A program made the position numbers and the translations under genes. 64,000 nucleotides of DNA, from positions 1 through 64,000 of the forward strand of contig NZ_BKAG01000037.1 of assembly GCF_007992435.1 (NCBI RefSeq). Direction: 5' to 3'. Below are positions 1-64,000 of the stretch, in pieces; the stretch's first letter is position 1; each line of letters begins with the position of its first letter. Below the pieces are notes generated by a model. The model was given only the letters and a program-made list of their open reading frames with translations, ran no database searches and had not been told where the DNA came from. The DNA is from Prosthecobacter gellanilyticus (GTDB taxonomy: Bacteria > Verrucomicrobiota > Verrucomicrobiia > Verrucomicrobiales > Verrucomicrobiaceae).

Positions 1-73
1 TCAAGAGAGGGGTTTTTTCTGCCGTGATGAAAAACCGACTTTACAGATAGGGAATAAGGACAAATATCCAACC

Positions 74-724
74 ATGAGTCCGCAAGACCTCGATTCGATC
101 AACCAAAAGCTGGAAGGTGCTACCCCCCTGGAAATCATCCGCTGGGCCGTCCAGCAGGGGAAAGCCATCGTCACCACGAACTTCCGCCCTTATGAAGCCG
201 TGATTCTGCATCTCGCCGCTCAGGCGCAGGCAGACATCCCTGTGCTTTGGATTGATCACGGCACGAATCTTCCTGAAACCTACGTGTTCGCCGAGGCCTC
301 CCGCCAGCGTCTGAACCTGAATCTGAAGCCCTACCTGCCGCTCATGACCAGTGCCCATTGGCTGGCGCTCAATGGCGGCCAGGTGCCCATGCCGGATGAA
401 GTGGAGCGCGTGGAGTCCTTCAGCCGCATCATGAAGCTGGAGCCCTTTGAGCGCGGCATGCGCGAGCTCGCTCCTCAGGTGTGGATCACGGCACTACGCA
501 AGGAACAGAATCCCCAGCGCGCTGCGACGCTGAAGCCCGTCATGTGGGACGCCAAGTTCAACTGCCTGAAGATCAACCCGATCCTCGAGTGGACCCCCAC
601 CGAACTGGAAGCCTATCTCGGTGAGCATCAGCTCCCGGATGAGCGCACCTATTACGATCCCGCCAAGGGTGATGAAAAGCACGAGTGCGGCCTGCATGCC
701 AAGCTCGTCACCGCCGCGAACTAA
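74..724 (+). CDS. cysH: Phosphoadenylyl-sulfate reductase (PAPS reductase)
   Basis: This 216-residue cytoplasmic enzyme should reduce activated sulfate (PAPS) to sulfite with thioredoxin as electron donor. The N-terminal half has the PP-loop-type nucleotide-binding fold, with the family's degenerate loop near residues 35-50 (TTNFRPYEAV). The C-terminal active-site motif ECGLH is present, with the catalytic Cys at residue 205. The paired CC...CC iron-sulfur ligands of APS reductases are absent, which favours PAPS over APS as substrate. The ATG is preceded by AAGGA about 12 nt upstream. cysD follows 43 bp downstream on the same strand, so this is the first gene of a sulfate assimilation operon. 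Family assignment is firm. The substrate choice is inferred from the missing cluster residues. Confidence 0.93.
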   Translation: MSPQDLDSINQKLEGATPLEIIRWAVQQGKAIVTTNFRPYEAVILHLAAQAQADIPVLWIDHGTNLPETYVFAEASRQRLNLNLKPYLPLMTSAHWLALNGGQVPMPDEVERVESFSRIMKLEPFERGMRELAPQVWITALRKEQNPQRAATLKPVMWDAKFNCLKINPILEWTPTELEAYLGEHQLPDERTYYDPAKGDEKHECGLHAKLVTAAN

Positions 725-767
725 ACCGAGTCGCGAAACCTCACACGCCGATCCCTTTTCCCGCCGC

Positions 768-1676
768 ATGTCCGCCATCACCCACCTTCAGTTTCTTGAG
801 AGCGAGGCCATCTACATCCTTCGCGAAACCGCCGCCCAGTTTCAAAAGCCCGCGCTCCTGTTCTCGGGTGGCAAAGACTCCATCGTCATGGCCTGGCTGG
901 CACGCAAAGCGTTCTACCCAGCGCGCATGCCGTTCAAGCTTCTGCATGTGGACACAGGTCACAACTTCCCTGAAGCCATGACCTATCGCGACTGGTTCGT
1001 GAAGGAGATCGGCGCCCAGCTCGTCGTCGGCAGCGTGCAGAAGAGCATTGATGAAGGCCGCGTGCAGGAAGAAAAAGGCGCCAACGCGAGCCGCAACAAA
1101 CTGCAGACCGTCACTCTGCTCGACTCCATCGAAGAACATCAGTTTGATGCCTGCCTTGGTGGTGGTCGTCGTGACGAAGAAAAGGCCCGCGCCAAGGAGC
1201 GCTTCTTCAGCCACCGTGATGAGTTTGGTCAGTGGGATCCGAAAAACCAGCGCCCTGAGCTCTGGAATATCTTCAATGGCCGCAAGCATTTCGGTGAGCA
1301 CTTCCGGGTGTTCCCGCTGAGCAACTGGACCGAGATGGACATCTGGCAGTACATCCGCCAGGAAGAGATCCCGCTGCCGACTCTCTACTTCAGTCACAAG
1401 CGCAAGATCATCGAGCGTCACGGCCAGCTCCTCGATACCGAGACAGGCTTCATCCCTCTGCTCGACGAAGAGAAGCCGAACGTGAAGGAGATGATCATCC
1501 GCTTCCGCACCGTGGGGGATGCTACTTGTACGGGCGCCGTGGAAAGCACCGCTTCCACCATTGATGAGATCGTCGCCGAAGTCGCTGCCGCTCGTCAGAC
1601 AGAGCGTGGCACACGTGCTGATGACAAACGCTCCGAGACCGCCATGGAGGACCGCAAGAAGGAAGGCTACTTCTGA
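768..1676 (+). CDS. cysD: Sulfate adenylyltransferase subunit 2
   Basis: This is the catalytic subunit of heterodimeric ATP sulfurylase, which makes adenosine 5'-phosphosulfate from ATP and sulfate together with CysN. The frame is open further upstream into cysH, but the ATG at 768 gives a 302-residue protein, the usual length, beginning MSAITHLQFLESEAI as expected of the family. The PP-loop motif SGGKDS lies at residues 33-38, and the conserved GGGRRDEEKARAKER segment is intact. The C-terminus has the family's DRRKEGYF-like ending (here EDRKKEGYF). cysN starts 56 bp downstream. Identification is secure. Confidence 0.96.
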   Translation: MSAITHLQFLESEAIYILRETAAQFQKPALLFSGGKDSIVMAWLARKAFYPARMPFKLLHVDTGHNFPEAMTYRDWFVKEIGAQLVVGSVQKSIDEGRVQEEKGANASRNKLQTVTLLDSIEEHQFDACLGGGRRDEEKARAKERFFSHRDEFGQWDPKNQRPELWNIFNGRKHFGEHFRVFPLSNWTEMDIWQYIRQEEIPLPTLYFSHKRKIIERHGQLLDTETGFIPLLDEEKPNVKEMIIRFRTVGDATCTGAVESTASTIDEIVAEVAAARQTERGTRADDKRSETAMEDRKKEGYF

Positions 1677-1732
1677 TATCTGCCGGGACATCCTGACTCC
1701 ACACGCACCGAACCTTTTCTCTCTCCTCATTC

Positions 1733-3073
1733 ATGGACGTTCTCGTCAACCCCACCGAATCCAGCCTTCTCCGCTTCACCACTGCCGGCAGCGTTGATGA
1801 TGGCAAAAGCACGCTCATCGGCCGCCTGCTTTATGATTCCAAATCCATCTTCGAAGACCAGCTCCTCGCTGTGGAAGAATCTTCGAAGCGCCGCGGTGAT
1901 GCGCACGTGAACCTTGCGCTCCTGACGGATGGTCTTCGCGCTGAGCGCGAGCAGGGCATCACCATTGATGTGGCCTATCGCTACTTCGCCACGCCGAAGC
2001 GCAAGTTCATCATCGCAGACACCCCGGGGCACATTCAGTACACCCGCAACATGGTCACCGGTGCCTCCACCGCTGACCTTGCCATCATCCTCATCGATGC
2101 ACGTCTCGGCGTGATCGAGCAGACCATGCGCCATACCTATCTGGCCAGCCTGCTGCGCATCAGCCAGATCGTCGTTGCCGTGAACAAGATGGACCTCGTG
2201 GACTTTGACGAGGACACCTATCACAAGATCGTCGCCGAATACATGGCCTTCGCGAAAGGCCTGGAATACACGCCGAACATCCGTCCGATCCCGATCAGCG
2301 CTTTGAATGGCGACAACGTCGTCACTCGCTCTGACAAAACAGATTGGTATGACGGCCCGAGCCTCCTCGAGCATCTCGAAACCGTCCAAGTGCAGGCTGA
2401 AACAGCCGCTGACAAAGCACGCTTCCCCGTCCAGTGGGTCATCCGCCCGATCTCGGATCAGGATGACTCGAAGCTCGGCAACCTTCATGACTACCGCGGT
2501 TTCGCAGGTCGTGTCGCCAGCGGCACCTTCAACGTGGGTGATGACATCGTTGTGCATCCTTCCGCGATGCGCACCAAGATCACCGGCATCCACACTTTCG
2601 CCGGTGAGCAGAGCGAAGCCATTCCCCAGCTCAGCTACAGCATCACCGTCGCTGATGAGATCGATACCAGCCGTGGCGGCATGATCGTGAAGGCCAATGA
2701 GCCTGTGCAGAGCGGCCAGGAGTTTGATGCCATGGTCTGCTGGTTCGCAGACAAAAAGACCCTCAAGCCCCGCGGTCGTTTCCATCTTCGCCACACCACG
2801 AATGAAGTGCGTGCTGTTGTCACCGATGTGCTTTACAAGGTGAACATCAGCACTCTCGAGAAATCGCAGGAGAGCCAGGAGTTCAGCCTGAATGACATCG
2901 GCTCCGTCCGCATTCGCACCTCGGCTCCTATCTTCTTTGATTCGTATGCCGACAACCGCACGACTGGTTCCTTTGTGCTTGTGGACGAGCAGACGAACAA
3001 CACCGTCGCCGCCGGCATGATCATCAAGCCGATCACCGATGCGTTTGACGAGAGCGCCGAGGTTCAGATCTAA
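1733..3073 (+). CDS. cysN: Sulfate adenylyltransferase subunit 1 (GTPase)
   Basis: CysN is the GTPase subunit that drives ATP sulfurylase activity of CysD. The EF-Tu-like G domain shows the P-loop at residues 19-26 (GSVDDGKS), the G3 motif DTPGH near residue 97 and the G4 motif NKMD near residue 150. Translation-factor-type beta-barrel domains fill the rest. At 446 residues it stops where the GTPase subunit normally stops. There is no C-terminal CysC (APS kinase) fusion, so the PAPS needed by the preceding cysH must be made by a kinase encoded outside this window. It is the last gene of cysH-cysD-cysN and converges on the phyH-like gene with only about 15 bp between stops. Confidence 0.96.
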   Translation: MDVLVNPTESSLLRFTTAGSVDDGKSTLIGRLLYDSKSIFEDQLLAVEESSKRRGDAHVNLALLTDGLRAEREQGITIDVAYRYFATPKRKFIIADTPGHIQYTRNMVTGASTADLAIILIDARLGVIEQTMRHTYLASLLRISQIVVAVNKMDLVDFDEDTYHKIVAEYMAFAKGLEYTPNIRPIPISALNGDNVVTRSDKTDWYDGPSLLEHLETVQVQAETAADKARFPVQWVIRPISDQDDSKLGNLHDYRGFAGRVASGTFNVGDDIVVHPSAMRTKITGIHTFAGEQSEAIPQLSYSITVADEIDTSRGGMIVKANEPVQSGQEFDAMVCWFADKKTLKPRGRFHLRHTTNEVRAVVTDVLYKVNISTLEKSQESQEFSLNDIGSVRIRTSAPIFFDSYADNRTTGSFVLVDEQTNNTVAAGMIIKPITDAFDESAEVQI

Positions 3074-3088
3074 TTTTCGAAGCAGGGC

Positions 3089-3748
3089 TCAAGCTTCCTG
3101 CCACTCCAAGCCTGCATCCAATGGGGTGCAGGCATATTCCAGATGAATCACGCGCCTGCGCCTTGTGCTAGTCGAGCGTGACGATGAGTGCAGAATCAGC
3201 GGTCGTATCAGAAGCGCAGCTCCTTGAGGTGCTATGCACATGCTTTCCTGGCCGCTCGCCGTGATCGGCTGAATCTGCGAGTTGCCCAGCCTCCCCAATT
3301 TGTGACTGCCTGGAATCACCCGTAGCGCGCCGTTGGTCTCATCGGTATCATCGAGATGCAACCGGATCGTCAGCATGCTCTCTAGCACTTCCACCGGAGG
3401 CTGCACATGGGGCACACCTTCCTTCACGCTCCACGGTCCGAAGCCAGGCACCTCACGCTTTTCCTGTACACAGATCGTTAGGTCCTGATGCCAGGAGACG
3501 AGCCAGTTGGTGTCAGGCGACTTGTCAAAATAGATGCCCCGAACCGCGAAGGGCTCGGTGGGCAAATGTGGTCGGACCAAAGTGAGAAGCTTCTCCGATG
3601 CCGCCAAATGTCTGATCTCTGGAACCGAAAGCAGACCACGTCTTCCAGCGGATGGCGGAGCTCCAAGAAGGTCAGCAAGGGCAGTGCACTCTGCTGATGT
3701 CAGCACGTCGGAAACCACGGCGTAGCCATCTTGTTCGAGGGAGCTCAT
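3089..3748 (-). CDS. Phytanoyl-CoA dioxygenase (PhyH) family protein
   Basis: This is a 219-residue non-heme iron, 2-oxoglutarate-dependent dioxygenase of the PhyH family. The iron-binding facial triad is visible: H87 and D89 in WHQD and a distal H187 in LILHSSS, followed by an Arg-rich stretch (residues 191-199) that can supply the 2-oxoglutarate-binding Arg. The conserved segment RVIPGSHK is at residues 143-150. I chose the ATG at 3748; an upstream TTG at 3760 is possible but less likely. The gene begins about 20 bp after the mfd stop codon on the same strand and probably shares its transcript. The substrate cannot be told from sequence, because PhyH enzymes act on lipids, halogenated compounds and small metabolites. 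Confidence 0.85.
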   Translation of the reverse strand: MSSLEQDGYAVVSDVLTSAECTALADLLGAPPSAGRRGLLSVPEIRHLAASEKLLTLVRPHLPTEPFAVRGIYFDKSPDTNWLVSWHQDLTICVQEKREVPGFGPWSVKEGVPHVQPPVEVLESMLTIRLHLDDTDETNGALRVIPGSHKLGRLGNSQIQPITASGQESMCIAPQGAALLIRPLILHSSSRSTSTRRRRVIHLEYACTPLDAGLEWQEA

Positions 3749-3767
3749 GCTGGATTTCAAAGCGGCA

Positions 3768-6700
3768 TCACAAACTCCTCACCATGCCCAGTGCTTCCGC
3801 GAGCTGCTTGTGTCCGGCTCTTTCGGCAAGGCGGGGGAACTTGCCGTTGAGCATCACGAAGTTGCCGTTGCGCGTGAGCATGAGCTTCCGCTCCTTGATC
3901 TCGACATCGCTGATGCCGGCATGCGCGGCGGCGAGACGCAGCAATGCGCAGGCGAGCAAGTTCTGCACGGGGTAGGGGAGCTTGTCGCCAAACTGATCAC
4001 GCCACTGGGTCTCGAGCTCATCGAGTTCCTTCCGAGTCATCACCTCGCCCAGCTGGCGATAGGCGGTGATGCGCATTCTTGTGTCCTCGATGAAGTTGGA
4101 AGGCAGGAAAGCTCCGATGACGGCTTTCTCCGACTGGGCCATCAGCGCCTCGCTCTGCACCAGGAAATCCGCACGCAGCGCCACATCGACAGGGCGTGGC
4201 ACGCGCCGGCCCTGCATGCGGTTCACCGCCTGCTTCAGCATCTGGCAGTACATGTCAAAACCCACTGCGGCAATATGGCCACTCTGCTCCGTGCCGAGCA
4301 GATTACCCGCGCCACGGATCTCCAGATCCCGCAGCGCGATCTTGAAGCCGCTGCCCAGGCCGGTGTATTGCTTGATCGCATTCACACGCTTGCGCGCATC
4401 GCCCGCAGTCACCGCATCTCGCGGAAGCATGAGGTAGGCATGAGCCTGCTGGCCGCCACGGCCCACGCGGCCACGAAGCTGATACAGGTCCGCAAGACCA
4501 AAGCGATCCGCACGATCGATGATGATCGTGTTCGCATTTGGGATGTCGACACCGCTTTCGATGATGGTCGTGCACACCAGCACATCGGCCTCGGCATCCA
4601 CGAACTTGTGCATCACATCCTCCAGGATCTCCTCGTCCATCTGACCATGTCCCACAATGACTCGTGCCTGCGGGCACAGCTCGCGGATGCGCATGGCCGT
4701 GCGTTCGATGGTCATCACGCGGTTGTGCAGCAGGAAGACCTGGCCGCCACGGTCCAGCTCGGCATCCACGGCCTGCTTGATCACGCGCTCGTCATACGGC
4801 GTGATGATGGTGCCGACCGCTTGTTTGTTAGGTGGCGGTGTCTCGATGGTGCTCATGTCTCTCATACCCATGAGCGCGAGGTAAAGCGTGCGTGGGATCG
4901 GCGTGGCGCTGAGTGTCAGCACATCCACGAGATGGAAGAGCTCTTTGAACTTCTCCTTATGCTTCACGCCGAAACGTTGCTCCTCATCAATGACGACAAG
5001 GCCCAGGTCCTTGAAGCGCACATCCTTGGAGATGACACGATGCGTGCCCACCACGATGTCCACCGTGCCATCGCGCACGCCTTGGAGGATCTGCTTCTCA
5101 CGGTTCTTCGGCGTCAGACGGCAGAGCATCTCCACCGTCACGGGGAACTCGCTCATGCGCTGGCGGATGTTCTGCCAGTGCTGCCGCGCAAGCACCGTCG
5201 TCGGCACCAGAATGGCCACTTGCTTACCACCCATCACCGCTTTGAAGGCCGCGCGAATCGCCACCTCGGTTTTACCAAAGCCCACGTCAGCGCAGAGCAG
5301 ACGGTCCATGGGTTTCTCAGACTCCATGTCCCGTTTGATTTCCTCCGTGCAGCGGAGCTGGTCTGGAGTTTCGCGGTAGAGGAAGGACTGCTCAAACTCC
5401 ACCTGCCACTTCGTGTCCGGCGAGTGCGCATGACCCTTCACACTGCGGCGTTCGGCACTGATGGTCAGCATCTTCGCCGCAAACTCCTCCACGCTCTTCT
5501 CCGCCGTTTTGCGGGTCTTCTGCCAGGAGCCGCCGCCAAGCTTGCTGAGCTGGGGAGCGCGTCCTCCGACACCGACATAGCGGCTGACCATGTGCGCCTG
5601 CACCACCGGCACAAAGAGTTTCGCCTCGTCCGCATACAGCAGCACAAGCACCTCATCCTTCTTGCCGTTGGGAGCCGTGCGCACCTCCACGCCTGCAAAG
5701 CGGCCGATGCCATGCTCGCTATGGACCACCAGATCGCCATCCCGCAGCTCGCTCAGCACATCGCGCGCCTTGCGCAGGGTTTCCGGATCCGCGAGCTTGG
5801 AGCCGCGTGACCGGCGTGACACTTGATGCCTGCCAAAGATCTCCGCCCCTGTCAGCACCGCGAGCTTCGCTGAAGGAACCGTGAAGCCGCGATACAGCAG
5901 ACCGAGCAGCGTCTGGCAAGAATCTTCCGTGACCTGGGACAGCTCGCTGAAGCGATCACGCTCCGCCTCATTGTGAAAGAAGATGATGATCTGCCAGCCC
6001 AGCTTCTTCCACTCATCCACCTGCATGGCGAACTGCTTCCGCCGTGCTTCATGAAGCACGAAGTCCGAGGCATCAAAGACACCCAGCGGATTCTCATGGA
6101 TGGCCGTGTCAAAGTTTTCCGGCCCCTCATGCTCCATGGTGCCGGACATGATGCGTGCATCCACCGGTGCATCCACGGCTTCATCACCGATGACGAGAAT
6201 GAGATCCTCGGCCGTCATGTAGTCACGCACCTGGCCGGACTCCCCTGCCTGCTCCGTGAGCTGCAGGATGATGTTCGCGCGCTCCAGTCTTTTGACGGAT
6301 GATTGGTTATGCAGATCAAAGGCGCGGATGGACTCGATCTCCTCGTCAAACCACTCCACGCGCAGCGGCTCCTCCGCCTGCCAGGAGTAAAAGTCCACGA
6401 TGCCACCACGCCGCGCGAACTGCCCGCGCTCCATCACCACTGGCACACGCTCATAGCCTGCCTCCGCCAGCTGGGCCACAAAGGCCTCCACATCCAGTGT
6501 CTGCCCGACTTCGATCTGCCGCCGTTGCTTCGCCAGTTCTGCTGAAGCAGGCACTGTTTCATTCCAGCTATCTGCACAGAGCAGCAGTGCATTCGGAGCA
6601 TCACTCGAAGTGGTATCAGCGGAGGCTCGCTTGCCTTTGCTCGTGGAAGGAATGGCTGCGGTCCATCTCTCCAGCACCGCCACACGCTCTGCTGCCAGAT

Positions 6701-7124
6701 CTGGATCCGGCAGCGCATCATCACCGAAGCTTTGCGAGTGCCTTGGGAAGTAGAGCGCCGGTGTTTGCCAAACCAAAAGTTCGGCCTGGATGCGGTCCTG
6801 TGTGCGAGGCTCCGGGCACAGCACCCAGAGTCTCTTCTTCAGCTGCCTTGCCCTCCCGATGACGAGCGCCACCGCAAAGCCTTCCGCTTCCGGCGTCACG
6901 TGCTCCAGGCAGATCATGCGTTCCTTGCCCAGCGTCTTCAGCTTCGCCGTGAACTCCCGTGTCTCAGCCACCCTTTGCACCAGGCCATGCGCATCCACCC
7001 GCTTGTCGGCCTGCGGGGCAGGTGAAGCGGTGGCCGGGTCCGCGTCCGCCTGCTTGCGGCGAGGGCGTGCGGTGCGAGTTGGGGGGACAGGGTCCGTGCT
7101 CAAAACAAAGCCGTTCGTGATCAA
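3768..7124 (-). CDS. mfd: Transcription-repair coupling factor Mfd
   Basis: Mfd is a DNA translocase that releases RNA polymerase stalled at lesions and recruits UvrA. The 1118-residue length is typical. Domains in order are a UvrB-like N-terminal region, a CarD-like RNA-polymerase-interaction domain near residues 450-520 ([15 protein letters not shown]), a RecG-like superfamily 2 helicase with Walker A around residue 611 (ADVGFGKTE), the Walker B variant DEEQRFG near 713 and [10 protein letters not shown], and a C-terminal TRCF domain. The start is uncertain. The frame opens with a TTG at 7124, no ATG is available until well inside the protein, and the first 40 residues are low-complexity. 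A PhyH-like gene follows closely. The long frames antisense to it are shadows. Confidence 0.96.
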
Positions 7125-7369
7125 CGCCCGGCAACCCTATCTGGAAGCGGGCAAAGCATGGATGCAAGGCAGGAAAAAGGGCGGGAGGCCATTTGGGCTC
7201 TGATAGGGCATCGTGGTTCCCCCGATAACAAGGTCGGGGAGATTCGTGATCCGTTGAAAACAAGTTAGTTACGCAGAAGTACGGCGCTGTTCATAAGTTC
7301 AGACGGTTTGATTGAAACATCCTCCCTGCATTTCTGCCCCGTATTCAGGGCATGAAAGGAACAAGTAAC

Positions 7370-8026
7370 ATGAAATCAAAACCCTACATTCTTTTGAGTG
7401 TCGCCCTGGCTCTCCTCGCCTCCAGCACTTCGGTGATGGCAGGTCCGAAGGAGGATCAAAGGGTGAGACAGGCCGCTGCCATCATGCAGCGGTTCAAGGC
7501 AATGCCTGAAGAAGGAATCCCTGAGCATGTGCTGAGTGAGGCCAGAGGTCTGGCCATTATCACCATGACCAAAGGTGGATTCGTCTGGTCAGGCAAGGTT
7601 GGGCAAGGTGTGGTTGTGGCCCGCACAAGAAACGGTTGGTCCGCCCCGTCGTTCGTTCGCACGGGTGGAGTGGGCTTCGGCGCCCAGATCGGCGCCCAAG
7701 TCACCGAACTTGTGCTGGTGCTGAACACACCTGAAGCCGTGCAGGCGTTCTCAAAAGACGCCAACGTGCAACTGGGCGGCGCACTGAGTGTCGCCGCTGG
7801 TCCGGTGGGACGAAGTGCTGAGGCTGGCGTGACCCCGCGTGCGGCGGTCTATGCCTACAGCCGCAGCCAGGGCCTGTTCGCAGGCGTCTCGCTGGAAGGC
7901 ACGGTCATCGGCACGGACAAGAAAGCGAACCAGCGCTATTACGGCTCCAATGCCGGCGCGAGTTCCATCCTGGCCGGCAGGGTGCGCAAACCTGCCAGCT
8001 CGGGTCCTCTGATGAGCAGCCTGTAA
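7370..8026 (+). CDS. Exported SYLF (Ysc84-like) lipid-binding domain protein
   Basis: The product is about 218 residues with a clear signal peptide (KSKPYILLSVALALLASS, cleavage near VMAG). The mature part matches the SYLF/Ysc84 family known from lipid-binding proteins: the motifs ARGLAIITMTKGGFVWSGK, SFVRTGGVGFGAQIGAQ and a C-terminal YSRSQGLFAGVSLEG are in the expected order. The ATG at 7370 was preferred over the ATG at 7352 because AAAGGA lies 9 nt before it and the signal peptide then starts with a Lys-rich n-region. A perfect-stem terminator follows the gene. The role in bacteria is not established. Confidence 0.87.
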   Translation: MKSKPYILLSVALALLASSTSVMAGPKEDQRVRQAAAIMQRFKAMPEEGIPEHVLSEARGLAIITMTKGGFVWSGKVGQGVVVARTRNGWSAPSFVRTGGVGFGAQIGAQVTELVLVLNTPEAVQAFSKDANVQLGGALSVAAGPVGRSAEAGVTPRAAVYAYSRSQGLFAGVSLEGTVIGTDKKANQRYYGSNAGASSILAGRVRKPASSGPLMSSL

Positions 8027-8058
8027 ACGGTTCTTCGAAGCAGCTCAATTAGCCTTGG

Positions 8059-8095
8059 TGCCCTGGAGGAGATTGTCTCCTCCAGGGCATTTTTG
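8059..8095 (+). terminator. Rho-independent terminator after SYLF gene
   Basis: A perfect 14-bp inverted repeat (8059-8072 with 8076-8089, sequence TGCCCTGGAGGAGA and its complement) closes a 3-nt loop and is followed by a run of five T. It lies 33 bp after the SYLF gene stop. Confidence 0.93.
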
Positions 8096-8147
8096 CGTTT
8101 GTTGGTTAGGTTGAGACAGGAAACATCCCGTGTTAGCCGAGACACTT

Positions 8148-8224
8148 TATACCACTGATGGACACTGATAGTCACTTATGACCAAGCCATTCAGGGATTG
8201 GAACATAAGTGTCCATCAGTGGTA
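8148..8224. repeat. Intergenic palindromic element with nested inverted repeats
   Basis: An exact 18-bp inverted repeat (8148-8165 and 8207-8224; arm ATACCACTGATGGACACT) encloses 41 bp. A second, overlapping inverted repeat is nested inside: CACTTATG at 8172-8179 pairs with CATAAGTG at 8203-8210. The two pairings cannot form completely at once. It has no T-tract and is not needed as a terminator because one lies just upstream. It looks like a REP/MITE-type repeated intergenic element, but only this copy is in the window. Confidence 0.6.
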
Positions 8225-8242
8225 TCTAGATGGCTCCCGCTT

Positions 8243-9226
8243 TCACTCCACGAAGATCTTCACTTCCACCTGCCCATCGGTGCCGATCCATGCGCGGAAC
8301 ATGCCGGGAGTGTTGAAGGGGGCGTGCACCCTGCCTTGCGCGTCGATGGCGATGATGCCCCCCACACCCTTCTGTTCGCTGAGACGTGCGATGACGGCAT
8401 CGGCCGCTTCCACGAGCGTGGCCTTGCCATACTTCATGCGCGCGGCCACATCGTGACCGACCACATTGCGGATGAAGAACTCTCCGTGACCGGTGCCTGA
8501 CACAGCACAGACTCCATCCTCAGCATAAGTGCCGGCGCCGATGATGGGCGAGTCACCCACTCGTCCCGCCTTTTTATTGGTTAGGCCACCGGTGGAGGTG
8601 CCTGCGGCCAGATGACCTTCCTTGTCCAGCGCCACGGCACCCACCGTGCCGACGCGCATCCAGATGTCTTCCGGTGATAGGGTCACTGCAGACTTCTTCT
8701 GAGCCCGGCGCAGCTTCTCCATCTGCTTCGGCGTGATGAACCACTCCGGCGCCTCGGTCTTGAGAGCATGCTCACGAGCCAGCGCCTCAGCTCCCGCGCC
8801 GATCATGAGCACATGCGGTGTCTTCGTCATGACCACGTTTGCCAGCAGGATGGGATTCCTTACGGTGGTGATGCCTGCCACGGCTCCGGCCTGCAGGGTC
8901 CTGCCATCCATGATTGAGGCATCCATCTCCACCGTGCCTGCGGCCGTGAGCACGGAGCCACGGCCTGCATTGAAGAGCGGTGAATCTTCCAAAATGATGA
9001 TGGCCTTCTGCACCGCCTCCAGGCCGCTGCCTCCGCTCTTCAAGGTGGCATGACCTTCCTGCACCGCCTGGGCCAGCACCTTCCGGCACTCAGCTTCCTG
9101 CTCAGGTGTGAGGTCCTTGGGCGCCACACCTGCGCCTCCGTGAATGGCGAAGGCGATGGGCGAATCCCCCTGAGCGACAAGGCTGGTGAGGGCGAGCAGA
9201 GCGACGAACCATTTATTCACAATCAT
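8243..9226 (-). CDS. Isoaspartyl peptidase / L-asparaginase, exported Ntn-hydrolase
   Basis: This 327-residue precursor of the plant-type asparaginase/beta-aspartyl peptidase family hydrolyses isoaspartyl dipeptides or asparagine. Family motifs are AIHGGAG (residues 27-33), FNAGRGSVLT and the autocleavage site where Thr194 (G-TVGAVALD) becomes the N-terminal nucleophile of the small subunit. GTSTGG and the C-terminal SGTGHGEFF supply the substrate-binding region. The ATG at 9226 places a short hydrophobic signal peptide (residues 6-20) at the N-terminus, so the mature enzyme is probably periplasmic. The frame upstream of this ATG codes for a Lys/Arg-rich tail that does not resemble the family. 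It stands alone, convergent with the SYLF gene. Confidence 0.92.
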   Translation of the reverse strand: MIVNKWFVALLALTSLVAQGDSPIAFAIHGGAGVAPKDLTPEQEAECRKVLAQAVQEGHATLKSGGSGLEAVQKAIIILEDSPLFNAGRGSVLTAAGTVEMDASIMDGRTLQAGAVAGITTVRNPILLANVVMTKTPHVLMIGAGAEALAREHALKTEAPEWFITPKQMEKLRRAQKKSAVTLSPEDIWMRVGTVGAVALDKEGHLAAGTSTGGLTNKKAGRVGDSPIIGAGTYAEDGVCAVSGTGHGEFFIRNVVGHDVAARMKYGKATLVEAADAVIARLSEQKGVGGIIAIDAQGRVHAPFNTPGMFRAWIGTDGQVEVKIFVE

Positions 9227-9334
9227 AGTAATGAGCCTAACGATCTTATGAACGAAGACAAGATTCCGTCTTGCCTTCTTGCGTCCGTTTTGCTGCAATC
9301 GCGGTTATCGGACAAACCCGATATCCCCCCCGCT

Positions 9335-9880
9335 ATGAAAGCCAACCTTCATTGCTTCGTGGTTCGTTTGGCGCTGGTCCTTGTGACTGGTGCATCCATT
9401 GGGGCCGCGCCTCTGCGCGCGGCTGAAAACCTCGAGAACCTCTTCCAGATGGGCCGCGATGCCTATTACAAGGGCGACCTCGAACAGGCACGGCAGCTTC
9501 TCACGATGGTCCAGGCTCAGCAGCCGCGTCATCAGGAGTCGCGCATCCTTCTTGGCCAGATCAATGCCAAGCTGAAGATGTCCGCCGGGTCCTCGTTGAA
9601 GCTGAAGTACTCCGGAGTGAAGCTGCCCAAGGTGGAACTCACGGACGTCACCCTGCAGGAGGCGCTCGATGGGTTGCGAGCACTTTCCAAGAACGCCAGT
9701 AATGGCCAGGTGGTGCCGAACTTCCTCGTCACCGATCCCAAAGTCGGCGAGGCCAAGGTATCGCTCACTTTGACGGACGTGCCTCTGCCCACCGCCATTG
9801 ATTACGTGGCGCGCATCGCCGGTGCCAAGGCCACCTATGACCAGCACGCCGTGCTCTTCACAAGCGCGGCTGGTGGTTGA
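9335..9880 (+). CDS. Exported TPR/STN-like small protein
   Basis: The ATG at 9335 gives 181 residues starting with a signal peptide (cleavage near LRAAE, about residue 30). Residues 32-70 resemble a TPR unit (FQMGRDAYYKGDLEQARQ). The C-terminal half contains two short beta-alpha segments (VTLQEALDGLRALS and VPLPTAIDYVARIAG, followed by AVLFTS) of the kind found in the secretin/TonB short N-terminal (STN) domain. No catalytic motif is seen. It is divergent from the asparaginase gene, so the 108 bp between them should hold both promoters. The function is unknown. A link to secretion or receptor assembly is only suggested by the STN-like fold. Confidence 0.75.
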   Translation: MKANLHCFVVRLALVLVTGASIGAAPLRAAENLENLFQMGRDAYYKGDLEQARQLLTMVQAQQPRHQESRILLGQINAKLKMSAGSSLKLKYSGVKLPKVELTDVTLQEALDGLRALSKNASNGQVVPNFLVTDPKVGEAKVSLTLTDVPLPTAIDYVARIAGAKATYDQHAVLFTSAAGG

Positions 9881-10086
9881 GAGTTGATCGTGCGGACAGA
9901 CACCCCATGACTCCTCATCCGGGATACCCCCCCTCGGATGGGGCAGACCCACCCATGCAGTTCTCACAAGAGCACTGGTGCTTTGTCGTGCCCATTAGGC
10001 AGAGACTGAAAGTATGCAAACACGCCGCGTTTGGGTGGCGGCCTGCTGAAAGAACCCTGCGCAGCTGGCCGACTCATCGTTCCATC

Positions 10087-11529
10087 ATGAAATCACCTGC
10101 TTTTTGCACCCTCGCCCTGGTCGCCGGACTTGCTGTCACGGCATCGGCTGAAAACAATGTGCCGCCTGAGGGCTTCAAGCCCCTCTTCAACGGCAAGGAC
10201 CTGTCCGGCTGGTATGGTTGGGGCACCCAGGACCCCACGGATTTTTGGAACATGACGCCTGAGAAGAAGGCGGAGTACAAGAAGCAGTCCGTCGAAGGCG
10301 GTCTGAAGGACGCCAAAGGCAATGACAAGGGCGACCACGTCAACGCGCACTGGAGCGTGAAGGACGGTGAACTGGTGAATGATGGCAAAGGCCTCTACCT
10401 CACCACCGACAAGGACTACGGCGACTTCGAACTCATGGTGGACTACAAGATGCTCCCTCTGGGTGACAGCGGCATCTACCTGCGCGGCATTCCCCAGGTG
10501 CAGATCTGGGACTACACGGAAGAGGCCAAGTTCAAGCTCGGCGCGGACAAGGGCTCCGGCAGCCTTTGGAACAACAAGAACGAGGAGGGCAAGTTCCCCT
10601 CCAAGCGCATGGACAAGCCCTTCGGCGAGTGGAACACCTTCCACATCAAGATGATCGGCGAGCGCGTGACCGTGCGCTTCAATGGCGAGATCGTGGTGAA
10701 CAATGCGCCGCTGGAAAACTTCTTCGCGAACAAGAAGGCTGGCTTCATCGCCTATGCCAAAAAGGACGACAAGGCGAAGGACAAGCCTGCAGAGAAGCTG
10801 CCGAATGGGTTCATGCCTGATCCAGCCTTCGCCAAAGGCCCGATCCAGCTCCAGACCCACGGCAGCGAGATCCGCTGGCGCAATGTTTTCATCCGCGAAA
10901 TCCCTGCGGATGAGGCGAACAAGGAACTCGCCGCCCGTGATGCCGAAGGTTTCGTGGAGCACGTGAATGGCAAGGACCTGAGCAACTGGCAGGGCGCGGT
11001 GGAGAACTACGAAGTCAAAGACGGCGCCATCACCTGCAAGCAGGGCAAGGGCGGTGATCTGCTGACCAAGGAAGAATTCGAAAACGGCATCATCCGCGTC
11101 GAGTTCAAGCTGCCAAAGGCAGGCAACAACGGCATCGCCCTGCGCACCCCGCTGGGCGGCCACTCCGCTGCCGATGGCCTCGAGCTCCAGGTCATCGACA
11201 GCGATGGCTACAACGAGAAGCAGGCTGCCGCTGGCAAGCCCGGCCTCAAGCCCGAGCAGTATCATGGCAGCCTTTACCACTGCGTGGGCGCCAAGCACGG
11301 CTACCTGCGTCCGGTGGGTGAGTGGAACTTCCAGGAGATCGAAGTCCAGGGCAGCAAGATCAAGGTGACGCTCAATGGCACCAAGATCCTCGATGTAGAC
11401 ACCGCCACCTTTGACCGCAGCCAGATCGCCCATCCTCCGAAGGGCCTGGACCACACCAAGGGCTTCATCGGCTTTGCTGGTCACAGTGACCCGGTCGTCT
11501 TCCGCAGCTTCAAGGTGAAGACGAAGTAA
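10087..11529 (+). CDS. Exported protein with two DUF1080 (3-keto-disaccharide hydrolase) domains
   Basis: The product has 480 residues: a signal peptide (residues 1-20, cleavage near ASAE) followed by two tandem copies of the DUF1080/PF06439 concanavalin-like fold. Copy one runs from FKPLFNGKDLSGWYGW to about residue 280. Copy two begins near residue 285 with FVEHVNGKDLSNWQG. Both copies carry the paired markers of the family (ELMVDYKM...GDSGIYLRG; IRVEFKLPKAGNNGIALR). Such proteins are abundant in planctomycetes and verrucomicrobia and are linked to polysaccharide or keto-sugar degradation. The ATG at 10087 was chosen because the signal peptide starts there. A strong terminator follows. Confidence 0.9.
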   Translation: MKSPAFCTLALVAGLAVTASAENNVPPEGFKPLFNGKDLSGWYGWGTQDPTDFWNMTPEKKAEYKKQSVEGGLKDAKGNDKGDHVNAHWSVKDGELVNDGKGLYLTTDKDYGDFELMVDYKMLPLGDSGIYLRGIPQVQIWDYTEEAKFKLGADKGSGSLWNNKNEEGKFPSKRMDKPFGEWNTFHIKMIGERVTVRFNGEIVVNNAPLENFFANKKAGFIAYAKKDDKAKDKPAEKLPNGFMPDPAFAKGPIQLQTHGSEIRWRNVFIREIPADEANKELAARDAEGFVEHVNGKDLSNWQGAVENYEVKDGAITCKQGKGGDLLTKEEFENGIIRVEFKLPKAGNNGIALRTPLGGHSAADGLELQVIDSDGYNEKQAAAGKPGLKPEQYHGSLYHCVGAKHGYLRPVGEWNFQEIEVQGSKIKVTLNGTKILDVDTATFDRSQIAHPPKGLDHTKGFIGFAGHSDPVVFRSFKVKTK

Positions 11530-11551
11530 GGTTCTCCTCTTCTGACAACTC

Positions 11552-11586
11552 AGCGCCAAAGTCCTCTCCGGGCTTTGGCGCTTTTT
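11552..11586 (+). terminator. Rho-independent terminator after DUF1080 gene
   Basis: A perfect 10-bp stem (AGCGCCAAAG at 11552-11561 with its complement at 11573-11582) is followed by a T-rich run. It lies 22 bp after the stop codon. Confidence 0.9.
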
Positions 11587-11603
11587 GTGGGTAGAAACCT
11601 CAC

Positions 11604-11687
11604 GTTGGAGTGAAGGCTTTAGCCGATCTGGGAGATGGAGATGGCAATGTCCTGGAGCCCCAGATCGCCTATAGGCTGCACTCCAAC
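11604..11687. repeat. REP-like imperfect palindrome
   Basis: Two 29-bp arms (11604-11632 and 11659-11687) are inverted copies with 25 of 29 positions pairing, separated by 26 bp. The ends are exact (GTTGGAGTG and CGATCTGGG on the left arm). The core contains AGGCTTTAGCC, itself nearly palindromic. It sits after a complete terminator and before the next gene, so a termination role is unlikely. Confidence 0.6.
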
Positions 11688-11766
11688 ATACCGATGCGCA
11701 TCCTGGACGAGAAGTTCGCGCATGACTTCACCGGAGCCGTGATGTTATGTCTTGTCTGGTCGCGAC

Positions 11767-13608
11767 ATGCGTTTCCTCACCCCCCACCTCCTGCACCTGG
11801 CCTGGCTGGCGCTCATTCCGCTGGCGCTTTACCTGTTCAGGAAGCGGGCGCGGCGGGTGCCGGTTTCCACGCTGCTGTTCTTCAGGTCGCTCTCGCGTGA
11901 GCACCAGGAGTCTGCCTGGCTGCGGAAGCTGAAGAAGTGGCTCTCGCTCCTGCTCACGCTGCTGGTCATCGCCGCCGCTGTGCTGGCGCTGGCTCGACCC
12001 ACGGGCGAAGCGGGCGCGGACTCACCTGGAGCCGTGGTGGTCGTGGTGGATCGCTCAGCCTCCATGAGCGCGCGGGACGCCCAGGGCCGCACACGGTTGG
12101 AGGAAGCCAAAAAGCGCCTTCGGGATCGTATCAACGGCCTGCCGGATCAGGTCATCCTTTCCCTGGTGGCTTTTGATGCGCGCCCGCGCGTGCTGCTCTC
12201 CCGCAGCCGCAACCGCCGTGAGTGCCTGCGGCTGCTGAACGAGCTGCAGCCTCAGCCCATGGACGGCCGCCCGGATGCTGCGCTCACCGTGGTGAAGCGT
12301 CTGACTGAGCTGGAAACCAAGTCCCAGATCTGGCATGCAGGTGATGCGCCGCTTCCCGATGTGGACAAAGCCGCCTATGCCTTCATGGACGTGGCCATGG
12401 ACGCTCCGCTGAATGTAGGCATCACCGGCTTCCAGATCCGCCGTGCCCTGCTCGCACGGGACCGTTACGAGGCCTTTGTGAAGGTCAGCGCGGCGAAAGC
12501 GAATGCGGCCAAGCTCACCGCCACGCTTGAGGTCACTTTGGCCGGTCGCCTGGCCCAGCTGCGTGAGATCGATCTCGAGCCAGGAGCCTCCGCCTCCCTC
12601 ATCGTGCCACTGGAAGGTGTGCGCGGACAGTTGATGGAGATGCACTTGAAGGCCGCAGGAGACTGCTTCGGCTGGGATGATGCCGTCGTCGCTCCTCTGC
12701 CGGAGACCCGCCCGCTGGTGGTCGCCGTCGTGGCGGAGAAAGCGGATCCCTTCACCGAGCTGGCTCTGGCTTCCATGATTGAGGCCGGTCGCCTGGAAGT
12801 GCTGAAAGGCCAGCCCGCTGCCTGGCCCATGAAGGACAAGCCTGACGTGTATGTCTTTGAGAACTGGGTGCCTGAGGCCCTGCCCGCGGATCGGCCTGTG
12901 ATCGTGCTGAATCCCCCGAAGAGCAGCGGCCCTGTGCAGGTGCGCCATCTGCAGGAGCCAGGGCTTCCGCATGACAGCGTCCGCAGTGTCGCGCCGGATC
13001 ATCCGTTGCTGTTCCGCATCGCCACCAGCCGTCTCGCCATCACCCAGACCGGTGTGCTTGAGCTGGGTGGATCTCTGGAACCTTTGTGGATGGCCGGAAA
13101 CGAACCCGTGCTCGCCGCAGGCGAGGTGAATGGCCAGCGGCTGGTGGTCACCACCTTTTCACCGGCTCGGTCGGAGCAGCTCGCGCTTCTCCCGGCCTTC
13201 CCGCTGCTGCTGGGAAATGCACTCTACTGGTGCGCGGAGAATAGCGACGCGATCTCCGACCTGCGCGTGCTGCATCCCGGCGATCTCATCACGGAATCCG
13301 GCCTCGTCGAATGGACGGAGTGGACCGGCAGCCAGTTTACCGAGAGCAGCGACCAGGCGGAGAATAACCTTCTTTCTGTCCAGCGCATTGGTGCTTGGAA
13401 GGCAGCGGACCGTCGCGGTGTCAGCGTGCTGGCTTCCATGGGTGAGACCGACCTCCCCGGCCACACGCAGGAGGCGGCTCCCGCCACCGCGCTGCCCAAG
13501 ATCACGGCTCATGCCGGCATCAGTGACTGGCCGCGCCTGCTGCTCTGGTTCGCGCTGGGGGTGCTGGTGCTGGAAAGCTTCCTCTTCCACCGCAAAGCCG
13601 TCTTTTGA
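11767..13608 (+). CDS. BatA/VWA-domain membrane protein
   Basis: The product has 613 residues. The N-terminus matches the BatA (aerotolerance regulator N-terminal) module: a membrane segment at residues 7-20 (LLHLAWLALIPLALYL), an RKRARRVPVSTLLFF linker and a second membrane helix near 58-75. A von Willebrand factor A domain follows, with the MIDAS motif DRSASMS near residue 93. A third helix near the C-terminus (LLLWFALGVLVLESFLF) anchors the end. The VWA region should face the periplasm and bind a partner through a metal ion. The start is the ATG at 11767. No MoxR-type ATPase partner is in the window. The alpha-2-macroglobulin gene follows after 112 bp. Confidence 0.85.
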   Translation: MRFLTPHLLHLAWLALIPLALYLFRKRARRVPVSTLLFFRSLSREHQESAWLRKLKKWLSLLLTLLVIAAAVLALARPTGEAGADSPGAVVVVVDRSASMSARDAQGRTRLEEAKKRLRDRINGLPDQVILSLVAFDARPRVLLSRSRNRRECLRLLNELQPQPMDGRPDAALTVVKRLTELETKSQIWHAGDAPLPDVDKAAYAFMDVAMDAPLNVGITGFQIRRALLARDRYEAFVKVSAAKANAAKLTATLEVTLAGRLAQLREIDLEPGASASLIVPLEGVRGQLMEMHLKAAGDCFGWDDAVVAPLPETRPLVVAVVAEKADPFTELALASMIEAGRLEVLKGQPAAWPMKDKPDVYVFENWVPEALPADRPVIVLNPPKSSGPVQVRHLQEPGLPHDSVRSVAPDHPLLFRIATSRLAITQTGVLELGGSLEPLWMAGNEPVLAAGEVNGQRLVVTTFSPARSEQLALLPAFPLLLGNALYWCAENSDAISDLRVLHPGDLITESGLVEWTEWTGSQFTESSDQAENNLLSVQRIGAWKAADRRGVSVLASMGETDLPGHTQEAAPATALPKITAHAGISDWPRLLLWFALGVLVLESFLFHRKAVF

Positions 13609-13632
13609 CCGGCTGCCACAGATCCGGGGGTG

Positions 13633-13662
13633 ATGGGAATACTTCACTAGCAGTATTCCCAT
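13633..13662 (+). other. Stem-loop between VWA and alpha-2-macroglobulin genes
   Basis: An 11-bp perfect stem (ATGGGAATACT at 13633-13643, complement 13652-13662) has an 8-nt loop. No T-tract follows, so it is not a standard terminator. It could stabilise or attenuate the transcript ahead of the very long downstream gene. Confidence 0.6.
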
Positions 13663-13720
13663 AGAGATCGCTCGCTAAGTGAAGGCGGACCCATACTTTA
13701 GTGGACCGACCTCCTCATAT

Positions 13721-16700
13721 ATGTCCCAATCCTCCGGTTCACGGGTAGCACGCATGCTGCGTGCTTTGTTAGGTGAGTTTCACTACAAACCTCCGGGCTG
13801 GATGCCGGTCTTCGCACGTGCGGCTGACGAGCACCTGCATGCCAATCCTGGCCGTTACGCCAGTCTCATCGTTGTCATCGGCATTGGCTTTCTGGCCGTG
13901 CCCAAGCTGCTCGAATGGCAGCGCGCGCACCAGCCGCATGCGCGTCAGCTCACGGAGTCACGCCAGGTGAAAGGCACGCTCACCATGCCCGGTGTCACGC
14001 CCGTGGTGAAGGGGAAGCTGCAGCCCATGCCCATCATCCTGAACTTCGATGCTTCGACTGCGAAGCTCGATGCCGTGAACAAGAAGGCGGAAGGCATCAC
14101 CCTCACACCCGCGCATGAGGGCGAGTGGAAGTGGACCTCGGACCGCCAGCTCACCTTCACGCCTGTGAAAGACTGGGCTCCAGCTCAAGAGTATAACATT
14201 GAGCTCGACAAAAAATCCCTGCCTCCGGAAGTGGTGCTCAAAGAAAACGAATGGACCGCCAGCACGCCCGCGCTGGTGATCCAGATCTCCAAGGAAGAGT
14301 TCGAGATCAATCCTGAGGACCCCGCCGTGCAAACCGTCGTCGTCGGTTATCAGTCCAGCCATCCGCTGACCAAGGCTGAGGTGGAATCCCGGATCTCGCT
14401 GGAGGTCATCGGCGGATCCAAGATCTTTGAATGGAAAGGCCAGAAGCCCGACCGTCTCTTCACGGTCACGGAGGGTGTCCATGCGCGTGAGTTCTGGATG
14501 CGCACCACACGCATCCAGATCCCGGAGAAGGAAGACTTCGTGAAGATCACACTGCGTGGGTCCATCGCGTCCAGCCTGGGCGGCAAGCCTCTCGGGGCTG
14601 ACATTGTGAGGAAGGTGCGTGTGCCTGACATCGACAGCGGATTCAAGATCACTTCCACCGACACGGAGATTGTCACCACGGAGGACGGCGATCCCGAGCA
14701 GTTCCTGTTTGTACACACAGAAGGTTATGCCAGAAGTGAAGTGCTGATGAAGAATCTCAATGTGTGGCTCGAGCCGCTGGAGTTCACCATCAAGGATAAT
14801 CAGGGGCACGATGTGGTCGCCGGCGTGAATGACGTGACCGAGACCGTGCTGAAGCAGTTTGCCCCGGTGAAGCTGAAGCCTGTCGAATTGGAAGCCACTG
14901 AAGGCGGCTCCGTGACGACGAAGCATGGCTTCAAGTTCCTCGCGGAGAAATCCGGCCGAATCTTTGTGCGTGTGAACAAAGGCCTCGAAGCGCTCGGCGG
15001 CTTCCGTCTGGCCAAGGAGTTTCGTGCGTTCGCGGCCGTGCCTGAGTTTCCGAAGGAAGTTCAAGTGCTCGGCAAGGGCGGTGTGCTCGCGCTGAATGGC
15101 GAGCGCAAGCTCTCCGTGAAAACACGCGGCGTGCCGAACCTGCGTGTGACCATGGCCCGCGTGCCTGCGCGGCAGGTGAACCATCTCGTCGTCATGACGG
15201 AAGGTGATTTCGCCAGTCCTCACTTTGTCATGGGCGAGGGCTTTGATGAATCAAACATCGCGCGCTTCCTGCGCCGTGTGCAGCCGGTGGCCATGAAGAA
15301 TGAGTACGAGGCCAGCTACTCGGTCATTGATTTCGCCAGCGCTTTGCAGACCCAGGACAGCAGTGATCCTGACAACTCACGCGGCCTGTTCTTCCTCACC
15401 GCGGAAGGTGTGGAGCCGAAGGAAAACTCCGAAAAGCGCACCGAAGGTGATGCCACGAAGGATGACTGGGAAGACATCGACCATGCCTCGGCGCAGCGCT
15501 TCGTGCTTATCACGGATCTCGGCCTCATGGTGAAGCGGAACGCTGATGGCACGCGTGATGTCTTTGTGCAGAGCGTGCAGACAGGTGACCCGGTGAATGG
15601 CGCCACCATCACCGTGCTGGCGAAGAACGGCGAGTATCTGCTGCAACGCACCACGACGGACGGCCACGCGCAGCTGCCTGACATTGAAAACTTCCTGCGT
15701 GAGAAGAAGCCCGTGGCCATCATCGCCTCGCTCGGCAGTGATCTCTCCTTCCTGCCGTTCGAGCGCCCGGACCGTCTGCTTGATTTCTCACGCTTTGACA
15801 TCGGTGGCGTGATGGCCTCCGAAGGCGAGCGCCTGGAAGCCTTCCTGTTCAGCGAGCGCGGTGTGTATCGTCCTGGAGACAAGGTGCATCTTGGGGCGGT
15901 GGTGAAGCGTCGTGACTGGCTCGCTGTTCCCACAGGCCTGCCGCTGGAGATGCAGATCATCAATGCGAAGGATGAAGTCATCGACACGCAGAAGGTCGCG
16001 CTCAGCGAGGATGGCTTCCTCTCCGTGACCACTGAAACCGACGAGTCAGATCCCACCGGCAAATACAAGGCGCGGCTCTTCCTCATCGAAAACGAGGAGG
16101 AGAACCGCCGCACACGGCTCGGTGAGATGGTCTTCCGCGTGGAAGACTTCCAGCCGGACCGCATGAAGCTTGCGGTCGAGCTGACCGGAGATGAAAACGC
16201 GGGCTGGCTGCAACCCCACGGCATCCAGGCGGCAGTGTCATTGCAAACTTTGTTCGGCTTCGCCGCCGCGGATCGTGAGCTGAAGGCGCGCCTGGAGTTG
16301 GTGCCCGGTGATTTTGCTTTCCCGGCTTTCCCTGACTACACCTTCCACAACCGCCTGCCCATGACCACGTTGGTGGATGAGCACACACTGGAACCCGGCC
16401 AGAAGGTGGAGCTCGGCCAGCAGAAAACAGATGAGGCTGGCAAGGCGGTCTTTGATCTCGGCATGGAGCGCTTTGACCAAAGCTGCTTCCGCGCGACCTT
16501 GCTTGTCGAGGCCTTTGAGGCTGATGGCGGCCGCAGCGTGCGCGCTGGCAAAGATTTTCTGGTGGCGTCGCTGCCCTACGTCGTCGGTTACAAACCAGAG
16601 GCTCGGCTCGACTACCTCGGCAAGGACACCGTCGCCACGGTGAAGTTCATCGCGCTCGGCCCGGATGTGAAGCCGATGGCGCCACCCGACCTCACGGCAC

Positions 16701-19591
16701 GCGTGCTGCAGATCCGCCATGTCTCTGTGCTGACAAAGCAGGAGAGCGGCAGCTATGCCTATGTCTCGACGCAGCGTGAGAGCATGATCAGCGAGGCGCG
16801 CTTTGCCCTCCCCGTCGAAGGCGCGACTTACACGCTGCCCACCGCTACTGCGGGCGAGTTTCGTCTGGAGCTGCGTGATGCAGAAAGCAATGTGGTCTGT
16901 GCCACCGCCTTCACCATCGTGGGCAAGGGCGATGCTGAGCGTAGTCTCGAGCGTGATGCCGAGCTGGGCATCAAGCTGGCCAAGGCGAACTGGAACAGCG
17001 GCGATCTTCTCGAAGCCAGCCTGAGCGCTACTTACACTGGCGCGGGCCTGCTCACCATCGAGCGGGATCGCGTGCTCGGCTGGCAGTGGTTCAAAGCCGG
17101 CACGCCTGCCAGTGTGCAGCACATCACTGTGCCGGCGGACATGGAAGGGTCCGCCTACGTGAGCGCATCGTTTGTTCGCGCCTTGGACTCGCCGGAGATT
17201 TTTACTTCGCCGCTGAGTTATGCCGTGAGTCACTTCGTGGCGAATCCGGACAAGCGCCGTTTTGATGTGACCGTGGATGCCCCGACTCTCGTCAAACCCG
17301 GCGAGGTTCTGAAGATTGGTTATCTGACTTCCAAGCCATCGCGCATCGCCATCTATGCGGTGGATGCAGGCATTCATCAGATCACGGACTATCAGCTGCC
17401 AGATCCGCTCTCGCATCTGAACCGTCAGCGCGCTCTCGAGGTGGAGACGGAGCAGCTCATGGACCTCATCCTGCCGGAGTTCCGCTTCATCTCGCAGAGC
17501 AAGGCCTTTGGCGGTGATGCGGACAAGCCGCTGAAGCTGAACCTGAACCCCTTCAAGCGTCGTCGCGAACCTCCGGTGGTCTACTGGAGCGGCCTGGTCG
17601 AAGCCGGACCTGAGCGCAAGGAGGTGACCTACACCGTGCCCGACTACTTCGCGGGCAAACTGAACATCATGGCCGTGGCTGTCTCCGCAGATGGTGTGGG
17701 GCGTTCCGAGACGAGCACGACGGTTCGTGGGCCGCTGGTGCTGACGCCGAACGTGCCCTTCTTCGCGGCACCGGGTGATGAGTTCACCGCCTCACTCACG
17801 GTGGCGAACAACCTCGAAGGTGCAGATGCGCAGCAGCCCATCAGCATCACGGCGAATGTCACACCGCATCTGGAGGTCATCGAGTCACCGCAGGGCGCGC
17901 TGAACCTCGCCACCGGCAAGGAAGGCACCGTGCGTTTCCGCGTGAAGGTGAAGGAAGAGCTTGGCGGCGCCGAGATCACCTTCAAGGCGGACGCTGCAGG
18001 CCAGACGGTGCTGCGTCGTGCCACGCTGAGCGTGCGACCTGCCGCGCCCTACATGACGAATGTGCAGAGCGGCTGGTTCCGCGAGCCGAAGATGGATGTC
18101 AAAGTCAGCCGTGAGATGTTCCCGCAGTATCGAAAGCTGGATGCGACCGCCTCTGCGCTGCCTCTGGGTCTTGCGCGTGGCCTGGAAGCCTATTTGCATG
18201 AGTATCCCTATGGATGCTCCGAGCAGATCACCAGCCGTGCGATTTCACGCTTGTTGTTAGCCAAGGATGCCGACTTTGGCTTTGATCCGAAGGAATCCGC
18301 GGAGCAGCTCGAGGATGCCTTCCAGCTTCTGCGCAGCCGCCAGCATTCCAATGGTGGATTTGGCTACTGGGATTCCGATGCCGATGCAGGCATGGATTAC
18401 CTCTCCGTCTATGTCACACGCTTCCTCACCGAGGCGCGTGATGCCGGTCATGCCGTGCCTGCGGAGATGCTGGACGATGCCCGCGGCCGCATGCGCGAGA
18501 TGGGTCGCGCTAAAATCAGCAGCCTCAACGAAGCCTCCATCCAGGCCGCTGCCATCTACCTGCTCACGCGTCATGGTGAGAACACCTCCAGCCTTGTGCT
18601 GAACCTGCGTGACTACCTGCGCACCCAGCATCAGGAAGCCTGGCGCTCCACGCTGACCGGCGCCTATCTCGCGGGCACCTATGCCTTGCTGAAGCAGCAG
18701 AACGAGGCTGAGACACTCATCAACGACTATTGGAAGGCCGCGAAGAAGGCCCGCTCCGCCACACGCTGGACTGGTGCCTACTATCTGGAGCCGCAGGTCG
18801 GCCAGGCAGAAGGTTTTGCGCTGCTGTGCAAGCACTTTCCAGATCGCGCGAAAACTCTCGGCTATGAGGACATCTCGGTGATCACAGAGCCGCTCGCACG
18901 CCAGCGCTTCAACACCATCAGCGCGGCCACCACCATCCTCGCGCTCAAGGCTTATGCTGATGCAGCCGGGCAGATGCAGGTGAAGCTTTCGCTCAGCGAG
19001 ATCCCTCGCGCGGGCGGTGCGCCGCAGGTGCTGGTGCCGGAGATGACCGGCCTGCTGAAGGGCGCCTTCAATCCCGGCGCAGGTGCGCTCCGCTTCAATC
19101 TCACGCAGGGTGGCAATGCCGACCTCGGTGCCTTCTATCAGGTGACGGAGTCGGGCTTTGACAAGACTCCGTCCAGCGAGCGGATTGCCGATGGTTTGGA
19201 GGTCTCCCGCGAGATCGTGGATGCCGAAGGCAAGCCGCTGACGAAGCTGAAGGTCGGCGCGGGGACGCTGGTGCGTCTGCGGGTGCGCAATGTCTCGCCG
19301 GATGCCCTCACGAACATCGCGCTTCTCGATCTCATGCCCGGCAGCTTTGAGCTGGAGCCGAATGGTCTGCGTCCGGGCCGCGACACGGTCGCTGGCGCGG
19401 ACTATGTGGACGTGCGTGAGGACCGGAACGTCTTCTTCTGCTCGCTCGACAAGGGCGAGACCAAAACTTTTGCTTACCGTATCAAGCCCATCGCCGCGGG
19501 CAGCTATGTGATCCCGCCGGTCTTTGCTGAAAGCATGTATGACCGCGGCATCAAAGGCAGCTCGGGCGGCGGCAAGGTGGAGGTGGAGTGA
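13721..19591 (+). CDS. Bacterial alpha-2-macroglobulin, thioester type
   Basis: The product is a 1956-residue envelope protein of the bacterial alpha-2-macroglobulin family (E. coli YfhM-like), a periplasmic protease trap. A membrane anchor lies near residues 47-63 (SLIVVIGIGFLAVPKLLE). A long series of MG/beta-sandwich domains follows, with a bait-like region in the middle. The thioester motif is intact: YPYGCSEQ, with Cys at about residue 1499, at the start of the alpha-helical TED domain. C-terminal receptor-like beta domains end the protein. The ATG at 13721 was chosen; a GTG at 13679 is in frame. The stop overlaps a GTG of the pbpC frame (GTGA), so the two are translationally coupled. 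This A2M-PBP1C pairing is the standard arrangement and implies cell-wall surveillance. Confidence 0.94.
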   Translation: MSQSSGSRVARMLRALLGEFHYKPPGWMPVFARAADEHLHANPGRYASLIVVIGIGFLAVPKLLEWQRAHQPHARQLTESRQVKGTLTMPGVTPVVKGKLQPMPIILNFDASTAKLDAVNKKAEGITLTPAHEGEWKWTSDRQLTFTPVKDWAPAQEYNIELDKKSLPPEVVLKENEWTASTPALVIQISKEEFEINPEDPAVQTVVVGYQSSHPLTKAEVESRISLEVIGGSKIFEWKGQKPDRLFTVTEGVHAREFWMRTTRIQIPEKEDFVKITLRGSIASSLGGKPLGADIVRKVRVPDIDSGFKITSTDTEIVTTEDGDPEQFLFVHTEGYARSEVLMKNLNVWLEPLEFTIKDNQGHDVVAGVNDVTETVLKQFAPVKLKPVELEATEGGSVTTKHGFKFLAEKSGRIFVRVNKGLEALGGFRLAKEFRAFAAVPEFPKEVQVLGKGGVLALNGERKLSVKTRGVPNLRVTMARVPARQVNHLVVMTEGDFASPHFVMGEGFDESNIARFLRRVQPVAMKNEYEASYSVIDFASALQTQDSSDPDNSRGLFFLTAEGVEPKENSEKRTEGDATKDDWEDIDHASAQRFVLITDLGLMVKRNADGTRDVFVQSVQTGDPVNGATITVLAKNGEYLLQRTTTDGHAQLPDIENFLREKKPVAIIASLGSDLSFLPFERPDRLLDFSRFDIGGVMASEGERLEAFLFSERGVYRPGDKVHLGAVVKRRDWLAVPTGLPLEMQIINAKDEVIDTQKVALSEDGFLSVTTETDESDPTGKYKARLFLIENEEENRRTRLGEMVFRVEDFQPDRMKLAVELTGDENAGWLQPHGIQAAVSLQTLFGFAAADRELKARLELVPGDFAFPAFPDYTFHNRLPMTTLVDEHTLEPGQKVELGQQKTDEAGKAVFDLGMERFDQSCFRATLLVEAFEADGGRSVRAGKDFLVASLPYVVGYKPEARLDYLGKDTVATVKFIALGPDVKPMAPPDLTARVLQIRHVSVLTKQESGSYAYVSTQRESMISEARFALPVEGATYTLPTATAGEFRLELRDAESNVVCATAFTIVGKGDAERSLERDAELGIKLAKANWNSGDLLEASLSATYTGAGLLTIERDRVLGWQWFKAGTPASVQHITVPADMEGSAYVSASFVRALDSPEIFTSPLSYAVSHFVANPDKRRFDVTVDAPTLVKPGEVLKIGYLTSKPSRIAIYAVDAGIHQITDYQLPDPLSHLNRQRALEVETEQLMDLILPEFRFISQSKAFGGDADKPLKLNLNPFKRRREPPVVYWSGLVEAGPERKEVTYTVPDYFAGKLNIMAVAVSADGVGRSETSTTVRGPLVLTPNVPFFAAPGDEFTASLTVANNLEGADAQQPISITANVTPHLEVIESPQGALNLATGKEGTVRFRVKVKEELGGAEITFKADAAGQTVLRRATLSVRPAAPYMTNVQSGWFREPKMDVKVSREMFPQYRKLDATASALPLGLARGLEAYLHEYPYGCSEQITSRAISRLLLAKDADFGFDPKESAEQLEDAFQLLRSRQHSNGGFGYWDSDADAGMDYLSVYVTRFLTEARDAGHAVPAEMLDDARGRMREMGRAKISSLNEASIQAAAIYLLTRHGENTSSLVLNLRDYLRTQHQEAWRSTLTGAYLAGTYALLKQQNEAETLINDYWKAAKKARSATRWTGAYYLEPQVGQAEGFALLCKHFPDRAKTLGYEDISVITEPLARQRFNTISAATTILALKAYADAAGQMQVKLSLSEIPRAGGAPQVLVPEMTGLLKGAFNPGAGALRFNLTQGGNADLGAFYQVTESGFDKTPSSERIADGLEVSREIVDAEGKPLTKLKVGAGTLVRLRVRNVSPDALTNIALLDLMPGSFELEPNGLRPGRDTVAGADYVDVREDRNVFFCSLDKGETKTFAYRIKPIAAGSYVIPPVFAESMYDRGIKGSSGGGKVEVE

Positions 19592-21924
19592 TCCTCAGAC
19601 CGCATTCAGCCATGTTTCGGAGACTCTGGCAGCGAAGGATCCTGCGCCACCTCGGCGCAGCGCTCGTTACCGCACTATTGGTTTACGCCTTGCTGCCGGA
19701 TCCCGGACTTTATCCACCTGATTTCCGCTTCTCACGCACGCTGGAGGACCGAAATGGCAAGCTGCTGCATCTCACGCTGACAACAGACGGAAAGTATCGG
19801 CGCCACACACCCCTGGCAGAGATCAGCCCGGATCTGATCGAAGCCACGCTGGAGCTGGAGGACCGGCATTTTTACCGGCATCCAGGTTTCAATCCCATGT
19901 CGCTGCTGCGCGCCACCTGGGGTGCAGTTTCAGGCAGCGCACGGGGTGGCGGTTCCACCATCACCATGCAGCTCGCACGGCTGCGGCATGATATGCACAC
20001 GCGCACCGCCTGGGGGAAGCTCTGGCAGATCTTCCGCGCCGTGCAGATGGAGCGCCACTACACGAAGGCAGAGATCCTCGAGGCCTATCTGAATCAAGCG
20101 CCCTATGGCGGCAATGTGGAAGGCATCGGCGCGGCCAGCCTGCTCTGGTGCGGCAAGGGCGCGCATGACCTCACGCTGCGTGAGGCAGTTGCTTTTGCCG
20201 TGCTGCCGCAGAGTCCGACGCGGCGTCGACCTCGCGAAGGCGACAACAAGAGCCTCGCGAATGCGCAGCATCGGTTGTGGGAAAGGCTGCGTCAGATTCG
20301 AGGTCTGCCAGCGGATCCTCTGGATGAGACCTTCACGTTGCGAGAGCTCCTGCCGGTGCCACGCGAAACTCCGCATTTAGCACGTCGATTGTTCAGCGAG
20401 TCGGCGAGTCCAGATTTGCAGATGTCTGGCATTCCCGTGCACAGCACCATCGAGGTGGAGAAGCAGCGTCGTGTCGAGTCGGCACTGTCCGATTACATCG
20501 GGCGGAAACGTGATGTGGGCATCACCAATGCCTGTGCGCTGCTCGTGCATGCGCCCACGCGCGAGGTGCTGGCCTACGTCGGCTCCAGCGGCTTCCTGGA
20601 TTCCACGATCCAAGGTCAGGTGGATGGGGTGCTCGCTCGTCGCTCACCAGGATCGGCCTTGAAGCCCTTCATCTATGCGCTGGCGATGCAGCAGGGTTTG
20701 ATTCATCCGTATACTTTGTTACGCGATGGACAGACCTCCTTCGGTGGCTATAACCCCGAGAACTTTGACCGTCAGTTCTCCGGCCCCATCGCGGCGCGTG
20801 ATGCGCTGTATCACAGCCGGAACATTCCGGCGGTGTCACTCGCGCAGCGGCTCGCTCACCCGGGTCTCTATGGCTTCCTCAAGTCCGCTGGAGTCGCGCT
20901 GCCGCGGCCTGCGGAGCATTACGGGCTCTCCTTGCCTCTCGGCGGCGCGGAGGTCTCGATGGAGGAACTCGCGGCCATGTACTGCCTGCTGGCGGATGAT
21001 GGCTGCGCGCGGCCGGTGAAGTTCACCCCAGGCACTGCGGCAGCTTCCACGGCGAAGCCCTTGCTGACTCCAGAAGTGCGTCACCTCACGCGTGAGATGA
21101 TGCGCACGCGTGAGGGTGAGCCAGCGCTGGATGATCCAGGGGTGTTGTGGAAAACCGGCACCTCGCATGGTTTCCGTGATGCCTGGGCGGCTGGTATTCG
21201 CGGTGACTACGTGCTCGTGGTGTGGATCGGCAACTTCAATGGTCGTGCGAACCCAGCCTTCATCGCTCGCGAATGTGCTGCGCCGTTGCTGTTTGAGACC
21301 TTCCGCCATCTGCGCCTGCCCCGGAAGCGTGAGACGACACCTCCTGGCCTAACAGAGATTGATTTGTGTGCTGTGTCCGGTCAGCTGCCCAGCCCTATGT
21401 GCCAGCATCGTGTGCGCGGTGGTTTTATTCCAGGTGTGTCACCGATCACTCCTTGTGAGATTCATCGGGAGGTCATCATCGACTCCGCCAGCGGTTTGCG
21501 CGTGGCGCGTGACGATGGCCGCCCGGGCTTGCAGCGCAGTGTGCAGGAGTTCTGGCCGCCGGAGATGCTGGAGCTGTTTCGCAAGGCCGGCGTGCCGCGC
21601 AAGACGCCGCCGCCGCTCGAGGCGAGTGCAGAGTCTCTCAGCACGGCGGAAACAGCTCAGGGACCGAAAATCACGTCACCGCAGAGCGCGTTGGTCTACA
21701 CCTTGCAAGCTTCTGCGTCAGATCGTCAGACCATCCCGCTGCGCGCGGATGCGGCTCCGGGAGTCAGCCGAGTGTTCTGGTTTGCGGACAGCCGCTTTCT
21801 CGGTGCCAGCACACCCACACAGCCGGTGATGTGGCGCGCGGCAGCCGGCCGGTGGCGCGTGCATGTGCTGGATGACCAGGGCCGGAGCGCCGCAGTGCAG
21901 GTGCGGGTCGAGATGCTGCCGTGA
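19588..21924 (+). CDS. pbpC: Penicillin-binding protein 1C
   Basis: PBP1C is a bifunctional peptidoglycan synthase with an N-terminal membrane helix (LGAALVTALLVYALL). The glycosyltransferase 51 domain shows the catalytic-Glu motif EDRHFYRHPG near residue 90 and GGSTITMQLARL. The transpeptidase domain has the nucleophile motif SALK near residue 355, SRN and KTGTS near residue 521. A PBP1C-type C-terminal domain completes 778 residues. Start choice: GTG at 19588 overlaps the A2M stop (GTGA) and has a purine-rich stretch just before it. The ATG at 19612 is a reasonable alternative giving 770 residues. The stop codon abuts the stop of the convergent downstream gene with no gap. Confidence 0.94.
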   Translation: MILRPHSAMFRRLWQRRILRHLGAALVTALLVYALLPDPGLYPPDFRFSRTLEDRNGKLLHLTLTTDGKYRRHTPLAEISPDLIEATLELEDRHFYRHPGFNPMSLLRATWGAVSGSARGGGSTITMQLARLRHDMHTRTAWGKLWQIFRAVQMERHYTKAEILEAYLNQAPYGGNVEGIGAASLLWCGKGAHDLTLREAVAFAVLPQSPTRRRPREGDNKSLANAQHRLWERLRQIRGLPADPLDETFTLRELLPVPRETPHLARRLFSESASPDLQMSGIPVHSTIEVEKQRRVESALSDYIGRKRDVGITNACALLVHAPTREVLAYVGSSGFLDSTIQGQVDGVLARRSPGSALKPFIYALAMQQGLIHPYTLLRDGQTSFGGYNPENFDRQFSGPIAARDALYHSRNIPAVSLAQRLAHPGLYGFLKSAGVALPRPAEHYGLSLPLGGAEVSMEELAAMYCLLADDGCARPVKFTPGTAAASTAKPLLTPEVRHLTREMMRTREGEPALDDPGVLWKTGTSHGFRDAWAAGIRGDYVLVVWIGNFNGRANPAFIARECAAPLLFETFRHLRLPRKRETTPPGLTEIDLCAVSGQLPSPMCQHRVRGGFIPGVSPITPCEIHREVIIDSASGLRVARDDGRPGLQRSVQEFWPPEMLELFRKAGVPRKTPPPLEASAESLSTAETAQGPKITSPQSALVYTLQASASDRQTIPLRADAAPGVSRVFWFADSRFLGASTPTQPVMWRAAAGRWRVHVLDDQGRSAAVQVRVEMLP

Positions 21925-22920
21925 TCAGCATTCTTTGGACTCACCGTGCGGATCGAAGACCACCCTTTGGCATTCCGGCCGGGTGCGCACGCTGCGGCAG
22001 CTCCACTGCCAGCGGCGGATCTCGGTCACAAAAGATTCCGGCGGCCCTTGCAGGATGCGGAATTTTCCACGCAGTTCGCCGCCATCTTCCACATTCACGG
22101 ATCGCGCCGCCACGGTGCCGGTGAGCGTGCCTCCTGGCAGCAGCGTGACTGGGCCTTCACAGATGAAATCACCGGTCACATCACCCGCGATCTGGATCTC
22201 CTGCGCGCGCACCGCATGCAGAAATGTGATCTCCGTGCCGGTAGGCACGACGACACGTCTGGCATGCACATGATCTGCGACCAGACCTGACTCACAGATC
22301 TCACGCAGCTCAGGGAGCTCCGTGCGAGTGACGGACTCGACCTTGCTCAGCTTTTGCAGGCAGACCGGGCAGGTCGGTGTGGTGTAGTCACCCGAGGTGG
22401 CGATGTTGAAGAAGAAGTCACTGCGTTCCGAAGGCAGCGTGAGCAGCACCTGATGCAGGGTGGCCGCATCCACGGCCTCGATGCGATACTCCTGCGCGGC
22501 CATCAGCGCTGCGGGGGTGAAGCCACCGGGTGCGATCAGCACGCCGCGCGCATTTTGTGCGGTGCGCACTTCCTGGGCGAAATGGATCACGGCTTCAGGC
22601 ATGGCCCCCCATTCATTCCAGGCGGAGATTTTCACGAGCGCACGCTGCGGATGCGCTGTCATCGGCTGCTCCATCATGGCAAACATCACCGAGCCGTCCT
22701 CCAGCACGATGGAGCGCGCGAGCTCGCAGCCGCCATGAGCGGCGATGGCGCGCACCAGCTCCGCCACGCGCATCCAGTCCAGGCTGGCGATCAGCTCCGG
22801 GGTCCAATGCTCCTCCTCCGCGCCAGACGTGATCAGCCCTCCCTGCTGGGAAAAGCCAGCCTCAGCGAGTTTGGAGAAGGGATCGAGCATCGGGATTGAG
22901 TGCGAGAAGGTAACCCGCAT
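21925..22920 (-). CDS. Mrr-like endonuclease-fold / bactofilin-like fusion protein
   Basis: The product has 331 residues. Residues about 48-165 resemble the Mrr-type PD-(D/E)XK fold: RVAELVRAIAAHGG at the front helix, ALVKISAWNEW at the position of the Q-x-K core strand, then RGVLIAPGGFTPAAL and RIEAVDAATL, both diagnostic of Mrr. The upstream catalytic Asp is not evident, so nuclease activity is doubtful. A short Cys motif CPVC follows near residue 187. Residues 225-300 look like a bactofilin beta-solenoid (polymer-forming DUF583): repeating hydrophobic strands such as IQIAGDVTGDFICEGPVTLL and GTLTGTVAARSVNVEDGG. No signal peptide. An ATG at 22890 is an alternative start. The combination is rarely described and its function is unknown. 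Confidence 0.65.
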   Translation of the reverse strand: MRVTFSHSIPMLDPFSKLAEAGFSQQGGLITSGAEEEHWTPELIASLDWMRVAELVRAIAAHGGCELARSIVLEDGSVMFAMMEQPMTAHPQRALVKISAWNEWGAMPEAVIHFAQEVRTAQNARGVLIAPGGFTPAALMAAQEYRIEAVDAATLHQVLLTLPSERSDFFFNIATSGDYTTPTCPVCLQKLSKVESVTRTELPELREICESGLVADHVHARRVVVPTGTEITFLHAVRAQEIQIAGDVTGDFICEGPVTLLPGGTLTGTVAARSVNVEDGGELRGKFRILQGPPESFVTEIRRWQWSCRSVRTRPECQRVVFDPHGESKEC

Positions 22921-23029
22921 TCGTTGTCATAGAAAAGACTCTTATCGTCAATGATGGCGGGCAGGTTTCAGGACAACGAACCTTGCCAGCCCGGAAACAA
23001 AGCCCTATGGCGGGCAGCACATCTCACGA

Positions 23030-23524
23030 ATGACCCCAGTCACCATTTACACCGACGGCGCATGCTCGGGCAATCCAGGCCCCGGCGGTTACGGTGTGCT
23101 CATGCAGAGCGGCAAGCATCAAAAGGAGCTCGCGCAGGGCTACCGCCGCACCACCAACAACCGCATGGAGCTCATGGCCGTCATCGCCGGACTGAGCATT
23201 CTGACCCGTCCCTGCACGGTGACTTTGTATTCGGATTCACGCTATGTGGTGGACTCCATTGAGAAAGGCTGGGCGAAGAGCTGGAAGTCACGCGGCTGGA
23301 TGAAAGCGGACAAGCAACCCGCCTCCAATGCAGATCTCTGGGCGCGTGCACTGGACCTGCTGGCGAAGCACAAGGTGAAGCTGGTGTGGGTCAAAGGGCA
23401 TGCTTCGAATGCTGGCAACAATCGTTGCGATGAGATTGCCGTGGCGGCCACACGGTCTGGAAATCTGCTCATCGATGCTGGATTTGAGTCGGCGAAAAAA
23501 CCGGAAGCGGCAGGCCTTCTCTAA
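23030..23524 (+). CDS. rnhA: Ribonuclease HI
   Basis: RNase HI cleaves the RNA strand of RNA-DNA hybrids in the cytoplasm. The 164-residue protein has all four acidic catalytic residues: D9 (TDGACSGNPGPGGYG), E47 (NRMELMAV), D69 (YSDSRYVVDSI) and D134 (GNNRCDEIA), with the supporting His in VKGHASN. The basic handle region (GWAKSWKSRGWMK) is present, as in the E. coli enzyme. It is a stand-alone gene, divergent from the Mrr/bactofilin gene, with 109 bp between them. Confidence 0.97.
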   Translation: MTPVTIYTDGACSGNPGPGGYGVLMQSGKHQKELAQGYRRTTNNRMELMAVIAGLSILTRPCTVTLYSDSRYVVDSIEKGWAKSWKSRGWMKADKQPASNADLWARALDLLAKHKVKLVWVKGHASNAGNNRCDEIAVAATRSGNLLIDAGFESAKKPEAAGLL

Positions 23525-23582
23525 ACGAGCGGCCTATTTCATGCTTTGCATTTGTCGAAGGCTCTCCTAGCCTGATCTCTGT

Positions 23583-24320
23583 ATGCGTACCTCGAACCCT
23601 ACTCTCAATGACGAAGTCTTCCGCAAGGAGCCCGCGCTGGCGAACGAGCCGGTGATGACGCTGCAAGGCACGGTGAACAAGACCTTCATCCTCACCACGT
23701 TGCTGGCGGTCGCGGGCAGCTTTGGCTGGAGAGTCGCGGAGAGTGGCTCTCCCCTGGCCTCACCTGTGATGATCGGGGGCGGCATCCTTGCCTTGATTCT
23801 GGTGATTGTTTCCTGCTTCAAACCCCAGTGGGCACCTGCCATCGCCCCCAGCTACGCGATTCTCAAAGGTGCTGCCGTCGGTGTCATCTCCTTCGCCTAC
23901 AATGCGCGTTTCAACGGCATCGTGCTCCAGGCAGCCCTGCTCACGTTCGGCATCCTTTTCGCGTTGTTGCTGGCCTACCAGTCACGCTTGATCCGCCCTT
24001 CGGAGAATTTCAAACTCGGCATCGTGGCGGCCACGGGAGGGATCTTCCTGTTTTATCTGGTGACCCTGGTGCTCGGCTTCTTCGGCGTGAGTGTGCCCTT
24101 GGTGGCTGGCAACAGCATGTGGGCCATCGGCTTCAGTGTGTTCGTCGTCATCATCGCGGCGCTGAATCTGGTGCTCGACTTTGATTTCATCGAAAACGGT
24201 GTCGAGATGCGCGCCGCGAAGTACATGGAATGGCAGGCCGCGCTGGGACTGCTGGTCACCCTCGTCTGGCTCTACATCGAGATCCTGCGCCTGCTGGCGA
24301 AGCTGCGCAGCCGGGATTGA
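23583..24320 (+). CDS. Bax inhibitor-1/YccA family membrane protein
   Basis: The product has 245 residues with seven predicted membrane helices after a hydrophilic N-terminus of about 35 residues. It matches the bacterial YccA/BI-1 family typified by the long-N-terminus type: TLQGTVNKTFILTTLL at the first helix and the C-terminal signature DFDFIENGVEMRAAKYMEWQ, whose acidic pair is the pH-sensing site in structural homologues. The likely location is the inner membrane, with a calcium-leak or protease-modulating role as proposed for the family. The next gene is convergent, with 19 bp between. Confidence 0.93.
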   Translation: MRTSNPTLNDEVFRKEPALANEPVMTLQGTVNKTFILTTLLAVAGSFGWRVAESGSPLASPVMIGGGILALILVIVSCFKPQWAPAIAPSYAILKGAAVGVISFAYNARFNGIVLQAALLTFGILFALLLAYQSRLIRPSENFKLGIVAATGGIFLFYLVTLVLGFFGVSVPLVAGNSMWAIGFSVFVVIIAALNLVLDFDFIENGVEMRAAKYMEWQAALGLLVTLVWLYIEILRLLAKLRSRD

Positions 24321-24339
24321 GTTGCGCGAAGCTCGAAGG

Positions 24340-25761
24340 CTATTTGCTGCCTTTGCGCAAAGCGCGCTCGATGTCGGAGATGAGCTTGGCGACGCTGTCG
24401 CTCGGCTTCAGCTCGTGGGAGCGCTTCAGGAGAGGCAGGGCATCGGCGAGCTTGTTGGCTGCGAGATGGATCTGGGCGAGACGCATATTGGCCGGGGCTT
24501 CCTGGTCTTTGATCTTGGTGGCGCGTTCGTAGTAGCTGACGGCCTTCGGCGTGTCGCCCTTGTCCTGGTAGTGCTGGCCGAGGAGCATGAGGGCCGCGCC
24601 ATCGAGCGGATTGAGCTCCACCACACGCTCCAGCATCGGCACGGAGGCATCGGCCTTGCCGGCGCTGACGGCGAGACGGGCTTCGAGTTTCAGCAGGCGC
24701 GCTTCATCTTCCTTGGCCATCTTGCCGGCGCTGATGGTGCGCGCGGTCTTGATCAATTCGGCAGATTCCGTTAGGCCGCCCTGCATGGAGAGGTTCTCGG
24801 CCTGCGTGATGACCTTGGAGGGTTCGAACTCACCTGCTTCGAGTGCGCGCTTGTAAGCGCTGAGTGCGAGGCCGGTGTCCTTGTTGATGAGATAGATGTC
24901 TCCAAGGCGTTGAAGGTCCGGTGCTTTCGCGAGACCGAGGCGGGCCAGGAACTCGATGTTCTCGGTGGCCTTGGTATTCTCCTTGAGGGCTAGGTAGGCC
25001 TCGCTTTGCAGGCTGATGAACTCGGTGCGGTCAGGGTTGTGGCGAATGATCTCCTCGCACACGGCCACGGCTTCCGCGGCCTTTTGCTGCTTCAGCACGC
25101 AGCGCACCAGGCCGAGTTTCCAGTCGAGCAGATCAGGCTGGAACATCAGCGCCATGCGGTAGGCGCTCTCCGCGCTCGCGGGGCGGTCCAGCGAGAGCAA
25201 GGCATAACCATAAAGACCGTAGGAAGGTCCATCCTGCGCACCGAGGCCGATGGCGCGGCTGAGGCTGGTGACCGCGCCGAGCCACTTTTGCTGGCGCACC
25301 TGGGCCATGCCGAGGCCACGCCAGGCACGGCGGAAGGACGGAAACTTGTCCACCGCGCGCTGGAACATCATGATAGCCGCATCCGCCTGGCCAGCTTCGA
25401 GGTACAGATTCGCCAGCGTGAGGTCGAAGATGGCGTTGGTGTCTGTCTTGATGAACTTCACCAGCGCGGCAGCAGCGTCCTGCGGCTTCTTCATCATCGG
25501 CAGCAGCTGGTTCAGGATCTCACGATCACTGTCCGAAAGAGGCGGCTCCACATCTGGAAACACGCTGTAGGTGCCGAGGAAAAACTTGGCGAAGCTCGGG
25601 TCCTTCCAAAGCTCAAGCGCATAGGCTCCGGGCGTGGGCTTTTCCTCAGGAGCAGGCGCAGAGGTGGTGGCGGCGGGCGCTGTAGCAGCAGGCTGCGCTG
25701 TGCCGACAGCGGAAGCCGAGGAAGCAGCGAGGAGAACAAAAAGCGGGAGAAGCGTTTTCAA
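24340..25761 (-). CDS. Exported TPR protein of the Ton operon
   Basis: This is a 473-residue signal-peptide protein (TLLPLFVLLAASSASAVG) with an Ala/Pro-rich linker followed by about ten tetratricopeptide units (for example LGMAQVRQQKWLGAVTSLSR and SYYERATKIKDQEAPANM). I start it at the TTG at 25761, which overlaps the tonB stop codon as TTGA. The frame upstream lies inside tonB and does not look like a signal peptide. It is the last gene of DUF3450-exbB-exbD-tonB-TPR. The same order (DUF3450, TtpC/ExbB, ExbD, TonB, TPR) is known in the TonB2-type systems of marine gammaproteobacteria. It probably acts in the periplasm as a scaffold for the energiser. Confidence 0.87.
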   Translation of the reverse strand: MKTLLPLFVLLAASSASAVGTAQPAATAPAATTSAPAPEEKPTPGAYALELWKDPSFAKFFLGTYSVFPDVEPPLSDSDREILNQLLPMMKKPQDAAAALVKFIKTDTNAIFDLTLANLYLEAGQADAAIMMFQRAVDKFPSFRRAWRGLGMAQVRQQKWLGAVTSLSRAIGLGAQDGPSYGLYGYALLSLDRPASAESAYRMALMFQPDLLDWKLGLVRCVLKQQKAAEAVAVCEEIIRHNPDRTEFISLQSEAYLALKENTKATENIEFLARLGLAKAPDLQRLGDIYLINKDTGLALSAYKRALEAGEFEPSKVITQAENLSMQGGLTESAELIKTARTISAGKMAKEDEARLLKLEARLAVSAGKADASVPMLERVVELNPLDGAALMLLGQHYQDKGDTPKAVSYYERATKIKDQEAPANMRLAQIHLAANKLADALPLLKRSHELKPSDSVAKLISDIERALRKGSK

Positions 25762-26450
25762 TCGAAGCGGAAGGGGAGTTTGAGTTTGAAGCTCACGGGC
25801 TTGCCGCTGCGGGTGCCGGGCTGAAAGCGCCATTCGCGCGCGGCTTCGATGCAGGGCTGGTTGGCAGCAGGATCAGGAGAGTTCAGCACTTCAGCACGGC
25901 TCACCGAACCATCTTTGCCGACAACGATGAGCACCTCGACCTTGCCCTTGAGGCGCTTGCGCACATCCGCGCTGAACTTGGGAGACACGCGGTTGGTGGG
26001 AGTGGGCTTGGTGTCGAGCATGCCGCTGGACATGGAGTCGTCCGCGCCACCACCACCGGTGCCGGATCCTGTGCCACCGATGACACCGCCGCTGCCGAAG
26101 CCCACGCCGCCGGCACCGAAGCCACCATCACCACCAGCGCCGCTGAGCGCGGAGCCGAGATCACTCAGGCTCATGTTGGAAAGGGCAGGGGCGCTCGGCG
26201 CGGAGTCCACGGCCTGCTGCAGCTCCTTGATGTCCGTGAGCATGTCCTGCTTCACATCTTCCAAAGGCTCCTCGACCTTCTCCTTGGGCTCCTCGTCCTT
26301 CTTCTTGTCGTCTTTGCTGACATCGACTTCCTGAAGCACGTCCTTCTTCTCCGCGACCTTCTCACCTTTCGGGATGAGAAAGCCACCAAAGAGGAAGACC
26401 ACGCCGTGCAGGAACACGGCTGCCATGACTCCGAGGACTGCTTTCTTCAT
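25758..26450 (-). CDS. tonB: TonB family energy transducer
   Basis: This 230-residue protein has an N-terminal membrane helix (VLGVMAAVFLHGVVFLFGG), a charged Lys/Glu-rich periplasmic stretch (residues 35-70), a Gly-rich spacer (about residues 110-145, GGTGSGTGGGG) and a C-terminal TonB domain (residues 160-230) ending with the typical AREWRFQPGTRSGKPV. It transmits proton-motive-force energy from ExbB/ExbD to outer-membrane receptors. The usual Pro-rich spacer is replaced by a Gly-rich one. exbD lies 35 bp upstream, and the stop overlaps the TTG start of the TPR gene. Confidence 0.93.
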   Translation of the reverse strand: MKKAVLGVMAAVFLHGVVFLFGGFLIPKGEKVAEKKDVLQEVDVSKDDKKKDEEPKEKVEEPLEDVKQDMLTDIKELQQAVDSAPSAPALSNMSLSDLGSALSGAGGDGGFGAGGVGFGSGGVIGGTGSGTGGGGADDSMSSGMLDTKPTPTNRVSPKFSADVRKRLKGKVEVLIVVGKDGSVSRAEVLNSPDPAANQPCIEAAREWRFQPGTRSGKPVSFKLKLPFRFD

Positions 26451-26485
26451 GGGACGAGAATGCGGTTAAGGGTAGGAGCAAAAAA

Positions 26486-26893
26486 TCACTTCCGCTCAGT
26501 CGACAGCGCCACCTTGGTGATGCCGGTCTTCTTCACTTCATCGATCACGGCCACGACATTGGAGTACTCGGCCTTGCCGTCCGCATTGATGACGACCTGG
26601 GGCTCCTTGTTCGCGGCTTTGAAGTTCTGCAGGCGGATGGGTAGCTGCGCGAAGTTGATCTTCTCCTTGTTGAAGAAGATCTCCCCCTGCTGAGCCACGC
26701 TGAGGGTCAAGGGTGCATCCGTCTTCTCTTTCGGCGCCGATGACGAGGCCGCGGGAACATTGACCGTGATCCCTTCGTTCTTGGTCATGGAGAGGGATAC
26801 CATGACGAAGGTGGCGAGCAGGAAGAACACCACGTCAATCAGCGGCACAACCTCGATCTTGGCGTGCTTTTTCGGACGTTTGCGAAACTTCAT
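26486..26893 (-). CDS. exbD: Biopolymer transport protein ExbD
   Basis: This 135-residue ExbD/TolR-family protein has a single N-terminal membrane helix that carries the functionally required Asp (VPLIDVVFFLLATFVMVS). A periplasmic domain follows (NADGKAEYSNVVAVIDEVKK). It forms the proton channel with ExbB. It starts with ATG at 26893, 14 bp after the ExbB stop. Confidence 0.95.
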   Translation of the reverse strand: MKFRKRPKKHAKIEVVPLIDVVFFLLATFVMVSLSMTKNEGITVNVPAASSSAPKEKTDAPLTLSVAQQGEIFFNKEKINFAQLPIRLQNFKAANKEPQVVINADGKAEYSNVVAVIDEVKKTGITKVALSTERK

Positions 26894-26907
26894 AGATCGT
26901 TCGTTGG

Positions 26908-28383
26908 TTAGGCGGTGACGGGTTTCAGATTGCCAGCCTGCTGGGCGGCGGGAGCCTTGCTGCCGTCTTCAGCGGCGAGCTCGGCGCGGTGGCGGTGACG
27001 CAGCTCTTCCTCGTGCTTCTTGTTCTTCTCGATGATCAGCTCAAGCTTCGAGGCGGCGACCTCAAGCTCATGCTCGGCATCCTCCACCATGTTGTTGAGA
27101 TAGTTGAAAGGCACGAGACCGGCCATGGCGATCACCAGGCCGAAGGCCGTGGCGATCAGAGCTTCGGCAATACCGCCCGTGATGGCGGTCGGAGCGCCCA
27201 TGTCACCACCGATGGCGGCGAAGGAGCCCATCATCCCGGTCACCGTGCCAAGCAGGCCGAGAAGCGGAGCGATGGTCATGCCGGTATCGAGGACGAAGAA
27301 GCCGCGTTTGAAGCGCTTGATCTCCATGGAGGCAGACATGCCGAGCGCATCGGAGATGTTGGTCTCCACGTGAGCGAGCGCATGGGCAAGGGCACGTGCG
27401 ACGTAGTCGAGGGACTTCTTGCCGCTGGCGATGGCCTGGTCGAAATTTCCTTCTTCCACGGCATCGAGGATCGCGAGCACGTCCTTCGGCTTGCGGCGCT
27501 TCTTCTCACGCAGGATGAAGAAGATACGCTCCAGGGCAGTGCCGAAGACGAGGATGCTCACGAGCAAGAGCGGGTGCATGATAGGACCGCCGTGCTTGTA
27601 GGTGTCTAACAAGCTATGCTTGGTCACGAAGTCTTTGATGGCGGCGCCGAGGCTGCCATCGAGAGGCAGGAGGCCTTTGCCGGTGTTGGCCAGCACGCTG
27701 ATGGCTGCATTGATCTCAGGGGTGATGCTGCGCACGATGGGCATGGCGCTGCCGACCTGTGGCATGGCAATGCCGGCGGACTTTCCATCAGCCGTGGAGA
27801 AGAGCGCCATGGGACCGATGAGGGCGAACTTGCCATCGAGCACGAAGCCCTGGGAATCCACGGCCTTCCCAGCGAAGATGGTGCCGCCGATGATTTCACC
27901 GAGACGGGTGATGGAGGACTTCAGCAGGCTCACCTGCGTGAGGAAGCGCTCCTTCAGAGGTGTCTTGTCGTTTTCAGCGGCCATCTTGGCCTTGTCCAGA
28001 TCACCACGGTAGAGCTGCATCTCGCTGACGTGCACCTTGGACTCGAAGCCCTTCGTGTATTCGTCGAGGATGTTCGTGAGATAGGAGTTCTCCTCGGTGG
28101 CCAGCTTGACCTGGTTTTTGAGGTTGGAGTAGTTCAGCTCGGCAGCGTCCAGCTCGCGGGTAAGTGGGGCGTATTGATCCTGAAGCTGGCGCAGTTTGTC
28201 CTCGAGTTGGGAGAGCTCGCGGTTCAGCGGCTCCTTTTCCTTGCCGATCTCAACCTGGACCTTGGAGAGTTCCTCCTTGCTGCGATCGAAGTCGGCCTGG
28301 GCCGAGTCCTTGGCCTTGGAGAAACCCAGGCTCTGGGCTCCGGCGCTGGCGGTGAGAAGGGTGAGCAGAATGAGCGGACGCAT
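26908..28383 (-). CDS. exbB: TtpC-like ExbB with long periplasmic N-terminal extension
   Basis: The product has 491 residues. A signal peptide (RPLILLTLLTASAGA) is followed by about 200 residues of coiled coil (DFDRSKEELSKVQVEIGK; LNRELSQLEDKLRQLQDQ) that lie in the periplasm. The MotA/TolQ/ExbB proton-channel domain then covers about residues 235-450, with three membrane segments (LLLVSILVFGTALERI; GMTIAPLLGLLGTVTGMMGSF; GIAEALIATAFGLVIAMAG). This is the TtpC-type layout. TonB2 systems usually also contain a separate short ExbB; none is present here, so this protein may serve both roles. I prefer the ATG at 28383 because the signal peptide starts there. Confidence 0.92.
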   Translation of the reverse strand: MRPLILLTLLTASAGAQSLGFSKAKDSAQADFDRSKEELSKVQVEIGKEKEPLNRELSQLEDKLRQLQDQYAPLTRELDAAELNYSNLKNQVKLATEENSYLTNILDEYTKGFESKVHVSEMQLYRGDLDKAKMAAENDKTPLKERFLTQVSLLKSSITRLGEIIGGTIFAGKAVDSQGFVLDGKFALIGPMALFSTADGKSAGIAMPQVGSAMPIVRSITPEINAAISVLANTGKGLLPLDGSLGAAIKDFVTKHSLLDTYKHGGPIMHPLLLVSILVFGTALERIFFILREKKRRKPKDVLAILDAVEEGNFDQAIASGKKSLDYVARALAHALAHVETNISDALGMSASMEIKRFKRGFFVLDTGMTIAPLLGLLGTVTGMMGSFAAIGGDMGAPTAITGGIAEALIATAFGLVIAMAGLVPFNYLNNMVEDAEHELEVAASKLELIIEKNKKHEEELRHRHRAELAAEDGSKAPAAQQAGNLKPVTA

Positions 28384-28412
28384 GACGGCAATAATGGTTA
28401 GGGGTTGGCTTC

Positions 28413-29237
28413 TCACTGGATTTGGGCGGGCAGTTCGACCAGCTTCGGCGCGACGGCTTTCTTCATGACTTCCACGAGCTCGCGCATCTTCGGGGCGATG
28501 GCGGGGTCGGTGTTCCAGACCCAGCCGGTTTCCGAAGGCAGGCCGAGACCACCGACGTCACCGTTGGAGTTCACAAAGTATCCCTGGCCCAGGCCGACGT
28601 AGACCACTTTCACCTCGGCCTTCTTGCCATTGCCGAGATCATGGATTTCAGGCAGGGAGTTGAGCTCGTTGTTGGCCTTGTTCAGCTCGTTGAGAATGCC
28701 GAGCACGTTCTGGAAGCGCTCTGCGGCGGTGATGTTCTTCGTGTCCGCACCTTCTTTGGGAATACGATCATGCAGCACCTTCACCTTTTCCTGCACGACT
28801 CCGGGCACGCGGGTGAAGAGGTTCTTCACCCCTTTTTCCAGCTCAGGCGCGGAGGCGATGAGAGCATCTGAAGCTTCCTTGATCTGGGCTTTCTCAGTCT
28901 CGGCCTCGGTGGTGCGCTTCTTGGCGTCATCAAGCTTCGTCTTTGCTTCAGCGATCTTCTTCTCGGTTTCTTCGATGGAAGCTTTGAGAAGCTGGATGCG
29001 GCCTTCGAGCATGGCCTTGCCGGTTTCCCACTCGGTGCGCTCGCTGGAGATCAGGCGCTGCGTGGCTGCCCACTGCTGAAGCAGGCTGCGCGTCTCATCC
29101 ATGGCCGTGGAGGCAGCGGCGGCAGGGGACTGGCCTTGAGGCGCAGGCGCTGGAGCCGGTGTCTGAGTTTCCTGGGCGGTGGCGAAGCCGAAGGCTGCCA
29201 AGGCAAGGGAGATGGAGAGATGAAGAGACAGTTTCAC
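28413..29237 (-). CDS. DUF3450 family exported coiled-coil protein
   Basis: This is a roughly 274-residue periplasmic protein with a signal peptide (KLSLHLSISLALAAFGF) and a Pro/Ala/Gln-rich linker. A long coiled coil (residues 55-140) then leads into the DUF3450 C-terminal part with the recognisable VYVGLGQGYFVNSNG and GWVWNTDPAI. DUF3450 genes sit immediately before TtpC/ExbB in TonB2-type operons, as here (about 30 bp gap). The start is uncertain: the frame is open from 29297, and the GTG at 29237 is where the signal peptide begins. The operon promoter region carries a candidate regulatory site at 29351. Confidence 0.85.
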   Translation of the reverse strand: MKLSLHLSISLALAAFGFATAQETQTPAPAPAPQGQSPAAAASTAMDETRSLLQQWAATQRLISSERTEWETGKAMLEGRIQLLKASIEETEKKIAEAKTKLDDAKKRTTEAETEKAQIKEASDALIASAPELEKGVKNLFTRVPGVVQEKVKVLHDRIPKEGADTKNITAAERFQNVLGILNELNKANNELNSLPEIHDLGNGKKAEVKVVYVGLGQGYFVNSNGDVGGLGLPSETGWVWNTDPAIAPKMRELVEVMKKAVAPKLVELPAQIQ

Positions 29238-29350
29238 CAGAAGGGAATGAGGGAAGTCGTTGCACCCATAGCTGCCCTGAGCGGGGCCTTGCCGCATCTC
29301 CTGTTGGGTGACGAAACCGTTGCAGAGGCTGGCTCAGGAAATGCCGGTTA

Positions 29351-29366
29351 TTGACAAAGTCGTCAC
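29351..29366. promoter_or_regulatory. GTGAC-N6-GTCAC site before the Ton operon
   Basis: TTGAC-AAAGTC-GTCAC matches 9 of 10 half-site positions of the recurring element. It lies about 114 bp upstream of the DUF3450 start and overlaps the stop codon of the TonB-dependent receptor gene. Confidence 0.5.
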
Positions 29367-32300
29367 CAGCTGAGGCCCAAACTGACGGAGTAGTTGATGC
29401 CAGGAGAACGGGTGGAGTGGATCGGACGCTGCGGATTGTTGTAATAGCGCACCATGGTTTCGTTCAGCAGGTTCTGAGCACGGAAGGTGAGCTTGGCATT
29501 TTTGCCGATGCGCTTGCTGATGCTCATGTCGAGCGTGGTGAAGGGCTCCTGCAGGATGTCCGGATCCTGGTAGTTGAAGGCGACCGCGAAGAGCTGCGGA
29601 CCGACGACGTTCAGGAAAGTACCGAAGCTCCAGCCCGTGTCTGGATTGTCATAGGTGAGGTTGGCATTGAAGATGTAGTCCGGCTGGCCCTGCAGACGGC
29701 GGGTGGGGCCGTAGATGCTTTCGCGGCCGACTTCCGGGCGTGTGGCGGAGGACTGGATGTAGGAGTAGTTGGCACCGACAGAGAAGTGGCCCAGCTCTTC
29801 GGTGATGAAGTTCAGGCTGCGCTGGAACTCGAGCTCCATGCCATAGACGCGGCCGCTCTCCACGTTGATGAAGCGCTGGATGTCGCCGTCCTGGCTGAAC
29901 TCGATGGGGTTCTCGATGTGCTTGGCGAAGAAGCTGGCGCCGATCATCGCGCCCGGCTCCGGGAACCATTCCCAGCGTGTGTCGTAGTTGATGATGTCAG
30001 ACATCTGCAGGTCGGCATTGCCGACGAAGATGTCACCGCTCTCCACGTTCACGAAGGCCACGGGGGAGATTTCCTTGAACGAAGGCCTGGCGACCGTGCG
30101 GGAGATGGCGCCGCGAAGGCGCTGGCTTTCCGCATAATCCCAGGAGGCCGACAGGGAAGGGAGGATGGAGATTTCGGAGATATTGGCGCGGCGGCGAGCT
30201 TCGAGACGCGGGTCATTCTGCGCGGCCACATCACCACCGAAGGCATCATTGATGAGCTGTTGATAGACGATGTCGTTACGCTGCTCCGCGCTGAGCAGGG
30301 CAAAGCGAATAGGCTCATCGAGATAGGTGTAGACTGGGGATGCCAGGGTCTTCAGATCCGTCGTCTCTGCACGGGCACCGAAGGTCACATTCAGGCCGCC
30401 GCCGAGGTCGGCGTCAAACATCACATAGCCCGCGGAGATCATCTGCGAGGCGTTGTAGGTCTCAGGATCATTCGTGCGGAAAAGGAAGGTGCCGAAGGTG
30501 GAGGTGGAGACCTGCGTGATGGGCACGTTGCCATAGAGGAAGACATCACCCCAGGTCTGCTCGTTGTTGGCGCGAGGCTTGCCACCGAAGCCCGGGAAAC
30601 CGGGGAAGGCACCGACAGCAGCCGCGGGGAAGCCCGGATTGTCAAAGCCGGTGCTGTAGGCGAAGCTGTCCGCGCGATACGAGCGGTCGCTGTAATCCAG
30701 CAGACCACCGAACTTCATTTTGACATTCGGGGCACTATCACCGCCATCACCCAGGATGCGTGTCTCGATGTCCATGCGCGCGGTGTAGTTTTCATCCTGC
30801 AGCTCACGCCAGAAGCGCTGGAAGGGCGGCACAGCGGAGAGCGGAGGCTGGAAGTAGTTGCCCGTGCCTTCATCCACACGCGCGTTCACAAAGCGTGAAT
30901 CCGGCTCGAGCTGGCTGGACTGGTTGTAGGACAGCGCCCAGTTGAACTTGAAGTCATGTTCGCGGTCCATCAGATGCTCACCTTCGAGCTGGAAGACGCG
31001 GAGCTGGCGTTCGGTGTAGAGAATGGACTCACGATAGTCGAGCACGCCTGCGTTTTGGTCAGGGTCCACACCAAACTGAAGCGAGGCGCGGTCTTCAGCG
31101 ACGCGGTTGAAGAAGTAAGTCGCCGTGATCTGGCTGTCTGTGTCCAGCTCAATGCCGAGGGAGACGAGCATGCCGGCGCGCATGGTTTCCTGACCATTGT
31201 GCACCACGGCGTTGCGGCGCACCTGGTTGACGAGACCGAGGTCACCCGCTGCTTCACTGAAGAAGTAACGGCCGATCCTGTCGTCGTCATTGCCTGTGTA
31301 TTTTTTCGAGTAATCCACCGCGATGGTGAGGCCTGCGGGAGCGCCCATGAACTCACCGCGGATGCCCATGCTGGCTTCGAGTGTGAAGTCGACTGGAGCG
31401 GATTTTTCCTGGGTGCCCATTTCCTTGCTGAGCGTGTCATTGACGCGCTGACGGAAGGCGCGGTCGGCGGGTGTGTCTGTATAACCGTCCTGGCCCGGAC
31501 CTGGGAGATCGGCAGCTTTCAGGAAGCCTGGGATGGCGCGCTCACCCACGGTGCCTAACAATCCGGTGCCGCCGCCTTTGTAAGAGAGGAAGCTGTCGTC
31601 ACCGGTGACGTTGGTGTTGAAGCCGGTGCCGGTCTTGAAGTTGTAGAAGTCCTTGTCGGGCACGGACTTGGTCTTGATATCGATGCCCGCGCCCGTGGCC
31701 TCACCGGGCATGTCAGGGAGGAAGGTCTTGTTCGTGCGCACGTCCTGGATGACGGCGCTTGGGAAAAGGTCCAGCGCCACGGCACGACGGTCAGGATCCG
31801 AGCTGGGAACGCGAAGCCCGTTCAGCGTGACACTGTTGTAACGGTCACTCAAACCACGCACGACGACGAACTTGCCGTCCGCCACGTTCACACCGGTGCT
31901 TTTGGCGAGCAGCTTCGCGGCATCGGAAGCGCCTGTCTGTGCGATGAACTGCGCACCCAGCACATCGGTGAAGCTTTTGAGATCCTTGCGGATGTCCACG
32001 CTCATGGTGCTGGAGGATGTGTCCACGATCTCCTCCTGATTGACGACGAACTCGTCGAGCTCCACGACCTCGGCCGTCATCTCCAGATCCACTTCCTTCA
32101 CACTGCCGGAGGTGACCACGAGATCACCACGACGCTCACGAATGAAGCCTTCCTTGCTGACGAGCACCGCATACGAGCCCGAAGGAATGTTATTGATGAA
32201 GAAGGAGCCGTCCTCACCTGTGGAGGCGCTCATGTTGCTGCCTTCGAGCACCACGGTGGCACCGGCCACAGGCACGGAGAAGTCCGCATCCAGCACGGTT

Positions 32301-32428
32301 CCACGCAGACCCCCATTGGCTGACTGCGCCCAGATGTGAGGCGTCGTCAGCAGGAGGACGAGGGCCGTCAAAAGGGAGTTTAGAACCAGGGTCCGGACAG
32401 GCCGGAAGGGCAGAAAGTGGGAAACCAT
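29363..32428 (-). CDS. TonB-dependent receptor with CarboxypepD-like N-terminal domain
   Basis: This is a 1021-residue outer-membrane receptor. A signal peptide (TLVLNSLLTALVLLL) precedes a carboxypeptidase-regulatory-like beta-sandwich (residues 37-115, GLRGTVLDADFSVPVAGATV). The plug domain contains GVNVADGKFVVVRGLSDRY and the diagnostic GLRVPSSDPDRRAVALDLFP. A large beta-barrel ends in an aromatic residue (SLGLSW), as required for BAM insertion. A Ton-box-like stretch ELDEFVVNQ lies near residue 125. The ATG at 32428 was chosen for its signal peptide. Its promoter holds two copies of the GTGAC-N6-GTCAC site with centres 42 bp apart. The Ton operon lies directly downstream with its own promoter. 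The ligand is unknown; phosphate-containing compounds are a guess from the regulon. Confidence 0.94.
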   Translation of the reverse strand: MVSHFLPFRPVRTLVLNSLLTALVLLLTTPHIWAQSANGGLRGTVLDADFSVPVAGATVVLEGSNMSASTGEDGSFFINNIPSGSYAVLVSKEGFIRERRGDLVVTSGSVKEVDLEMTAEVVELDEFVVNQEEIVDTSSSTMSVDIRKDLKSFTDVLGAQFIAQTGASDAAKLLAKSTGVNVADGKFVVVRGLSDRYNSVTLNGLRVPSSDPDRRAVALDLFPSAVIQDVRTNKTFLPDMPGEATGAGIDIKTKSVPDKDFYNFKTGTGFNTNVTGDDSFLSYKGGGTGLLGTVGERAIPGFLKAADLPGPGQDGYTDTPADRAFRQRVNDTLSKEMGTQEKSAPVDFTLEASMGIRGEFMGAPAGLTIAVDYSKKYTGNDDDRIGRYFFSEAAGDLGLVNQVRRNAVVHNGQETMRAGMLVSLGIELDTDSQITATYFFNRVAEDRASLQFGVDPDQNAGVLDYRESILYTERQLRVFQLEGEHLMDREHDFKFNWALSYNQSSQLEPDSRFVNARVDEGTGNYFQPPLSAVPPFQRFWRELQDENYTARMDIETRILGDGGDSAPNVKMKFGGLLDYSDRSYRADSFAYSTGFDNPGFPAAAVGAFPGFPGFGGKPRANNEQTWGDVFLYGNVPITQVSTSTFGTFLFRTNDPETYNASQMISAGYVMFDADLGGGLNVTFGARAETTDLKTLASPVYTYLDEPIRFALLSAEQRNDIVYQQLINDAFGGDVAAQNDPRLEARRRANISEISILPSLSASWDYAESQRLRGAISRTVARPSFKEISPVAFVNVESGDIFVGNADLQMSDIINYDTRWEWFPEPGAMIGASFFAKHIENPIEFSQDGDIQRFINVESGRVYGMELEFQRSLNFITEELGHFSVGANYSYIQSSATRPEVGRESIYGPTRRLQGQPDYIFNANLTYDNPDTGWSFGTFLNVVGPQLFAVAFNYQDPDILQEPFTTLDMSISKRIGKNAKLTFRAQNLLNETMVRYYNNPQRPIHSTRSPGINYSVSLGLSW

Positions 32429-32513
32429 TCGAGAGGCCGTTTCAGTCCGCCATGCGGCTGTGGAAACGGGTTTCAGACATGGCAAACGGCCTTTAAAAAC
32501 AAAGGTGATTCGG

Positions 32514-32529
32514 GTGACAAATCAGTCAC
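32514..32529. promoter_or_regulatory. GTGAC-N6-GTCAC site, receptor proximal
   Basis: GTGAC-AAATCA-GTCAC is a perfect match, 86 bp upstream of the TonB-dependent receptor start. The first 13 nt recur exactly at 40327. Confidence 0.6.
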
Positions 32530-32555
32530 ACACGAAGCATTCATCATCGTGCTGT

Positions 32556-32571
32556 GTGGCAGAAGCGTCAC
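32556..32571. promoter_or_regulatory. GTGAC-N6-GTCAC site, receptor distal
   Basis: GTGGC-AGAAGC-GTCAC matches 9 of 10. Its centre is 42 bp, four helical turns, from the proximal site, so two regulator dimers could bind the same face. Confidence 0.5.
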
Positions 32572-32575
32572 AAGC

Positions 32576-33787
32576 CTATGATCTTTCCTTCGCCTGACGA
32601 AGCTGCTGACGAATCGTCTCTGGCACAGGCAGCTTTTGAGCGGCGAAGTAGAGGCAGATGCGGACACCGGCTGCACCACGTGCCCGTTGATGGGTGTTAG
32701 CCATTCCGACCACCGCTGCCTTCTTCAGCCAGTCTGCCGCCTTGTCTGGCTGGCCGAGCTTGTCCCACAACTGCGCGATCTCGATCATGCCTTCCGCAGC
32801 GGTGACCACCAGGACTTTAGGCGCGGCCTCCTCCGCCAGCTTGAGTTCTGCCTCAGCCTCGGCGCGCTGGCCAAAGGAGAGCAAGGTGGCGGCGAGATGA
32901 ACGTGGGCGGCAGGCTTCCAATCCGCCCCAGCAGGGAGACTGGCGGCATAGTCTTTGAAGAGCTTCAGAGCCCGATCACGATCTTCGGTGAGTCCATGAA
33001 GCTGGGCCAGCGTGGCCGCTTCCAGCAGACGTTCCATGGCCTCATGAAACTTCGGGTGGTCGGCCATCTGCATGGCCTCGGCGATGAAGGCGCGGCCTGC
33101 CTCACGATGGCCGGCGCGCAGCTGGGCGCCCGCAGCACTGAGCAGATATTTTGCGGCTGCATGAGCGGGGATCGCAGCCTTCAAGACCAGTTCCTTGGCG
33201 GCGTCGAACTCAGGGAGCGGTCCGGCTGCATCGGCATCGAGAAAGGCTGCGGCCACGATCCAGGCTTCTTCACTGCTCATCTCGGCACGAAGCGCGGCTG
33301 CCTCGTCCTTCTTTCCTGCGAGCAAGCAGGCGATGGCGCAGTCCCGGAGGGCGATGTCTTTTTTCCGAGCGCGGGCGAGGCCTAACTGAATGCGTGTCTT
33401 GGCCACGAGATCCATGGCTTGTTCCGGACGGTGCTTCTGCGCGGAAAGCAGGGCCAGTTCTGCCAGCCCCAGAGGCACGCCACTGCCGACCATGCGTGTG
33501 GTCAGATACTCGGCCTCATCCCACAAGCCACGCTCGGCATAGCCCTTCATCACCAGGCGCAAGCCGTGTGAGTATTCGCTGACATCTCCGGCGAGCTCGG
33601 CGCATTCGATCTCGGCCTGGAAGAGGGAGTCTTCTGGTGTCAGCGCACGCTGGCGACGGTGTTTCTGGGAGTCCTGGATGAGCTTTTCAATGAAGGCATC
33701 TGGCTGGGAGGCAGCGTCTTGGGCTGCGAGCAGAGGCTGGGCCAGAAGCAAGCACACTGAGGAGCAGAGAATGGAACGAGGGGACAT
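32576..33787 (-). CDS. Exported TPR-repeat protein
   Basis: The product has 403 residues, starting at the ATG at 33787 with a signal peptide (SILCSSVCLLLAQPLLAAQ). The rest is almost entirely alpha-helical hairpin repeats of TPR/SEL1 character (for example RALKLFKDYAASLPAGAD and AEAELKLAEEAAPKVLV). No catalytic motif is recognisable. A perfect GTGAC-N6-GTCAC site lies 48 bp upstream. The gene precedes the TonB-dependent receptor on the same strand, with about 150 bp between them that hold the receptor's own sites. It is probably a periplasmic scaffold co-regulated with the receptor. Confidence 0.82.
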   Translation of the reverse strand: MSPRSILCSSVCLLLAQPLLAAQDAASQPDAFIEKLIQDSQKHRRQRALTPEDSLFQAEIECAELAGDVSEYSHGLRLVMKGYAERGLWDEAEYLTTRMVGSGVPLGLAELALLSAQKHRPEQAMDLVAKTRIQLGLARARKKDIALRDCAIACLLAGKKDEAAALRAEMSSEEAWIVAAAFLDADAAGPLPEFDAAKELVLKAAIPAHAAAKYLLSAAGAQLRAGHREAGRAFIAEAMQMADHPKFHEAMERLLEAATLAQLHGLTEDRDRALKLFKDYAASLPAGADWKPAAHVHLAATLLSFGQRAEAEAELKLAEEAAPKVLVVTAAEGMIEIAQLWDKLGQPDKAADWLKKAAVVGMANTHQRARGAAGVRICLYFAAQKLPVPETIRQQLRQAKERS

Positions 33788-33834
33788 GCTCTGAATAGCT
33801 GCCGTCACATTTGTCACGTCCCAATGGCTTTCCC

Positions 33835-33850
33835 GTGACAAGTCTGTCAC
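33835..33850. promoter_or_regulatory. GTGAC-N6-GTCAC site before TPR gene
   Basis: GTGAC-AAGTCT-GTCAC is a perfect match and extends to a 9-bp palindrome (33832-33853). Extra GTCAC half-sites occur at 33804 and 33813, nearer the gene. The right part AGTCTGTCAC closely resembles the second half of an E. coli Pho box. Confidence 0.6.
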
Positions 33851-34136
33851 GGGTTGGGGTGTGGGCTGTGGAAGTCCTGAAGCGTTGTGGAATGCGGAGT
33901 GAAGCGTGAAAGGCGAGACATCGCTGTGCGCGCAGAGGATATCTTCGAAAGGGGAGGAGTCGCGTGCGTTCGATAGCGGTGTCGACGATGCACGGTGGCC
34001 CGTGCATCTCTGCCACCGCAGTCCGGGACGCTCCGCGATGCTCCAAGGTCCTGCGGCCATATCCATCAACGAAAAGGGGCGGCCTTTGCAGGCCGCCCCT
34101 CGTGGGAGTCGAATGAGACTTTGTGAACTAATTCGA
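33851..34136. other. Intergenic region between TPR gene and beta-helix gene
   Basis: No coding sequence is convincing here. Besides the regulatory site at its left edge it holds a perfect 9-bp hairpin (33987-33995 with 34000-34008, arm GATGCACGG) without a T-tract, and the minus-strand terminator at 34071-34100. Confidence 0.6.
34071..34100 (-). terminator. Terminator of the exported-protein operon
   Basis: An 11-bp perfect stem (34075-34085 with 34090-34100, arm AGGGGCGGCCT) with a 4-nt loop is followed on the minus strand by a T run. It lies 37 bp after the stop of the last gene of the three-gene operon. Confidence 0.92.
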
Positions 34137-36125
34137 TTACTGCGGGATCACGCGGTAGTGCACGGGGGAACCGGTGTAGTTGTAGCCGCTGTCAGTGACG
34201 GTGATGGCCAGGTTGCCAGCATCACTGTCAGCGAGGCGCTTCACCGGAGCATCCGCGGTGGCCACACCATCCTGCACGAAGCCGACGGGCACCCAATGGG
34301 CGCCACCGTCCACGGAACGCTCGACCACGTACACCACAGCGTCACCAGCCACGCCGCCTGCAGCGGTGGCTGCGAAGCTGACGGTAGGGTTGTTGCCGTT
34401 GATGGCGAGGGTGAGCTTCGGACGGGCGATGTTCGTGGTCGGCATCAGGCCGACTTCGTGGGTCCAGGTCCAGCCGAAGAGGTAGTTGTTGTCACGCATG
34501 GCACCGGTCCACTGGGTAGGAGTGAAGAAGTCCGGGGAGGTGACGCTGCTCGGGATGGTGGCGAAGGTGAGGTCGCGTGCATCATTGGTCGCAGCGGTGT
34601 TCACCGTGGCGCGTGGGTCCAGGCCACCAAAGGTGGTGTGACCCTTTGCACGGACGTTGCTGGCAGCGGCCAGCGTGGCCAGGTTTTCAGCACCGTTCAC
34701 CGTGGCACCTGCGGTGGTCACGTTGAAGTAGAGGCTGTCACGCAGGTCAGAGATGGTGGGGTTGGAGGCAGCGCCTGCATCACCGGGGGACCAGAGTGTG
34801 TCGTGAACGTCTTCAATGACGCCACGCAGGAACTGGGCGGCATCACCCACCTTGCAGTTGAACGCATCGTCAGAAGCGACGACGCCGGCACCGACGGCGC
34901 CTTTGTTTCCAAGCAGGGTGAAGTTGTAGGCGTTGGACAGCGTGTTAGGCGTGACACCGGCCATGTTGGGCTCGGAACCATCCCACTCGACGAGCTTGTC
35001 AGACACCGTGGCGGTCACACCGGAGGTCAGACGACCGATGGCGGTGGTGGTCAGGTAGCCTGGACGGCCGACCGTGTCATAGTTCTCGTTGTCGTTGATG
35101 GCGAAGATGTGCTGAAGGTTGCCAGAGTAACCCTGGTCACCGTCGATGGCGTCATCACCGCAGAACATGCCGAAGAGGTACTTGCAGTCCACAAAGCCGC
35201 CGAACCATTCGAAGTTGTCATCCACGTTCTGCGCCACTTCCATCCACTCAAAGGTGGTGCCACGGCCGACGCCGCAGAGGGTGACACCGTTGATCTCATT
35301 GTTCGCGGAGACGTTGAAGCCGCCGTAACGCACGGACCAGAAGCGGTAGATGCCGCTGTCATCGTTTTCACTCACACCACCGTAAGCGCCAGGGATGAAG
35401 CTGGTGCTTGCAGGAAGAGTGCCGACACCATTCCCCGTGCCCGTAGGACCATCCGGATCATAGGCGGTAGCCAGCGTCACGCTGGTGATGGAGTAACCTT
35501 CCGGCACGGCGATTCCGGTGCCATTGCCCTGGGCGGCGTTCACGCCAGTGCCGCTGCCGCTGCCCGTGGGCTCGCTCAGCGTGTCACCGCTGAAGACGCC
35601 GTTGCTGTAGCGCAGATCACCAGCGCCATCACCATCATAGCCGATCGGGGTGCGACCGCAGATGACGAGACCACCGGTGAGCTTCGTGTGGAAGAAGGCA
35701 TTGTTCGCCGTCGGACCGTTGGGGTCGAAGTTCAGCGGAGTGACCGTGTTTGAAAGCACGGCCACGGGGCGTGTCTTCGGGCCGCCAGGGACGAGGGTAT
35801 CGTCAATGGAGGTCATGACGATGGGGAGATCAGGCGTGGCGTTGCCGATGATCTTGGCGCCGCGTGAGCAGGTCAGCGTGCCAGGATTGTTCGTGCCACC
35901 GGTCAGGGAGTCAGCGGCACCACGGATGAGGGTGCCGGGCTCGATGGTCAGCTTGGCCGGAGGCAGCACGAAAATGATCTTGGTCAGAACATAGACGTTG
36001 TCAGCGGACCAGCGGGTGTCTTCCGTGATGTTGGTCGTGATCTCGACAATGTCGGCACGAGCCGCGGAGGTGCCGAGAAAAGCGGCGCCCGCCAGCAGGA
36101 GGAGCTTGGAAAAGATGGGTTTCAT
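34137..36125 (-). CDS. Exported beta-helix-like surface protein
   Basis: This is a 662-residue signal-peptide protein (KLLLLAGAAFLGTSAARA). The mature N-terminus (EDTRWSADNVYVLTKIIFV, then KLTIEPGTLIRG) is the pattern of surface proteins with right-handed parallel beta-helix folds in Bacteroidetes and related phyla, where they often accompany TonB-dependent receptors. The C-terminal 80 residues (PKLTLAINGNNPTVSF...YVVERSVDGGAHWVPVG) form a fibronectin/Ig-like fold found as a terminal module in verrucomicrobial exported proteins. It is the last gene of a three-gene operon and is followed by a strong terminator. The function is unknown. Binding at the cell surface is the likeliest role. Confidence 0.8.
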   Translation of the reverse strand: MKPIFSKLLLLAGAAFLGTSAARADIVEITTNITEDTRWSADNVYVLTKIIFVLPPAKLTIEPGTLIRGAADSLTGGTNNPGTLTCSRGAKIIGNATPDLPIVMTSIDDTLVPGGPKTRPVAVLSNTVTPLNFDPNGPTANNAFFHTKLTGGLVICGRTPIGYDGDGAGDLRYSNGVFSGDTLSEPTGSGSGTGVNAAQGNGTGIAVPEGYSITSVTLATAYDPDGPTGTGNGVGTLPASTSFIPGAYGGVSENDDSGIYRFWSVRYGGFNVSANNEINGVTLCGVGRGTTFEWMEVAQNVDDNFEWFGGFVDCKYLFGMFCGDDAIDGDQGYSGNLQHIFAINDNENYDTVGRPGYLTTTAIGRLTSGVTATVSDKLVEWDGSEPNMAGVTPNTLSNAYNFTLLGNKGAVGAGVVASDDAFNCKVGDAAQFLRGVIEDVHDTLWSPGDAGAASNPTISDLRDSLYFNVTTAGATVNGAENLATLAAASNVRAKGHTTFGGLDPRATVNTAATNDARDLTFATIPSSVTSPDFFTPTQWTGAMRDNNYLFGWTWTHEVGLMPTTNIARPKLTLAINGNNPTVSFAATAAGGVAGDAVVYVVERSVDGGAHWVPVGFVQDGVATADAPVKRLADSDAGNLAITVTDSGYNYTGSPVHYRVIPQ

Positions 36126-36173
36126 AAATAGTTCGTTCTTAAAATGTGTCTGTGATGGAAGAGCGGGCTGCGA

Positions 36174-39020
36174 TCACGGGAGAACGGGTTCCTCCTCAGG
36201 TGCTTCAAAGAACACGGCGCCGGACTGCTGAGTGGCGGGTGTGCCTGCCTGGTCGAGCAGGAAGTAACCAAGGCCCTGCTGCACGCCGTCGATCGGGACG
36301 ATCAGGCCGTTGAAGGTGGTCTTCTTTTTCGCCACGGCTTCGAAGCTGCCGGTGAAGAGGCCGCTCGCCGGAGTGACGGTGAGGGCGGTCTTGGCAGCGA
36401 CAGGAGCGAGGCTGAGCTTGTTGTTCGCCTGCAGGGTGACCGTGGTGTTCGGATTCTGCGGAGCGGTGCCGATGTTCGCGTCTTCGAAGTCCAGATTGAC
36501 CACGGTGTTTTCAGCCAGGCCGAGCACGATCTTCGAGGTCGGGGCGGTGAAGGCACCACCGGCGATCAGCAGATCGAAGTCGAAGCCACTGCGATACAGT
36601 TTGTTAGCGGCAGCGGCGTTCGCCGGGCAGCTCCAGGAGGCGTCGCCGGCGATCTGGTTGTTCTTCGGATCCGTGTCGTCCACTTGTTCGGTGCTCATGT
36701 CATTGATGACGAGATCACCCAGGAAGGAGCCCTTGTTGCCGTACAGGGTCTGGAAGAGGAAGACCTCACCATTCGGACCCACGAAGGTGGAGCCGGTCAC
36801 ACCGTTGCCATCCGCGAACTTGCCGGCGAAGGTAAGCTTGCCATCAGCCTTCACGGGGAAGCTGGCGTAACCAAAACCCTGGGGAACCAGCGGGTTGCTG
36901 GCGTTCACGTCGTCTTCATCAAGGCCGAGGGCGATGTTGTAGGTCGCGACGTATCTGGCTGCGGTGGCTTCGACTGGCTTGGCCAGCCATTTGTTTCTCC
37001 AGCCTTTGAAGAACACGTGCTGGGTGCCGTCGGTGATGTCACCATCGGTCAGCAGATCATTGCCAAGGTCGAAGGTGATGGTCAGCGGAGCCTGGCTGAT
37101 GAGGCGCTTGACGGTGACGGTCGCGGTTGTTTCATTGCTGTCTGGAGCAACGGTCACAGCGCCGACGAGCGGCCAGGTGGCGGTGCCAAGGACGAGCTTG
37201 CCGGAGATGGCACCAGTGGTGGCGACGATGATGTTGTCGAGCTTGCCGCCGAGATCAGCGCCAAGGACGTTGATGCGCTCCACAGGACCCACGTAGGTGC
37301 CGGCGATGTTCTCAGGCAGGTCAGTCACCACGAGAGTGGCCGTGACGCTGCGGTTACCCTGGGGCACAGGGCTGTTCAGCTTCAGGACGATCTTGTTGTA
37401 GGTGCCGGACTTGGTGGGCTTGCCGGAGATGAGGCCGGTGGCCTTGTTGATCACGAGGCCTGGAGGAAGGCCGGTGGCGTCAAAGGTCGCTGGAGCCTTG
37501 TTGGCCGCGGTGTCCACGGGGATCTGATAGGTGTAGACGCGACCCACTTTGGCGGTGCCCATGTTCGGAGTGTTGGGAACCTCGAAGGTGAACTCAGGAG
37601 CGGTGTCGAAGACGCGCAGGATGGTGGAGGCACCGATGACTGCCGCGGCACCCACAGGAGTGACCCGGCAGGTGTAGAGGGAGGCAGTGGCGGAAGCGGT
37701 CAGCGGAGTGATCTTCAGCGTCTTGGTGGTAGCACCAGCGACGGGTTCGCCGTCCTTGAGCCACTGAAGAGCGGCCTTGCTGGTGGCAGCGACGCCGGTC
37801 TCAGAGTAGGCCAGGGTCAGAGTCACCGAGGCGGTGGCACTGGCGCGGGCATTGACGACGGCCGGAGGCACGTTGTCTTGAACAATCGTTAGTTGGGCCG
37901 TGTTGCTCAGCACCTTGTTGGTCTTGCCAGCGACGACGTTGCTGACTTCGCAGCGATAGGCGGCAGAATCAGCCAGGGCGACACCGTAGAGGGTCAGGCT
38001 GGGCTGTGTGGCGCCAGGAACCGGAGCGGCGCCTTTGAGCCACTTGTAGCTCAGAGTGCCGGCGCCCTTGGCCACGACGGAGAAGGTGGCATTGCCACCC
38101 GCGTTGACAGCCAGCGGGATCGGCTGTGTTTCCACGGTCGGGATCTGGGTGATCACGTCCAGGGACACGTTGTTGGAGGTGGCATTGCCAGCACCGTTGG
38201 TCACGACGACGCGGTAGTCACCGTCATCGGTGAGCTGGGGGTTGGCGATGGTGAGGGTGGCACCGGTGCCGATCGGAGTCGCGCTGCCCACCTTGAACCA
38301 TTCCTGGGTGAAGGGAGGTGTGCCTGCGGCCTGGAAGCTGAAGGTCACGCTGGTGCCGACGAGAACGGTCTCAGCCGAAGGTGTGCGCGAGGCCACCACG
38401 GCGGAAGGGATTTCCGTGGCGCCGCCCATGGAGTGGGAAGGTCCGCCAGCGCCGATGTTCACACCGCCGCCGAGCTGGCCGAGGTGTGCGGTGAGACCGG
38501 CGGTGCCGCTGTCTGTGGAAACGGTGACGTCCGTGGCCAGAGGCAGATCTCTGTCAGGCCAGGTCTGGTTGCTGGAGAAGATGGCCTGCTGGGTCGCTGC
38601 GGAGGGATTGATGTTGTTCAGGATCCAGATGTAGATCTTCTCACCGGCGAGATCGCCAGCGACATCAGTGGTGCTGCTGGCGCTGCTGTCATACTGCACG
38701 CCTTCATAAGCGCCGCTGGTGGTGATGGCCTGCTCGATGTCGAAGAAGCCGTTGCTCGAGAGGGCGCTGATCGGGCCGGAGACGGAGTAGACCTGGGTGA
38801 AGGCTGCATCCAGAGCGGGGAAGTTTTCCGCGTTGGCAGCGAAGTCAAAGCCCGCCGGGAAGGTGCCGAAGCGGATGGTGCCCTGGGCCACAGCGGTGGC
38901 GCCGCCCTGGGCGGTGATGCCGCTGCCCAGATTGGAAGCGTAAAGCGTCACGGGGTCAGCCGCGCGCGTGGTGCCCAGACCGGCGATGACGGCGAGGGCG
39001 GAGATGAAAGTTTTCTTCAT
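36174..39020 (-). CDS. Exported multi-Ig-domain protein
   Basis: The product has 948 residues with a signal peptide (KTFISALAVIAGLGTTRA). Residues 20-200 form a novel N-terminal region. About residues 205-480 hold three tandem immunoglobulin-like domains, each with the tell-tale ...DDGDYRVVVTNGAG or DSAAYRCEVSNV strand. A putative-Ig module follows (ATFDATGLPPGLVINKATGL), as in cadherin-like bacterial adhesins. The last 350 residues are beta-rich repeats of unknown type. The gene lies 42 bp after the TIGR02597-like gene and 48 bp before the beta-helix gene. A cell-surface or extracellular matrix role is inferred. Confidence 0.82.
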   Translation of the reverse strand: MKKTFISALAVIAGLGTTRAADPVTLYASNLGSGITAQGGATAVAQGTIRFGTFPAGFDFAANAENFPALDAAFTQVYSVSGPISALSSNGFFDIEQAITTSGAYEGVQYDSSASSTTDVAGDLAGEKIYIWILNNINPSAATQQAIFSSNQTWPDRDLPLATDVTVSTDSGTAGLTAHLGQLGGGVNIGAGGPSHSMGGATEIPSAVVASRTPSAETVLVGTSVTFSFQAAGTPPFTQEWFKVGSATPIGTGATLTIANPQLTDDGDYRVVVTNGAGNATSNNVSLDVITQIPTVETQPIPLAVNAGGNATFSVVAKGAGTLSYKWLKGAAPVPGATQPSLTLYGVALADSAAYRCEVSNVVAGKTNKVLSNTAQLTIVQDNVPPAVVNARASATASVTLTLAYSETGVAATSKAALQWLKDGEPVAGATTKTLKITPLTASATASLYTCRVTPVGAAAVIGASTILRVFDTAPEFTFEVPNTPNMGTAKVGRVYTYQIPVDTAANKAPATFDATGLPPGLVINKATGLISGKPTKSGTYNKIVLKLNSPVPQGNRSVTATLVVTDLPENIAGTYVGPVERINVLGADLGGKLDNIIVATTGAISGKLVLGTATWPLVGAVTVAPDSNETTATVTVKRLISQAPLTITFDLGNDLLTDGDITDGTQHVFFKGWRNKWLAKPVEATAARYVATYNIALGLDEDDVNASNPLVPQGFGYASFPVKADGKLTFAGKFADGNGVTGSTFVGPNGEVFLFQTLYGNKGSFLGDLVINDMSTEQVDDTDPKNNQIAGDASWSCPANAAAANKLYRSGFDFDLLIAGGAFTAPTSKIVLGLAENTVVNLDFEDANIGTAPQNPNTTVTLQANNKLSLAPVAAKTALTVTPASGLFTGSFEAVAKKKTTFNGLIVPIDGVQQGLGYFLLDQAGTPATQQSGAVFFEAPEEEPVLP

Positions 39021-39062
39021 GGAATTCAGAGGGAAAAGCTGGGGTTCGAAATATCGTGTCGG

Positions 39063-40103
39063 TTAGTCCTCAAAAGGCTCGGGGAGGGCGAAGGCGGTGC
39101 TGCCAGCCTGCTCCTTGAAGAGGATGGATTTGCCCGGGCTGAGGAGGGTGCCGCCCTTGTTGGTGACGTTGTCACCGAGTTCACGCCAGCCGCTGCCGCC
39201 GAGGCCGCCGGTCTTGTACCAGTAAGCGGTGATCACCCCGGCATCTTCCAGGTAGAGCAGGTCAGCTGCGGCGGCGGAGGTGCCGCCAGCCACGTGGCTG
39301 CGGAGACCGCTGGCCTCCAGCGTGGTGGCCACGGAGAAGGGATTGTTGATGAGGCGGTAGCCGGAGCTGATGGCCCAGGTTTCACGGGCAGGCATGGTGG
39401 CACCGGCGACGCGGACGGACGTGTCATTGCCATCGGCCTGACGGACGACGAGCAGCGCGCTGCGCGGTGGGATGACCGTGCCGGCCTGATCCGCGCCCGC
39501 CGGGGCGCTGACCAGACGCCAGCCGTTGGCCGTCGTGCTGTAGAAGTAGCCAGTGAAGTTACCGTCAGCGTTCAGGTACACGATGTCCGCAGTGGCGGCA
39601 TCGGTGCTGCCTTTGAGGCCAGCGGTGTTTGCAGCGCCGAAGAGAGAGCCGAGCGTCTGCAGCTTGTACACCACGAAGCGGTCATCAGGATTCGGAGCCG
39701 TGCTGAGAGCGGCGGTGATTTCCTGGCCGACCTGGGCGGTGATGCGGGCGGTGAGGCCGTAAGCATTCAGGCTGGTGCCTGCAGGAGCATTCGTGCCGGC
39801 GCCACGCTGGTCCACACGAGTGGTGATCTTCAGCGCATGCGGCGTGGCGATCACGTTTGGCATCGCTGCCGGAGAAGAGGTCACCTCATAGACCGTGCCG
39901 TTGACGGAGTCGATCTCGCCGGCTGCCACGATGTCGGCAAAAGGAATGGCGAGGAGGGTTGGCTTGCCCTTGGGCAGGCTCACCGTCATCGTGCCAGTGG
40001 TGCGGCTCACGGGCATCATGTTGTCCTGCGCGCGAAGAGACGCGCCGGAAGCGAGGGCCAGCATGGTCAGCCATGCGAGCGTGGATTTAGGGTGTGGTAT
40101 CAT
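39063..40103 (-). CDS. TIGR02597-like exported protein
   Basis: This 346-residue exported protein starts at the ATG at 40103 with a signal peptide (STLAWLTMLALASGASLRA). The body consists of two similar halves built around aromatic strands of the kind YFYSTTANGWRLVSAP and YWYKTGGLGGSGWRELG, each followed by a Pro-Gly-rich turn and a hydrophobic strand. This resembles TIGR02597, a family of unknown function found in verrucomicrobia next to large exported proteins. It is the first gene of an operon with the Ig-domain and beta-helix-like proteins. A GTGAC-N6-GTCAC-like site lies about 160 bp upstream. The assignment to TIGR02597 is from pattern memory only. Confidence 0.7.
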   Translation of the reverse strand: MIPHPKSTLAWLTMLALASGASLRAQDNMMPVSRTTGTMTVSLPKGKPTLLAIPFADIVAAGEIDSVNGTVYEVTSSPAAMPNVIATPHALKITTRVDQRGAGTNAPAGTSLNAYGLTARITAQVGQEITAALSTAPNPDDRFVVYKLQTLGSLFGAANTAGLKGSTDAATADIVYLNADGNFTGYFYSTTANGWRLVSAPAGADQAGTVIPPRSALLVVRQADGNDTSVRVAGATMPARETWAISSGYRLINNPFSVATTLEASGLRSHVAGGTSAAAADLLYLEDAGVITAYWYKTGGLGGSGWRELGDNVTNKGGTLLSPGKSILFKEQAGSTAFALPEPFED

Positions 40104-40260
40104 GGATGGTCGTTGGGGAATTCTTCGGGAGCGCACCTTGTCCGGTGCATCAGTGCCGCTTTTCCACTCACCAGGACCGTTTTCCAAAGTCTCCACGGAA
40201 ACACTTTCGTAACCGAGCCACGCCTCTGGTTAGGACCTCCCTGGGAAGGCCTGAATCATG

Positions 40261-40276
40261 GCGACATTTTTGTCAC
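40261..40276. promoter_or_regulatory. GTGAC-N6-GTCAC-like site before exported-protein operon
   Basis: GCGAC-ATTTTT-GTCAC matches 9 of 10. It lies in the divergent region between the exported-protein operon (minus) and the DUF6428-like gene (plus). Confidence 0.5.
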
Positions 40277-40326
40277 AAAGGGCATGCTCCGAAATAAGTA
40301 GGCGGCCTGCAAAAGCATGGCGCTAA

Positions 40327-40342
40327 GTGACAAATCAGTGAA
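40327..40342. promoter_or_regulatory. Second, weaker site in divergent region
   Basis: GTGAC-AAATCA-GTGAA matches 8 of 10 and shares its first 13 nt exactly with the receptor site at 32514. It reads better as a direct repeat of GTGA with an 11-bp period. It is 40 bp upstream of the plus-strand gene at 40382. Confidence 0.35.
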
Positions 40343-40381
40343 TTGAGCGGGCGAATTCCTGCGTTTCAGAATGTGCTCTCC

Positions 40382-40852
40382 ATGACCCTTCGCGAATTCA
40401 AGACTCTTCTGCGTCACAATGACGGCAAAGCTTTTCAGCTTCGCCTGCCTGGTGGTGACGAGGTGCCTGCGTCTTTTCACATCACGGAAGTGGGTCGTGT
40501 GACGAAGACGTTTCTCGACTGTGGAGGTGAGCTTCGCCAGACGGACACGTGTCAGATCCAGGCCTGGGTGGGTGACGATGAGGACCATCGCCTCGCCGCC
40601 AGCAAGCTGCTCAGCATCTTCCGCAAAGCCGCCTTCCTGCTGCCGGACGAAGGCGTGCCGCTGGAGATCGAATATCAGGATGAGGTGATTTCGCAGTATC
40701 CCATCGCCAACGCTGAGATCACGAAAGATGCCGTGATCCTGAATCTGACCACGAAGCAGACAGACTGCCTCGCGAAAGAAGCCTGTGGTCTGCCAGCGGA
40801 TCGTGGTCGTGCACGCGCGGAGCTTTCGTGCTGCGGCACGGGCTGCTGCTGA
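40382..40852 (+). CDS. DUF6428-like small cytoplasmic protein
   Basis: This 156-residue protein has no signal peptide, beginning MTLREFKTLLRHNDGKAF. The central part (ASFHITEVGRVTKTFLDCGG, then TCQIQAWVGDDEDHRL) resembles the small DUF6428 family, which often lies near arsenic or phosphate genes. The C-terminus ends in a Cys cluster (SCCGTGCC), suggesting metal or thiol chemistry. It is the only plus-strand gene between 24.3 and 46.3 kb and is divergent from the exported-protein operon, sharing a region with two candidate regulatory sites. The frame upstream of the ATG at 40382 is open but not conserved-looking. The family assignment is tentative. Confidence 0.72.
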   Translation: MTLREFKTLLRHNDGKAFQLRLPGGDEVPASFHITEVGRVTKTFLDCGGELRQTDTCQIQAWVGDDEDHRLAASKLLSIFRKAAFLLPDEGVPLEIEYQDEVISQYPIANAEITKDAVILNLTTKQTDCLAKEACGLPADRGRARAELSCCGTGCC

Positions 40853-40940
40853 GGCGGAGCGCCAAGAGCATAGGGTGAAGCGCAGAGAGTATGAACATCG
40901 AACTCTGAATCTCATGCTTTCTGCTCTGTGCCCGTACATG

Positions 40941-40971
40941 AAAAAAACCCGGCAGGATCACTCCTGCCGGG
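40941..40971 (-). terminator. Terminator of the alkaline phosphatase gene
   Basis: A perfect 10-bp stem (40948-40957 with 40962-40971, arm CCCGGCAGGA) and 4-nt loop are followed on the minus strand by seven T. It lies 30 bp after the phosphatase stop. Confidence 0.93.
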
Positions 40972-41000
40972 CTTCGCAATCAGAACAACAATACCAGGGA

Positions 41001-42986
41001 TTACTGGGCGCCGACGAGGGCGGCCTGCATGACGTGGAAGAACACGTCGGTGTTTTCCATCACGCCATGGAACAGGCTGGCACCACGACCGGCGGCAGAC
41101 AGAGGGATGTCTGAGGCGGTGTGCACGGCGGTGGAAGCACCAGCGCCGGAAGCCTGACCCGGGATGAAGAAGTCACCGGCGGTGTCACGAGCGGCGCCGG
41201 AAACGTTCGGCGTGGCGTTGGTGAGCCAGTCTTCATAACGATCACCACTGCCAGCGTAGCCGATGAGCATCTTGTAGTTCACATCCAGGGTCTGCGGATA
41301 GCCGTCCGCATTGATCTGATACTGCGGGAAGCTGGCGGCTTCGTAGGTGCCGACCACGCCGGTACGTAGCTTGGTCTGGCCATCGGTGGAGGCACCCGTG
41401 GCACCATTGATCACACCCTGGGTGGCGTCATTGCCGAGCGCGGTGGAGCGCGTGACGAGCTCAGCATTGGTGACAATGCTGGAACCGATGATGTTGATGC
41501 CGGCGCACTCATGGTCAGCGGTGACGATGACGAGTGTGTCTGGGTTCGTCTGGGCGAAGGCAAGGCACTTGGCGATGGCGCGGTCGAACTCGATGGCTTC
41601 AAGAATCCAGCGTTCGGTGTCCATGTTGTGCGCCTGCTTGTCGATGGAGGCGCCTTCGATCATGAGCACGAAGCCCTGGGCGTTCTTGCTGAGCACCTGG
41701 AGGGCCTTGTCTGTCATCTCGTCCAGCATCGGCTGGTCGGGGAAGGTGGCCACGGTGCCCACTGAAGCGCCGCCACGGCGTTCGGCGATCTTGTCCATGG
41801 ACACGTCCATGTTACCGTTGTTGAAGAGACCGAGCAGCTTGGTGGTGTTCGCAGGGATCGCGGCGAGGCTGGTGGCATCTGGCGTGTAGGCGAAACCGGC
41901 GGTCTGGAAGTCCGCGATGAGGTCGCGGTTTGGATCCACGGCGCCAGCGGCAACGTTCCAGCCGGCGACGATGTCAGCAGGAAGCACATAGTCAGCACCG
42001 CTGGCAGTGGTGCTGTTCACGCGGCCGGAACCGCCGGTGGTGGAAGGCAGGAACCATTTGCGGCCGCCGCCCATGAGCACGCGCAGGTTGGACTTCACTG
42101 CGGCTTCATCCAGGAACATATCGCAGATGCCGGTGCCTGCACCACGGTCCTGGGCATGCACGCCGAAGGAGGCCGGAGTGGCGTCTTCCACATCAGCGGT
42201 GGTGACGATGCCGAGTGCCTTGCCCTGTTTGCGGGCCAGATAGGTGCCCATGTGCTCCACGCGCGGGTTGTCCCACTTGTTGTCAGAGAGCGTGGCGGTC
42301 GTGTCATCCGGGAAGACACCTTCCTGGTTGTTGTTGCTCTTGTTGCCGGTGGAGTAGCAGGCAGCGCCAGGAGCGGAGTCCGTGACGATGGAGTTCAGGG
42401 AGCTGGTCATGAGCAGCGCCGTGTAAGGCATGCGGTCCATGGCGAGAGGCTCGATGGCCTTGCCCTGGGACACGCCCTTGGCGACGATGCGGGCAGCGGT
42501 GCGATGGGCGATGCCCATGCCGTCACCGATGAGGTAGATGATGTTCTTCGCCTTGCGCACGCCATTGAGACGAGTGCGGGAAAGGGCGACGATTTCGAAA
42601 TTGCCCTGGGCCGAGGCGGTGGTGCCGCCGGACTGTGTGGCCTCGACGGTGAGAGTCTTCACGCCAGCGGAAGGGGTGGAGTAAGCGCGCAGTGCCACGC
42701 TGAACTTGTCACTGCCGATGTTCGTCACGGTCACGGTGCCTGGCACCACGACGTTGTTCACCTTGAAGACAGCGCCGGTGATGGTCTGGCCGGCATCTGC
42801 CTGGATGGTGGCCTGCAGGTCAAAACGCTGGTCAGGCAGGAAGCGGGAGATGTAAGGCGGCGTGGGGTCCGCGCTGGTGAAGAGGGCGCTGGGAGGATTG
42901 AGACGCGTCACGGCCGGCGCGGCGGAGGCGCTGCCTGCCAGGGAGGCTGCTGCCATGGAGATGGCGAGGAGGAGGCTGGGTTTCAT
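41001..42986 (-). CDS. Exported alkaline phosphatase (PhoA superfamily) with N-terminal Ig-like domain
   Basis: The enzyme releases phosphate from organic esters outside the cytoplasm. The 661-residue protein has a signal peptide (residues 1-22), an Ig-like N-terminal domain (about 28-135) and an alkaline phosphatase catalytic domain. Visible active-site motifs are IGDGMG with metal-binding Asp155, the nucleophile Ser204 in TDSAPGAA, EGASIDKQAHNMD, and the metal-binding TADHECAG. A His near the C-terminus (AVHTASDIPL) completes the site. The ATG overlaps the TGA of the preceding gene (ATGA), so the two are translationally coupled. Expression probably starts from the promoter upstream of that gene, which carries a candidate regulatory site. 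A strong terminator follows. Confidence 0.94.
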   Translation of the reverse strand: MKPSLLLAISMAAASLAGSASAAPAVTRLNPPSALFTSADPTPPYISRFLPDQRFDLQATIQADAGQTITGAVFKVNNVVVPGTVTVTNIGSDKFSVALRAYSTPSAGVKTLTVEATQSGGTTASAQGNFEIVALSRTRLNGVRKAKNIIYLIGDGMGIAHRTAARIVAKGVSQGKAIEPLAMDRMPYTALLMTSSLNSIVTDSAPGAACYSTGNKSNNNQEGVFPDDTTATLSDNKWDNPRVEHMGTYLARKQGKALGIVTTADVEDATPASFGVHAQDRGAGTGICDMFLDEAAVKSNLRVLMGGGRKWFLPSTTGGSGRVNSTTASGADYVLPADIVAGWNVAAGAVDPNRDLIADFQTAGFAYTPDATSLAAIPANTTKLLGLFNNGNMDVSMDKIAERRGGASVGTVATFPDQPMLDEMTDKALQVLSKNAQGFVLMIEGASIDKQAHNMDTERWILEAIEFDRAIAKCLAFAQTNPDTLVIVTADHECAGINIIGSSIVTNAELVTRSTALGNDATQGVINGATGASTDGQTKLRTGVVGTYEAASFPQYQINADGYPQTLDVNYKMLIGYAGSGDRYEDWLTNATPNVSGAARDTAGDFFIPGQASGAGASTAVHTASDIPLSAAGRGASLFHGVMENTDVFFHVMQAALVGAQ

Positions 42987-43690
42987 CGGAGTGTGGATGG
43001 AGCAGTGTTTGTTAGGTTGTTTGTCGGGGGAGTGTCGCCCTGGGAGGAGCGAAAGACGGTGCGCACGCCGGAGGCCATGCGGTCACGCTGCAGCGCGATG
43101 GGGCGGCGCAGCTCAATGGGTTCCTGGGTTTTGCTGTCCGCCACGTGCTCGGCGATCAGGCGCACGTGGGAGAGACGTCCGTCGATCTCCTGGCGCGAGC
43201 CGAGCTCCAGCCTGCCATAGACCGTGATGCGCTGTGGCCGCCAGGATGGTGTGCGACCCGCGATCTCCGGCATCAGCACATGCACCAGCGAGGTGGGAAG
43301 ACTTTCCGCGAGGATGTACTCGGCCTGGTTATGCACGGCAGGCACACCCGCGAAAAGAAACACACCGGCATCCTCATGGAAGTGCCGCACCATGAAGCCG
43401 TCCATGCGCACTTTCTGGTCGTTGAGGCTTTGTGTCCCGGATGTGAACTCAAGTCCCTTCGGGCCTGCGGGGAGTTGATAGAGTTCGTCAAAGGGCAGCA
43501 GTGCGTATTCGTCTGCCAAGTCACGCAAGGATGGAGCCGGTGCTGGTGTGGGTGACGGAGCTGTGACGGCCTGTGGCGCCGGGCGCTCCACGGATGTCAC
43601 CGAGTCCACCGGACGTGACAGAACCATCATGGCAACACTTCCGATGGCACAGAGTGATAGCAGGATGGGCAGGCTGTTCTTGGACGTCAT
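42983..43690 (-). CDS. Membrane-anchored protein coupled to alkaline phosphatase
   Basis: The product has 235 residues from the ATG at 43690, starting with a membrane helix (LPILLSLCAIGSVAMMVLS) and a Pro-rich linker. The conserved-looking core is residues 65-190, with RMDGFMVRHFHEDAGVFLF, VLMPEIAGRTPSWRP and ITVYGRLELGS. The pattern resembles the DUF3299 family of small exported proteins, but I cannot confirm it. The stop overlaps the phosphatase start (ATGA), so the proteins are made together. It may act in export, anchoring or metal supply of the phosphatase, which is inference from coupling only. Confidence 0.72.
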   Translation of the reverse strand: MTSKNSLPILLSLCAIGSVAMMVLSRPVDSVTSVERPAPQAVTAPSPTPAPAPSLRDLADEYALLPFDELYQLPAGPKGLEFTSGTQSLNDQKVRMDGFMVRHFHEDAGVFLFAGVPAVHNQAEYILAESLPTSLVHVLMPEIAGRTPSWRPQRITVYGRLELGSRQEIDGRLSHVRLIAEHVADSKTQEPIELRRPIALQRDRMASGVRTVFRSSQGDTPPTNNLTNTAPSTLR

Positions 43691-43752
43691 GGAGGACCAT
43701 GCAACCACCTGCGCCATCTCCTGCCAATCATACCACGGTTACGTTTTTGGCA

Positions 43753-43768
43753 GTGTCAGAAACGTCAC
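43753..43768. promoter_or_regulatory. GTGAC-N6-GTCAC-like site before phosphatase operon
   Basis: GTGTC-AGAAAC-GTCAC matches 9 of 10, 63 bp upstream of the first gene of the alkaline phosphatase operon. Confidence 0.5.
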
Positions 43769-43841
43769 GGCGGTGTGTGATGTGTCATCGAGCCTAACGA
43801 ACAGTGTGTAAAAAATATGTCAGGATTTCAGTGGTGTCATG

Positions 43842-44024
43842 AAGCCTCGGAGAGGCGAGAGCGGGCAAGAAGGCCCCGCATCCAATTTGCGAATGCGAAG
43901 GTGTCGCGTGGGAGTCGATGCACTCTTTCGTCTCTTCCGAGACTCTGACACGATGATGGTGTTGTCCATCGAGTGACCCACGGCTGAAGCCGGCGGGCTA
44001 TTTCCTTTCGCCTCTCCGAGGCTT
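43842..44024. repeat. Compound palindromic intergenic element
   Basis: Exact 17-bp inverted arms (43842-43858 and 44008-44024, arm AAGCCTCGGAGAGGCGA) bracket about 150 bp that is itself partly palindromic. GCGTGGGAGTCGATGCAC near 43905 pairs imperfectly with sequence near 43966-43982. The centre is a small hairpin GTCTC-TTCC-GAGAC (43930-43943). GGCTGAAGCC occurs at 43982. The whole could fold into one long cruciform. It contains no plausible gene and fills most of the 353-bp gap between the phosphatase operon and the bamD-like gene. Confidence 0.65.
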
Positions 44025-44043
44025 TAGAAGACGCCTCACCACT

Positions 44044-45012
44044 TCATCGCGTGGGTCCCACGACATCGTCTTTGGGTTCGGCAGAAGCGCCTTCCACCTT
44101 GCCGCGGAGGTCTTCATCGGCGACGACGATCTCGGGGAATTTTTCGCCGATCTGCTGGTAGTAGATAGCGGCGGCCTTGGCATTGCCGCGGCCCTCGTAA
44201 TAACGGGCGAGGCTCAGCAGCTCGCGGCGCTCCGCGACACGCACATCGACGAGGCAGGCGCGGGCTTGCGCACCCTTGTCGCTCTCGGGATAGCGGGCGA
44301 TGAACCAGGCAAGTGAAACCGCGGCTGCCTCACGCTGATGCGGGCTGTCACCGCGCATAAGCTTCCAGTCCTTGTAGGCGATGTAGGCGCACTGATAGGA
44401 GGCATCGTCCGCGAGCTCGTGCTTCGGAAAGTTCTCCGCGAAGTCCTCATGCATCTCACGGGCTTCACGTTTCTGTCCTGCCTGCTCGAGGGCCATGGCG
44501 AGATAGTAGTGCGCCTGGATGCCGATCTCGCTCTGCGGTCCGTTCTTGATGATCACGCGAAACATCTCGATGATGATTTCTGGATCCACCTTTTGAGAGG
44601 GGCGTTGAGCCTCGAGCGTGCGGCGTGTCGCCTCCTTGCCACGGCCTAACAAACGAAGCGCCACGCGCATCTGCGCGGCATGGGCTTTTTCAAAGTGGCC
44701 GGGCTGCTCGGTGGCGAGACGGTTCAGGGCTTCGAAGGCAGGCAGGTCATCACCAAGATGTTCGTGGATGCGGTAAGCCTCCCAGAGGGCCTGCGCGCAG
44801 GTCTCGCTGCGGCGATACTTGGTGGCGATGGTGTTGAAGCGCTCCAGCGCCTCCTCGGGCTCGCCATCGGCGATGAGCTTCACGCCGCGCTGATACAGGC
44901 GCACGGCATTTTCATCCTCCACGGCGCAGATGGCGCCTGCCATGAGCAGGAAACAAAGCAGCCCCAGAAGTCCGGGGCTGCGAAGTGAATGGCTGGAGAA
45001 GCTCAGGCGCAT
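44044..45012 (-). CDS. BamD/YfiO-like outer-membrane assembly TPR protein
   Basis: This is a 322-residue exported protein (signal peptide GLLGLLCFLLMAGAICA) made of five to six TPR-type hairpins. The first unit (ENAVRLYQRGVKLIADGEPEEALERFN) and the LYEGAVRLYQRG/EALERFNTIATKYRRSE layout, with evenly spaced tandem units, resemble BamD and YbgF/Tol-associated TPR proteins. The lipobox Cys (AGAICAVEDE) may make it a lipoprotein, though the box is not ideal. It is the last of three genes with a small lipoprotein and an outer-membrane barrel protein, consistent with envelope biogenesis. BamD function itself is not proven. Confidence 0.72.
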   Translation of the reverse strand: MRLSFSSHSLRSPGLLGLLCFLLMAGAICAVEDENAVRLYQRGVKLIADGEPEEALERFNTIATKYRRSETCAQALWEAYRIHEHLGDDLPAFEALNRLATEQPGHFEKAHAAQMRVALRLLGRGKEATRRTLEAQRPSQKVDPEIIIEMFRVIIKNGPQSEIGIQAHYYLAMALEQAGQKREAREMHEDFAENFPKHELADDASYQCAYIAYKDWKLMRGDSPHQREAAAVSLAWFIARYPESDKGAQARACLVDVRVAERRELLSLARYYEGRGNAKAAAIYYQQIGEKFPEIVVADEDLRGKVEGASAEPKDDVVGPTR

Positions 45013-45019
45013 GAAGGAA

Positions 45020-45499
45020 TCACGGAGTGGTCACAGGCTCGAGCAGCGGCAGGGCACCTGCGGCGCTGACAGCACTGGCGGCCGCGGCGGTGCGGGCCGC
45101 AGTCGGGCGATAGAGGCGGGTGATCTCATCACCGGACTTGCGACCATGCGTCACGCGACCGAGCACCACATAAGCATGCTGGCTCTTCGTCGGGTTCTTC
45201 ACGCTGGCTTCAGCGCCTGGGTAGAGGTTTTCGATGACGCCGCTGTTAGGGCCTTCAGCATCGGTGTGAGGCACATCCGGCTCATCGGCGATGGTGTAGT
45301 CAAAGCTGACGATCTGGTTGCCGACGTTGCGGAACTTCACGGTGTAGTCGAGCGTCTCTTCATCCACCATGTCACTCACCAGCTGGAAGGCGACGGGGGT
45401 GTTGGGGAAGACCACACGCTGGGTGGTGACGGTCTTGCACGAGGCCAGCGCGAGGGAGACGGCGGCGAGGGTGAGGAGACGGGAGATGACGGGACGCAT
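45020..45499 (-). CDS. YcfL-like (DUF1425) lipoprotein
   Basis: This is a 159-residue lipoprotein: the signal peptide ends in the lipobox LALASC with Cys at about residue 21. The mature part (SDMVDEETLDYTVKFRNVGN; then YPGAEASVKNPT) is an Ig-like beta-sandwich resembling YcfL/DUF1425. The Ala-rich C-terminus is probably disordered. It lies between the outer-membrane barrel gene (44 bp upstream) and the bamD-like gene (7 bp downstream). The family assignment is moderate; the lipoprotein nature is clear. Confidence 0.72.
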   Translation of the reverse strand: MRPVISRLLTLAAVSLALASCKTVTTQRVVFPNTPVAFQLVSDMVDEETLDYTVKFRNVGNQIVSFDYTIADEPDVPHTDAEGPNSGVIENLYPGAEASVKNPTKSQHAYVVLGRVTHGRKSGDEITRLYRPTAARTAAAASAVSAAGALPLLEPVTTP

Positions 45500-45543
45500 G
45501 GTCAGGTTTTGGGGAAGGAAAGAGAGAGCGCGCGAGCGTGGAA

Positions 45544-46218
45544 TTAGTAGCGGTAGCGGAAGCCGACCAGGTAGCCGTCAGTGCTGAAGCCGCGCAGGTC
45601 TTCGAGGTCGCCGATGCCGAGATCGCGATACTCAGCGAAGATGGAGTACTGGTCTTTCCAGGTCCATTCGAGGCCGGCGTACCAGTTCCAGGAGTTCACG
45701 AACTCGTCGATGCTGAAGGGGCTTTGAGCGGGGTTGGTGCTCGTGGCATTGCGATACCAAACCTGGCCACCCCCGAGACCACCACCCACATAGGGACGGA
45801 AGCCCGCGGCGAACTTGCCGATGCGTGCACGGTAGCGGTAAAGGTCCAGGCCGATGGTGCCGTTCAGGTTGAAGAAGAGCGAGTTCATGTCCGCCTCGAC
45901 GGTGTCACCGGTGAGCGTGGTGGACATGAAGGTGCCCTCCACATCCAGGGAAGTCATGATGGGCAGTTTCTGCCACTTCCAGGACTTGCCGACTTCGATG
46001 CTGAAGATGGCGGCCCCGCCTTCGTCCTTCAGGTTGCCGCCGGAACGCAGCGTGCCGCTCTGGCCCATGGTCTCACCCATGGAGACACCCACGTAGGGGC
46101 CGTATTTGCGCTTGGCTGCCTGACCTTCAGCGGCAGCGCCGAGCGATTTCAGTTCCAGGTCGGCAGCGGACAGGGCCGTGGCCGAAAGAAGAAGCGTGGT
46201 GAGTAGAAGCTGGCGCAT
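45544..46218 (-). CDS. Outer-membrane beta-barrel protein
   Basis: The product has 224 residues. The signal peptide (QLLLTTLLLSATALSA) begins at the ATG at 46218. The mature protein alternates aromatic and polar residues in about eight strands (NLNGTIGLDLYRYRARIG, FRPYVGGGLGGGQVWY, GLEWTWKDQYSIFAEYRDL) and ends in an aromatic residue (VGFRYRY), the BAM recognition signal. This fits the OmpA/OmpW-like eight-stranded barrel class. It heads the three-gene operon with the lipoprotein and bamD-like gene. Confidence 0.85.
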   Translation of the reverse strand: MRQLLLTTLLLSATALSAADLELKSLGAAAEGQAAKRKYGPYVGVSMGETMGQSGTLRSGGNLKDEGGAAIFSIEVGKSWKWQKLPIMTSLDVEGTFMSTTLTGDTVEADMNSLFFNLNGTIGLDLYRYRARIGKFAAGFRPYVGGGLGGGQVWYRNATSTNPAQSPFSIDEFVNSWNWYAGLEWTWKDQYSIFAEYRDLGIGDLEDLRGFSTDGYLVGFRYRY

Positions 46219-46278
46219 GGGAGGTGACAATCGGAGCGCCCTTTAGCCTGCGGGCTGCTTCACGGAAATCCCTGCGAT

Positions 46279-46294
46279 GTGAAGAATTCGTCAC
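46279..46294. promoter_or_regulatory. GTGAC-N6-GTCAC-like site before pseudoprotease gene
   Basis: GTGAA-GAATTC-GTCAC matches 9 of 10, centred about 64 bp before the start at 46351 and in the divergent region with the barrel operon. Another TTGTCAC half-site follows at 46312-46318. Confidence 0.5.
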
Positions 46295-46350
46295 ACGGAA
46301 GCCACCGCGTTTTGTCACATGTCAGACACATTGGGAGGCGTAGCCTCTAC

Positions 46351-48027
46351 ATGAGAACTCTCTGCCTGCTGTCCCTCCTTTTGCCTGCGTTTCTCTGCGC
46401 TCAGGTGCCCCTGCCGAAGCCTGATCTCTCCAAGGCTCCGCCGGTGATTTCTGTGGAGCCTGACCTGCCTGAGGGCGCCGCAGGTTTCCCGGTGGACGTG
46501 AACAATTATGAGAACCCGCTGCTGCTCTTCCAAGGTGCAAAGCAGGAGATCCCGATGGCGGATGAACCGAGTCCCGATCTGCTGCCACCGATCGCCCCCT
46601 ATCTGCCAGGTGAGAAGGTGCCTGAGGGTACGCCGGACAAGCCGCTGACACCGGATGAACTGCGTCTGCGCAGCCTCGGCATCAAGATCGTGAGCTCGGT
46701 GGTGGGATTGCGCGTATGGGATTCGTTTGGCACGCAGCTCGCGAGCGGCGTGGGCTGCTATGTCTCGGCGGATGGGGTGATCCTCACGGACTCGGGTTTG
46801 CTGCATCCGGAGATCGCGGAGAAGATCGACTACATCACGGTGACTGGCGCGGATGGCACGAACACCAAGGTCAGTGGTTTCTACGTGGCGGATCTGACCA
46901 GCGGCATCGCGCTGCTCCAGGGCGAGGACACGGATACCACGCCGCTGGAGCTCAAGGCTGACACGGACTTCCGCCAGGAGCAGGCGAGTCATGTGCTGGC
47001 CATGTCTGAGAAGCGCGGTCTCGTACTGGCCGATGCCACGGTGCAGATGGACGGCGCTCTGACGGGTCTGGGCTGGCTGAATGTGCGCGGCAAGGACTCG
47101 CCCGGCGGTGTGGGATCACCGGTGGTGAATGACGCGGGGCAGATGATCGGCATCGTGGCCATGCAGGTGCCGCTGAAGAGCTGGATGAACTTCGCGCTGC
47201 CCTGTGATGCGGCCGCCTTTGAGTTGCGCAAAGGCCGCGCGCCTTTGAAGCCGCTGACCAGCCTGCCGAAGTCACCGAAGCTGCGTGACGTGGCGAATGA
47301 TCCGGAGTTTGTGCGCGCCTTTGAGACACTGCAGAAGCGCCGGGTGGAGTCGGCGATGCGGCAGTTCGTGACGCTGGCGCGGAAGTATCCACGCAGCGCG
47401 GAGTGCTGGGCCTTGCTCGGTCTCAGTGCTTCTTATCTGGGTGCCGCACCGGAAGCGCTGAACTGCCAGCGCAAGGCAGTGGCGCTGGATCCCAAGGCGG
47501 GTCTTTACTGGCATCAGCTGGCCTTTGCGAAACTGCGTGAAAAGGCTGGCATGGCAGATGACACCACGGAAGACAAGGAGGCGCTCGAACTCGCCACGGA
47601 GCAGCGCCCGAATGATGCGCTAGCCTGGCTGCTGCTGGCCAGCCGCCGTGTGCGTGATGGTGATCTGGGCAGCGCGGATGATGCGCTGAAGCGCGTCATG
47701 CTGCTCGCGCCGAACTATGCGCAGGCGCACTATCTCAGCGCCTATGTCAAAGGCCGCCAGAAGGATTATGAAGGCGCGCAGACCGCCATCACGCAGAGCC
47801 TGAAGCTCAACCCCGGCTACTCCGAAGCTTGGTATTATCAGGGCCTGCTACTCGACAAGAATGGTGACCCAAATGAGGCTGCGAAGGCTTATCGCAACAC
47901 CGTGCGCCTGCGCCCCACACATCCGAATGCGTGGAAGAACCTCGCGTATGCCCTGAAGAAAGGCGGCAAGACCAGCGAGGCACGCGAAGCTTTTGAAGAG
48001 CACACGAAGCGCAGTGCGAAGAAGTGA
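46351..48027 (+). CDS. TPR protein with inactive trypsin-like domain
   Basis: The product has 558 residues with a signal peptide (RTLCLLSLLLPAFLCAQ). Residues 110-295 fold like an HtrA-type trypsin domain: the strands SGVGCYVSADGVILT, SGIALLQG and GVGSPVVNDAGQMIGIV align with the His, Asp and Ser motifs. The catalytic residues are missing: no His where TNNHV is expected (TDSGL), Gly in place of the Asp, and GGVGSP instead of GNSGGP. It is therefore a pseudoprotease. Residues 330-555 are five or more TPR units (ALNCQRKAVALDPKAGLYWH; AQTAITQSLKLNPGYSEAW). The start is the ATG at 46351. It may bind peptides or scaffold complexes in the envelope. Confidence 0.85.
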   Translation: MRTLCLLSLLLPAFLCAQVPLPKPDLSKAPPVISVEPDLPEGAAGFPVDVNNYENPLLLFQGAKQEIPMADEPSPDLLPPIAPYLPGEKVPEGTPDKPLTPDELRLRSLGIKIVSSVVGLRVWDSFGTQLASGVGCYVSADGVILTDSGLLHPEIAEKIDYITVTGADGTNTKVSGFYVADLTSGIALLQGEDTDTTPLELKADTDFRQEQASHVLAMSEKRGLVLADATVQMDGALTGLGWLNVRGKDSPGGVGSPVVNDAGQMIGIVAMQVPLKSWMNFALPCDAAAFELRKGRAPLKPLTSLPKSPKLRDVANDPEFVRAFETLQKRRVESAMRQFVTLARKYPRSAECWALLGLSASYLGAAPEALNCQRKAVALDPKAGLYWHQLAFAKLREKAGMADDTTEDKEALELATEQRPNDALAWLLLASRRVRDGDLGSADDALKRVMLLAPNYAQAHYLSAYVKGRQKDYEGAQTAITQSLKLNPGYSEAWYYQGLLLDKNGDPNEAAKAYRNTVRLRPTHPNAWKNLAYALKKGGKTSEAREAFEEHTKRSAKK

Positions 48028-48177
48028 GAGTCTGGTGGTCTGCATGCGACCACGAGAGTGACCTCACGCGATCAGGCATCAACTCCGACAATCCGATTCA
48101 GGTTGCTCTTCCACGGTGAACGACGAGGGGGCTGACGGCTTGGCTGGCTTTCTGCTCATCTCATCTTTCCAAACTTC

Positions 48178-48975
48178 ATGATTCTCGACGCCACATGTCA
48201 GCTTGACTACCAGACGACGGAGGTGGTGCCAGCCATCTTCATGCTGCGTCCCCGCAGCGGCTGGGCCCAGTGGATCATGCGCGAGGAGTTCTACATCCAG
48301 CCCCAGGTGCCGGTGGTCGAGTTCACGGATGTCTATGGCAATCTCTGCCAGCGGGTCGTCATCATGCCGGGAGATTTTCATGTCTCCGTGAAGTATCGCG
48401 TGCAGGTCTCAGACACCGTCGATGCAGATCCCTGTGCGCAACTGACATATGTGCAGAACATGCCGCCGGACGTCCTGCATTACCTGCTGCCCAGCCGCTA
48501 CTGCCAGTCCGATCAGTTGTCCTCGCTCGCAGAATCCATTGTCGGGCATCTGCCGGAAACCTTTGAGCGAGTCGCCGCCATCCGCACCTGGGTTCATCAA
48601 AACATCGCGTATGTGTCAGGCAGCAGCGACAGCTCCACGTCTGCTCTCGATACTGCTGACAGCTTGCAAGGGGTCTGCCGTGATTTTGCGCATCTCGGCA
48701 TCGCGCTGTGTCGTGCCATCAATGTACCTGCGCGCATGGTGGTGGGCTTTTTGTATCAGCTGCATCCCATGGACCTGCATGCCTGGTTCGAGGCCTTCAT
48801 CGGCGGACGCTGGTTCACCTTTGATGCGACGGAGCCGACGACCCGCGGCAATCGCATTGTTGTGGCTTATGGTCGTGATGCGGCCGATGTGGCGCTGGCG
48901 ACGATGTTTGGCTCATTCACCATGCAGAACATGTACGTCACCGTCACGGCACCGCCGATCGTGACTCATGGCTGA
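48178..48975 (+). CDS. Transglutaminase-like protein
   Basis: This is a 265-residue cytoplasmic-looking protein with an N-terminal beta domain (residues 1-95) and a C-terminal transglutaminase-like cysteine peptidase core. The catalytic triad is visible: Cys167 in GVCRDFAHL, His201 in MDLHAWFEAF and Asp216 in FTFDATEP. Such proteins in bacteria act as peptidases or in peptide crosslinking, often near a putative zinc-binding metallopeptidase. One lies here convergently, and the two stop codons overlap by 10 bp. The substrate is unknown. Confidence 0.92.
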   Translation: MILDATCQLDYQTTEVVPAIFMLRPRSGWAQWIMREEFYIQPQVPVVEFTDVYGNLCQRVVIMPGDFHVSVKYRVQVSDTVDADPCAQLTYVQNMPPDVLHYLLPSRYCQSDQLSSLAESIVGHLPETFERVAAIRTWVHQNIAYVSGSSDSSTSALDTADSLQGVCRDFAHLGIALCRAINVPARMVVGFLYQLHPMDLHAWFEAFIGGRWFTFDATEPTTRGNRIVVAYGRDAADVALATMFGSFTMQNMYVTVTAPPIVTHG

Positions 48976-50075
48976 GGTACAGGTGCTGGCGGCGGCAGCG
49001 GCGGCTCGGCGGGCTTCGCCGCAGGCGTCTTCCAAACCTGCGCAAAATAATGGGCGAGCCGCAGCTTCTGAGCGACACGCACAGAGATGACAAACGGATA
49101 CACCGCAGGTTCACCCAGGCTCAGCGAGACTTCATTCAGCACCGTGGACATGCACATCCAGCGCTGCAGCCACGCGAGAAACTCCCCATCCGCGAGGCCA
49201 TTCTGCGGCAGCATGGAGGGCAGCGTCCCGGCCTCGCCCGGCAGCATGACCAGCGGAAGCGCGAGATGCTTCACCTGGATGCCCAGGTTTTCGCAGGTGC
49301 CCAGGCCGTCCACAATCTGCAGGTAGTGCGCCCAGGTCTCCGCCCAGTCTTCCCAAGGGTGAGAGGCCGCGTAAGACGAGATGTACTGCAGCTCCCAGCC
49401 CGGCACGATGCCGCGCTGGTAATGGCCGCTCAGGGCGGCGGCATAGTCCATCCACTCGTTGCCAAAGCGTTCTCGGAAGGCAAGTCGTAGCGGGTCATCC
49501 CACATGAGATTCGAAAGACAACGCTGCCAGAAGTAGTGGCCGCTCTCATGTCGGAAATGCCCGAGCAGCGTGCGGCTGTTTTCGCCTAGCTGCTGGCGGT
49601 TGATCTGCCGGTAGGTGTCGTCCGCCTCCTCCAGATTCACGGTGATCACGCCATTCAGATGTCCGGTGGTGACGGTGGGATTGGCGACGGTGCTGATGAT
49701 GTCAAACGCCAGGCCTGTCTGCGCATTCTGAGCCTTGGCCTGCAGGGGGATGCCCAGTTGCATCAGCGTGTAGATCAGCCGCCGCTTGGCGATCTCCATG
49801 CGTCCCCACAGCATCAGATTCCGTCCTGTGCTCAGATCCGGAATGGTGCGGTTCATGGTGCAGGCCGGGCAGAGGGATTCCTTTGCCTCCGCGGGCAGCG
49901 CCCAATTGCACACGCCATGCTTCACCCCGTTCGCGCAGCGCTTCATTTTCTTTTCCGGCAGCAGCCGGACCATCAGGTTCTTCGCCGGGTCATAGGCCAC
50001 AGCATTCCCGCACCCCAGACATTTGGAGCTGTTGAAAAAGAGCACGTTGCCGCACTCACAGGTGAATCGTTGCAT
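48966..50075 (-). CDS. Putative zinc-binding metallopeptidase with zinc ribbon
   Basis: The product has 369 residues. The N-terminus is a zinc-ribbon pair (CECGNVLFFNSSKCLGCG, then CNWALPAEAKESLCPAC). The core holds RHESGHYFW around residue 177, the HExxH signature with a following aromatic, within a DUF2248-like "putative zinc-binding metallopeptidase" fold. This family is commonly encoded beside transglutaminase-like proteins and alpha-E/ATP-grasp genes. Here it is convergent with a transglutaminase and overlaps it by 10 bp. It is cytoplasmic by sequence. Confidence 0.9.
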   Translation of the reverse strand: MQRFTCECGNVLFFNSSKCLGCGNAVAYDPAKNLMVRLLPEKKMKRCANGVKHGVCNWALPAEAKESLCPACTMNRTIPDLSTGRNLMLWGRMEIAKRRLIYTLMQLGIPLQAKAQNAQTGLAFDIISTVANPTVTTGHLNGVITVNLEEADDTYRQINRQQLGENSRTLLGHFRHESGHYFWQRCLSNLMWDDPLRLAFRERFGNEWMDYAAALSGHYQRGIVPGWELQYISSYAASHPWEDWAETWAHYLQIVDGLGTCENLGIQVKHLALPLVMLPGEAGTLPSMLPQNGLADGEFLAWLQRWMCMSTVLNEVSLSLGEPAVYPFVISVRVAQKLRLAHYFAQVWKTPAAKPAEPPLPPPAPVPQP

Positions 50076-50148
50076 GGAGCACCTTTCCCATCGCCGCGTT
50101 TTGGCGTGGTGTCATGCGCGGGTTGATCAGGATTCTCCCTGACAACCG

Positions 50149-51837
50149 TCACTTCGCGTTCCTGGCGATGAACTCGATGATGGGGGTGGAGTCATCGAGG
50201 CCATGCGGGTGGTGGCCGATGCCAGGTTTGCGGATGAGGGTGATGGAGCCGCCGAGGGCTTTGTAGCGGGTTTCGATGAGGCCGGTGTTTTCTTCCCAGG
50301 GGACGACGATGTCGGCATCGCCGAAGACGTGGAGTAGCGGCACTTTTTGTTCGGCCAGAGGGGCGAGGCTGTCGACGGGATTGCCTTTGTAGGCGAGGGC
50401 CTCGGCGTCATCTTTGAAGCCCCAGAGCTTCAGCACGAAGCCCCAGTTCTTCGGGTCGTTCTTGCCTTGGCCCTTGCCGCCGGGCCAGCTCTTGAAGTCG
50501 CAGACTGGAGCATCCGCATAGATGCAGGAGACCTTTTCAGGATTGGCGATGGCCCAGTTGTAGCAATAGAGGCCGCCGCGGCTGAGACCGACGAGGCAGG
50601 GCTTCCTGCTCAAGCCATGCCTGGTGGTGAGCTCCTCATAGCATTGATTCCACAGAGCCACGGCAGGCGGGCTGCCGAGCATGTCATTGATCTGCATGTA
50701 GGCGATGTGGAAGCCTTTGCCGAGCAGGGCGATGTCCGGCGCGGGCTTGTGGCCGAAGAACTCGCCATGCCAGACCCATGGCTTGCCGGGAGCGGCGGCC
50801 TTGGGAACGACGAGGGTCACCGGTTTGCCGGCGACGATGAGATCGCGCTTCTCATAGCCATTCCACAAGCTTTTTTGGTTAGGCGAGGCGGCGGCCGAGC
50901 CAGGCTTGCCTTTGGCGAGCTGGCGCGCCTCGGCATCAAAGACGACGGCTTTGCTCTCGGCCTCGGGAAGGGGCAGGCCAGGAGCATTGCCGGGGCGCTT
51001 GTGGCCCACATGACTGAGCCAGGCGGGACGCAGCAGGCCCTGCTTCTTTTTGATGGCCGTCAGGATGGCATCTCCATTCACGTGATCAGGTTTGCCATCG
51101 GCGGTGACTTTGAGGTCCCAGGCATCGAGCACGGCGCGAGCCATGATGAGATGACCTTCAGGGCCGGGATGGATGCCGTCTTTGGAATAGGTGAACTGCG
51201 GGTCGGCTCTGCGCTTCTCCGCAAGGGCGGCGTTGAAAGGGCCGTGGATGTCCAGCACTTCCCAGCCTTCTTTTTTCATGCTGAGCAGCCAGTCGCTGTA
51301 AGCATCGAGCACCTGGTTGTAGCCTTCAAAGGGTGTCGGGTATTTATCGAGGCCGGCAGGCAGGGTCCTGGCCTTGATGGGCACGGGGTCAAAGACAGGC
51401 GGTGTGAGATGAATGATGCGCGCACCCGTGGCGACGACCTTGTCATGCAGCTTCTTCATGCCGTCCTGATAGGCTTTCAGGCGCTCCGGGCTGAGCGGGT
51501 AGTAGATGCCGTCATTCATGCCGTAGCAGGCAAAGACGAGATTGGGCTTCGCCTTCTCCAAAACGCGGTCAAGGCGCTCGTGCAGATCAGGGCGCGGAAA
51601 CTTGCCACCGGCGTGACCATCCTCGCTCAAGCCGCTGACGGTCTCGCTGCTGAGACCCAGGGGGATGATCTCTTTGCTGGAATCTGGATGCTGCGCGATG
51701 AGCGCTGCCTCGATGATCTCGACGTAGACACCGCCCTGGGTGATGCTATCGCCAAGGAAGACAATGCGCTTTTCCGGGGGAAGGGCGGCCTGAAGCGTGA
51801 GGGTGAGGAAACAGAGAGCGAGAGTGAGGAGACGCAT
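50149..51837 (-). CDS. Exported SGNH hydrolase fused to alpha/beta hydrolase
   Basis: This 562-residue bifunctional esterase candidate has a signal peptide (RLLTLALCFLTLTLQA). The first half is an SGNH/GDSL hydrolase: FLGDSITQGG with nucleophile Ser31, a GxND block (CYGMNDG) and a DGIHPG block carrying the catalytic Asp-His. The second half is an alpha/beta hydrolase: nucleophile elbow GLSRGGLY, FGDADIVVP for the acid and GIGHHPHG for the His. Both catalytic sets are intact. The fusion suggests sequential deacetylation and ester cleavage of a polysaccharide. The start is the ATG at 51837. The next gene upstream on the strand is 100 bp away. Confidence 0.9.
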   Translation of the reverse strand: MRLLTLALCFLTLTLQAALPPEKRIVFLGDSITQGGVYVEIIEAALIAQHPDSSKEIIPLGLSSETVSGLSEDGHAGGKFPRPDLHERLDRVLEKAKPNLVFACYGMNDGIYYPLSPERLKAYQDGMKKLHDKVVATGARIIHLTPPVFDPVPIKARTLPAGLDKYPTPFEGYNQVLDAYSDWLLSMKKEGWEVLDIHGPFNAALAEKRRADPQFTYSKDGIHPGPEGHLIMARAVLDAWDLKVTADGKPDHVNGDAILTAIKKKQGLLRPAWLSHVGHKRPGNAPGLPLPEAESKAVVFDAEARQLAKGKPGSAAASPNQKSLWNGYEKRDLIVAGKPVTLVVPKAAAPGKPWVWHGEFFGHKPAPDIALLGKGFHIAYMQINDMLGSPPAVALWNQCYEELTTRHGLSRKPCLVGLSRGGLYCYNWAIANPEKVSCIYADAPVCDFKSWPGGKGQGKNDPKNWGFVLKLWGFKDDAEALAYKGNPVDSLAPLAEQKVPLLHVFGDADIVVPWEENTGLIETRYKALGGSITLIRKPGIGHHPHGLDDSTPIIEFIARNAK

Positions 51838-51937
51838 GGAGGGTCCATGCATACGCGAGAAGCGAAGTCGATCACTCACGCACTCTTGTTCGCTCACTGC
51901 CAGAAGCCCCGGCTGCAGCGCTTGCGCGAAAAACCGA

Positions 51938-53275
51938 TCAGCTGCTGAGCTTGGATTCCGTTCCGGCCGCGGATGAAGTCACGTCGATGAACCACTGGCG
52001 GGCGGCTTTGAAACCACGGACGAGGGCGCTGTCGAGAGTCTCCGTGCAGCGGAGGCGGGTGGCGATGCTGAGCTCCACACCACGGTAGCGGGGGAGGAGG
52101 AGGCAGAGGCGGCGGACCTTGGAATCCGGGGTGTGGCGCTGGCCGAGGCTGGGGTAGAGGAGGCCTTTGCACATGACGAGGCCGTCCACGGGGAGGGCGA
52201 TCTTTTTCACGGGCAGGATCAGCCAGGGGCGGCGGACGAACCAGACCTGCCCGGAGGTGGCATCGATCTCGAGACGACCGCGGCTGCGGGCGGGGATGCC
52301 CTGGAGCGGACGGGCGAGGAAGGCACGGAGGCCCTGCTCGCGGACATCGCCGGACTCGGTGTTCTTGCCGAACAAGAGGTCTGTCACCATGACACTGCCG
52401 AACACGAGCAGGCGGAAAGACCAGCGGGCGAGGAGCAGGCTGACGAGGGCGATGATGCCGCAGACGACCATGGCCGGGACCGGACTGACCGTGTGGATCA
52501 TGGCGGCGCAGCCGGTGAGAAGGGCCAGGACGGAGAGCTTCATCAGCTTCAGGCCACTATCCACAAGGCTGAAGGGGGACAGGGCGATGAGCACATGGAT
52601 GGCGTGGGAGGTGAGCCAGATCACACCGAAGAGGGCCAGCGAGAGGGGCACCGTGACCCAGGGGGACTGCAGCGAGGCATGGATCACATTTGCCAGTGGA
52701 GCCACGGCGAGGCCGGAGCCGGTGAGCACGGCATTCGCCTGATCAGGCTGGATACGCTCATAATCGGACATGGCGAGGGCGACGAGGGGCACAAACGCGG
52801 CGCTGGCGACGAGGGCGCTGGCCTTGTTCTCAAAGAGCTCAATCCAGTCCAGCGGCTTCTTCAGGATGCCGGGCACGGCGGCGCCGAAGAGATCCTTGAA
52901 AAGGCAGATGCCGATGAGTGTCAGACCCGTGCCCCAGGCCCAGGGCTGGCAGTACCAGGGCAGGGAAGCACGGGCTGAGGCCTCGGTGTGCCAGTATTTC
53001 CAGGCACCGACGGCGCTGATGCCGAGCATGGGGCTGATGGCCACGCCGGTGATCTCGGAGACGCCCTCCGCCAGACCGATGCCGGGCAGCACGGCGGAGT
53101 TCTCCTTGAAGCCGGAAAGCAAATGGGAGCCAATGGTGGAGGCTTTTTCCTCCAGGCTGGCGGCGAGGCGGTCGGTCTCGGCCGAGGCGGGTGTCTCAGC
53201 CGCGAAGGTGGAGGCTGAGGCGAAGAGCCATCCGAAGACGGTGACGACGCAAGCGAGGGAGCGGAGTGTGTGCAT
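51938..53275 (-). CDS. Polytopic membrane protein with signal peptide
   Basis: I do not recognise a family. The 445-residue product begins (ATG at 53275) with a signal sequence (SLACVVTVFGWLFASASTFA). Residues 60-310 contain at least six hydrophobic helices (for example LSLALFGVIWLTSHAIHVLIA and AMVVCGIIALVSLLLARWSF). The last 120 residues are hydrophilic and beta-like (GRLEIDATSGQVWFVRRPWLIL) and rich in Arg, probably cytoplasmic. It starts about 380 bp from btubA on the opposite strand, so the two share the divergent region. No link to tubulin is visible. Confidence 0.75.
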   Translation of the reverse strand: MHTLRSLACVVTVFGWLFASASTFAAETPASAETDRLAASLEEKASTIGSHLLSGFKENSAVLPGIGLAEGVSEITGVAISPMLGISAVGAWKYWHTEASARASLPWYCQPWAWGTGLTLIGICLFKDLFGAAVPGILKKPLDWIELFENKASALVASAAFVPLVALAMSDYERIQPDQANAVLTGSGLAVAPLANVIHASLQSPWVTVPLSLALFGVIWLTSHAIHVLIALSPFSLVDSGLKLMKLSVLALLTGCAAMIHTVSPVPAMVVCGIIALVSLLLARWSFRLLVFGSVMVTDLLFGKNTESGDVREQGLRAFLARPLQGIPARSRGRLEIDATSGQVWFVRRPWLILPVKKIALPVDGLVMCKGLLYPSLGQRHTPDSKVRRLCLLLPRYRGVELSIATRLRCTETLDSALVRGFKAARQWFIDVTSSAAGTESKLSS

Positions 53276-53652
53276 GGTCAGCGGATTTTTTTGAAAAAAC
53301 GGGCAACGAGTCTGAGACGCCGTCAGCGGCGAGATTCGGCATAAAATCGGTCCTGCCACTTACAATTTTGCACTGAGTCTGGAGTCAGGAGGCACCTGGC
53401 CAACGCGCACAAGCGATGGTCACAGGGTACGCGAAGTGTGCGGGGAGAGCAATTTTGATTGATCCCGCCTCGGCAAAACGGCTACATTTCGAATCGTCAT
53501 AAAACTCAAGAGCGAGCAGGTTTAAATGGGCGGAAACCTCCCGGTTTCGCACTTTTGAGGGCGGCTGCCTGACATATTTTTTCCAATTCGGGAACAATTC
53601 TTGCGATTTTTCTCACTGACAATAAAACAACTCCGACAACTGAAAACACCGG
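53276..53652. promoter_or_regulatory. AT-rich divergent region upstream of btubA
   Basis: This 377-bp gap is clearly richer in A+T than its surroundings, notably near 53276-53300, 53450-53530 and 53560-53650. It must contain the btubA promoter and that of the membrane gene at 53275. Candidate -35/-10-like strings exist, but none has good spacing, so I do not assign one. A 6-bp hairpin (GAAACC-TCCC-GGTTTC) lies at 53533-53548. No ribosome-binding consensus precedes the btubA ATG. Confidence 0.55.
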
Positions 53653-55068
53653 ATGAAGGTCAATAACACTATCGTCATTTCCATCGGCCAGGCAGGCAAT
53701 CAGATCGCCTCATCTTTTTGGAAAACTCTCTGCCAGGAACATGGCATTGACCCTCTTTCTGGCTCCGTCGCACCAGGCACCAGCCCGCGTGGAAACTGGA
53801 GTTCCTTCTTTTCCCAGCTCGGTGAATCGGGGTCAGGCAGCTTTGTCCCGCGCGCAGTGATGGTGGACCTGGAGCCGAGCGTGATCGAGCACGTGAAGTC
53901 CACCTCTGGTTCGCTTTTCAATCCTGCCAACCTCATCAGCCGTCAGGAAGGTGCCGGTGGCAACTTCGCTGTGGGTTATTCCGGTGCAGGCCGCGAGGTG
54001 CTGCCGGAAGTGATGAGCCGCGTGACCTTTGAGATCGACAAGTGCGACAACGTGGGCGGAATCATCGTCATCCATTCCACCGGTGGTGGTACGGGCTCGG
54101 GCTTCGGCTCGCTGCTGATCGAGTCCATCAAGGAGAAGTATCCGGAAGCGCCCGTGCTGAGCTGCGCGGTGCTGCCTTCCCCGCAGGTCTCCAGTGTGGT
54201 CACGGAGCCTTACAACACGGTCTTTGCCCTCAACTGCCTGCGCCGCACGGCGGATGCGTGTTTGATCTTCGACAACGAAGCGCTCTTCGAGCTGGCTCAC
54301 CGCAAATGGAACATCGAGAGCCCGACGGTGGATGATCTGAACCTGCTCATCACCGAGGCGCTGGCCGGCATCACAGCTTCCATGCGTTTCAGCGGCTTCC
54401 TCACCGTGGAAATCAGCCTGCGCGAGCTGCTGACGAACCTGGTGCCGCAGCCTTCGCTGCACTTCCTCATGTGCGCCTTCGCGCCGCTGACGCCGCCTGA
54501 TCGCAGCAAGTTTGAGGAGATGGGTGTTGAGGACATGATCAAGTCTCTGTTCGACAACGGCAGCGTCTTCGCCGCCTGCTCGCCGATGGAAGGCCGCTTC
54601 CTCTCCACGGCGGTGCTTTACCGCGGCATCATGGAGGACAAGCCGCTGGCAGATGCCTCCCTGGCGGCGATGCGCGAGAAGCTGCCACTGACTTACTGGA
54701 TCCCGACTGCCTTCAAAATTGGTTATGTGGAGCAGTCCGGCATTTCCCACCGCAAGAGCATGGTGCTGCTGGCGAACAACACGGAGATCGCTCGTGTGCT
54801 GGACCGGATCTGCCACAACTTCGACAAGCTCTGGCAGCGCAAGGCTTTTGCGAACTGGTATCTCAACGAAGGCATGAACGAGGAGCAGATCATCGCCCTC
54901 CGCGCCTCCTCCCAGGAACTGATCCAGAGCTACCAGGTGGCCGAGGAGAGCGGAGCCAAGGCGAAGAGCCAGGACGAAAGCGTGACCGCCTCACGTGCCT
55001 ATGCCGGTGGCGAGGATCCCCGCCGCACCTCGTCTGTCAGCCTGCGTGACCTCGTGGACCGCCGCTGA
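53653..55068 (+). CDS. btubA: Bacterial tubulin BtubA
   Basis: BtubA is a tubulin homologue that co-polymerises with BtubB into small microtubule-like filaments in Prosthecobacter. The 471-residue product shows the nucleotide-binding tubulin signature GGGTGSG at residues 144-150, IGQAGNQIASSFW at the N-terminus, and the T7 region SLRELLTNLVPQP with Glu258 at the position of the catalytic Glu of alpha-tubulin. M-loop/S9-region sequence (FAPLTPPDRSKF) is present. No acidic C-terminal tail of eukaryotic type is seen; the end is ...SVSLRDLVDRR. Sequence similarity to known BtubA proteins is very high from memory, with many substitutions versus P. dejongeii. btubB follows 54 bp downstream. Confidence 0.98.
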   Translation: MKVNNTIVISIGQAGNQIASSFWKTLCQEHGIDPLSGSVAPGTSPRGNWSSFFSQLGESGSGSFVPRAVMVDLEPSVIEHVKSTSGSLFNPANLISRQEGAGGNFAVGYSGAGREVLPEVMSRVTFEIDKCDNVGGIIVIHSTGGGTGSGFGSLLIESIKEKYPEAPVLSCAVLPSPQVSSVVTEPYNTVFALNCLRRTADACLIFDNEALFELAHRKWNIESPTVDDLNLLITEALAGITASMRFSGFLTVEISLRELLTNLVPQPSLHFLMCAFAPLTPPDRSKFEEMGVEDMIKSLFDNGSVFAACSPMEGRFLSTAVLYRGIMEDKPLADASLAAMREKLPLTYWIPTAFKIGYVEQSGISHRKSMVLLANNTEIARVLDRICHNFDKLWQRKAFANWYLNEGMNEEQIIALRASSQELIQSYQVAEESGAKAKSQDESVTASRAYAGGEDPRRTSSVSLRDLVDRR

Positions 55069-55122
55069 TCCAGCCCCGCCCCCGAGCGCTTCTTTTTACC
55101 TAACTTCAAGCACGACAACACA

Positions 55123-56403
55123 GTGAGAGAGATCCTGAGCATTCACATCGGCCAGTGCGGCAACCAAATCGCGGACCGTTTCTGGCGGTTGATTTTGCGT
55201 GAGCATGGCCTCACCGACCAAGGCACGCCAAAAGACGGCGCCAGCGTGGCGAACAATGCCAACATGGAGGTCTTCTTTCACAAGATCCGTGACGGCAAAT
55301 ACGTCCCGCGTGCGGTGCTCGTGGATCTCGAGCCGGGCGTGATCGCCCGAATCGAAAGCGGTGAGATGTCCCAGCTCTTTGATGAGAGCAGCATCGTGCG
55401 CAAGATCCCGGGCGCCGCGAACAACTGGGCGCGCGGCTACAATGTCGAGGGCGAGCGTGTCATCGACCAGGTGATGAACGTCATCGACAACGCGGTGGAG
55501 AAGACCAAGGGCCTGCAGGGCTTCCTGATCACGCATTCCATCGGTGGTGGTTCCGGCTCCGGTCTCGGCTCGCTGATCCTGGAGCGTCTGCGCCAGGCTT
55601 ATCCGAAGAAGAAGATCTTCACGTTCTCCGTGGCTCCTTCGCCGCTGATCTCGGACTCCGCGGTGGAGCCTTACAATGCGATCCTCACGCTGCAGCGCAT
55701 CCTCGATCATGCGGACGGTGCGGTGATTCTGGACAACGAGGCGCTCTTCCGCATCGCGAAGGCGAAGCTGCACCGCGCGCCTAACTACATGGATCTCAAC
55801 CACATCGTGGCTTTGATCATGAGCTCGGTGACGGCATCCCTGCGTTTTCCAGGCCGCCTGAACACGGACCTGAATGAGTTTGTGACGAACCTGGTGCCCT
55901 TTCCGGGCAATCATTTCTTCACCGCCAGCTTCGCGCCGATGCGCGCAGCCGGCCAGGAAGGCCAGGTGCGCAGCAATTTCCCGGATCTCGCCCGCGAGAC
56001 TTTTTCCCAGGATAACTTCACTGCGGCCATCGACTGGCAGCAGGGGGTGTACCTTGCCGCGAGCGCGCTCTTCCGAGGTGACATCAAGCAGAAGGACGTG
56101 GATGAGAACATGGCCTCCATCCGCAAGGGCCTGAGCTTCGCCAGCTACATGCCTTCCGCCGGCGGTCTGAAGCTCGGCGTGGCTGAAACTGCTCCGGAGG
56201 GCTTTGCCTCCAGCGGTCTCGCGCTGGTGAACCACACGGGCATCGCAGCCGTGTTTGAGCGCCTGGTGAGCCAGTTTGACATCATGTTCGACAACCACGC
56301 CTACACCCACTGGTATGAGGCCGCAGGCGTCTCACGTGACATGATGGCGTCCGCGCGTGATTCGATCGCCAATCTGGCGAAGTCTTACCGCGACGCTTCG
56401 TGA
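55123..56403 (+). CDS. btubB: Bacterial tubulin BtubB
   Basis: BtubB is the second subunit of the BtubA/B heteropolymer. The 426-residue product starts with a GTG (MREILSIHIGQCGNQIADRF, as in known BtubB). The tubulin signature GGGSGSG is at residues 141-147. The T7 region NTDLNEFVTNLVPFP carries Glu252 where beta-tubulin has Lys254, so both subunits of this pair should support GTP hydrolysis on their partner. The C-terminus lacks an acidic tail (RDAS end). The 54-bp spacer after btubA contains CCTAAC but no obvious Shine-Dalgarno. bklc follows after 95 bp. Confidence 0.98.
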   Translation: MREILSIHIGQCGNQIADRFWRLILREHGLTDQGTPKDGASVANNANMEVFFHKIRDGKYVPRAVLVDLEPGVIARIESGEMSQLFDESSIVRKIPGAANNWARGYNVEGERVIDQVMNVIDNAVEKTKGLQGFLITHSIGGGSGSGLGSLILERLRQAYPKKKIFTFSVAPSPLISDSAVEPYNAILTLQRILDHADGAVILDNEALFRIAKAKLHRAPNYMDLNHIVALIMSSVTASLRFPGRLNTDLNEFVTNLVPFPGNHFFTASFAPMRAAGQEGQVRSNFPDLARETFSQDNFTAAIDWQQGVYLAASALFRGDIKQKDVDENMASIRKGLSFASYMPSAGGLKLGVAETAPEGFASSGLALVNHTGIAAVFERLVSQFDIMFDNHAYTHWYEAAGVSRDMMASARDSIANLAKSYRDAS

Positions 56404-56417
56404 TTCATGATTCTTGA

Positions 56418-56476
56418 TTCCTGAGTCAGGATTCAACAACTCGTCTGCCTTCACCGTTTGAATCAGGAGTCAGGAA
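56418..56476 (+). other. Stem-loop between btubB and bklc
   Basis: Arms 56418-56436 and 56458-56476 form a 19-bp inverted repeat with 16 paired positions and a 21-nt loop. There is no T-tract. The bklc start lies 23 bp downstream. Confidence 0.6.
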
Positions 56477-56498
56477 TGTAAAATCAGGAATATTAGTG

Positions 56499-57266
56499 AT
56501 GGACCCCAACCTCGAGCGTCAGCTTCTGTCGGCCTCCCGCAGTGTCGAGGAGGTCCGTCGGCTCGCGTATCGTGATCCGGCACGGATCGGCCAGCTCGTG
56601 GAGCAGATCAGTGTGCTGGCGGATCTGCGGCAGAAGGAGGGGGACTTTCGCAAGGCGGAGTCGCTCTATCGTGAAGCGCTTTATCGTGCCCAGGAACTGA
56701 AGAAGCCGGATCCGGATCTGCTTTGCGGCATTCACAGCCTGCTGGCGCATCTCTATGATCGCTGGGGTCAAATGGACAAGGCAGCGGAGTACTATGGCAA
56801 GGCGCTGAAGATTGCCGATGACGCTCATCTGGAGAACAATGACAAGGTGGCGACGATCAAGAACAACCTCGCCATGATCTTCAAGCAACTGCGGGACTAC
56901 CCGAAGGCCGAGCAGTACTATCAGGAAGCGCTGGAGACCTTCCGCACCACCGATGGTGGGGAGAGCCCGCGAGTGGCCAGCGTGCTGAACAACCTGGGCG
57001 TGCTCTACTATTCCAACATGGATGTGGAGCGCGCGCAGCAGATGCATGAGCATGCGCTGGGCATCCGCCAAAGTCTCGCAAACGATCAACTCGATCCCAC
57101 CGATCTCTCGCAGACTTACATCAATCTCGGCGCGGTGTACAAAGCCACGGGTGACTTCCAAAAGGCCGAAGCCTGCGTGGACCGCGCGAAGCGCATCCGC
57201 GCGGGACTGAACGGCTTCCATCCGAATCCGAGACGGGCTGCTTCGCTGCTCATCGACAAGACTTGA
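56499..57266 (+). CDS. bklc: Bacterial kinesin light chain-like TPR protein Bklc
   Basis: Bklc is the third gene of the Prosthecobacter tubulin operon. The product (255 residues from the ATG at 56499; a GTG three bases earlier is possible) consists of about five TPR units with the kinesin-light-chain repeat pattern, for example DFRKAESLYREALYRAQEL, DKAAEYYGKALKIADD, YPKAEQYYQEALETFRTTDG and DFQKAEACVDRAKRI. It has no signal peptide. Published work on Bklc describes binding to bacterial microtubules and membranes. The sequence itself shows only a protein-interaction scaffold. It is separated from btubB by a stem-loop. Confidence 0.95.
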   Translation: MDPNLERQLLSASRSVEEVRRLAYRDPARIGQLVEQISVLADLRQKEGDFRKAESLYREALYRAQELKKPDPDLLCGIHSLLAHLYDRWGQMDKAAEYYGKALKIADDAHLENNDKVATIKNNLAMIFKQLRDYPKAEQYYQEALETFRTTDGGESPRVASVLNNLGVLYYSNMDVERAQQMHEHALGIRQSLANDQLDPTDLSQTYINLGAVYKATGDFQKAEACVDRAKRIRAGLNGFHPNPRRAASLLIDKT

Positions 57267-57317
57267 TGAGCCCGGGGGTTTGGCTCGACCACAAACGATG
57301 TTAGGCAAGGTCCCGAT

Positions 57318-57344
57318 CATGGTGGCAATCTGGACGCCACCATG
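57318..57344. terminator. Hairpin between convergent bklc and giant protein genes
   Basis: A perfect 9-bp stem (CATGGTGGC at 57318-57326, complement 57336-57344) lies between the two convergent stops. No T-tract is present on either strand, so efficient termination is uncertain. Confidence 0.45.
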
Positions 57345-57359
57345 TTACGTCTGGGCAAG

Positions 57360-60300
57360 TCAGTAAAAATCCACCAGCGTTTCAACGAGGCTTGAACTAT
57401 TGTCGTGGTAGGCGCGGCCACGGGCACGGATTCGGCCTGAGACAGGGAGATTGATTCCTGACAGTCCCCAGCCCCCGCTGATGTGGCTGGCATTTCCGAG
57501 GAGTGTCCAGGTGCTGCCGTTATTGGTGCTGAGCTCAAATGTAACATTTGAGATCTCAAGCGCTGCTCCTCCACGAAGCCATTCGAGGCGGTTTTTGGAG
57601 ATGGTCACATGCCCGCTGGTTGGCAATGCAGGGCATCTGATCAGGTTGCCACTGTCATAGTCGAAAGCATAGCGGCTGCTATCAGGGAGAATAGAACTGG
57701 GCAGCCATGAATAAGGCTCCTGAAAATCTTGGGTCGATCCATCTGGAAGCACATGGTAAATGCGAGACAAGATCGAATCAAAAATTCGAAGGCTTTGGTC
57801 TGCTTGCAAAAACATTCGTTCACCTGAAACACTTGTTCCATCAGATACCAGGACCGGGTTTAAAGCCGCCTCCAGAACGCCTGCTGAGCTGAGGCGTGCA
57901 ACTCCAGACCAACTGTTGGATGGATCCCCCCCCACCATGATTTTGCCGTCCGGTAGAATGGCAAAGTCATAGATGCTCGCCGATCCCGCTCCCGAAAAAT
58001 TAAACGATGGATCGGCGGTCCCAGAAGAAGTCAGCCGCGACAGGAACGAACTGTAATCTTGGTTATTCCCATTGAGTAGGATTTTTTCGTCTGGTTGAAG
58101 TCGCACCGAGTCCAACATGTCGTAGATCCTGGTCGCAAAGCTGGTGTCACGAGATCCATTGGCATTTATACGGGTGACAAAATCTCCGTAAAGTTCATCA
58201 GATGCGCGGCGCGAAGTGCCGAAGATCACAATCTTTCCATCCCGTTGAACGTTGCATGCGTGAATGGCACATACTTCGAAGCCGGCACCAAGCGCGGGCG
58301 GCTGAAATTTGAAAGAACTGTCCAGGCTGCCATTGGACAGAAGCTTTCGCAGAAAGGGAGGTGTGTTTCCATCGAAGCCAAAGATGGCAGTCGCGCCACT
58401 ACTGATCAGGAGTTTGCCGTCATTCATGACGCAGATACCGTTTAGATAAGCAACTTTCTGCGCAGAGAATGAAGTGTCGAGAGAGCCATCTGGGAAGACC
58501 CGAACCACATCGCTGCGCCGCACGCCATTCACCTCGTCAAACTCACCACCGATGATGATTTTGCCATCGGGCTGTGCGACGACTTGATCAATCCATCCTG
58601 GAGAAGAATTGCCATCACTGTCCACTCGTAGCGTCACTAACGTGAAAGTGGGATCAACAGCGTCGATGCCGAGAGTTGGCAGCATGATGAGCTCTGGCTG
58701 TCCATTGTTGGAGCCATTGCCAATCTGGCCTCTCTCATTGCTGCCCGCTGCCCAGACCGTGCCATCCGCGCGCAGGCAAAGAAAATGAGTCAGAGAGACG
58801 AGAGAGCCGTCCAGTGTCACGCGCTGGCCTCCCGCAGCTAGTTCGATGATTTTTAGACTGCCTGGCGCTTCTGTGTCCAGACGCAGCGGTGTGGTCAGCT
58901 TCTCAGTCAATCCCAGCAGGGCAGAGGAGTCCATGACCACAATGTTGCTCATGTCGTCTTCCGTAATGACGCGTTCTCCCCATGTCCAGACACTGCCCTC
59001 AGTGGTGAGGACAAAGGCCTGATCACTTCCGGCGGTGATTTGAGCGATTTTTTCACCTTGGAAGGTGTGTGGGCTGCCCGTTGAGGCATCGGTCACCATG
59101 ACGGGAGACGGTTTGGAGGTGAATGTGCCATCGCCCAGTACGCCGCGTTCATTGCTTCCCCAGGCCCAGACCACGCCGGACTCGCTGACAGCGAAGGAGG
59201 AATGCGAGGAGCAGGCGATGCCTATGATGCGCGCGCCATTGAAGGATGCTGCGGAGATTTTGACGGGCTTGGCCTGCCGGGGGGTGTCGCCGAGTCCGAG
59301 CTGACCATGCGTGTTCGATCCCCAGGCCCAGAGCTGGCCGTCACTGTCCAGAGCGAGGTTGTGGTGAGAGCCGGCTGCCAGACGAATGATCCTGGCGCTG
59401 GTGAAGCTTTTGGTTATGTCCACAGGAGTCGTCAGGATGTGGGCCATGTTGCTCGCTGGACTCTTGACCACACCATTTCCGAGCTGGCCTTGAGTCTGGT
59501 CTCCCCAGGTCCATACCCCTCCTGAATTGGTGAGGATCAGCGTGTGATAGGCACCGCCCGCGATTTGCACGACCTGCGCACTGCCCCAGCCTTTTTTGGC
59601 TGGCACTGGCTGATGGACGGGAATGTCACTTGTGGTTTTGCCGTCTCCAAAGCTCGCCAAGTCCGGGTTTCCCCAGCTAAGCAAGGCTCCGTCTTGGCGG
59701 GCAGCATGAATTTGGGAACCACCGCCACCCACGGCTACTGGCGGACTCTGCAGGCTGGCCACGGAGAGGGTCGGCGCTGCAAGCGAGTCGAAGTAAGAGC
59801 TCCCAGATTCATCCCCCATTGCTTGTGACCCCCAGGCCTTCCACCGGCCCGTGGCTTCAAAATAAAAGCTGCCGTAGGCGTTGGCGGCAATCTTCTTGGA
59901 AATGGCCAGGGGTGCCACCGGGCCAAAAGCCCGGCCTTGGATGGCGAAAACGTACAAGCCGCCGTCTGTCATCCCCGACCCAGTGGTGGGGATGACGACC
60001 GTGCTGTCGAAAGTGCCCTTGAACCCGGGGATATAACGGATCACGAAGGTGGTTTTGGCCCCGGGTTTGAGGACCGTGGCTGACGGTTGTGTCTTAATGG
60101 TGAAATGCGGGCTGCTGTTGTTTCCAGCCAGGCTGACCTTGGGATTACCCGTCAGGGAGATGTCAGAGAATCCCTGGTTGGTGATGGTGTAGGTCTGGTC
60201 CACCTGGCCCTTGCGGTAGTCCACAGATCCAAAGTCCGTTGCCAGGGCGGCATCGATCAAAGTGCTGCCATCACTGATGGGAATGCCCTTCGCATTCGTC

Positions 60301-62390
60301 ACGACGGTATAACCAGAAACATCGGTCTGCGTGGCGTGCAGGGTGTAGTCTCCCACGATGTCCGCATTTGCGCCTTTCACTTCCACGATGTAAGTGCCGG
60401 GGTCGAGCACACGGGTGAGGCTGAAGTTCCGATTTTCACCGCCAGCATCTGCTGAGAGCAGTTTGGTCTGCTTGCTGGCAAGCTGATAGAGCGTTCCGAA
60501 TGTGTCCGTGCTTCCCGAGGTCCAAAAGGTGCAAAGCTTTCGTTGCGTGAGCACGAAGCGAAACATGTCGATATCACTGCCGTAATCCAGGGCGCTGGAG
60601 GAAGCAATTTCACTCACATCCCACCCAGAAGTTTCCGTGGTGGCGCTGGCGAGATGAGGCAGGTCTCCCGAAGGTGCTGCAAAGGTATTGGGTGCTGTTC
60701 CTCTGATAATGAATCTGAAGCTTGGATAACCGGGGTCGTCGGATTCCACTCGAACAAAGGCTGAATGTCTTCCAAGACTGTCTGGCTGATATCGTATGGC
60801 AAAGCCGACTGGCAAGACTCCATCGATAGCCCCATCAGTGGGCTGGCCGGTCACTTGGAACTGATCCGCGTTCGGTCCGCTGAGGGCGACACGTGGTGAG
60901 CCTGTTAGTGTCAGGATGCCGCCGCCTTGATTGCGGATATTGAACATCAATTCCTTTGTCGGAGCTTTGGTCGTGAGAGTGCCAAATTCAGTTCCGAGTG
61001 CCACGCTGACATTGGAGGGACGGATGCCATAGGGGATCGGGCTGGTCTTCTTGTCGCCGACAATCTGGATACGTTGCGTTCCATCGCCGGGAATGGAAGA
61101 TACATTGAGACAGTATCTGCCCGTGAGTGTCGGATAAGCTCCACGCACGTGAAGGGTGTAGTCACCTTTGAGAAGCCTGATGCGAAACCGGAAATTTCCA
61201 TCATCACCTGCATTATCATTGCTGATGGAGGGAGTGCCAAAAATTTTGGTCATGTTAGTTCCGGACAAAGTGCCGACTGTGTCCATATTGACGGCGGCTC
61301 CTGCGGCGGCTGTCTCAATCAAGTAGGTGCCGTCGGCGGGAATCTTGATCTCAAAACGATCCCAGAATTCAGGACGGGATATGCTTCCCAGAAGGTACTC
61401 GGCTGACCATGGGACGGAGATCTTCCGGACGATGGATGCTGGGTCGGTTTTTTTGTAGGAGACTTTTATGCGAGCATCCGCGATGACCTTCTTTGCGACG
61501 GGTGAATCGAGCGGAATTGAAAGCCCAGTTGAGTAGCCCACAATGCCAGCCAGTCGATATTCCTCTCCAGAATTCCGAACCCATAAAGGACCTCCACTAT
61601 TTCCACCGTAGATTTCAAATCCAGACGGCGCAAAGGAGGGTTGTAGTGATGCACTGAAAGATTTCAGACCTTGAAAAGACTGAAAAGGTGTGGCTGGCAA
61701 GAAAGCCTCGAACAAGGTGAATTTGGGGTCGGACGCTCCATTTGGTTTTGCTGGATAACCTGTGTACAGCTTGTCTGTGCTTTCCGATTTCAAACTCTGC
61801 GTGGGAGTCAATGCTTCCGCAGCATAGCCACCATCTGAAGCGAGATTTTGATAACTCCAAACTATGGCGAGATCACGGTCCACTTTCGATATGTATCGGC
61901 TGAACGCTTCATCTTGTGCAGGGCCTGGGGGTAGAAGATCTACATCTCCCATCGCCGCAAAAGCTAATGCAAAATCCGCATAGGATGTTTCACGCACGAC
62001 CTCGCGCATAGTGTGTTGTGTTCCGCTCCCATGATTCGGTTCAACGGTCGATGTATAAGATGCATGCCAGCTAATGCGTTTGGCCCATGGATAGTCGCTG
62101 TATGGAAAATTGAGATGGTTGCGCTCTCCGTCACAAATGACATGAGCACAACCCAGGACAAATCTTGGGTGCAGAGCGACGACGCCTGAACCTCTGTCGG
62201 TGCTGCTTATCAGCGGATTAATGCGAGAGAAATGAGCTTCCAGGTATCCATTCCATCTGTACGGGTGACCCTCCATTTTCGAAGAGGCATCTGTGACCTG
62301 GGCGAAAGAACTGATTGAAAGGCACCATACGCAGAAAAGATATGCGCTAGCAGCACGAAGATGAATTCCAAAGAGGGGATAGATTGACAT
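57360..62390 (-). CDS. Giant secreted trypsin-like/RCC1-repeat protein
   Basis: The product has 1676 residues. A signal peptide (residues 1-31, ending SISSFAQ) precedes a trypsin-like domain: His83 in GCAHVI, an Asp near 138 (YADFALAF) and the Ser in YGGNSGGPLW near 265. Two PPC-like beta-sandwiches alternate with two choice-of-anchor-D/ASH-type modules (residues about 330-820, NQGGGILTLTGSPRV and NQGFSDISLTGNPKV). About 830-1233 is an RCC1-type propeller (WTWGDQTQGQLGNG; WAWGSNTHGQLGLG; WAWGSNERGVLGDG). About 1255-1580 holds delta-60-like repeats (QPDGKIIIGGEFDEVNGV). Base composition varies: the two ends are more AT-rich than the middle. It starts 9 bp after the preceding gene on its strand. 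Confidence 0.88.
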   Translation of the reverse strand: MSIYPLFGIHLRAASAYLFCVWCLSISSFAQVTDASSKMEGHPYRWNGYLEAHFSRINPLISSTDRGSGVVALHPRFVLGCAHVICDGERNHLNFPYSDYPWAKRISWHASYTSTVEPNHGSGTQHTMREVVRETSYADFALAFAAMGDVDLLPPGPAQDEAFSRYISKVDRDLAIVWSYQNLASDGGYAAEALTPTQSLKSESTDKLYTGYPAKPNGASDPKFTLFEAFLPATPFQSFQGLKSFSASLQPSFAPSGFEIYGGNSGGPLWVRNSGEEYRLAGIVGYSTGLSIPLDSPVAKKVIADARIKVSYKKTDPASIVRKISVPWSAEYLLGSISRPEFWDRFEIKIPADGTYLIETAAAGAAVNMDTVGTLSGTNMTKIFGTPSISNDNAGDDGNFRFRIRLLKGDYTLHVRGAYPTLTGRYCLNVSSIPGDGTQRIQIVGDKKTSPIPYGIRPSNVSVALGTEFGTLTTKAPTKELMFNIRNQGGGILTLTGSPRVALSGPNADQFQVTGQPTDGAIDGVLPVGFAIRYQPDSLGRHSAFVRVESDDPGYPSFRFIIRGTAPNTFAAPSGDLPHLASATTETSGWDVSEIASSSALDYGSDIDMFRFVLTQRKLCTFWTSGSTDTFGTLYQLASKQTKLLSADAGGENRNFSLTRVLDPGTYIVEVKGANADIVGDYTLHATQTDVSGYTVVTNAKGIPISDGSTLIDAALATDFGSVDYRKGQVDQTYTITNQGFSDISLTGNPKVSLAGNNSSPHFTIKTQPSATVLKPGAKTTFVIRYIPGFKGTFDSTVVIPTTGSGMTDGGLYVFAIQGRAFGPVAPLAISKKIAANAYGSFYFEATGRWKAWGSQAMGDESGSSYFDSLAAPTLSVASLQSPPVAVGGGGSQIHAARQDGALLSWGNPDLASFGDGKTTSDIPVHQPVPAKKGWGSAQVVQIAGGAYHTLILTNSGGVWTWGDQTQGQLGNGVVKSPASNMAHILTTPVDITKSFTSARIIRLAAGSHHNLALDSDGQLWAWGSNTHGQLGLGDTPRQAKPVKISAASFNGARIIGIACSSHSSFAVSESGVVWAWGSNERGVLGDGTFTSKPSPVMVTDASTGSPHTFQGEKIAQITAGSDQAFVLTTEGSVWTWGERVITEDDMSNIVVMDSSALLGLTEKLTTPLRLDTEAPGSLKIIELAAGGQRVTLDGSLVSLTHFLCLRADGTVWAAGSNERGQIGNGSNNGQPELIMLPTLGIDAVDPTFTLVTLRVDSDGNSSPGWIDQVVAQPDGKIIIGGEFDEVNGVRRSDVVRVFPDGSLDTSFSAQKVAYLNGICVMNDGKLLISSGATAIFGFDGNTPPFLRKLLSNGSLDSSFKFQPPALGAGFEVCAIHACNVQRDGKIVIFGTSRRASDELYGDFVTRINANGSRDTSFATRIYDMLDSVRLQPDEKILLNGNNQDYSSFLSRLTSSGTADPSFNFSGAGSASIYDFAILPDGKIMVGGDPSNSWSGVARLSSAGVLEAALNPVLVSDGTSVSGERMFLQADQSLRIFDSILSRIYHVLPDGSTQDFQEPYSWLPSSILPDSSRYAFDYDSGNLIRCPALPTSGHVTISKNRLEWLRGGAALEISNVTFELSTNNGSTWTLLGNASHISGGWGLSGINLPVSGRIRARGRAYHDNSSSLVETLVDFY

Positions 62391-62399
62391 AATAGTTTG

Positions 62400-63590
62400 T
62401 TATAATGACTCCCTTGCCTGTGCTGCGTGGACGCCTATGCGTGACTGCATGTCCGACAACAGAGGTGTTAAAAAACGGGCCGAGGAACTGCCGTCCCAAG
62501 ATCTCACGGCCACTTCTGCCTGGATGTCGATTTGAGCTGCTTCGTCCATGGTTCTAACATGGTCTGAGGAGGCACTCACCAGCCGGAAGCCCACCAGATC
62601 CTTCTGTGAAGGGAAGTTCGCGGCGAATGCCTGGGCTTCTTCCTGCGTCATGGCGGGATCTCGGACAAAGGTATTGAGGGCTTCGAGTTCTTCAGGGACG
62701 CGGGGATCCAGACGCGCCATGAGCTGGCCGCGGATGATGGGGCTTATTGAAAGAGATGGATCACGCTTGGCGATGAGCTGGCGGAACTCAGGGGAACGTA
62801 CGGCGAGGGTATGCGCGGCAAGACCGGCGGCTGCTTGAGTGCCCTCGTAGGCTTCGGCATCTGCTGTTAGGCCAAGCAGGCGTTTCCAGCTGACGGGGTT
62901 CTCGGTCTCGGTGGCGATGTCGAAGGCTTCCAGGTAACCTCCGGTGGGTTGAGCTTTCCAGTCGCCGCGCTGCAGGAGACGGTCCACGCCGGTGATGGCG
63001 AGTTGACGGCGCGGGTCATCCTCGGCCACATGCATGAGGGTGCGGAGAGCGACGGCGACTTCATCTGGATTCTCCATCCGGCCGACCAGCACCTCCGCAT
63101 ACGCGGCTGCCTCGCCGAAATCCAGGCGCTCCAGCAGATCAAGAAGCGCCACACGCATGCTAGGAGACATGGCGAGGCTGCCTTCGCCGACGCGAAAGGG
63201 CAGGCCGGTGGATGCATCACGCCCTGAGTCCAGAAAGGCACGGATCGCCGCGCCGACCTGGGTAGGATCACCCGTCCAGAGCAGGGTGGTCATTTCTTCC
63301 AGGAGTTTTTGGGCCTCACCCGGGGGCATGCCCGGGCCCAGACGTCTCCAAAACTCCTCCAGGGCGAAGAGCATCTGGTCACGGTCTGCTTTTTGGTTGG
63401 GCGTGTCCGCCTGACGTTTCGAGGATTCGCCGCGCGGCGTGACACCTGTCGCGGGAGCGAAACTCAATTCATGTTCGGCTGGATCGCCGCCTCGGCCAAG
63501 GCTCCAGCCCCAATGAAGGACAAGCCAGAGCATGAGCGCGGTGGCGCCAAACAGCAGCAGGTGGAGGGGCGTGAGGCGGGAGACTTTCAC
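62400..63590 (-). CDS. Membrane-anchored alpha-helical protein
   Basis: I do not recognise this family. The 396-residue product begins with a GTG (63590) and a single membrane helix (LLLFGATALMLWLVLHWGW), then a polar linker and about 330 residues of helical repeats with HEAT/ARM flavour (SMRVALLDLLERLDFGEAAA; EVAVALRTLMHVAEDD). The stop is 9 bp before the start of the giant protease/RCC1 gene, so the two are co-transcribed. It could help export or anchor the giant protein. It is divergent from the sigma-like gene at the window edge. Confidence 0.75.
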   Translation of the reverse strand: MKVSRLTPLHLLLFGATALMLWLVLHWGWSLGRGGDPAEHELSFAPATGVTPRGESSKRQADTPNQKADRDQMLFALEEFWRRLGPGMPPGEAQKLLEEMTTLLWTGDPTQVGAAIRAFLDSGRDASTGLPFRVGEGSLAMSPSMRVALLDLLERLDFGEAAAYAEVLVGRMENPDEVAVALRTLMHVAEDDPRRQLAITGVDRLLQRGDWKAQPTGGYLEAFDIATETENPVSWKRLLGLTADAEAYEGTQAAAGLAAHTLAVRSPEFRQLIAKRDPSLSISPIIRGQLMARLDPRVPEELEALNTFVRDPAMTQEEAQAFAANFPSQKDLVGFRLVSASSDHVRTMDEAAQIDIQAEVAVRSWDGSSSARFLTPLLSDMQSRIGVHAAQARESL

Positions 63591-63743
63591 TATTCAGCGG
63601 GAGGCAATGGATTAGAACTTCACAAGAGGTATCCCTTTCGCCGATGATCGTTGCGAACTTTTTTGTCAGCACCCCTGTCTTTTGCCATGTGAGTCTCTCG
63701 CGGCGCGAATGAAATGACTTGGTTTCAGGCGTACGTGACATGT

Positions 63744-64000
63744 ATGGATCAGAAGATGATGGACACTCCGGTTCGCGAAACTCCCTCCCCCTGGCCCGAG
63801 ACTCGCTGGGACCGCATCCTGGCGCTGCGGGATCCGGCGGAGCGTGAGGCGGCGCTGCGGGAGATCTGTGAGAAGTATCACGTGGTGATCCTGGCGCAGT
63901 GCCGGCGCTGGAGCGATCAAGATGGCGAGGACATGGCGCAAAGCTTTTTGTTATGGGTGATCGAGCAGCGCCGGCTGGAGCTGGCGGATCCGGAGCGCGG
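63744..64000 (+). CDS. Sigma-70 family (ECF) factor, partial at window edge
   Basis: The first 85 codons are visible from the ATG at 63744; the gene runs off the window. The translation contains ETRWDRILALRDPAEREAAL, then CEKYHVVILAQCRRW, DGEDMAQSFLLWVIEQ and LELADPER. This is the opening of the ECF-like sigma factors common in verrucomicrobia and planctomycetes, whose consensus reads TRWSL...DAEDLTQ.FF...DPERGRFR. It would direct transcription of an unknown regulon. It is divergent from the membrane-anchored gene, with 153 bp between. Confidence is limited by truncation. Confidence 0.75.
   Translation, partial: MDQKMMDTPVRETPSPWPETRWDRILALRDPAEREAALREICEKYHVVILAQCRRWSDQDGEDMAQSFLLWVIEQRRLELADPER

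Follow-up and report, generated by a model that had tools for sequence, protein, structure and literature searches.

The locus described here raises the question of whether it encodes a complete bacterial tubulin operon and, if so, what a glutamate in the T7 loop of both tubulin subunits means for GTP hydrolysis and for the history of the system. In the window, by which we mean the whole stretch of 64,000 nucleotides that was analysed, the list of open reading frames contains btubA, btubB and bklc as uninterrupted, neighbouring genes, all on the plus strand, between positions 53653 and 57266 (Table 1). The first-pass annotation had proposed a complete operon of these three adjacent genes, and the open frames, their common strand and the matches to 2bto, 2btq and 5o01 confirm it. 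The Bklc of the window is a TPR protein that matches 5o01 over nearly its full length, and the start codon that agrees with 5o01 is the ATG at 56499, the GTG one codon upstream (56496) being a mere alternative. The best explanation of the locus, and one we hold to be very probable, is a functional btub operon of the Prosthecobacter type.

Table 1. Coordinates of the bacterial tubulin operon and of the features discussed in the text (positions in the window).
Feature	Description	Position	Strand	Basis
btubA	bacterial tubulin A, 471 aa	53653..55068	+	ATG start; 2bto, E 1.1e-280; Pfam Tubulin and Tubulin_C
btubB	bacterial tubulin B, 426 aa	55123..56403	+	GTG start; 2btq, E 2.8e-257; Pfam Tubulin and Tubulin_C
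bklc	bacterial kinesin light chain (TPR protein), 255 aa	56499..57266	+	ATG start; 5o01, E 6.1e-127; TPR families (Pfam)
BtubA Glu258 codon	GAG; T7 loop, place of alpha-tubulin Glu254	54424..54426	+	alignment
BtubB Glu252 codon	GAG; T7 loop	55876..55878	+	alignment
btubB-bklc spacer	palindromic dispersed repeat	56404..56498	+	palindrome; 8 further partial matches in the genome

The genome from which the window comes (7.65 Mb in 137 contigs) encodes a third tubulin-family protein (G000:C8), which itself reads as FtsZ and whose gene adjoins an FtsA-like gene; FtsZ as the origin of the tubulin matches was rejected. A search for btub genes in viral contigs gave zero stretches fitting the search patterns. 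The spacer between btubB and bklc has a length, by one measure, of 92 nt in the window versus 9 and 23 nt in the two loci whose BtubB is nearest to that of the window (L099 and L100, respectively). The predicted RNA fold has a z-score of -1.86, and 9 of 200 shuffled sequences were equally stable. The repeat in the spacer could reduce bklc expression, a point that was counted against reading the locus as a working operon.

BtubA Glu258 and BtubB Glu252 share an alignment column with the T7 glutamate of eukaryotic-type alpha-tubulin, and the same column holds a glutamate in two Asgard AtubB proteins and a lysine in the AtubA of Loki. Beta-tubulin chains have a lysine at this catalytic place in alignments, in agreement with the K254 given in the Asgard tubulin paper on Kariarchaeal AtubAB. 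The placement of a glutamate at the alpha-Glu254 position in both bacterial subunits, as first annotated, was therefore confirmed by the alignment, and the contrast drawn with eukaryotic beta-tubulin was borne out; when the alignment was extended to relatives and Asgard tubulins, no other residue appeared at the T7 column in either BtubA or BtubB. Among the loci read in the family to which the window belongs (f1), the glutamate is present in all 43 BtubA and all 43 BtubB sequences that cover the loop, sets that include the window itself, two operons of one genome (G017), a stop-interrupted BtubB (G032) and one BtubA with an altered loop flank that was read separately. It is also present in 2/2 BtubA and 3/3 BtubB of a second family (f3); one BtubA (L143) and two BtubB (L139 and L141) in which the loop is uncovered stand outside these counts. 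In rows of at least 400 aa, 21 of 24 loop-region positions are invariant in BtubA and 20 of 24 in BtubB, versus 56% and 59% of all positions, respectively (five BtubA and three BtubB rows below 400 aa are omitted from this set, and those that cover the loop were still read for the glutamate). The double-glutamate state is fixed in the family sequences we compared, and hence is no quirk of P. dejongeii.

The operon of the window resembles the Prosthecobacter BtubA/BtubB system (2bto, 2btq, 5o09 and 7quq) in protein family, in its pair of T7 glutamates, in two extra loop residues in BtubA and in gene order. It differs in sequence (its BtubA is 87.8% identical to that of P. dejongeii, 2bto), in its flanking genes, which are unlike those of G018, and in the palindromic btubB-bklc repeat; its Bklc differs from that of 5o01 and 5o09 in sequence only, as far as examined. 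The first-pass annotation had noted sequence differences from P. dejongeii and presented the window as a distinct variant useful for comparison. The differences are real, but the second part of this claim is weak, as the loop hardly varies and, among the rows compared, the window has no private change at an otherwise invariant site in BtubA and a single one (Ile9) in BtubB. The operon and its double-glutamate loops are, moreover, already known in kind: one paper states that the T7 loop is an activating one in both subunits (Pilhofer 2011; PMC3232192) and another describes a BtubA E258K mutant that behaves as a within-dimer assembly mutant (Sontag 2009), so the double-glutamate state is not new.

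Matches to BtubB were found in 43 of the 68 family genomes, spread over 7 of 11 genera. In G030, one of these, btubB survives as a relic, which leaves 42 genomes with btub genes. Some of these genes are divided between contigs and others are broken, namely a btubB with a stop codon (G032) and two btubA with a disrupted frame (G011 and G014). Where the contigs of the family loci extend far enough, the genes always run in the order btubA-btubB-bklc.

In 25 of the 41 loci whose upstream sequence was usable, a gene encoding 708-870 aa (split in two frames in G032) lies directly upstream of btubA, on the same strand and 25-345 nt away; 14 loci, from 13 genomes of the window's own clade, clearly do not have it, two are unclear because their contigs are short, and five further loci had no usable upstream sequence. 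Pfam gave a protein kinase match slightly below the cut-off in the second half of the encoded protein, and NCBIfam matched kinases weakly in each half (residues 32-128 and 347-424). The AlphaFold2 model, of moderate confidence (pLDDT 70.7 on average, pTM 0.66), was matched by Foldseek to PknB-type kinases (best E 9.9e-10). The place of the strand-3 lysine is occupied by a histidine in both halves of all 14 aligned proteins. A D-x-HPSN motif is kept in the second half (14/14), and the corresponding stretch in the first is variable and has no conserved catalytic motif, with an HLD triplet near it in 6/14. A linker motif, ESxGxxSDF, is common to all 14, and a hydrophobic segment lies near residue 620 in each of the six proteins checked. 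The best reading of the upstream protein is that of a tandem pseudokinase anchored in the membrane.

The pseudokinase gene does not lie beside the operon of the window, and across that genome we found just a 26% paralogue among 19 of 26 first-look candidates scored. The gene is present, in some cases elsewhere in the genome, in 39 of the 42 btub genomes and in 5 of the 26 genomes without intact btub, counting as present any copy of at least 53% identity (a line set after viewing the list, with paralogues of 50% or less taken as absent and a stop-bearing copy in G009 as present) among 19 first-look candidates scored per genome, several genomes having more. An example of the genes lying apart is G018, whose pseudokinase gene is on a separate contig and which is probably P. 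dejongeii, since its BtubA is identical to 2bto. A plain Fisher test of co-occurrence gives p = 5e-10, which we do not take at face value because it counts relatives repeatedly. An rpoB tree of 58 of the 68 genomes (nine had no match and the partial match of G014 was left out) gives 10 independent pairs; pseudokinase and btub change together in a mean of 6.7 of them and in opposite directions in 0.2, with p values between 0.008 and 0.22 (median 0.03).

The pseudokinase may nonetheless be merely an old neighbour of btubA, unrelated to tubulin, and we regard this as a serious possibility, although not the one we favour. The gene persists in the five genomes without intact btub (among them G030, with its btubB relic), a single deletion can take out two neighbours, and the link is weak in the clade where the genes lie apart (19 tree rows, Fisher p 0.07). 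When genomes of up to 4.3 Mb are omitted, the tree-based association also falls to 3.9 of 6 pairs and the median p rises to 0.375. Against mere neighbourhood speak the retention of the pseudokinase by nearly all btub genomes even where it lies elsewhere, its absence from 21 of the 26 non-btub genomes, the co-change on the rpoB tree, and a relative that occupies the corresponding position in family f3. Precedents exist for kinases encoded alongside other members of the tubulin superfamily, namely the loci of FtsZ-like 1 with Ser/Thr kinase genes and the Planctomycetes Tubulin_2 proteins with an N-terminal kinase domain; these belong to other branches of the superfamily, with no mention of btub genes in the text consulted.

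Family f3, in which 3 of 74 genomes contain btub-type genes, suggests that btubA-btubB-bklc is the core of a wider gene group. In G519, a single contig carries genes that share one strand and encode an HTH protein (64% identity to its G470 counterpart), a third tubulin that we call TubX (33% to BtubA), the pseudokinase relative (29% over 333 residues), BtubA (63%) and, at the contig end, the first residues of BtubB; a second contig encodes the remainder of BtubB (70%) and Bklc (43%). In G470 the HTH, TubX and Bklc genes are open, the pseudokinase is broken and BtubB is truncated, and btubA was not found in this genome; in G545, BtubA is followed by a stretch of undetermined bases and then by BtubB and Bklc.

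The TubX type is also encoded in 6 of 13 genomes of family f4, where the TubX query gave no further tubulin match and no btubAB was found. Three f4 proteins (of G053, G465 and G044) combine the HTH and TubX parts in a single protein, with matches to the G470 HTH protein at E 1e-35, 1e-35 and 6e-17, respectively; G050 matches it weakly and beyond the HTH (E 0.004), the protein of G471 is near-identical to that of G050, and that of G473 is cut by the contig. By Pfam, the G465 protein and the separate HTH protein of G470 score above the HTH cut-off, G053 scores below it and G044 gives no match. TubX clusters with BtubA, and both of the extra loop columns are occupied in it. Its catalytic place holds neither glutamate nor lysine in 6 of 7 rows, both f3 copies being without the glutamate; the one glutamate, in G053, lies where the alignment is poor. 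Rows from f4 deviate to varying degrees from the GTP-binding motif.

A phylum-wide search with BtubB had returned genomes of f1 only (5/387). The later TubX query reached 52 of 386 genomes, 10 of them outside f1 and within the order, and the BtubB-based answer is thus incomplete. For this query six first-look candidates were scored per genome (several genomes had more), and within that scope its matches in f1 genomes were btubA and btubB only; the HTH protein gave a single weak match (E 7e-8) in the 68 f1 genomes. One of the 10 genomes outside f1, G691 of family f2, was set aside, as its genes are eukaryotic-type alpha-tubulins that we read as contamination.

We tentatively propose, as a reading with a fair share of doubt, that the three-gene operon could be the stripped core of an older locus of six genes, in the order XRE-type HTH protein, TubX (as the sister of BtubA), pseudokinase, btubA, btubB and bklc. 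TubX with its HTH partner, a single protein in f4, would be bound to DNA and would sense the tubulin pool or link DNA to tubulin. Prosthecobacter would later have lost the HTH protein and TubX, and the genome of the window the pseudokinase as well.

The same comparison bears on the origin of the second glutamate. The Asgard AtubA/AtubB system (9f6t; AtubB of 24rt) likewise consists of two tubulin subunits, and AtubB, both that of Loki and that of 24rt, shares the T7 glutamate with BtubB. The AtubA of Loki differs from BtubA in having a lysine there and in the absence of two residues that directly precede this position in 15/15 BtubA rows. An AtubAB operon has been reported in Kariarchaea, whose AtubA has Lys248, and the same paper nests BtubA inside the AtubA clade. 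In our own tree the Loki AtubA falls outside BtubA plus TubX with a support of 99/94, a placement that depends on just one AtubA sequence, on long branches and on a root that was chosen; this tree omits the five HTH-TubX rows, and across the trees the TubX and HTH-TubX rows and the G470 BtubB were trimmed to their tubulin part. Pilhofer 2011 argues that the glutamate in both loops is a retained ancient, FtsZ-like feature, and its presence in BtubB and both AtubB rows agrees with this. The lysine of both archaeal AtubA proteins, the missing residues in that of Loki and the two placements of BtubA weigh against retention, which we consider rather doubtful. The simplest reading of these sequences is that BtubA may have regained the glutamate along with the two-residue insertion, and this regain is a lead only, given the one AtubA row and the long branches of the tree.

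Sequence establishes here that the genes are intact, that both loops have the glutamate and that it is conserved across the family; we infer the assignment of loops to sites, hydrolysis at both nucleotide sites of the polymer, as the first-pass annotation expected, and all function in the organism. BtubA and BtubB would form heterodimers that stack head to tail into mini-microtubules of a few protofilaments, with each T7 loop completing the GTPase site of the subunit below. BtubB E252 would then serve the GTP of BtubA, between dimers, and BtubA E258 that of BtubB, within the dimer, while Bklc would bind the filament and tether it to the membrane. Work by other groups on related proteins has shown filaments, GTPase activity and the binding of Bklc to filaments and lipid, the last for P. 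vanneervenii Bklc (PMC5372463).

The alternative that Glu258 is a structural dimer contact, with the within-dimer GTP in practice unhydrolysed as in eukaryotic tubulin, would make the two-site claim fail; we think it unlikely, although the mutant data give it some weight. In Sontag 2009, E258K with wild-type BtubB fails to assemble and yet hydrolyses 0.088 GTP/min versus 0.117 for the wild type, in assays and at temperatures that differ, and E258K paired with N100E has a Kd of 61 uM versus 3.2 uM for a between-dimer pair, so that E258 may be mainly a dimer contact. E258K keeps most of the GTPase without assembly, and Glu258 is therefore no more than a candidate catalyst of a second site. The T7 loop of BtubA is also longer by two residues than the aligned alpha, AtubA and AtubB loops, and its geometry may differ. 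On the other side, every BtubA row that covers the loop has a glutamate and not a lysine, and dimer-limited mutant pairs still hydrolyse GTP, at 0.07-0.08 (Sontag 2009). The same source calls the BtubB loop aberrant and assigns E254 to beta-tubulin; our alignment reverses both, placing two extra loop residues in BtubA and a lysine in beta, and the Asgard tubulin paper is likewise opposite to it on the beta residue. The likeness to eukaryotic tubulin lies in the fold and in the alpha T7 glutamate, the difference in the lysine of beta versus the glutamate of BtubA.

In a limited search of the literature we found no mention of the pseudokinase neighbour or of the HTH/TubX gene group, and a word search of the 2026 Asgard tubulin paper found these partners unmentioned; that paper reports further BtubA/B from Verrucomicrobia and may have met some of these genes. 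The operon of the window is real and, in itself, ordinary, one more member of a family with the double-glutamate state. The comparison outweighs the window itself, as it offers candidate partners for a bacterial microtubule system, namely a tandem pseudokinase and an HTH-linked third tubulin, and a case, open to testing, in which a tubulin may have won back a second site of hydrolysis.

A gene for the tandem pseudokinase, a kinase-like protein of 708-870 aa read as membrane-anchored, adjoins btubA directly upstream in 25 of the 41 loci with usable upstream sequence, and is transcribed from the same strand. A larger arrangement was found in family f3, where genome G519 carries, over two contigs, the gene order HTH (helix-turn-helix), TubX (a BtubA-like third tubulin), pseudokinase, btubA, btubB and bklc; a decayed version of this locus is present in G470. 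In family f4, a third tubulin resembling BtubA shares a single protein with an HTH region, and a tubulin search of the genomes concerned found no further match.

Coordinates of features at and beside the bacterial tubulin loci
Feature	Position	Strand	Remark
Tandem pseudokinase gene beside btubA	loci including L114, L119, L120	that of btubA	directly upstream
G519 locus, first contig	L256:1-5480	minus
G519 locus, second contig	L257:7606-9653	minus
G470 decayed locus	L258:4459-10046	minus
HTH and third tubulin in one protein, f4	L266:7625-9556; L261:7793-9724; L265:6149-7930
G030 decayed btubB	L141:4906-6182
1676-aa protein adjoining the btub operon	window 57360-62390	minus	RCC1 and DUF5122 repeats

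The btubB gene of G030 is decayed, with a stop and missing stretches, the adjoining bklc is open and full length, and the genes 3' of this relic match the main Prosthecobacter locus. In G011 (L134) and G014 (L117) btubA is split into two frames, and in G032 (L126) btubB has a stop at residue 107; these three genes are either pseudogenes or assembly errors. The eukaryotic-type alpha-tubulin genes of G691 (L259, L260), a genome assigned to the order, are probably contamination.

In the window, the 1676-aa protein has a sub-threshold match to a HYDIN-type Ig domain. A palindromic dispersed repeat lies between btubB and bklc (56401-56498), with eight further partial matches in the genome. Two btub operons occur together in G017 (L101, L102); among the family rows compared, the second operon's BtubA diverges most, at 75.4% to the window.
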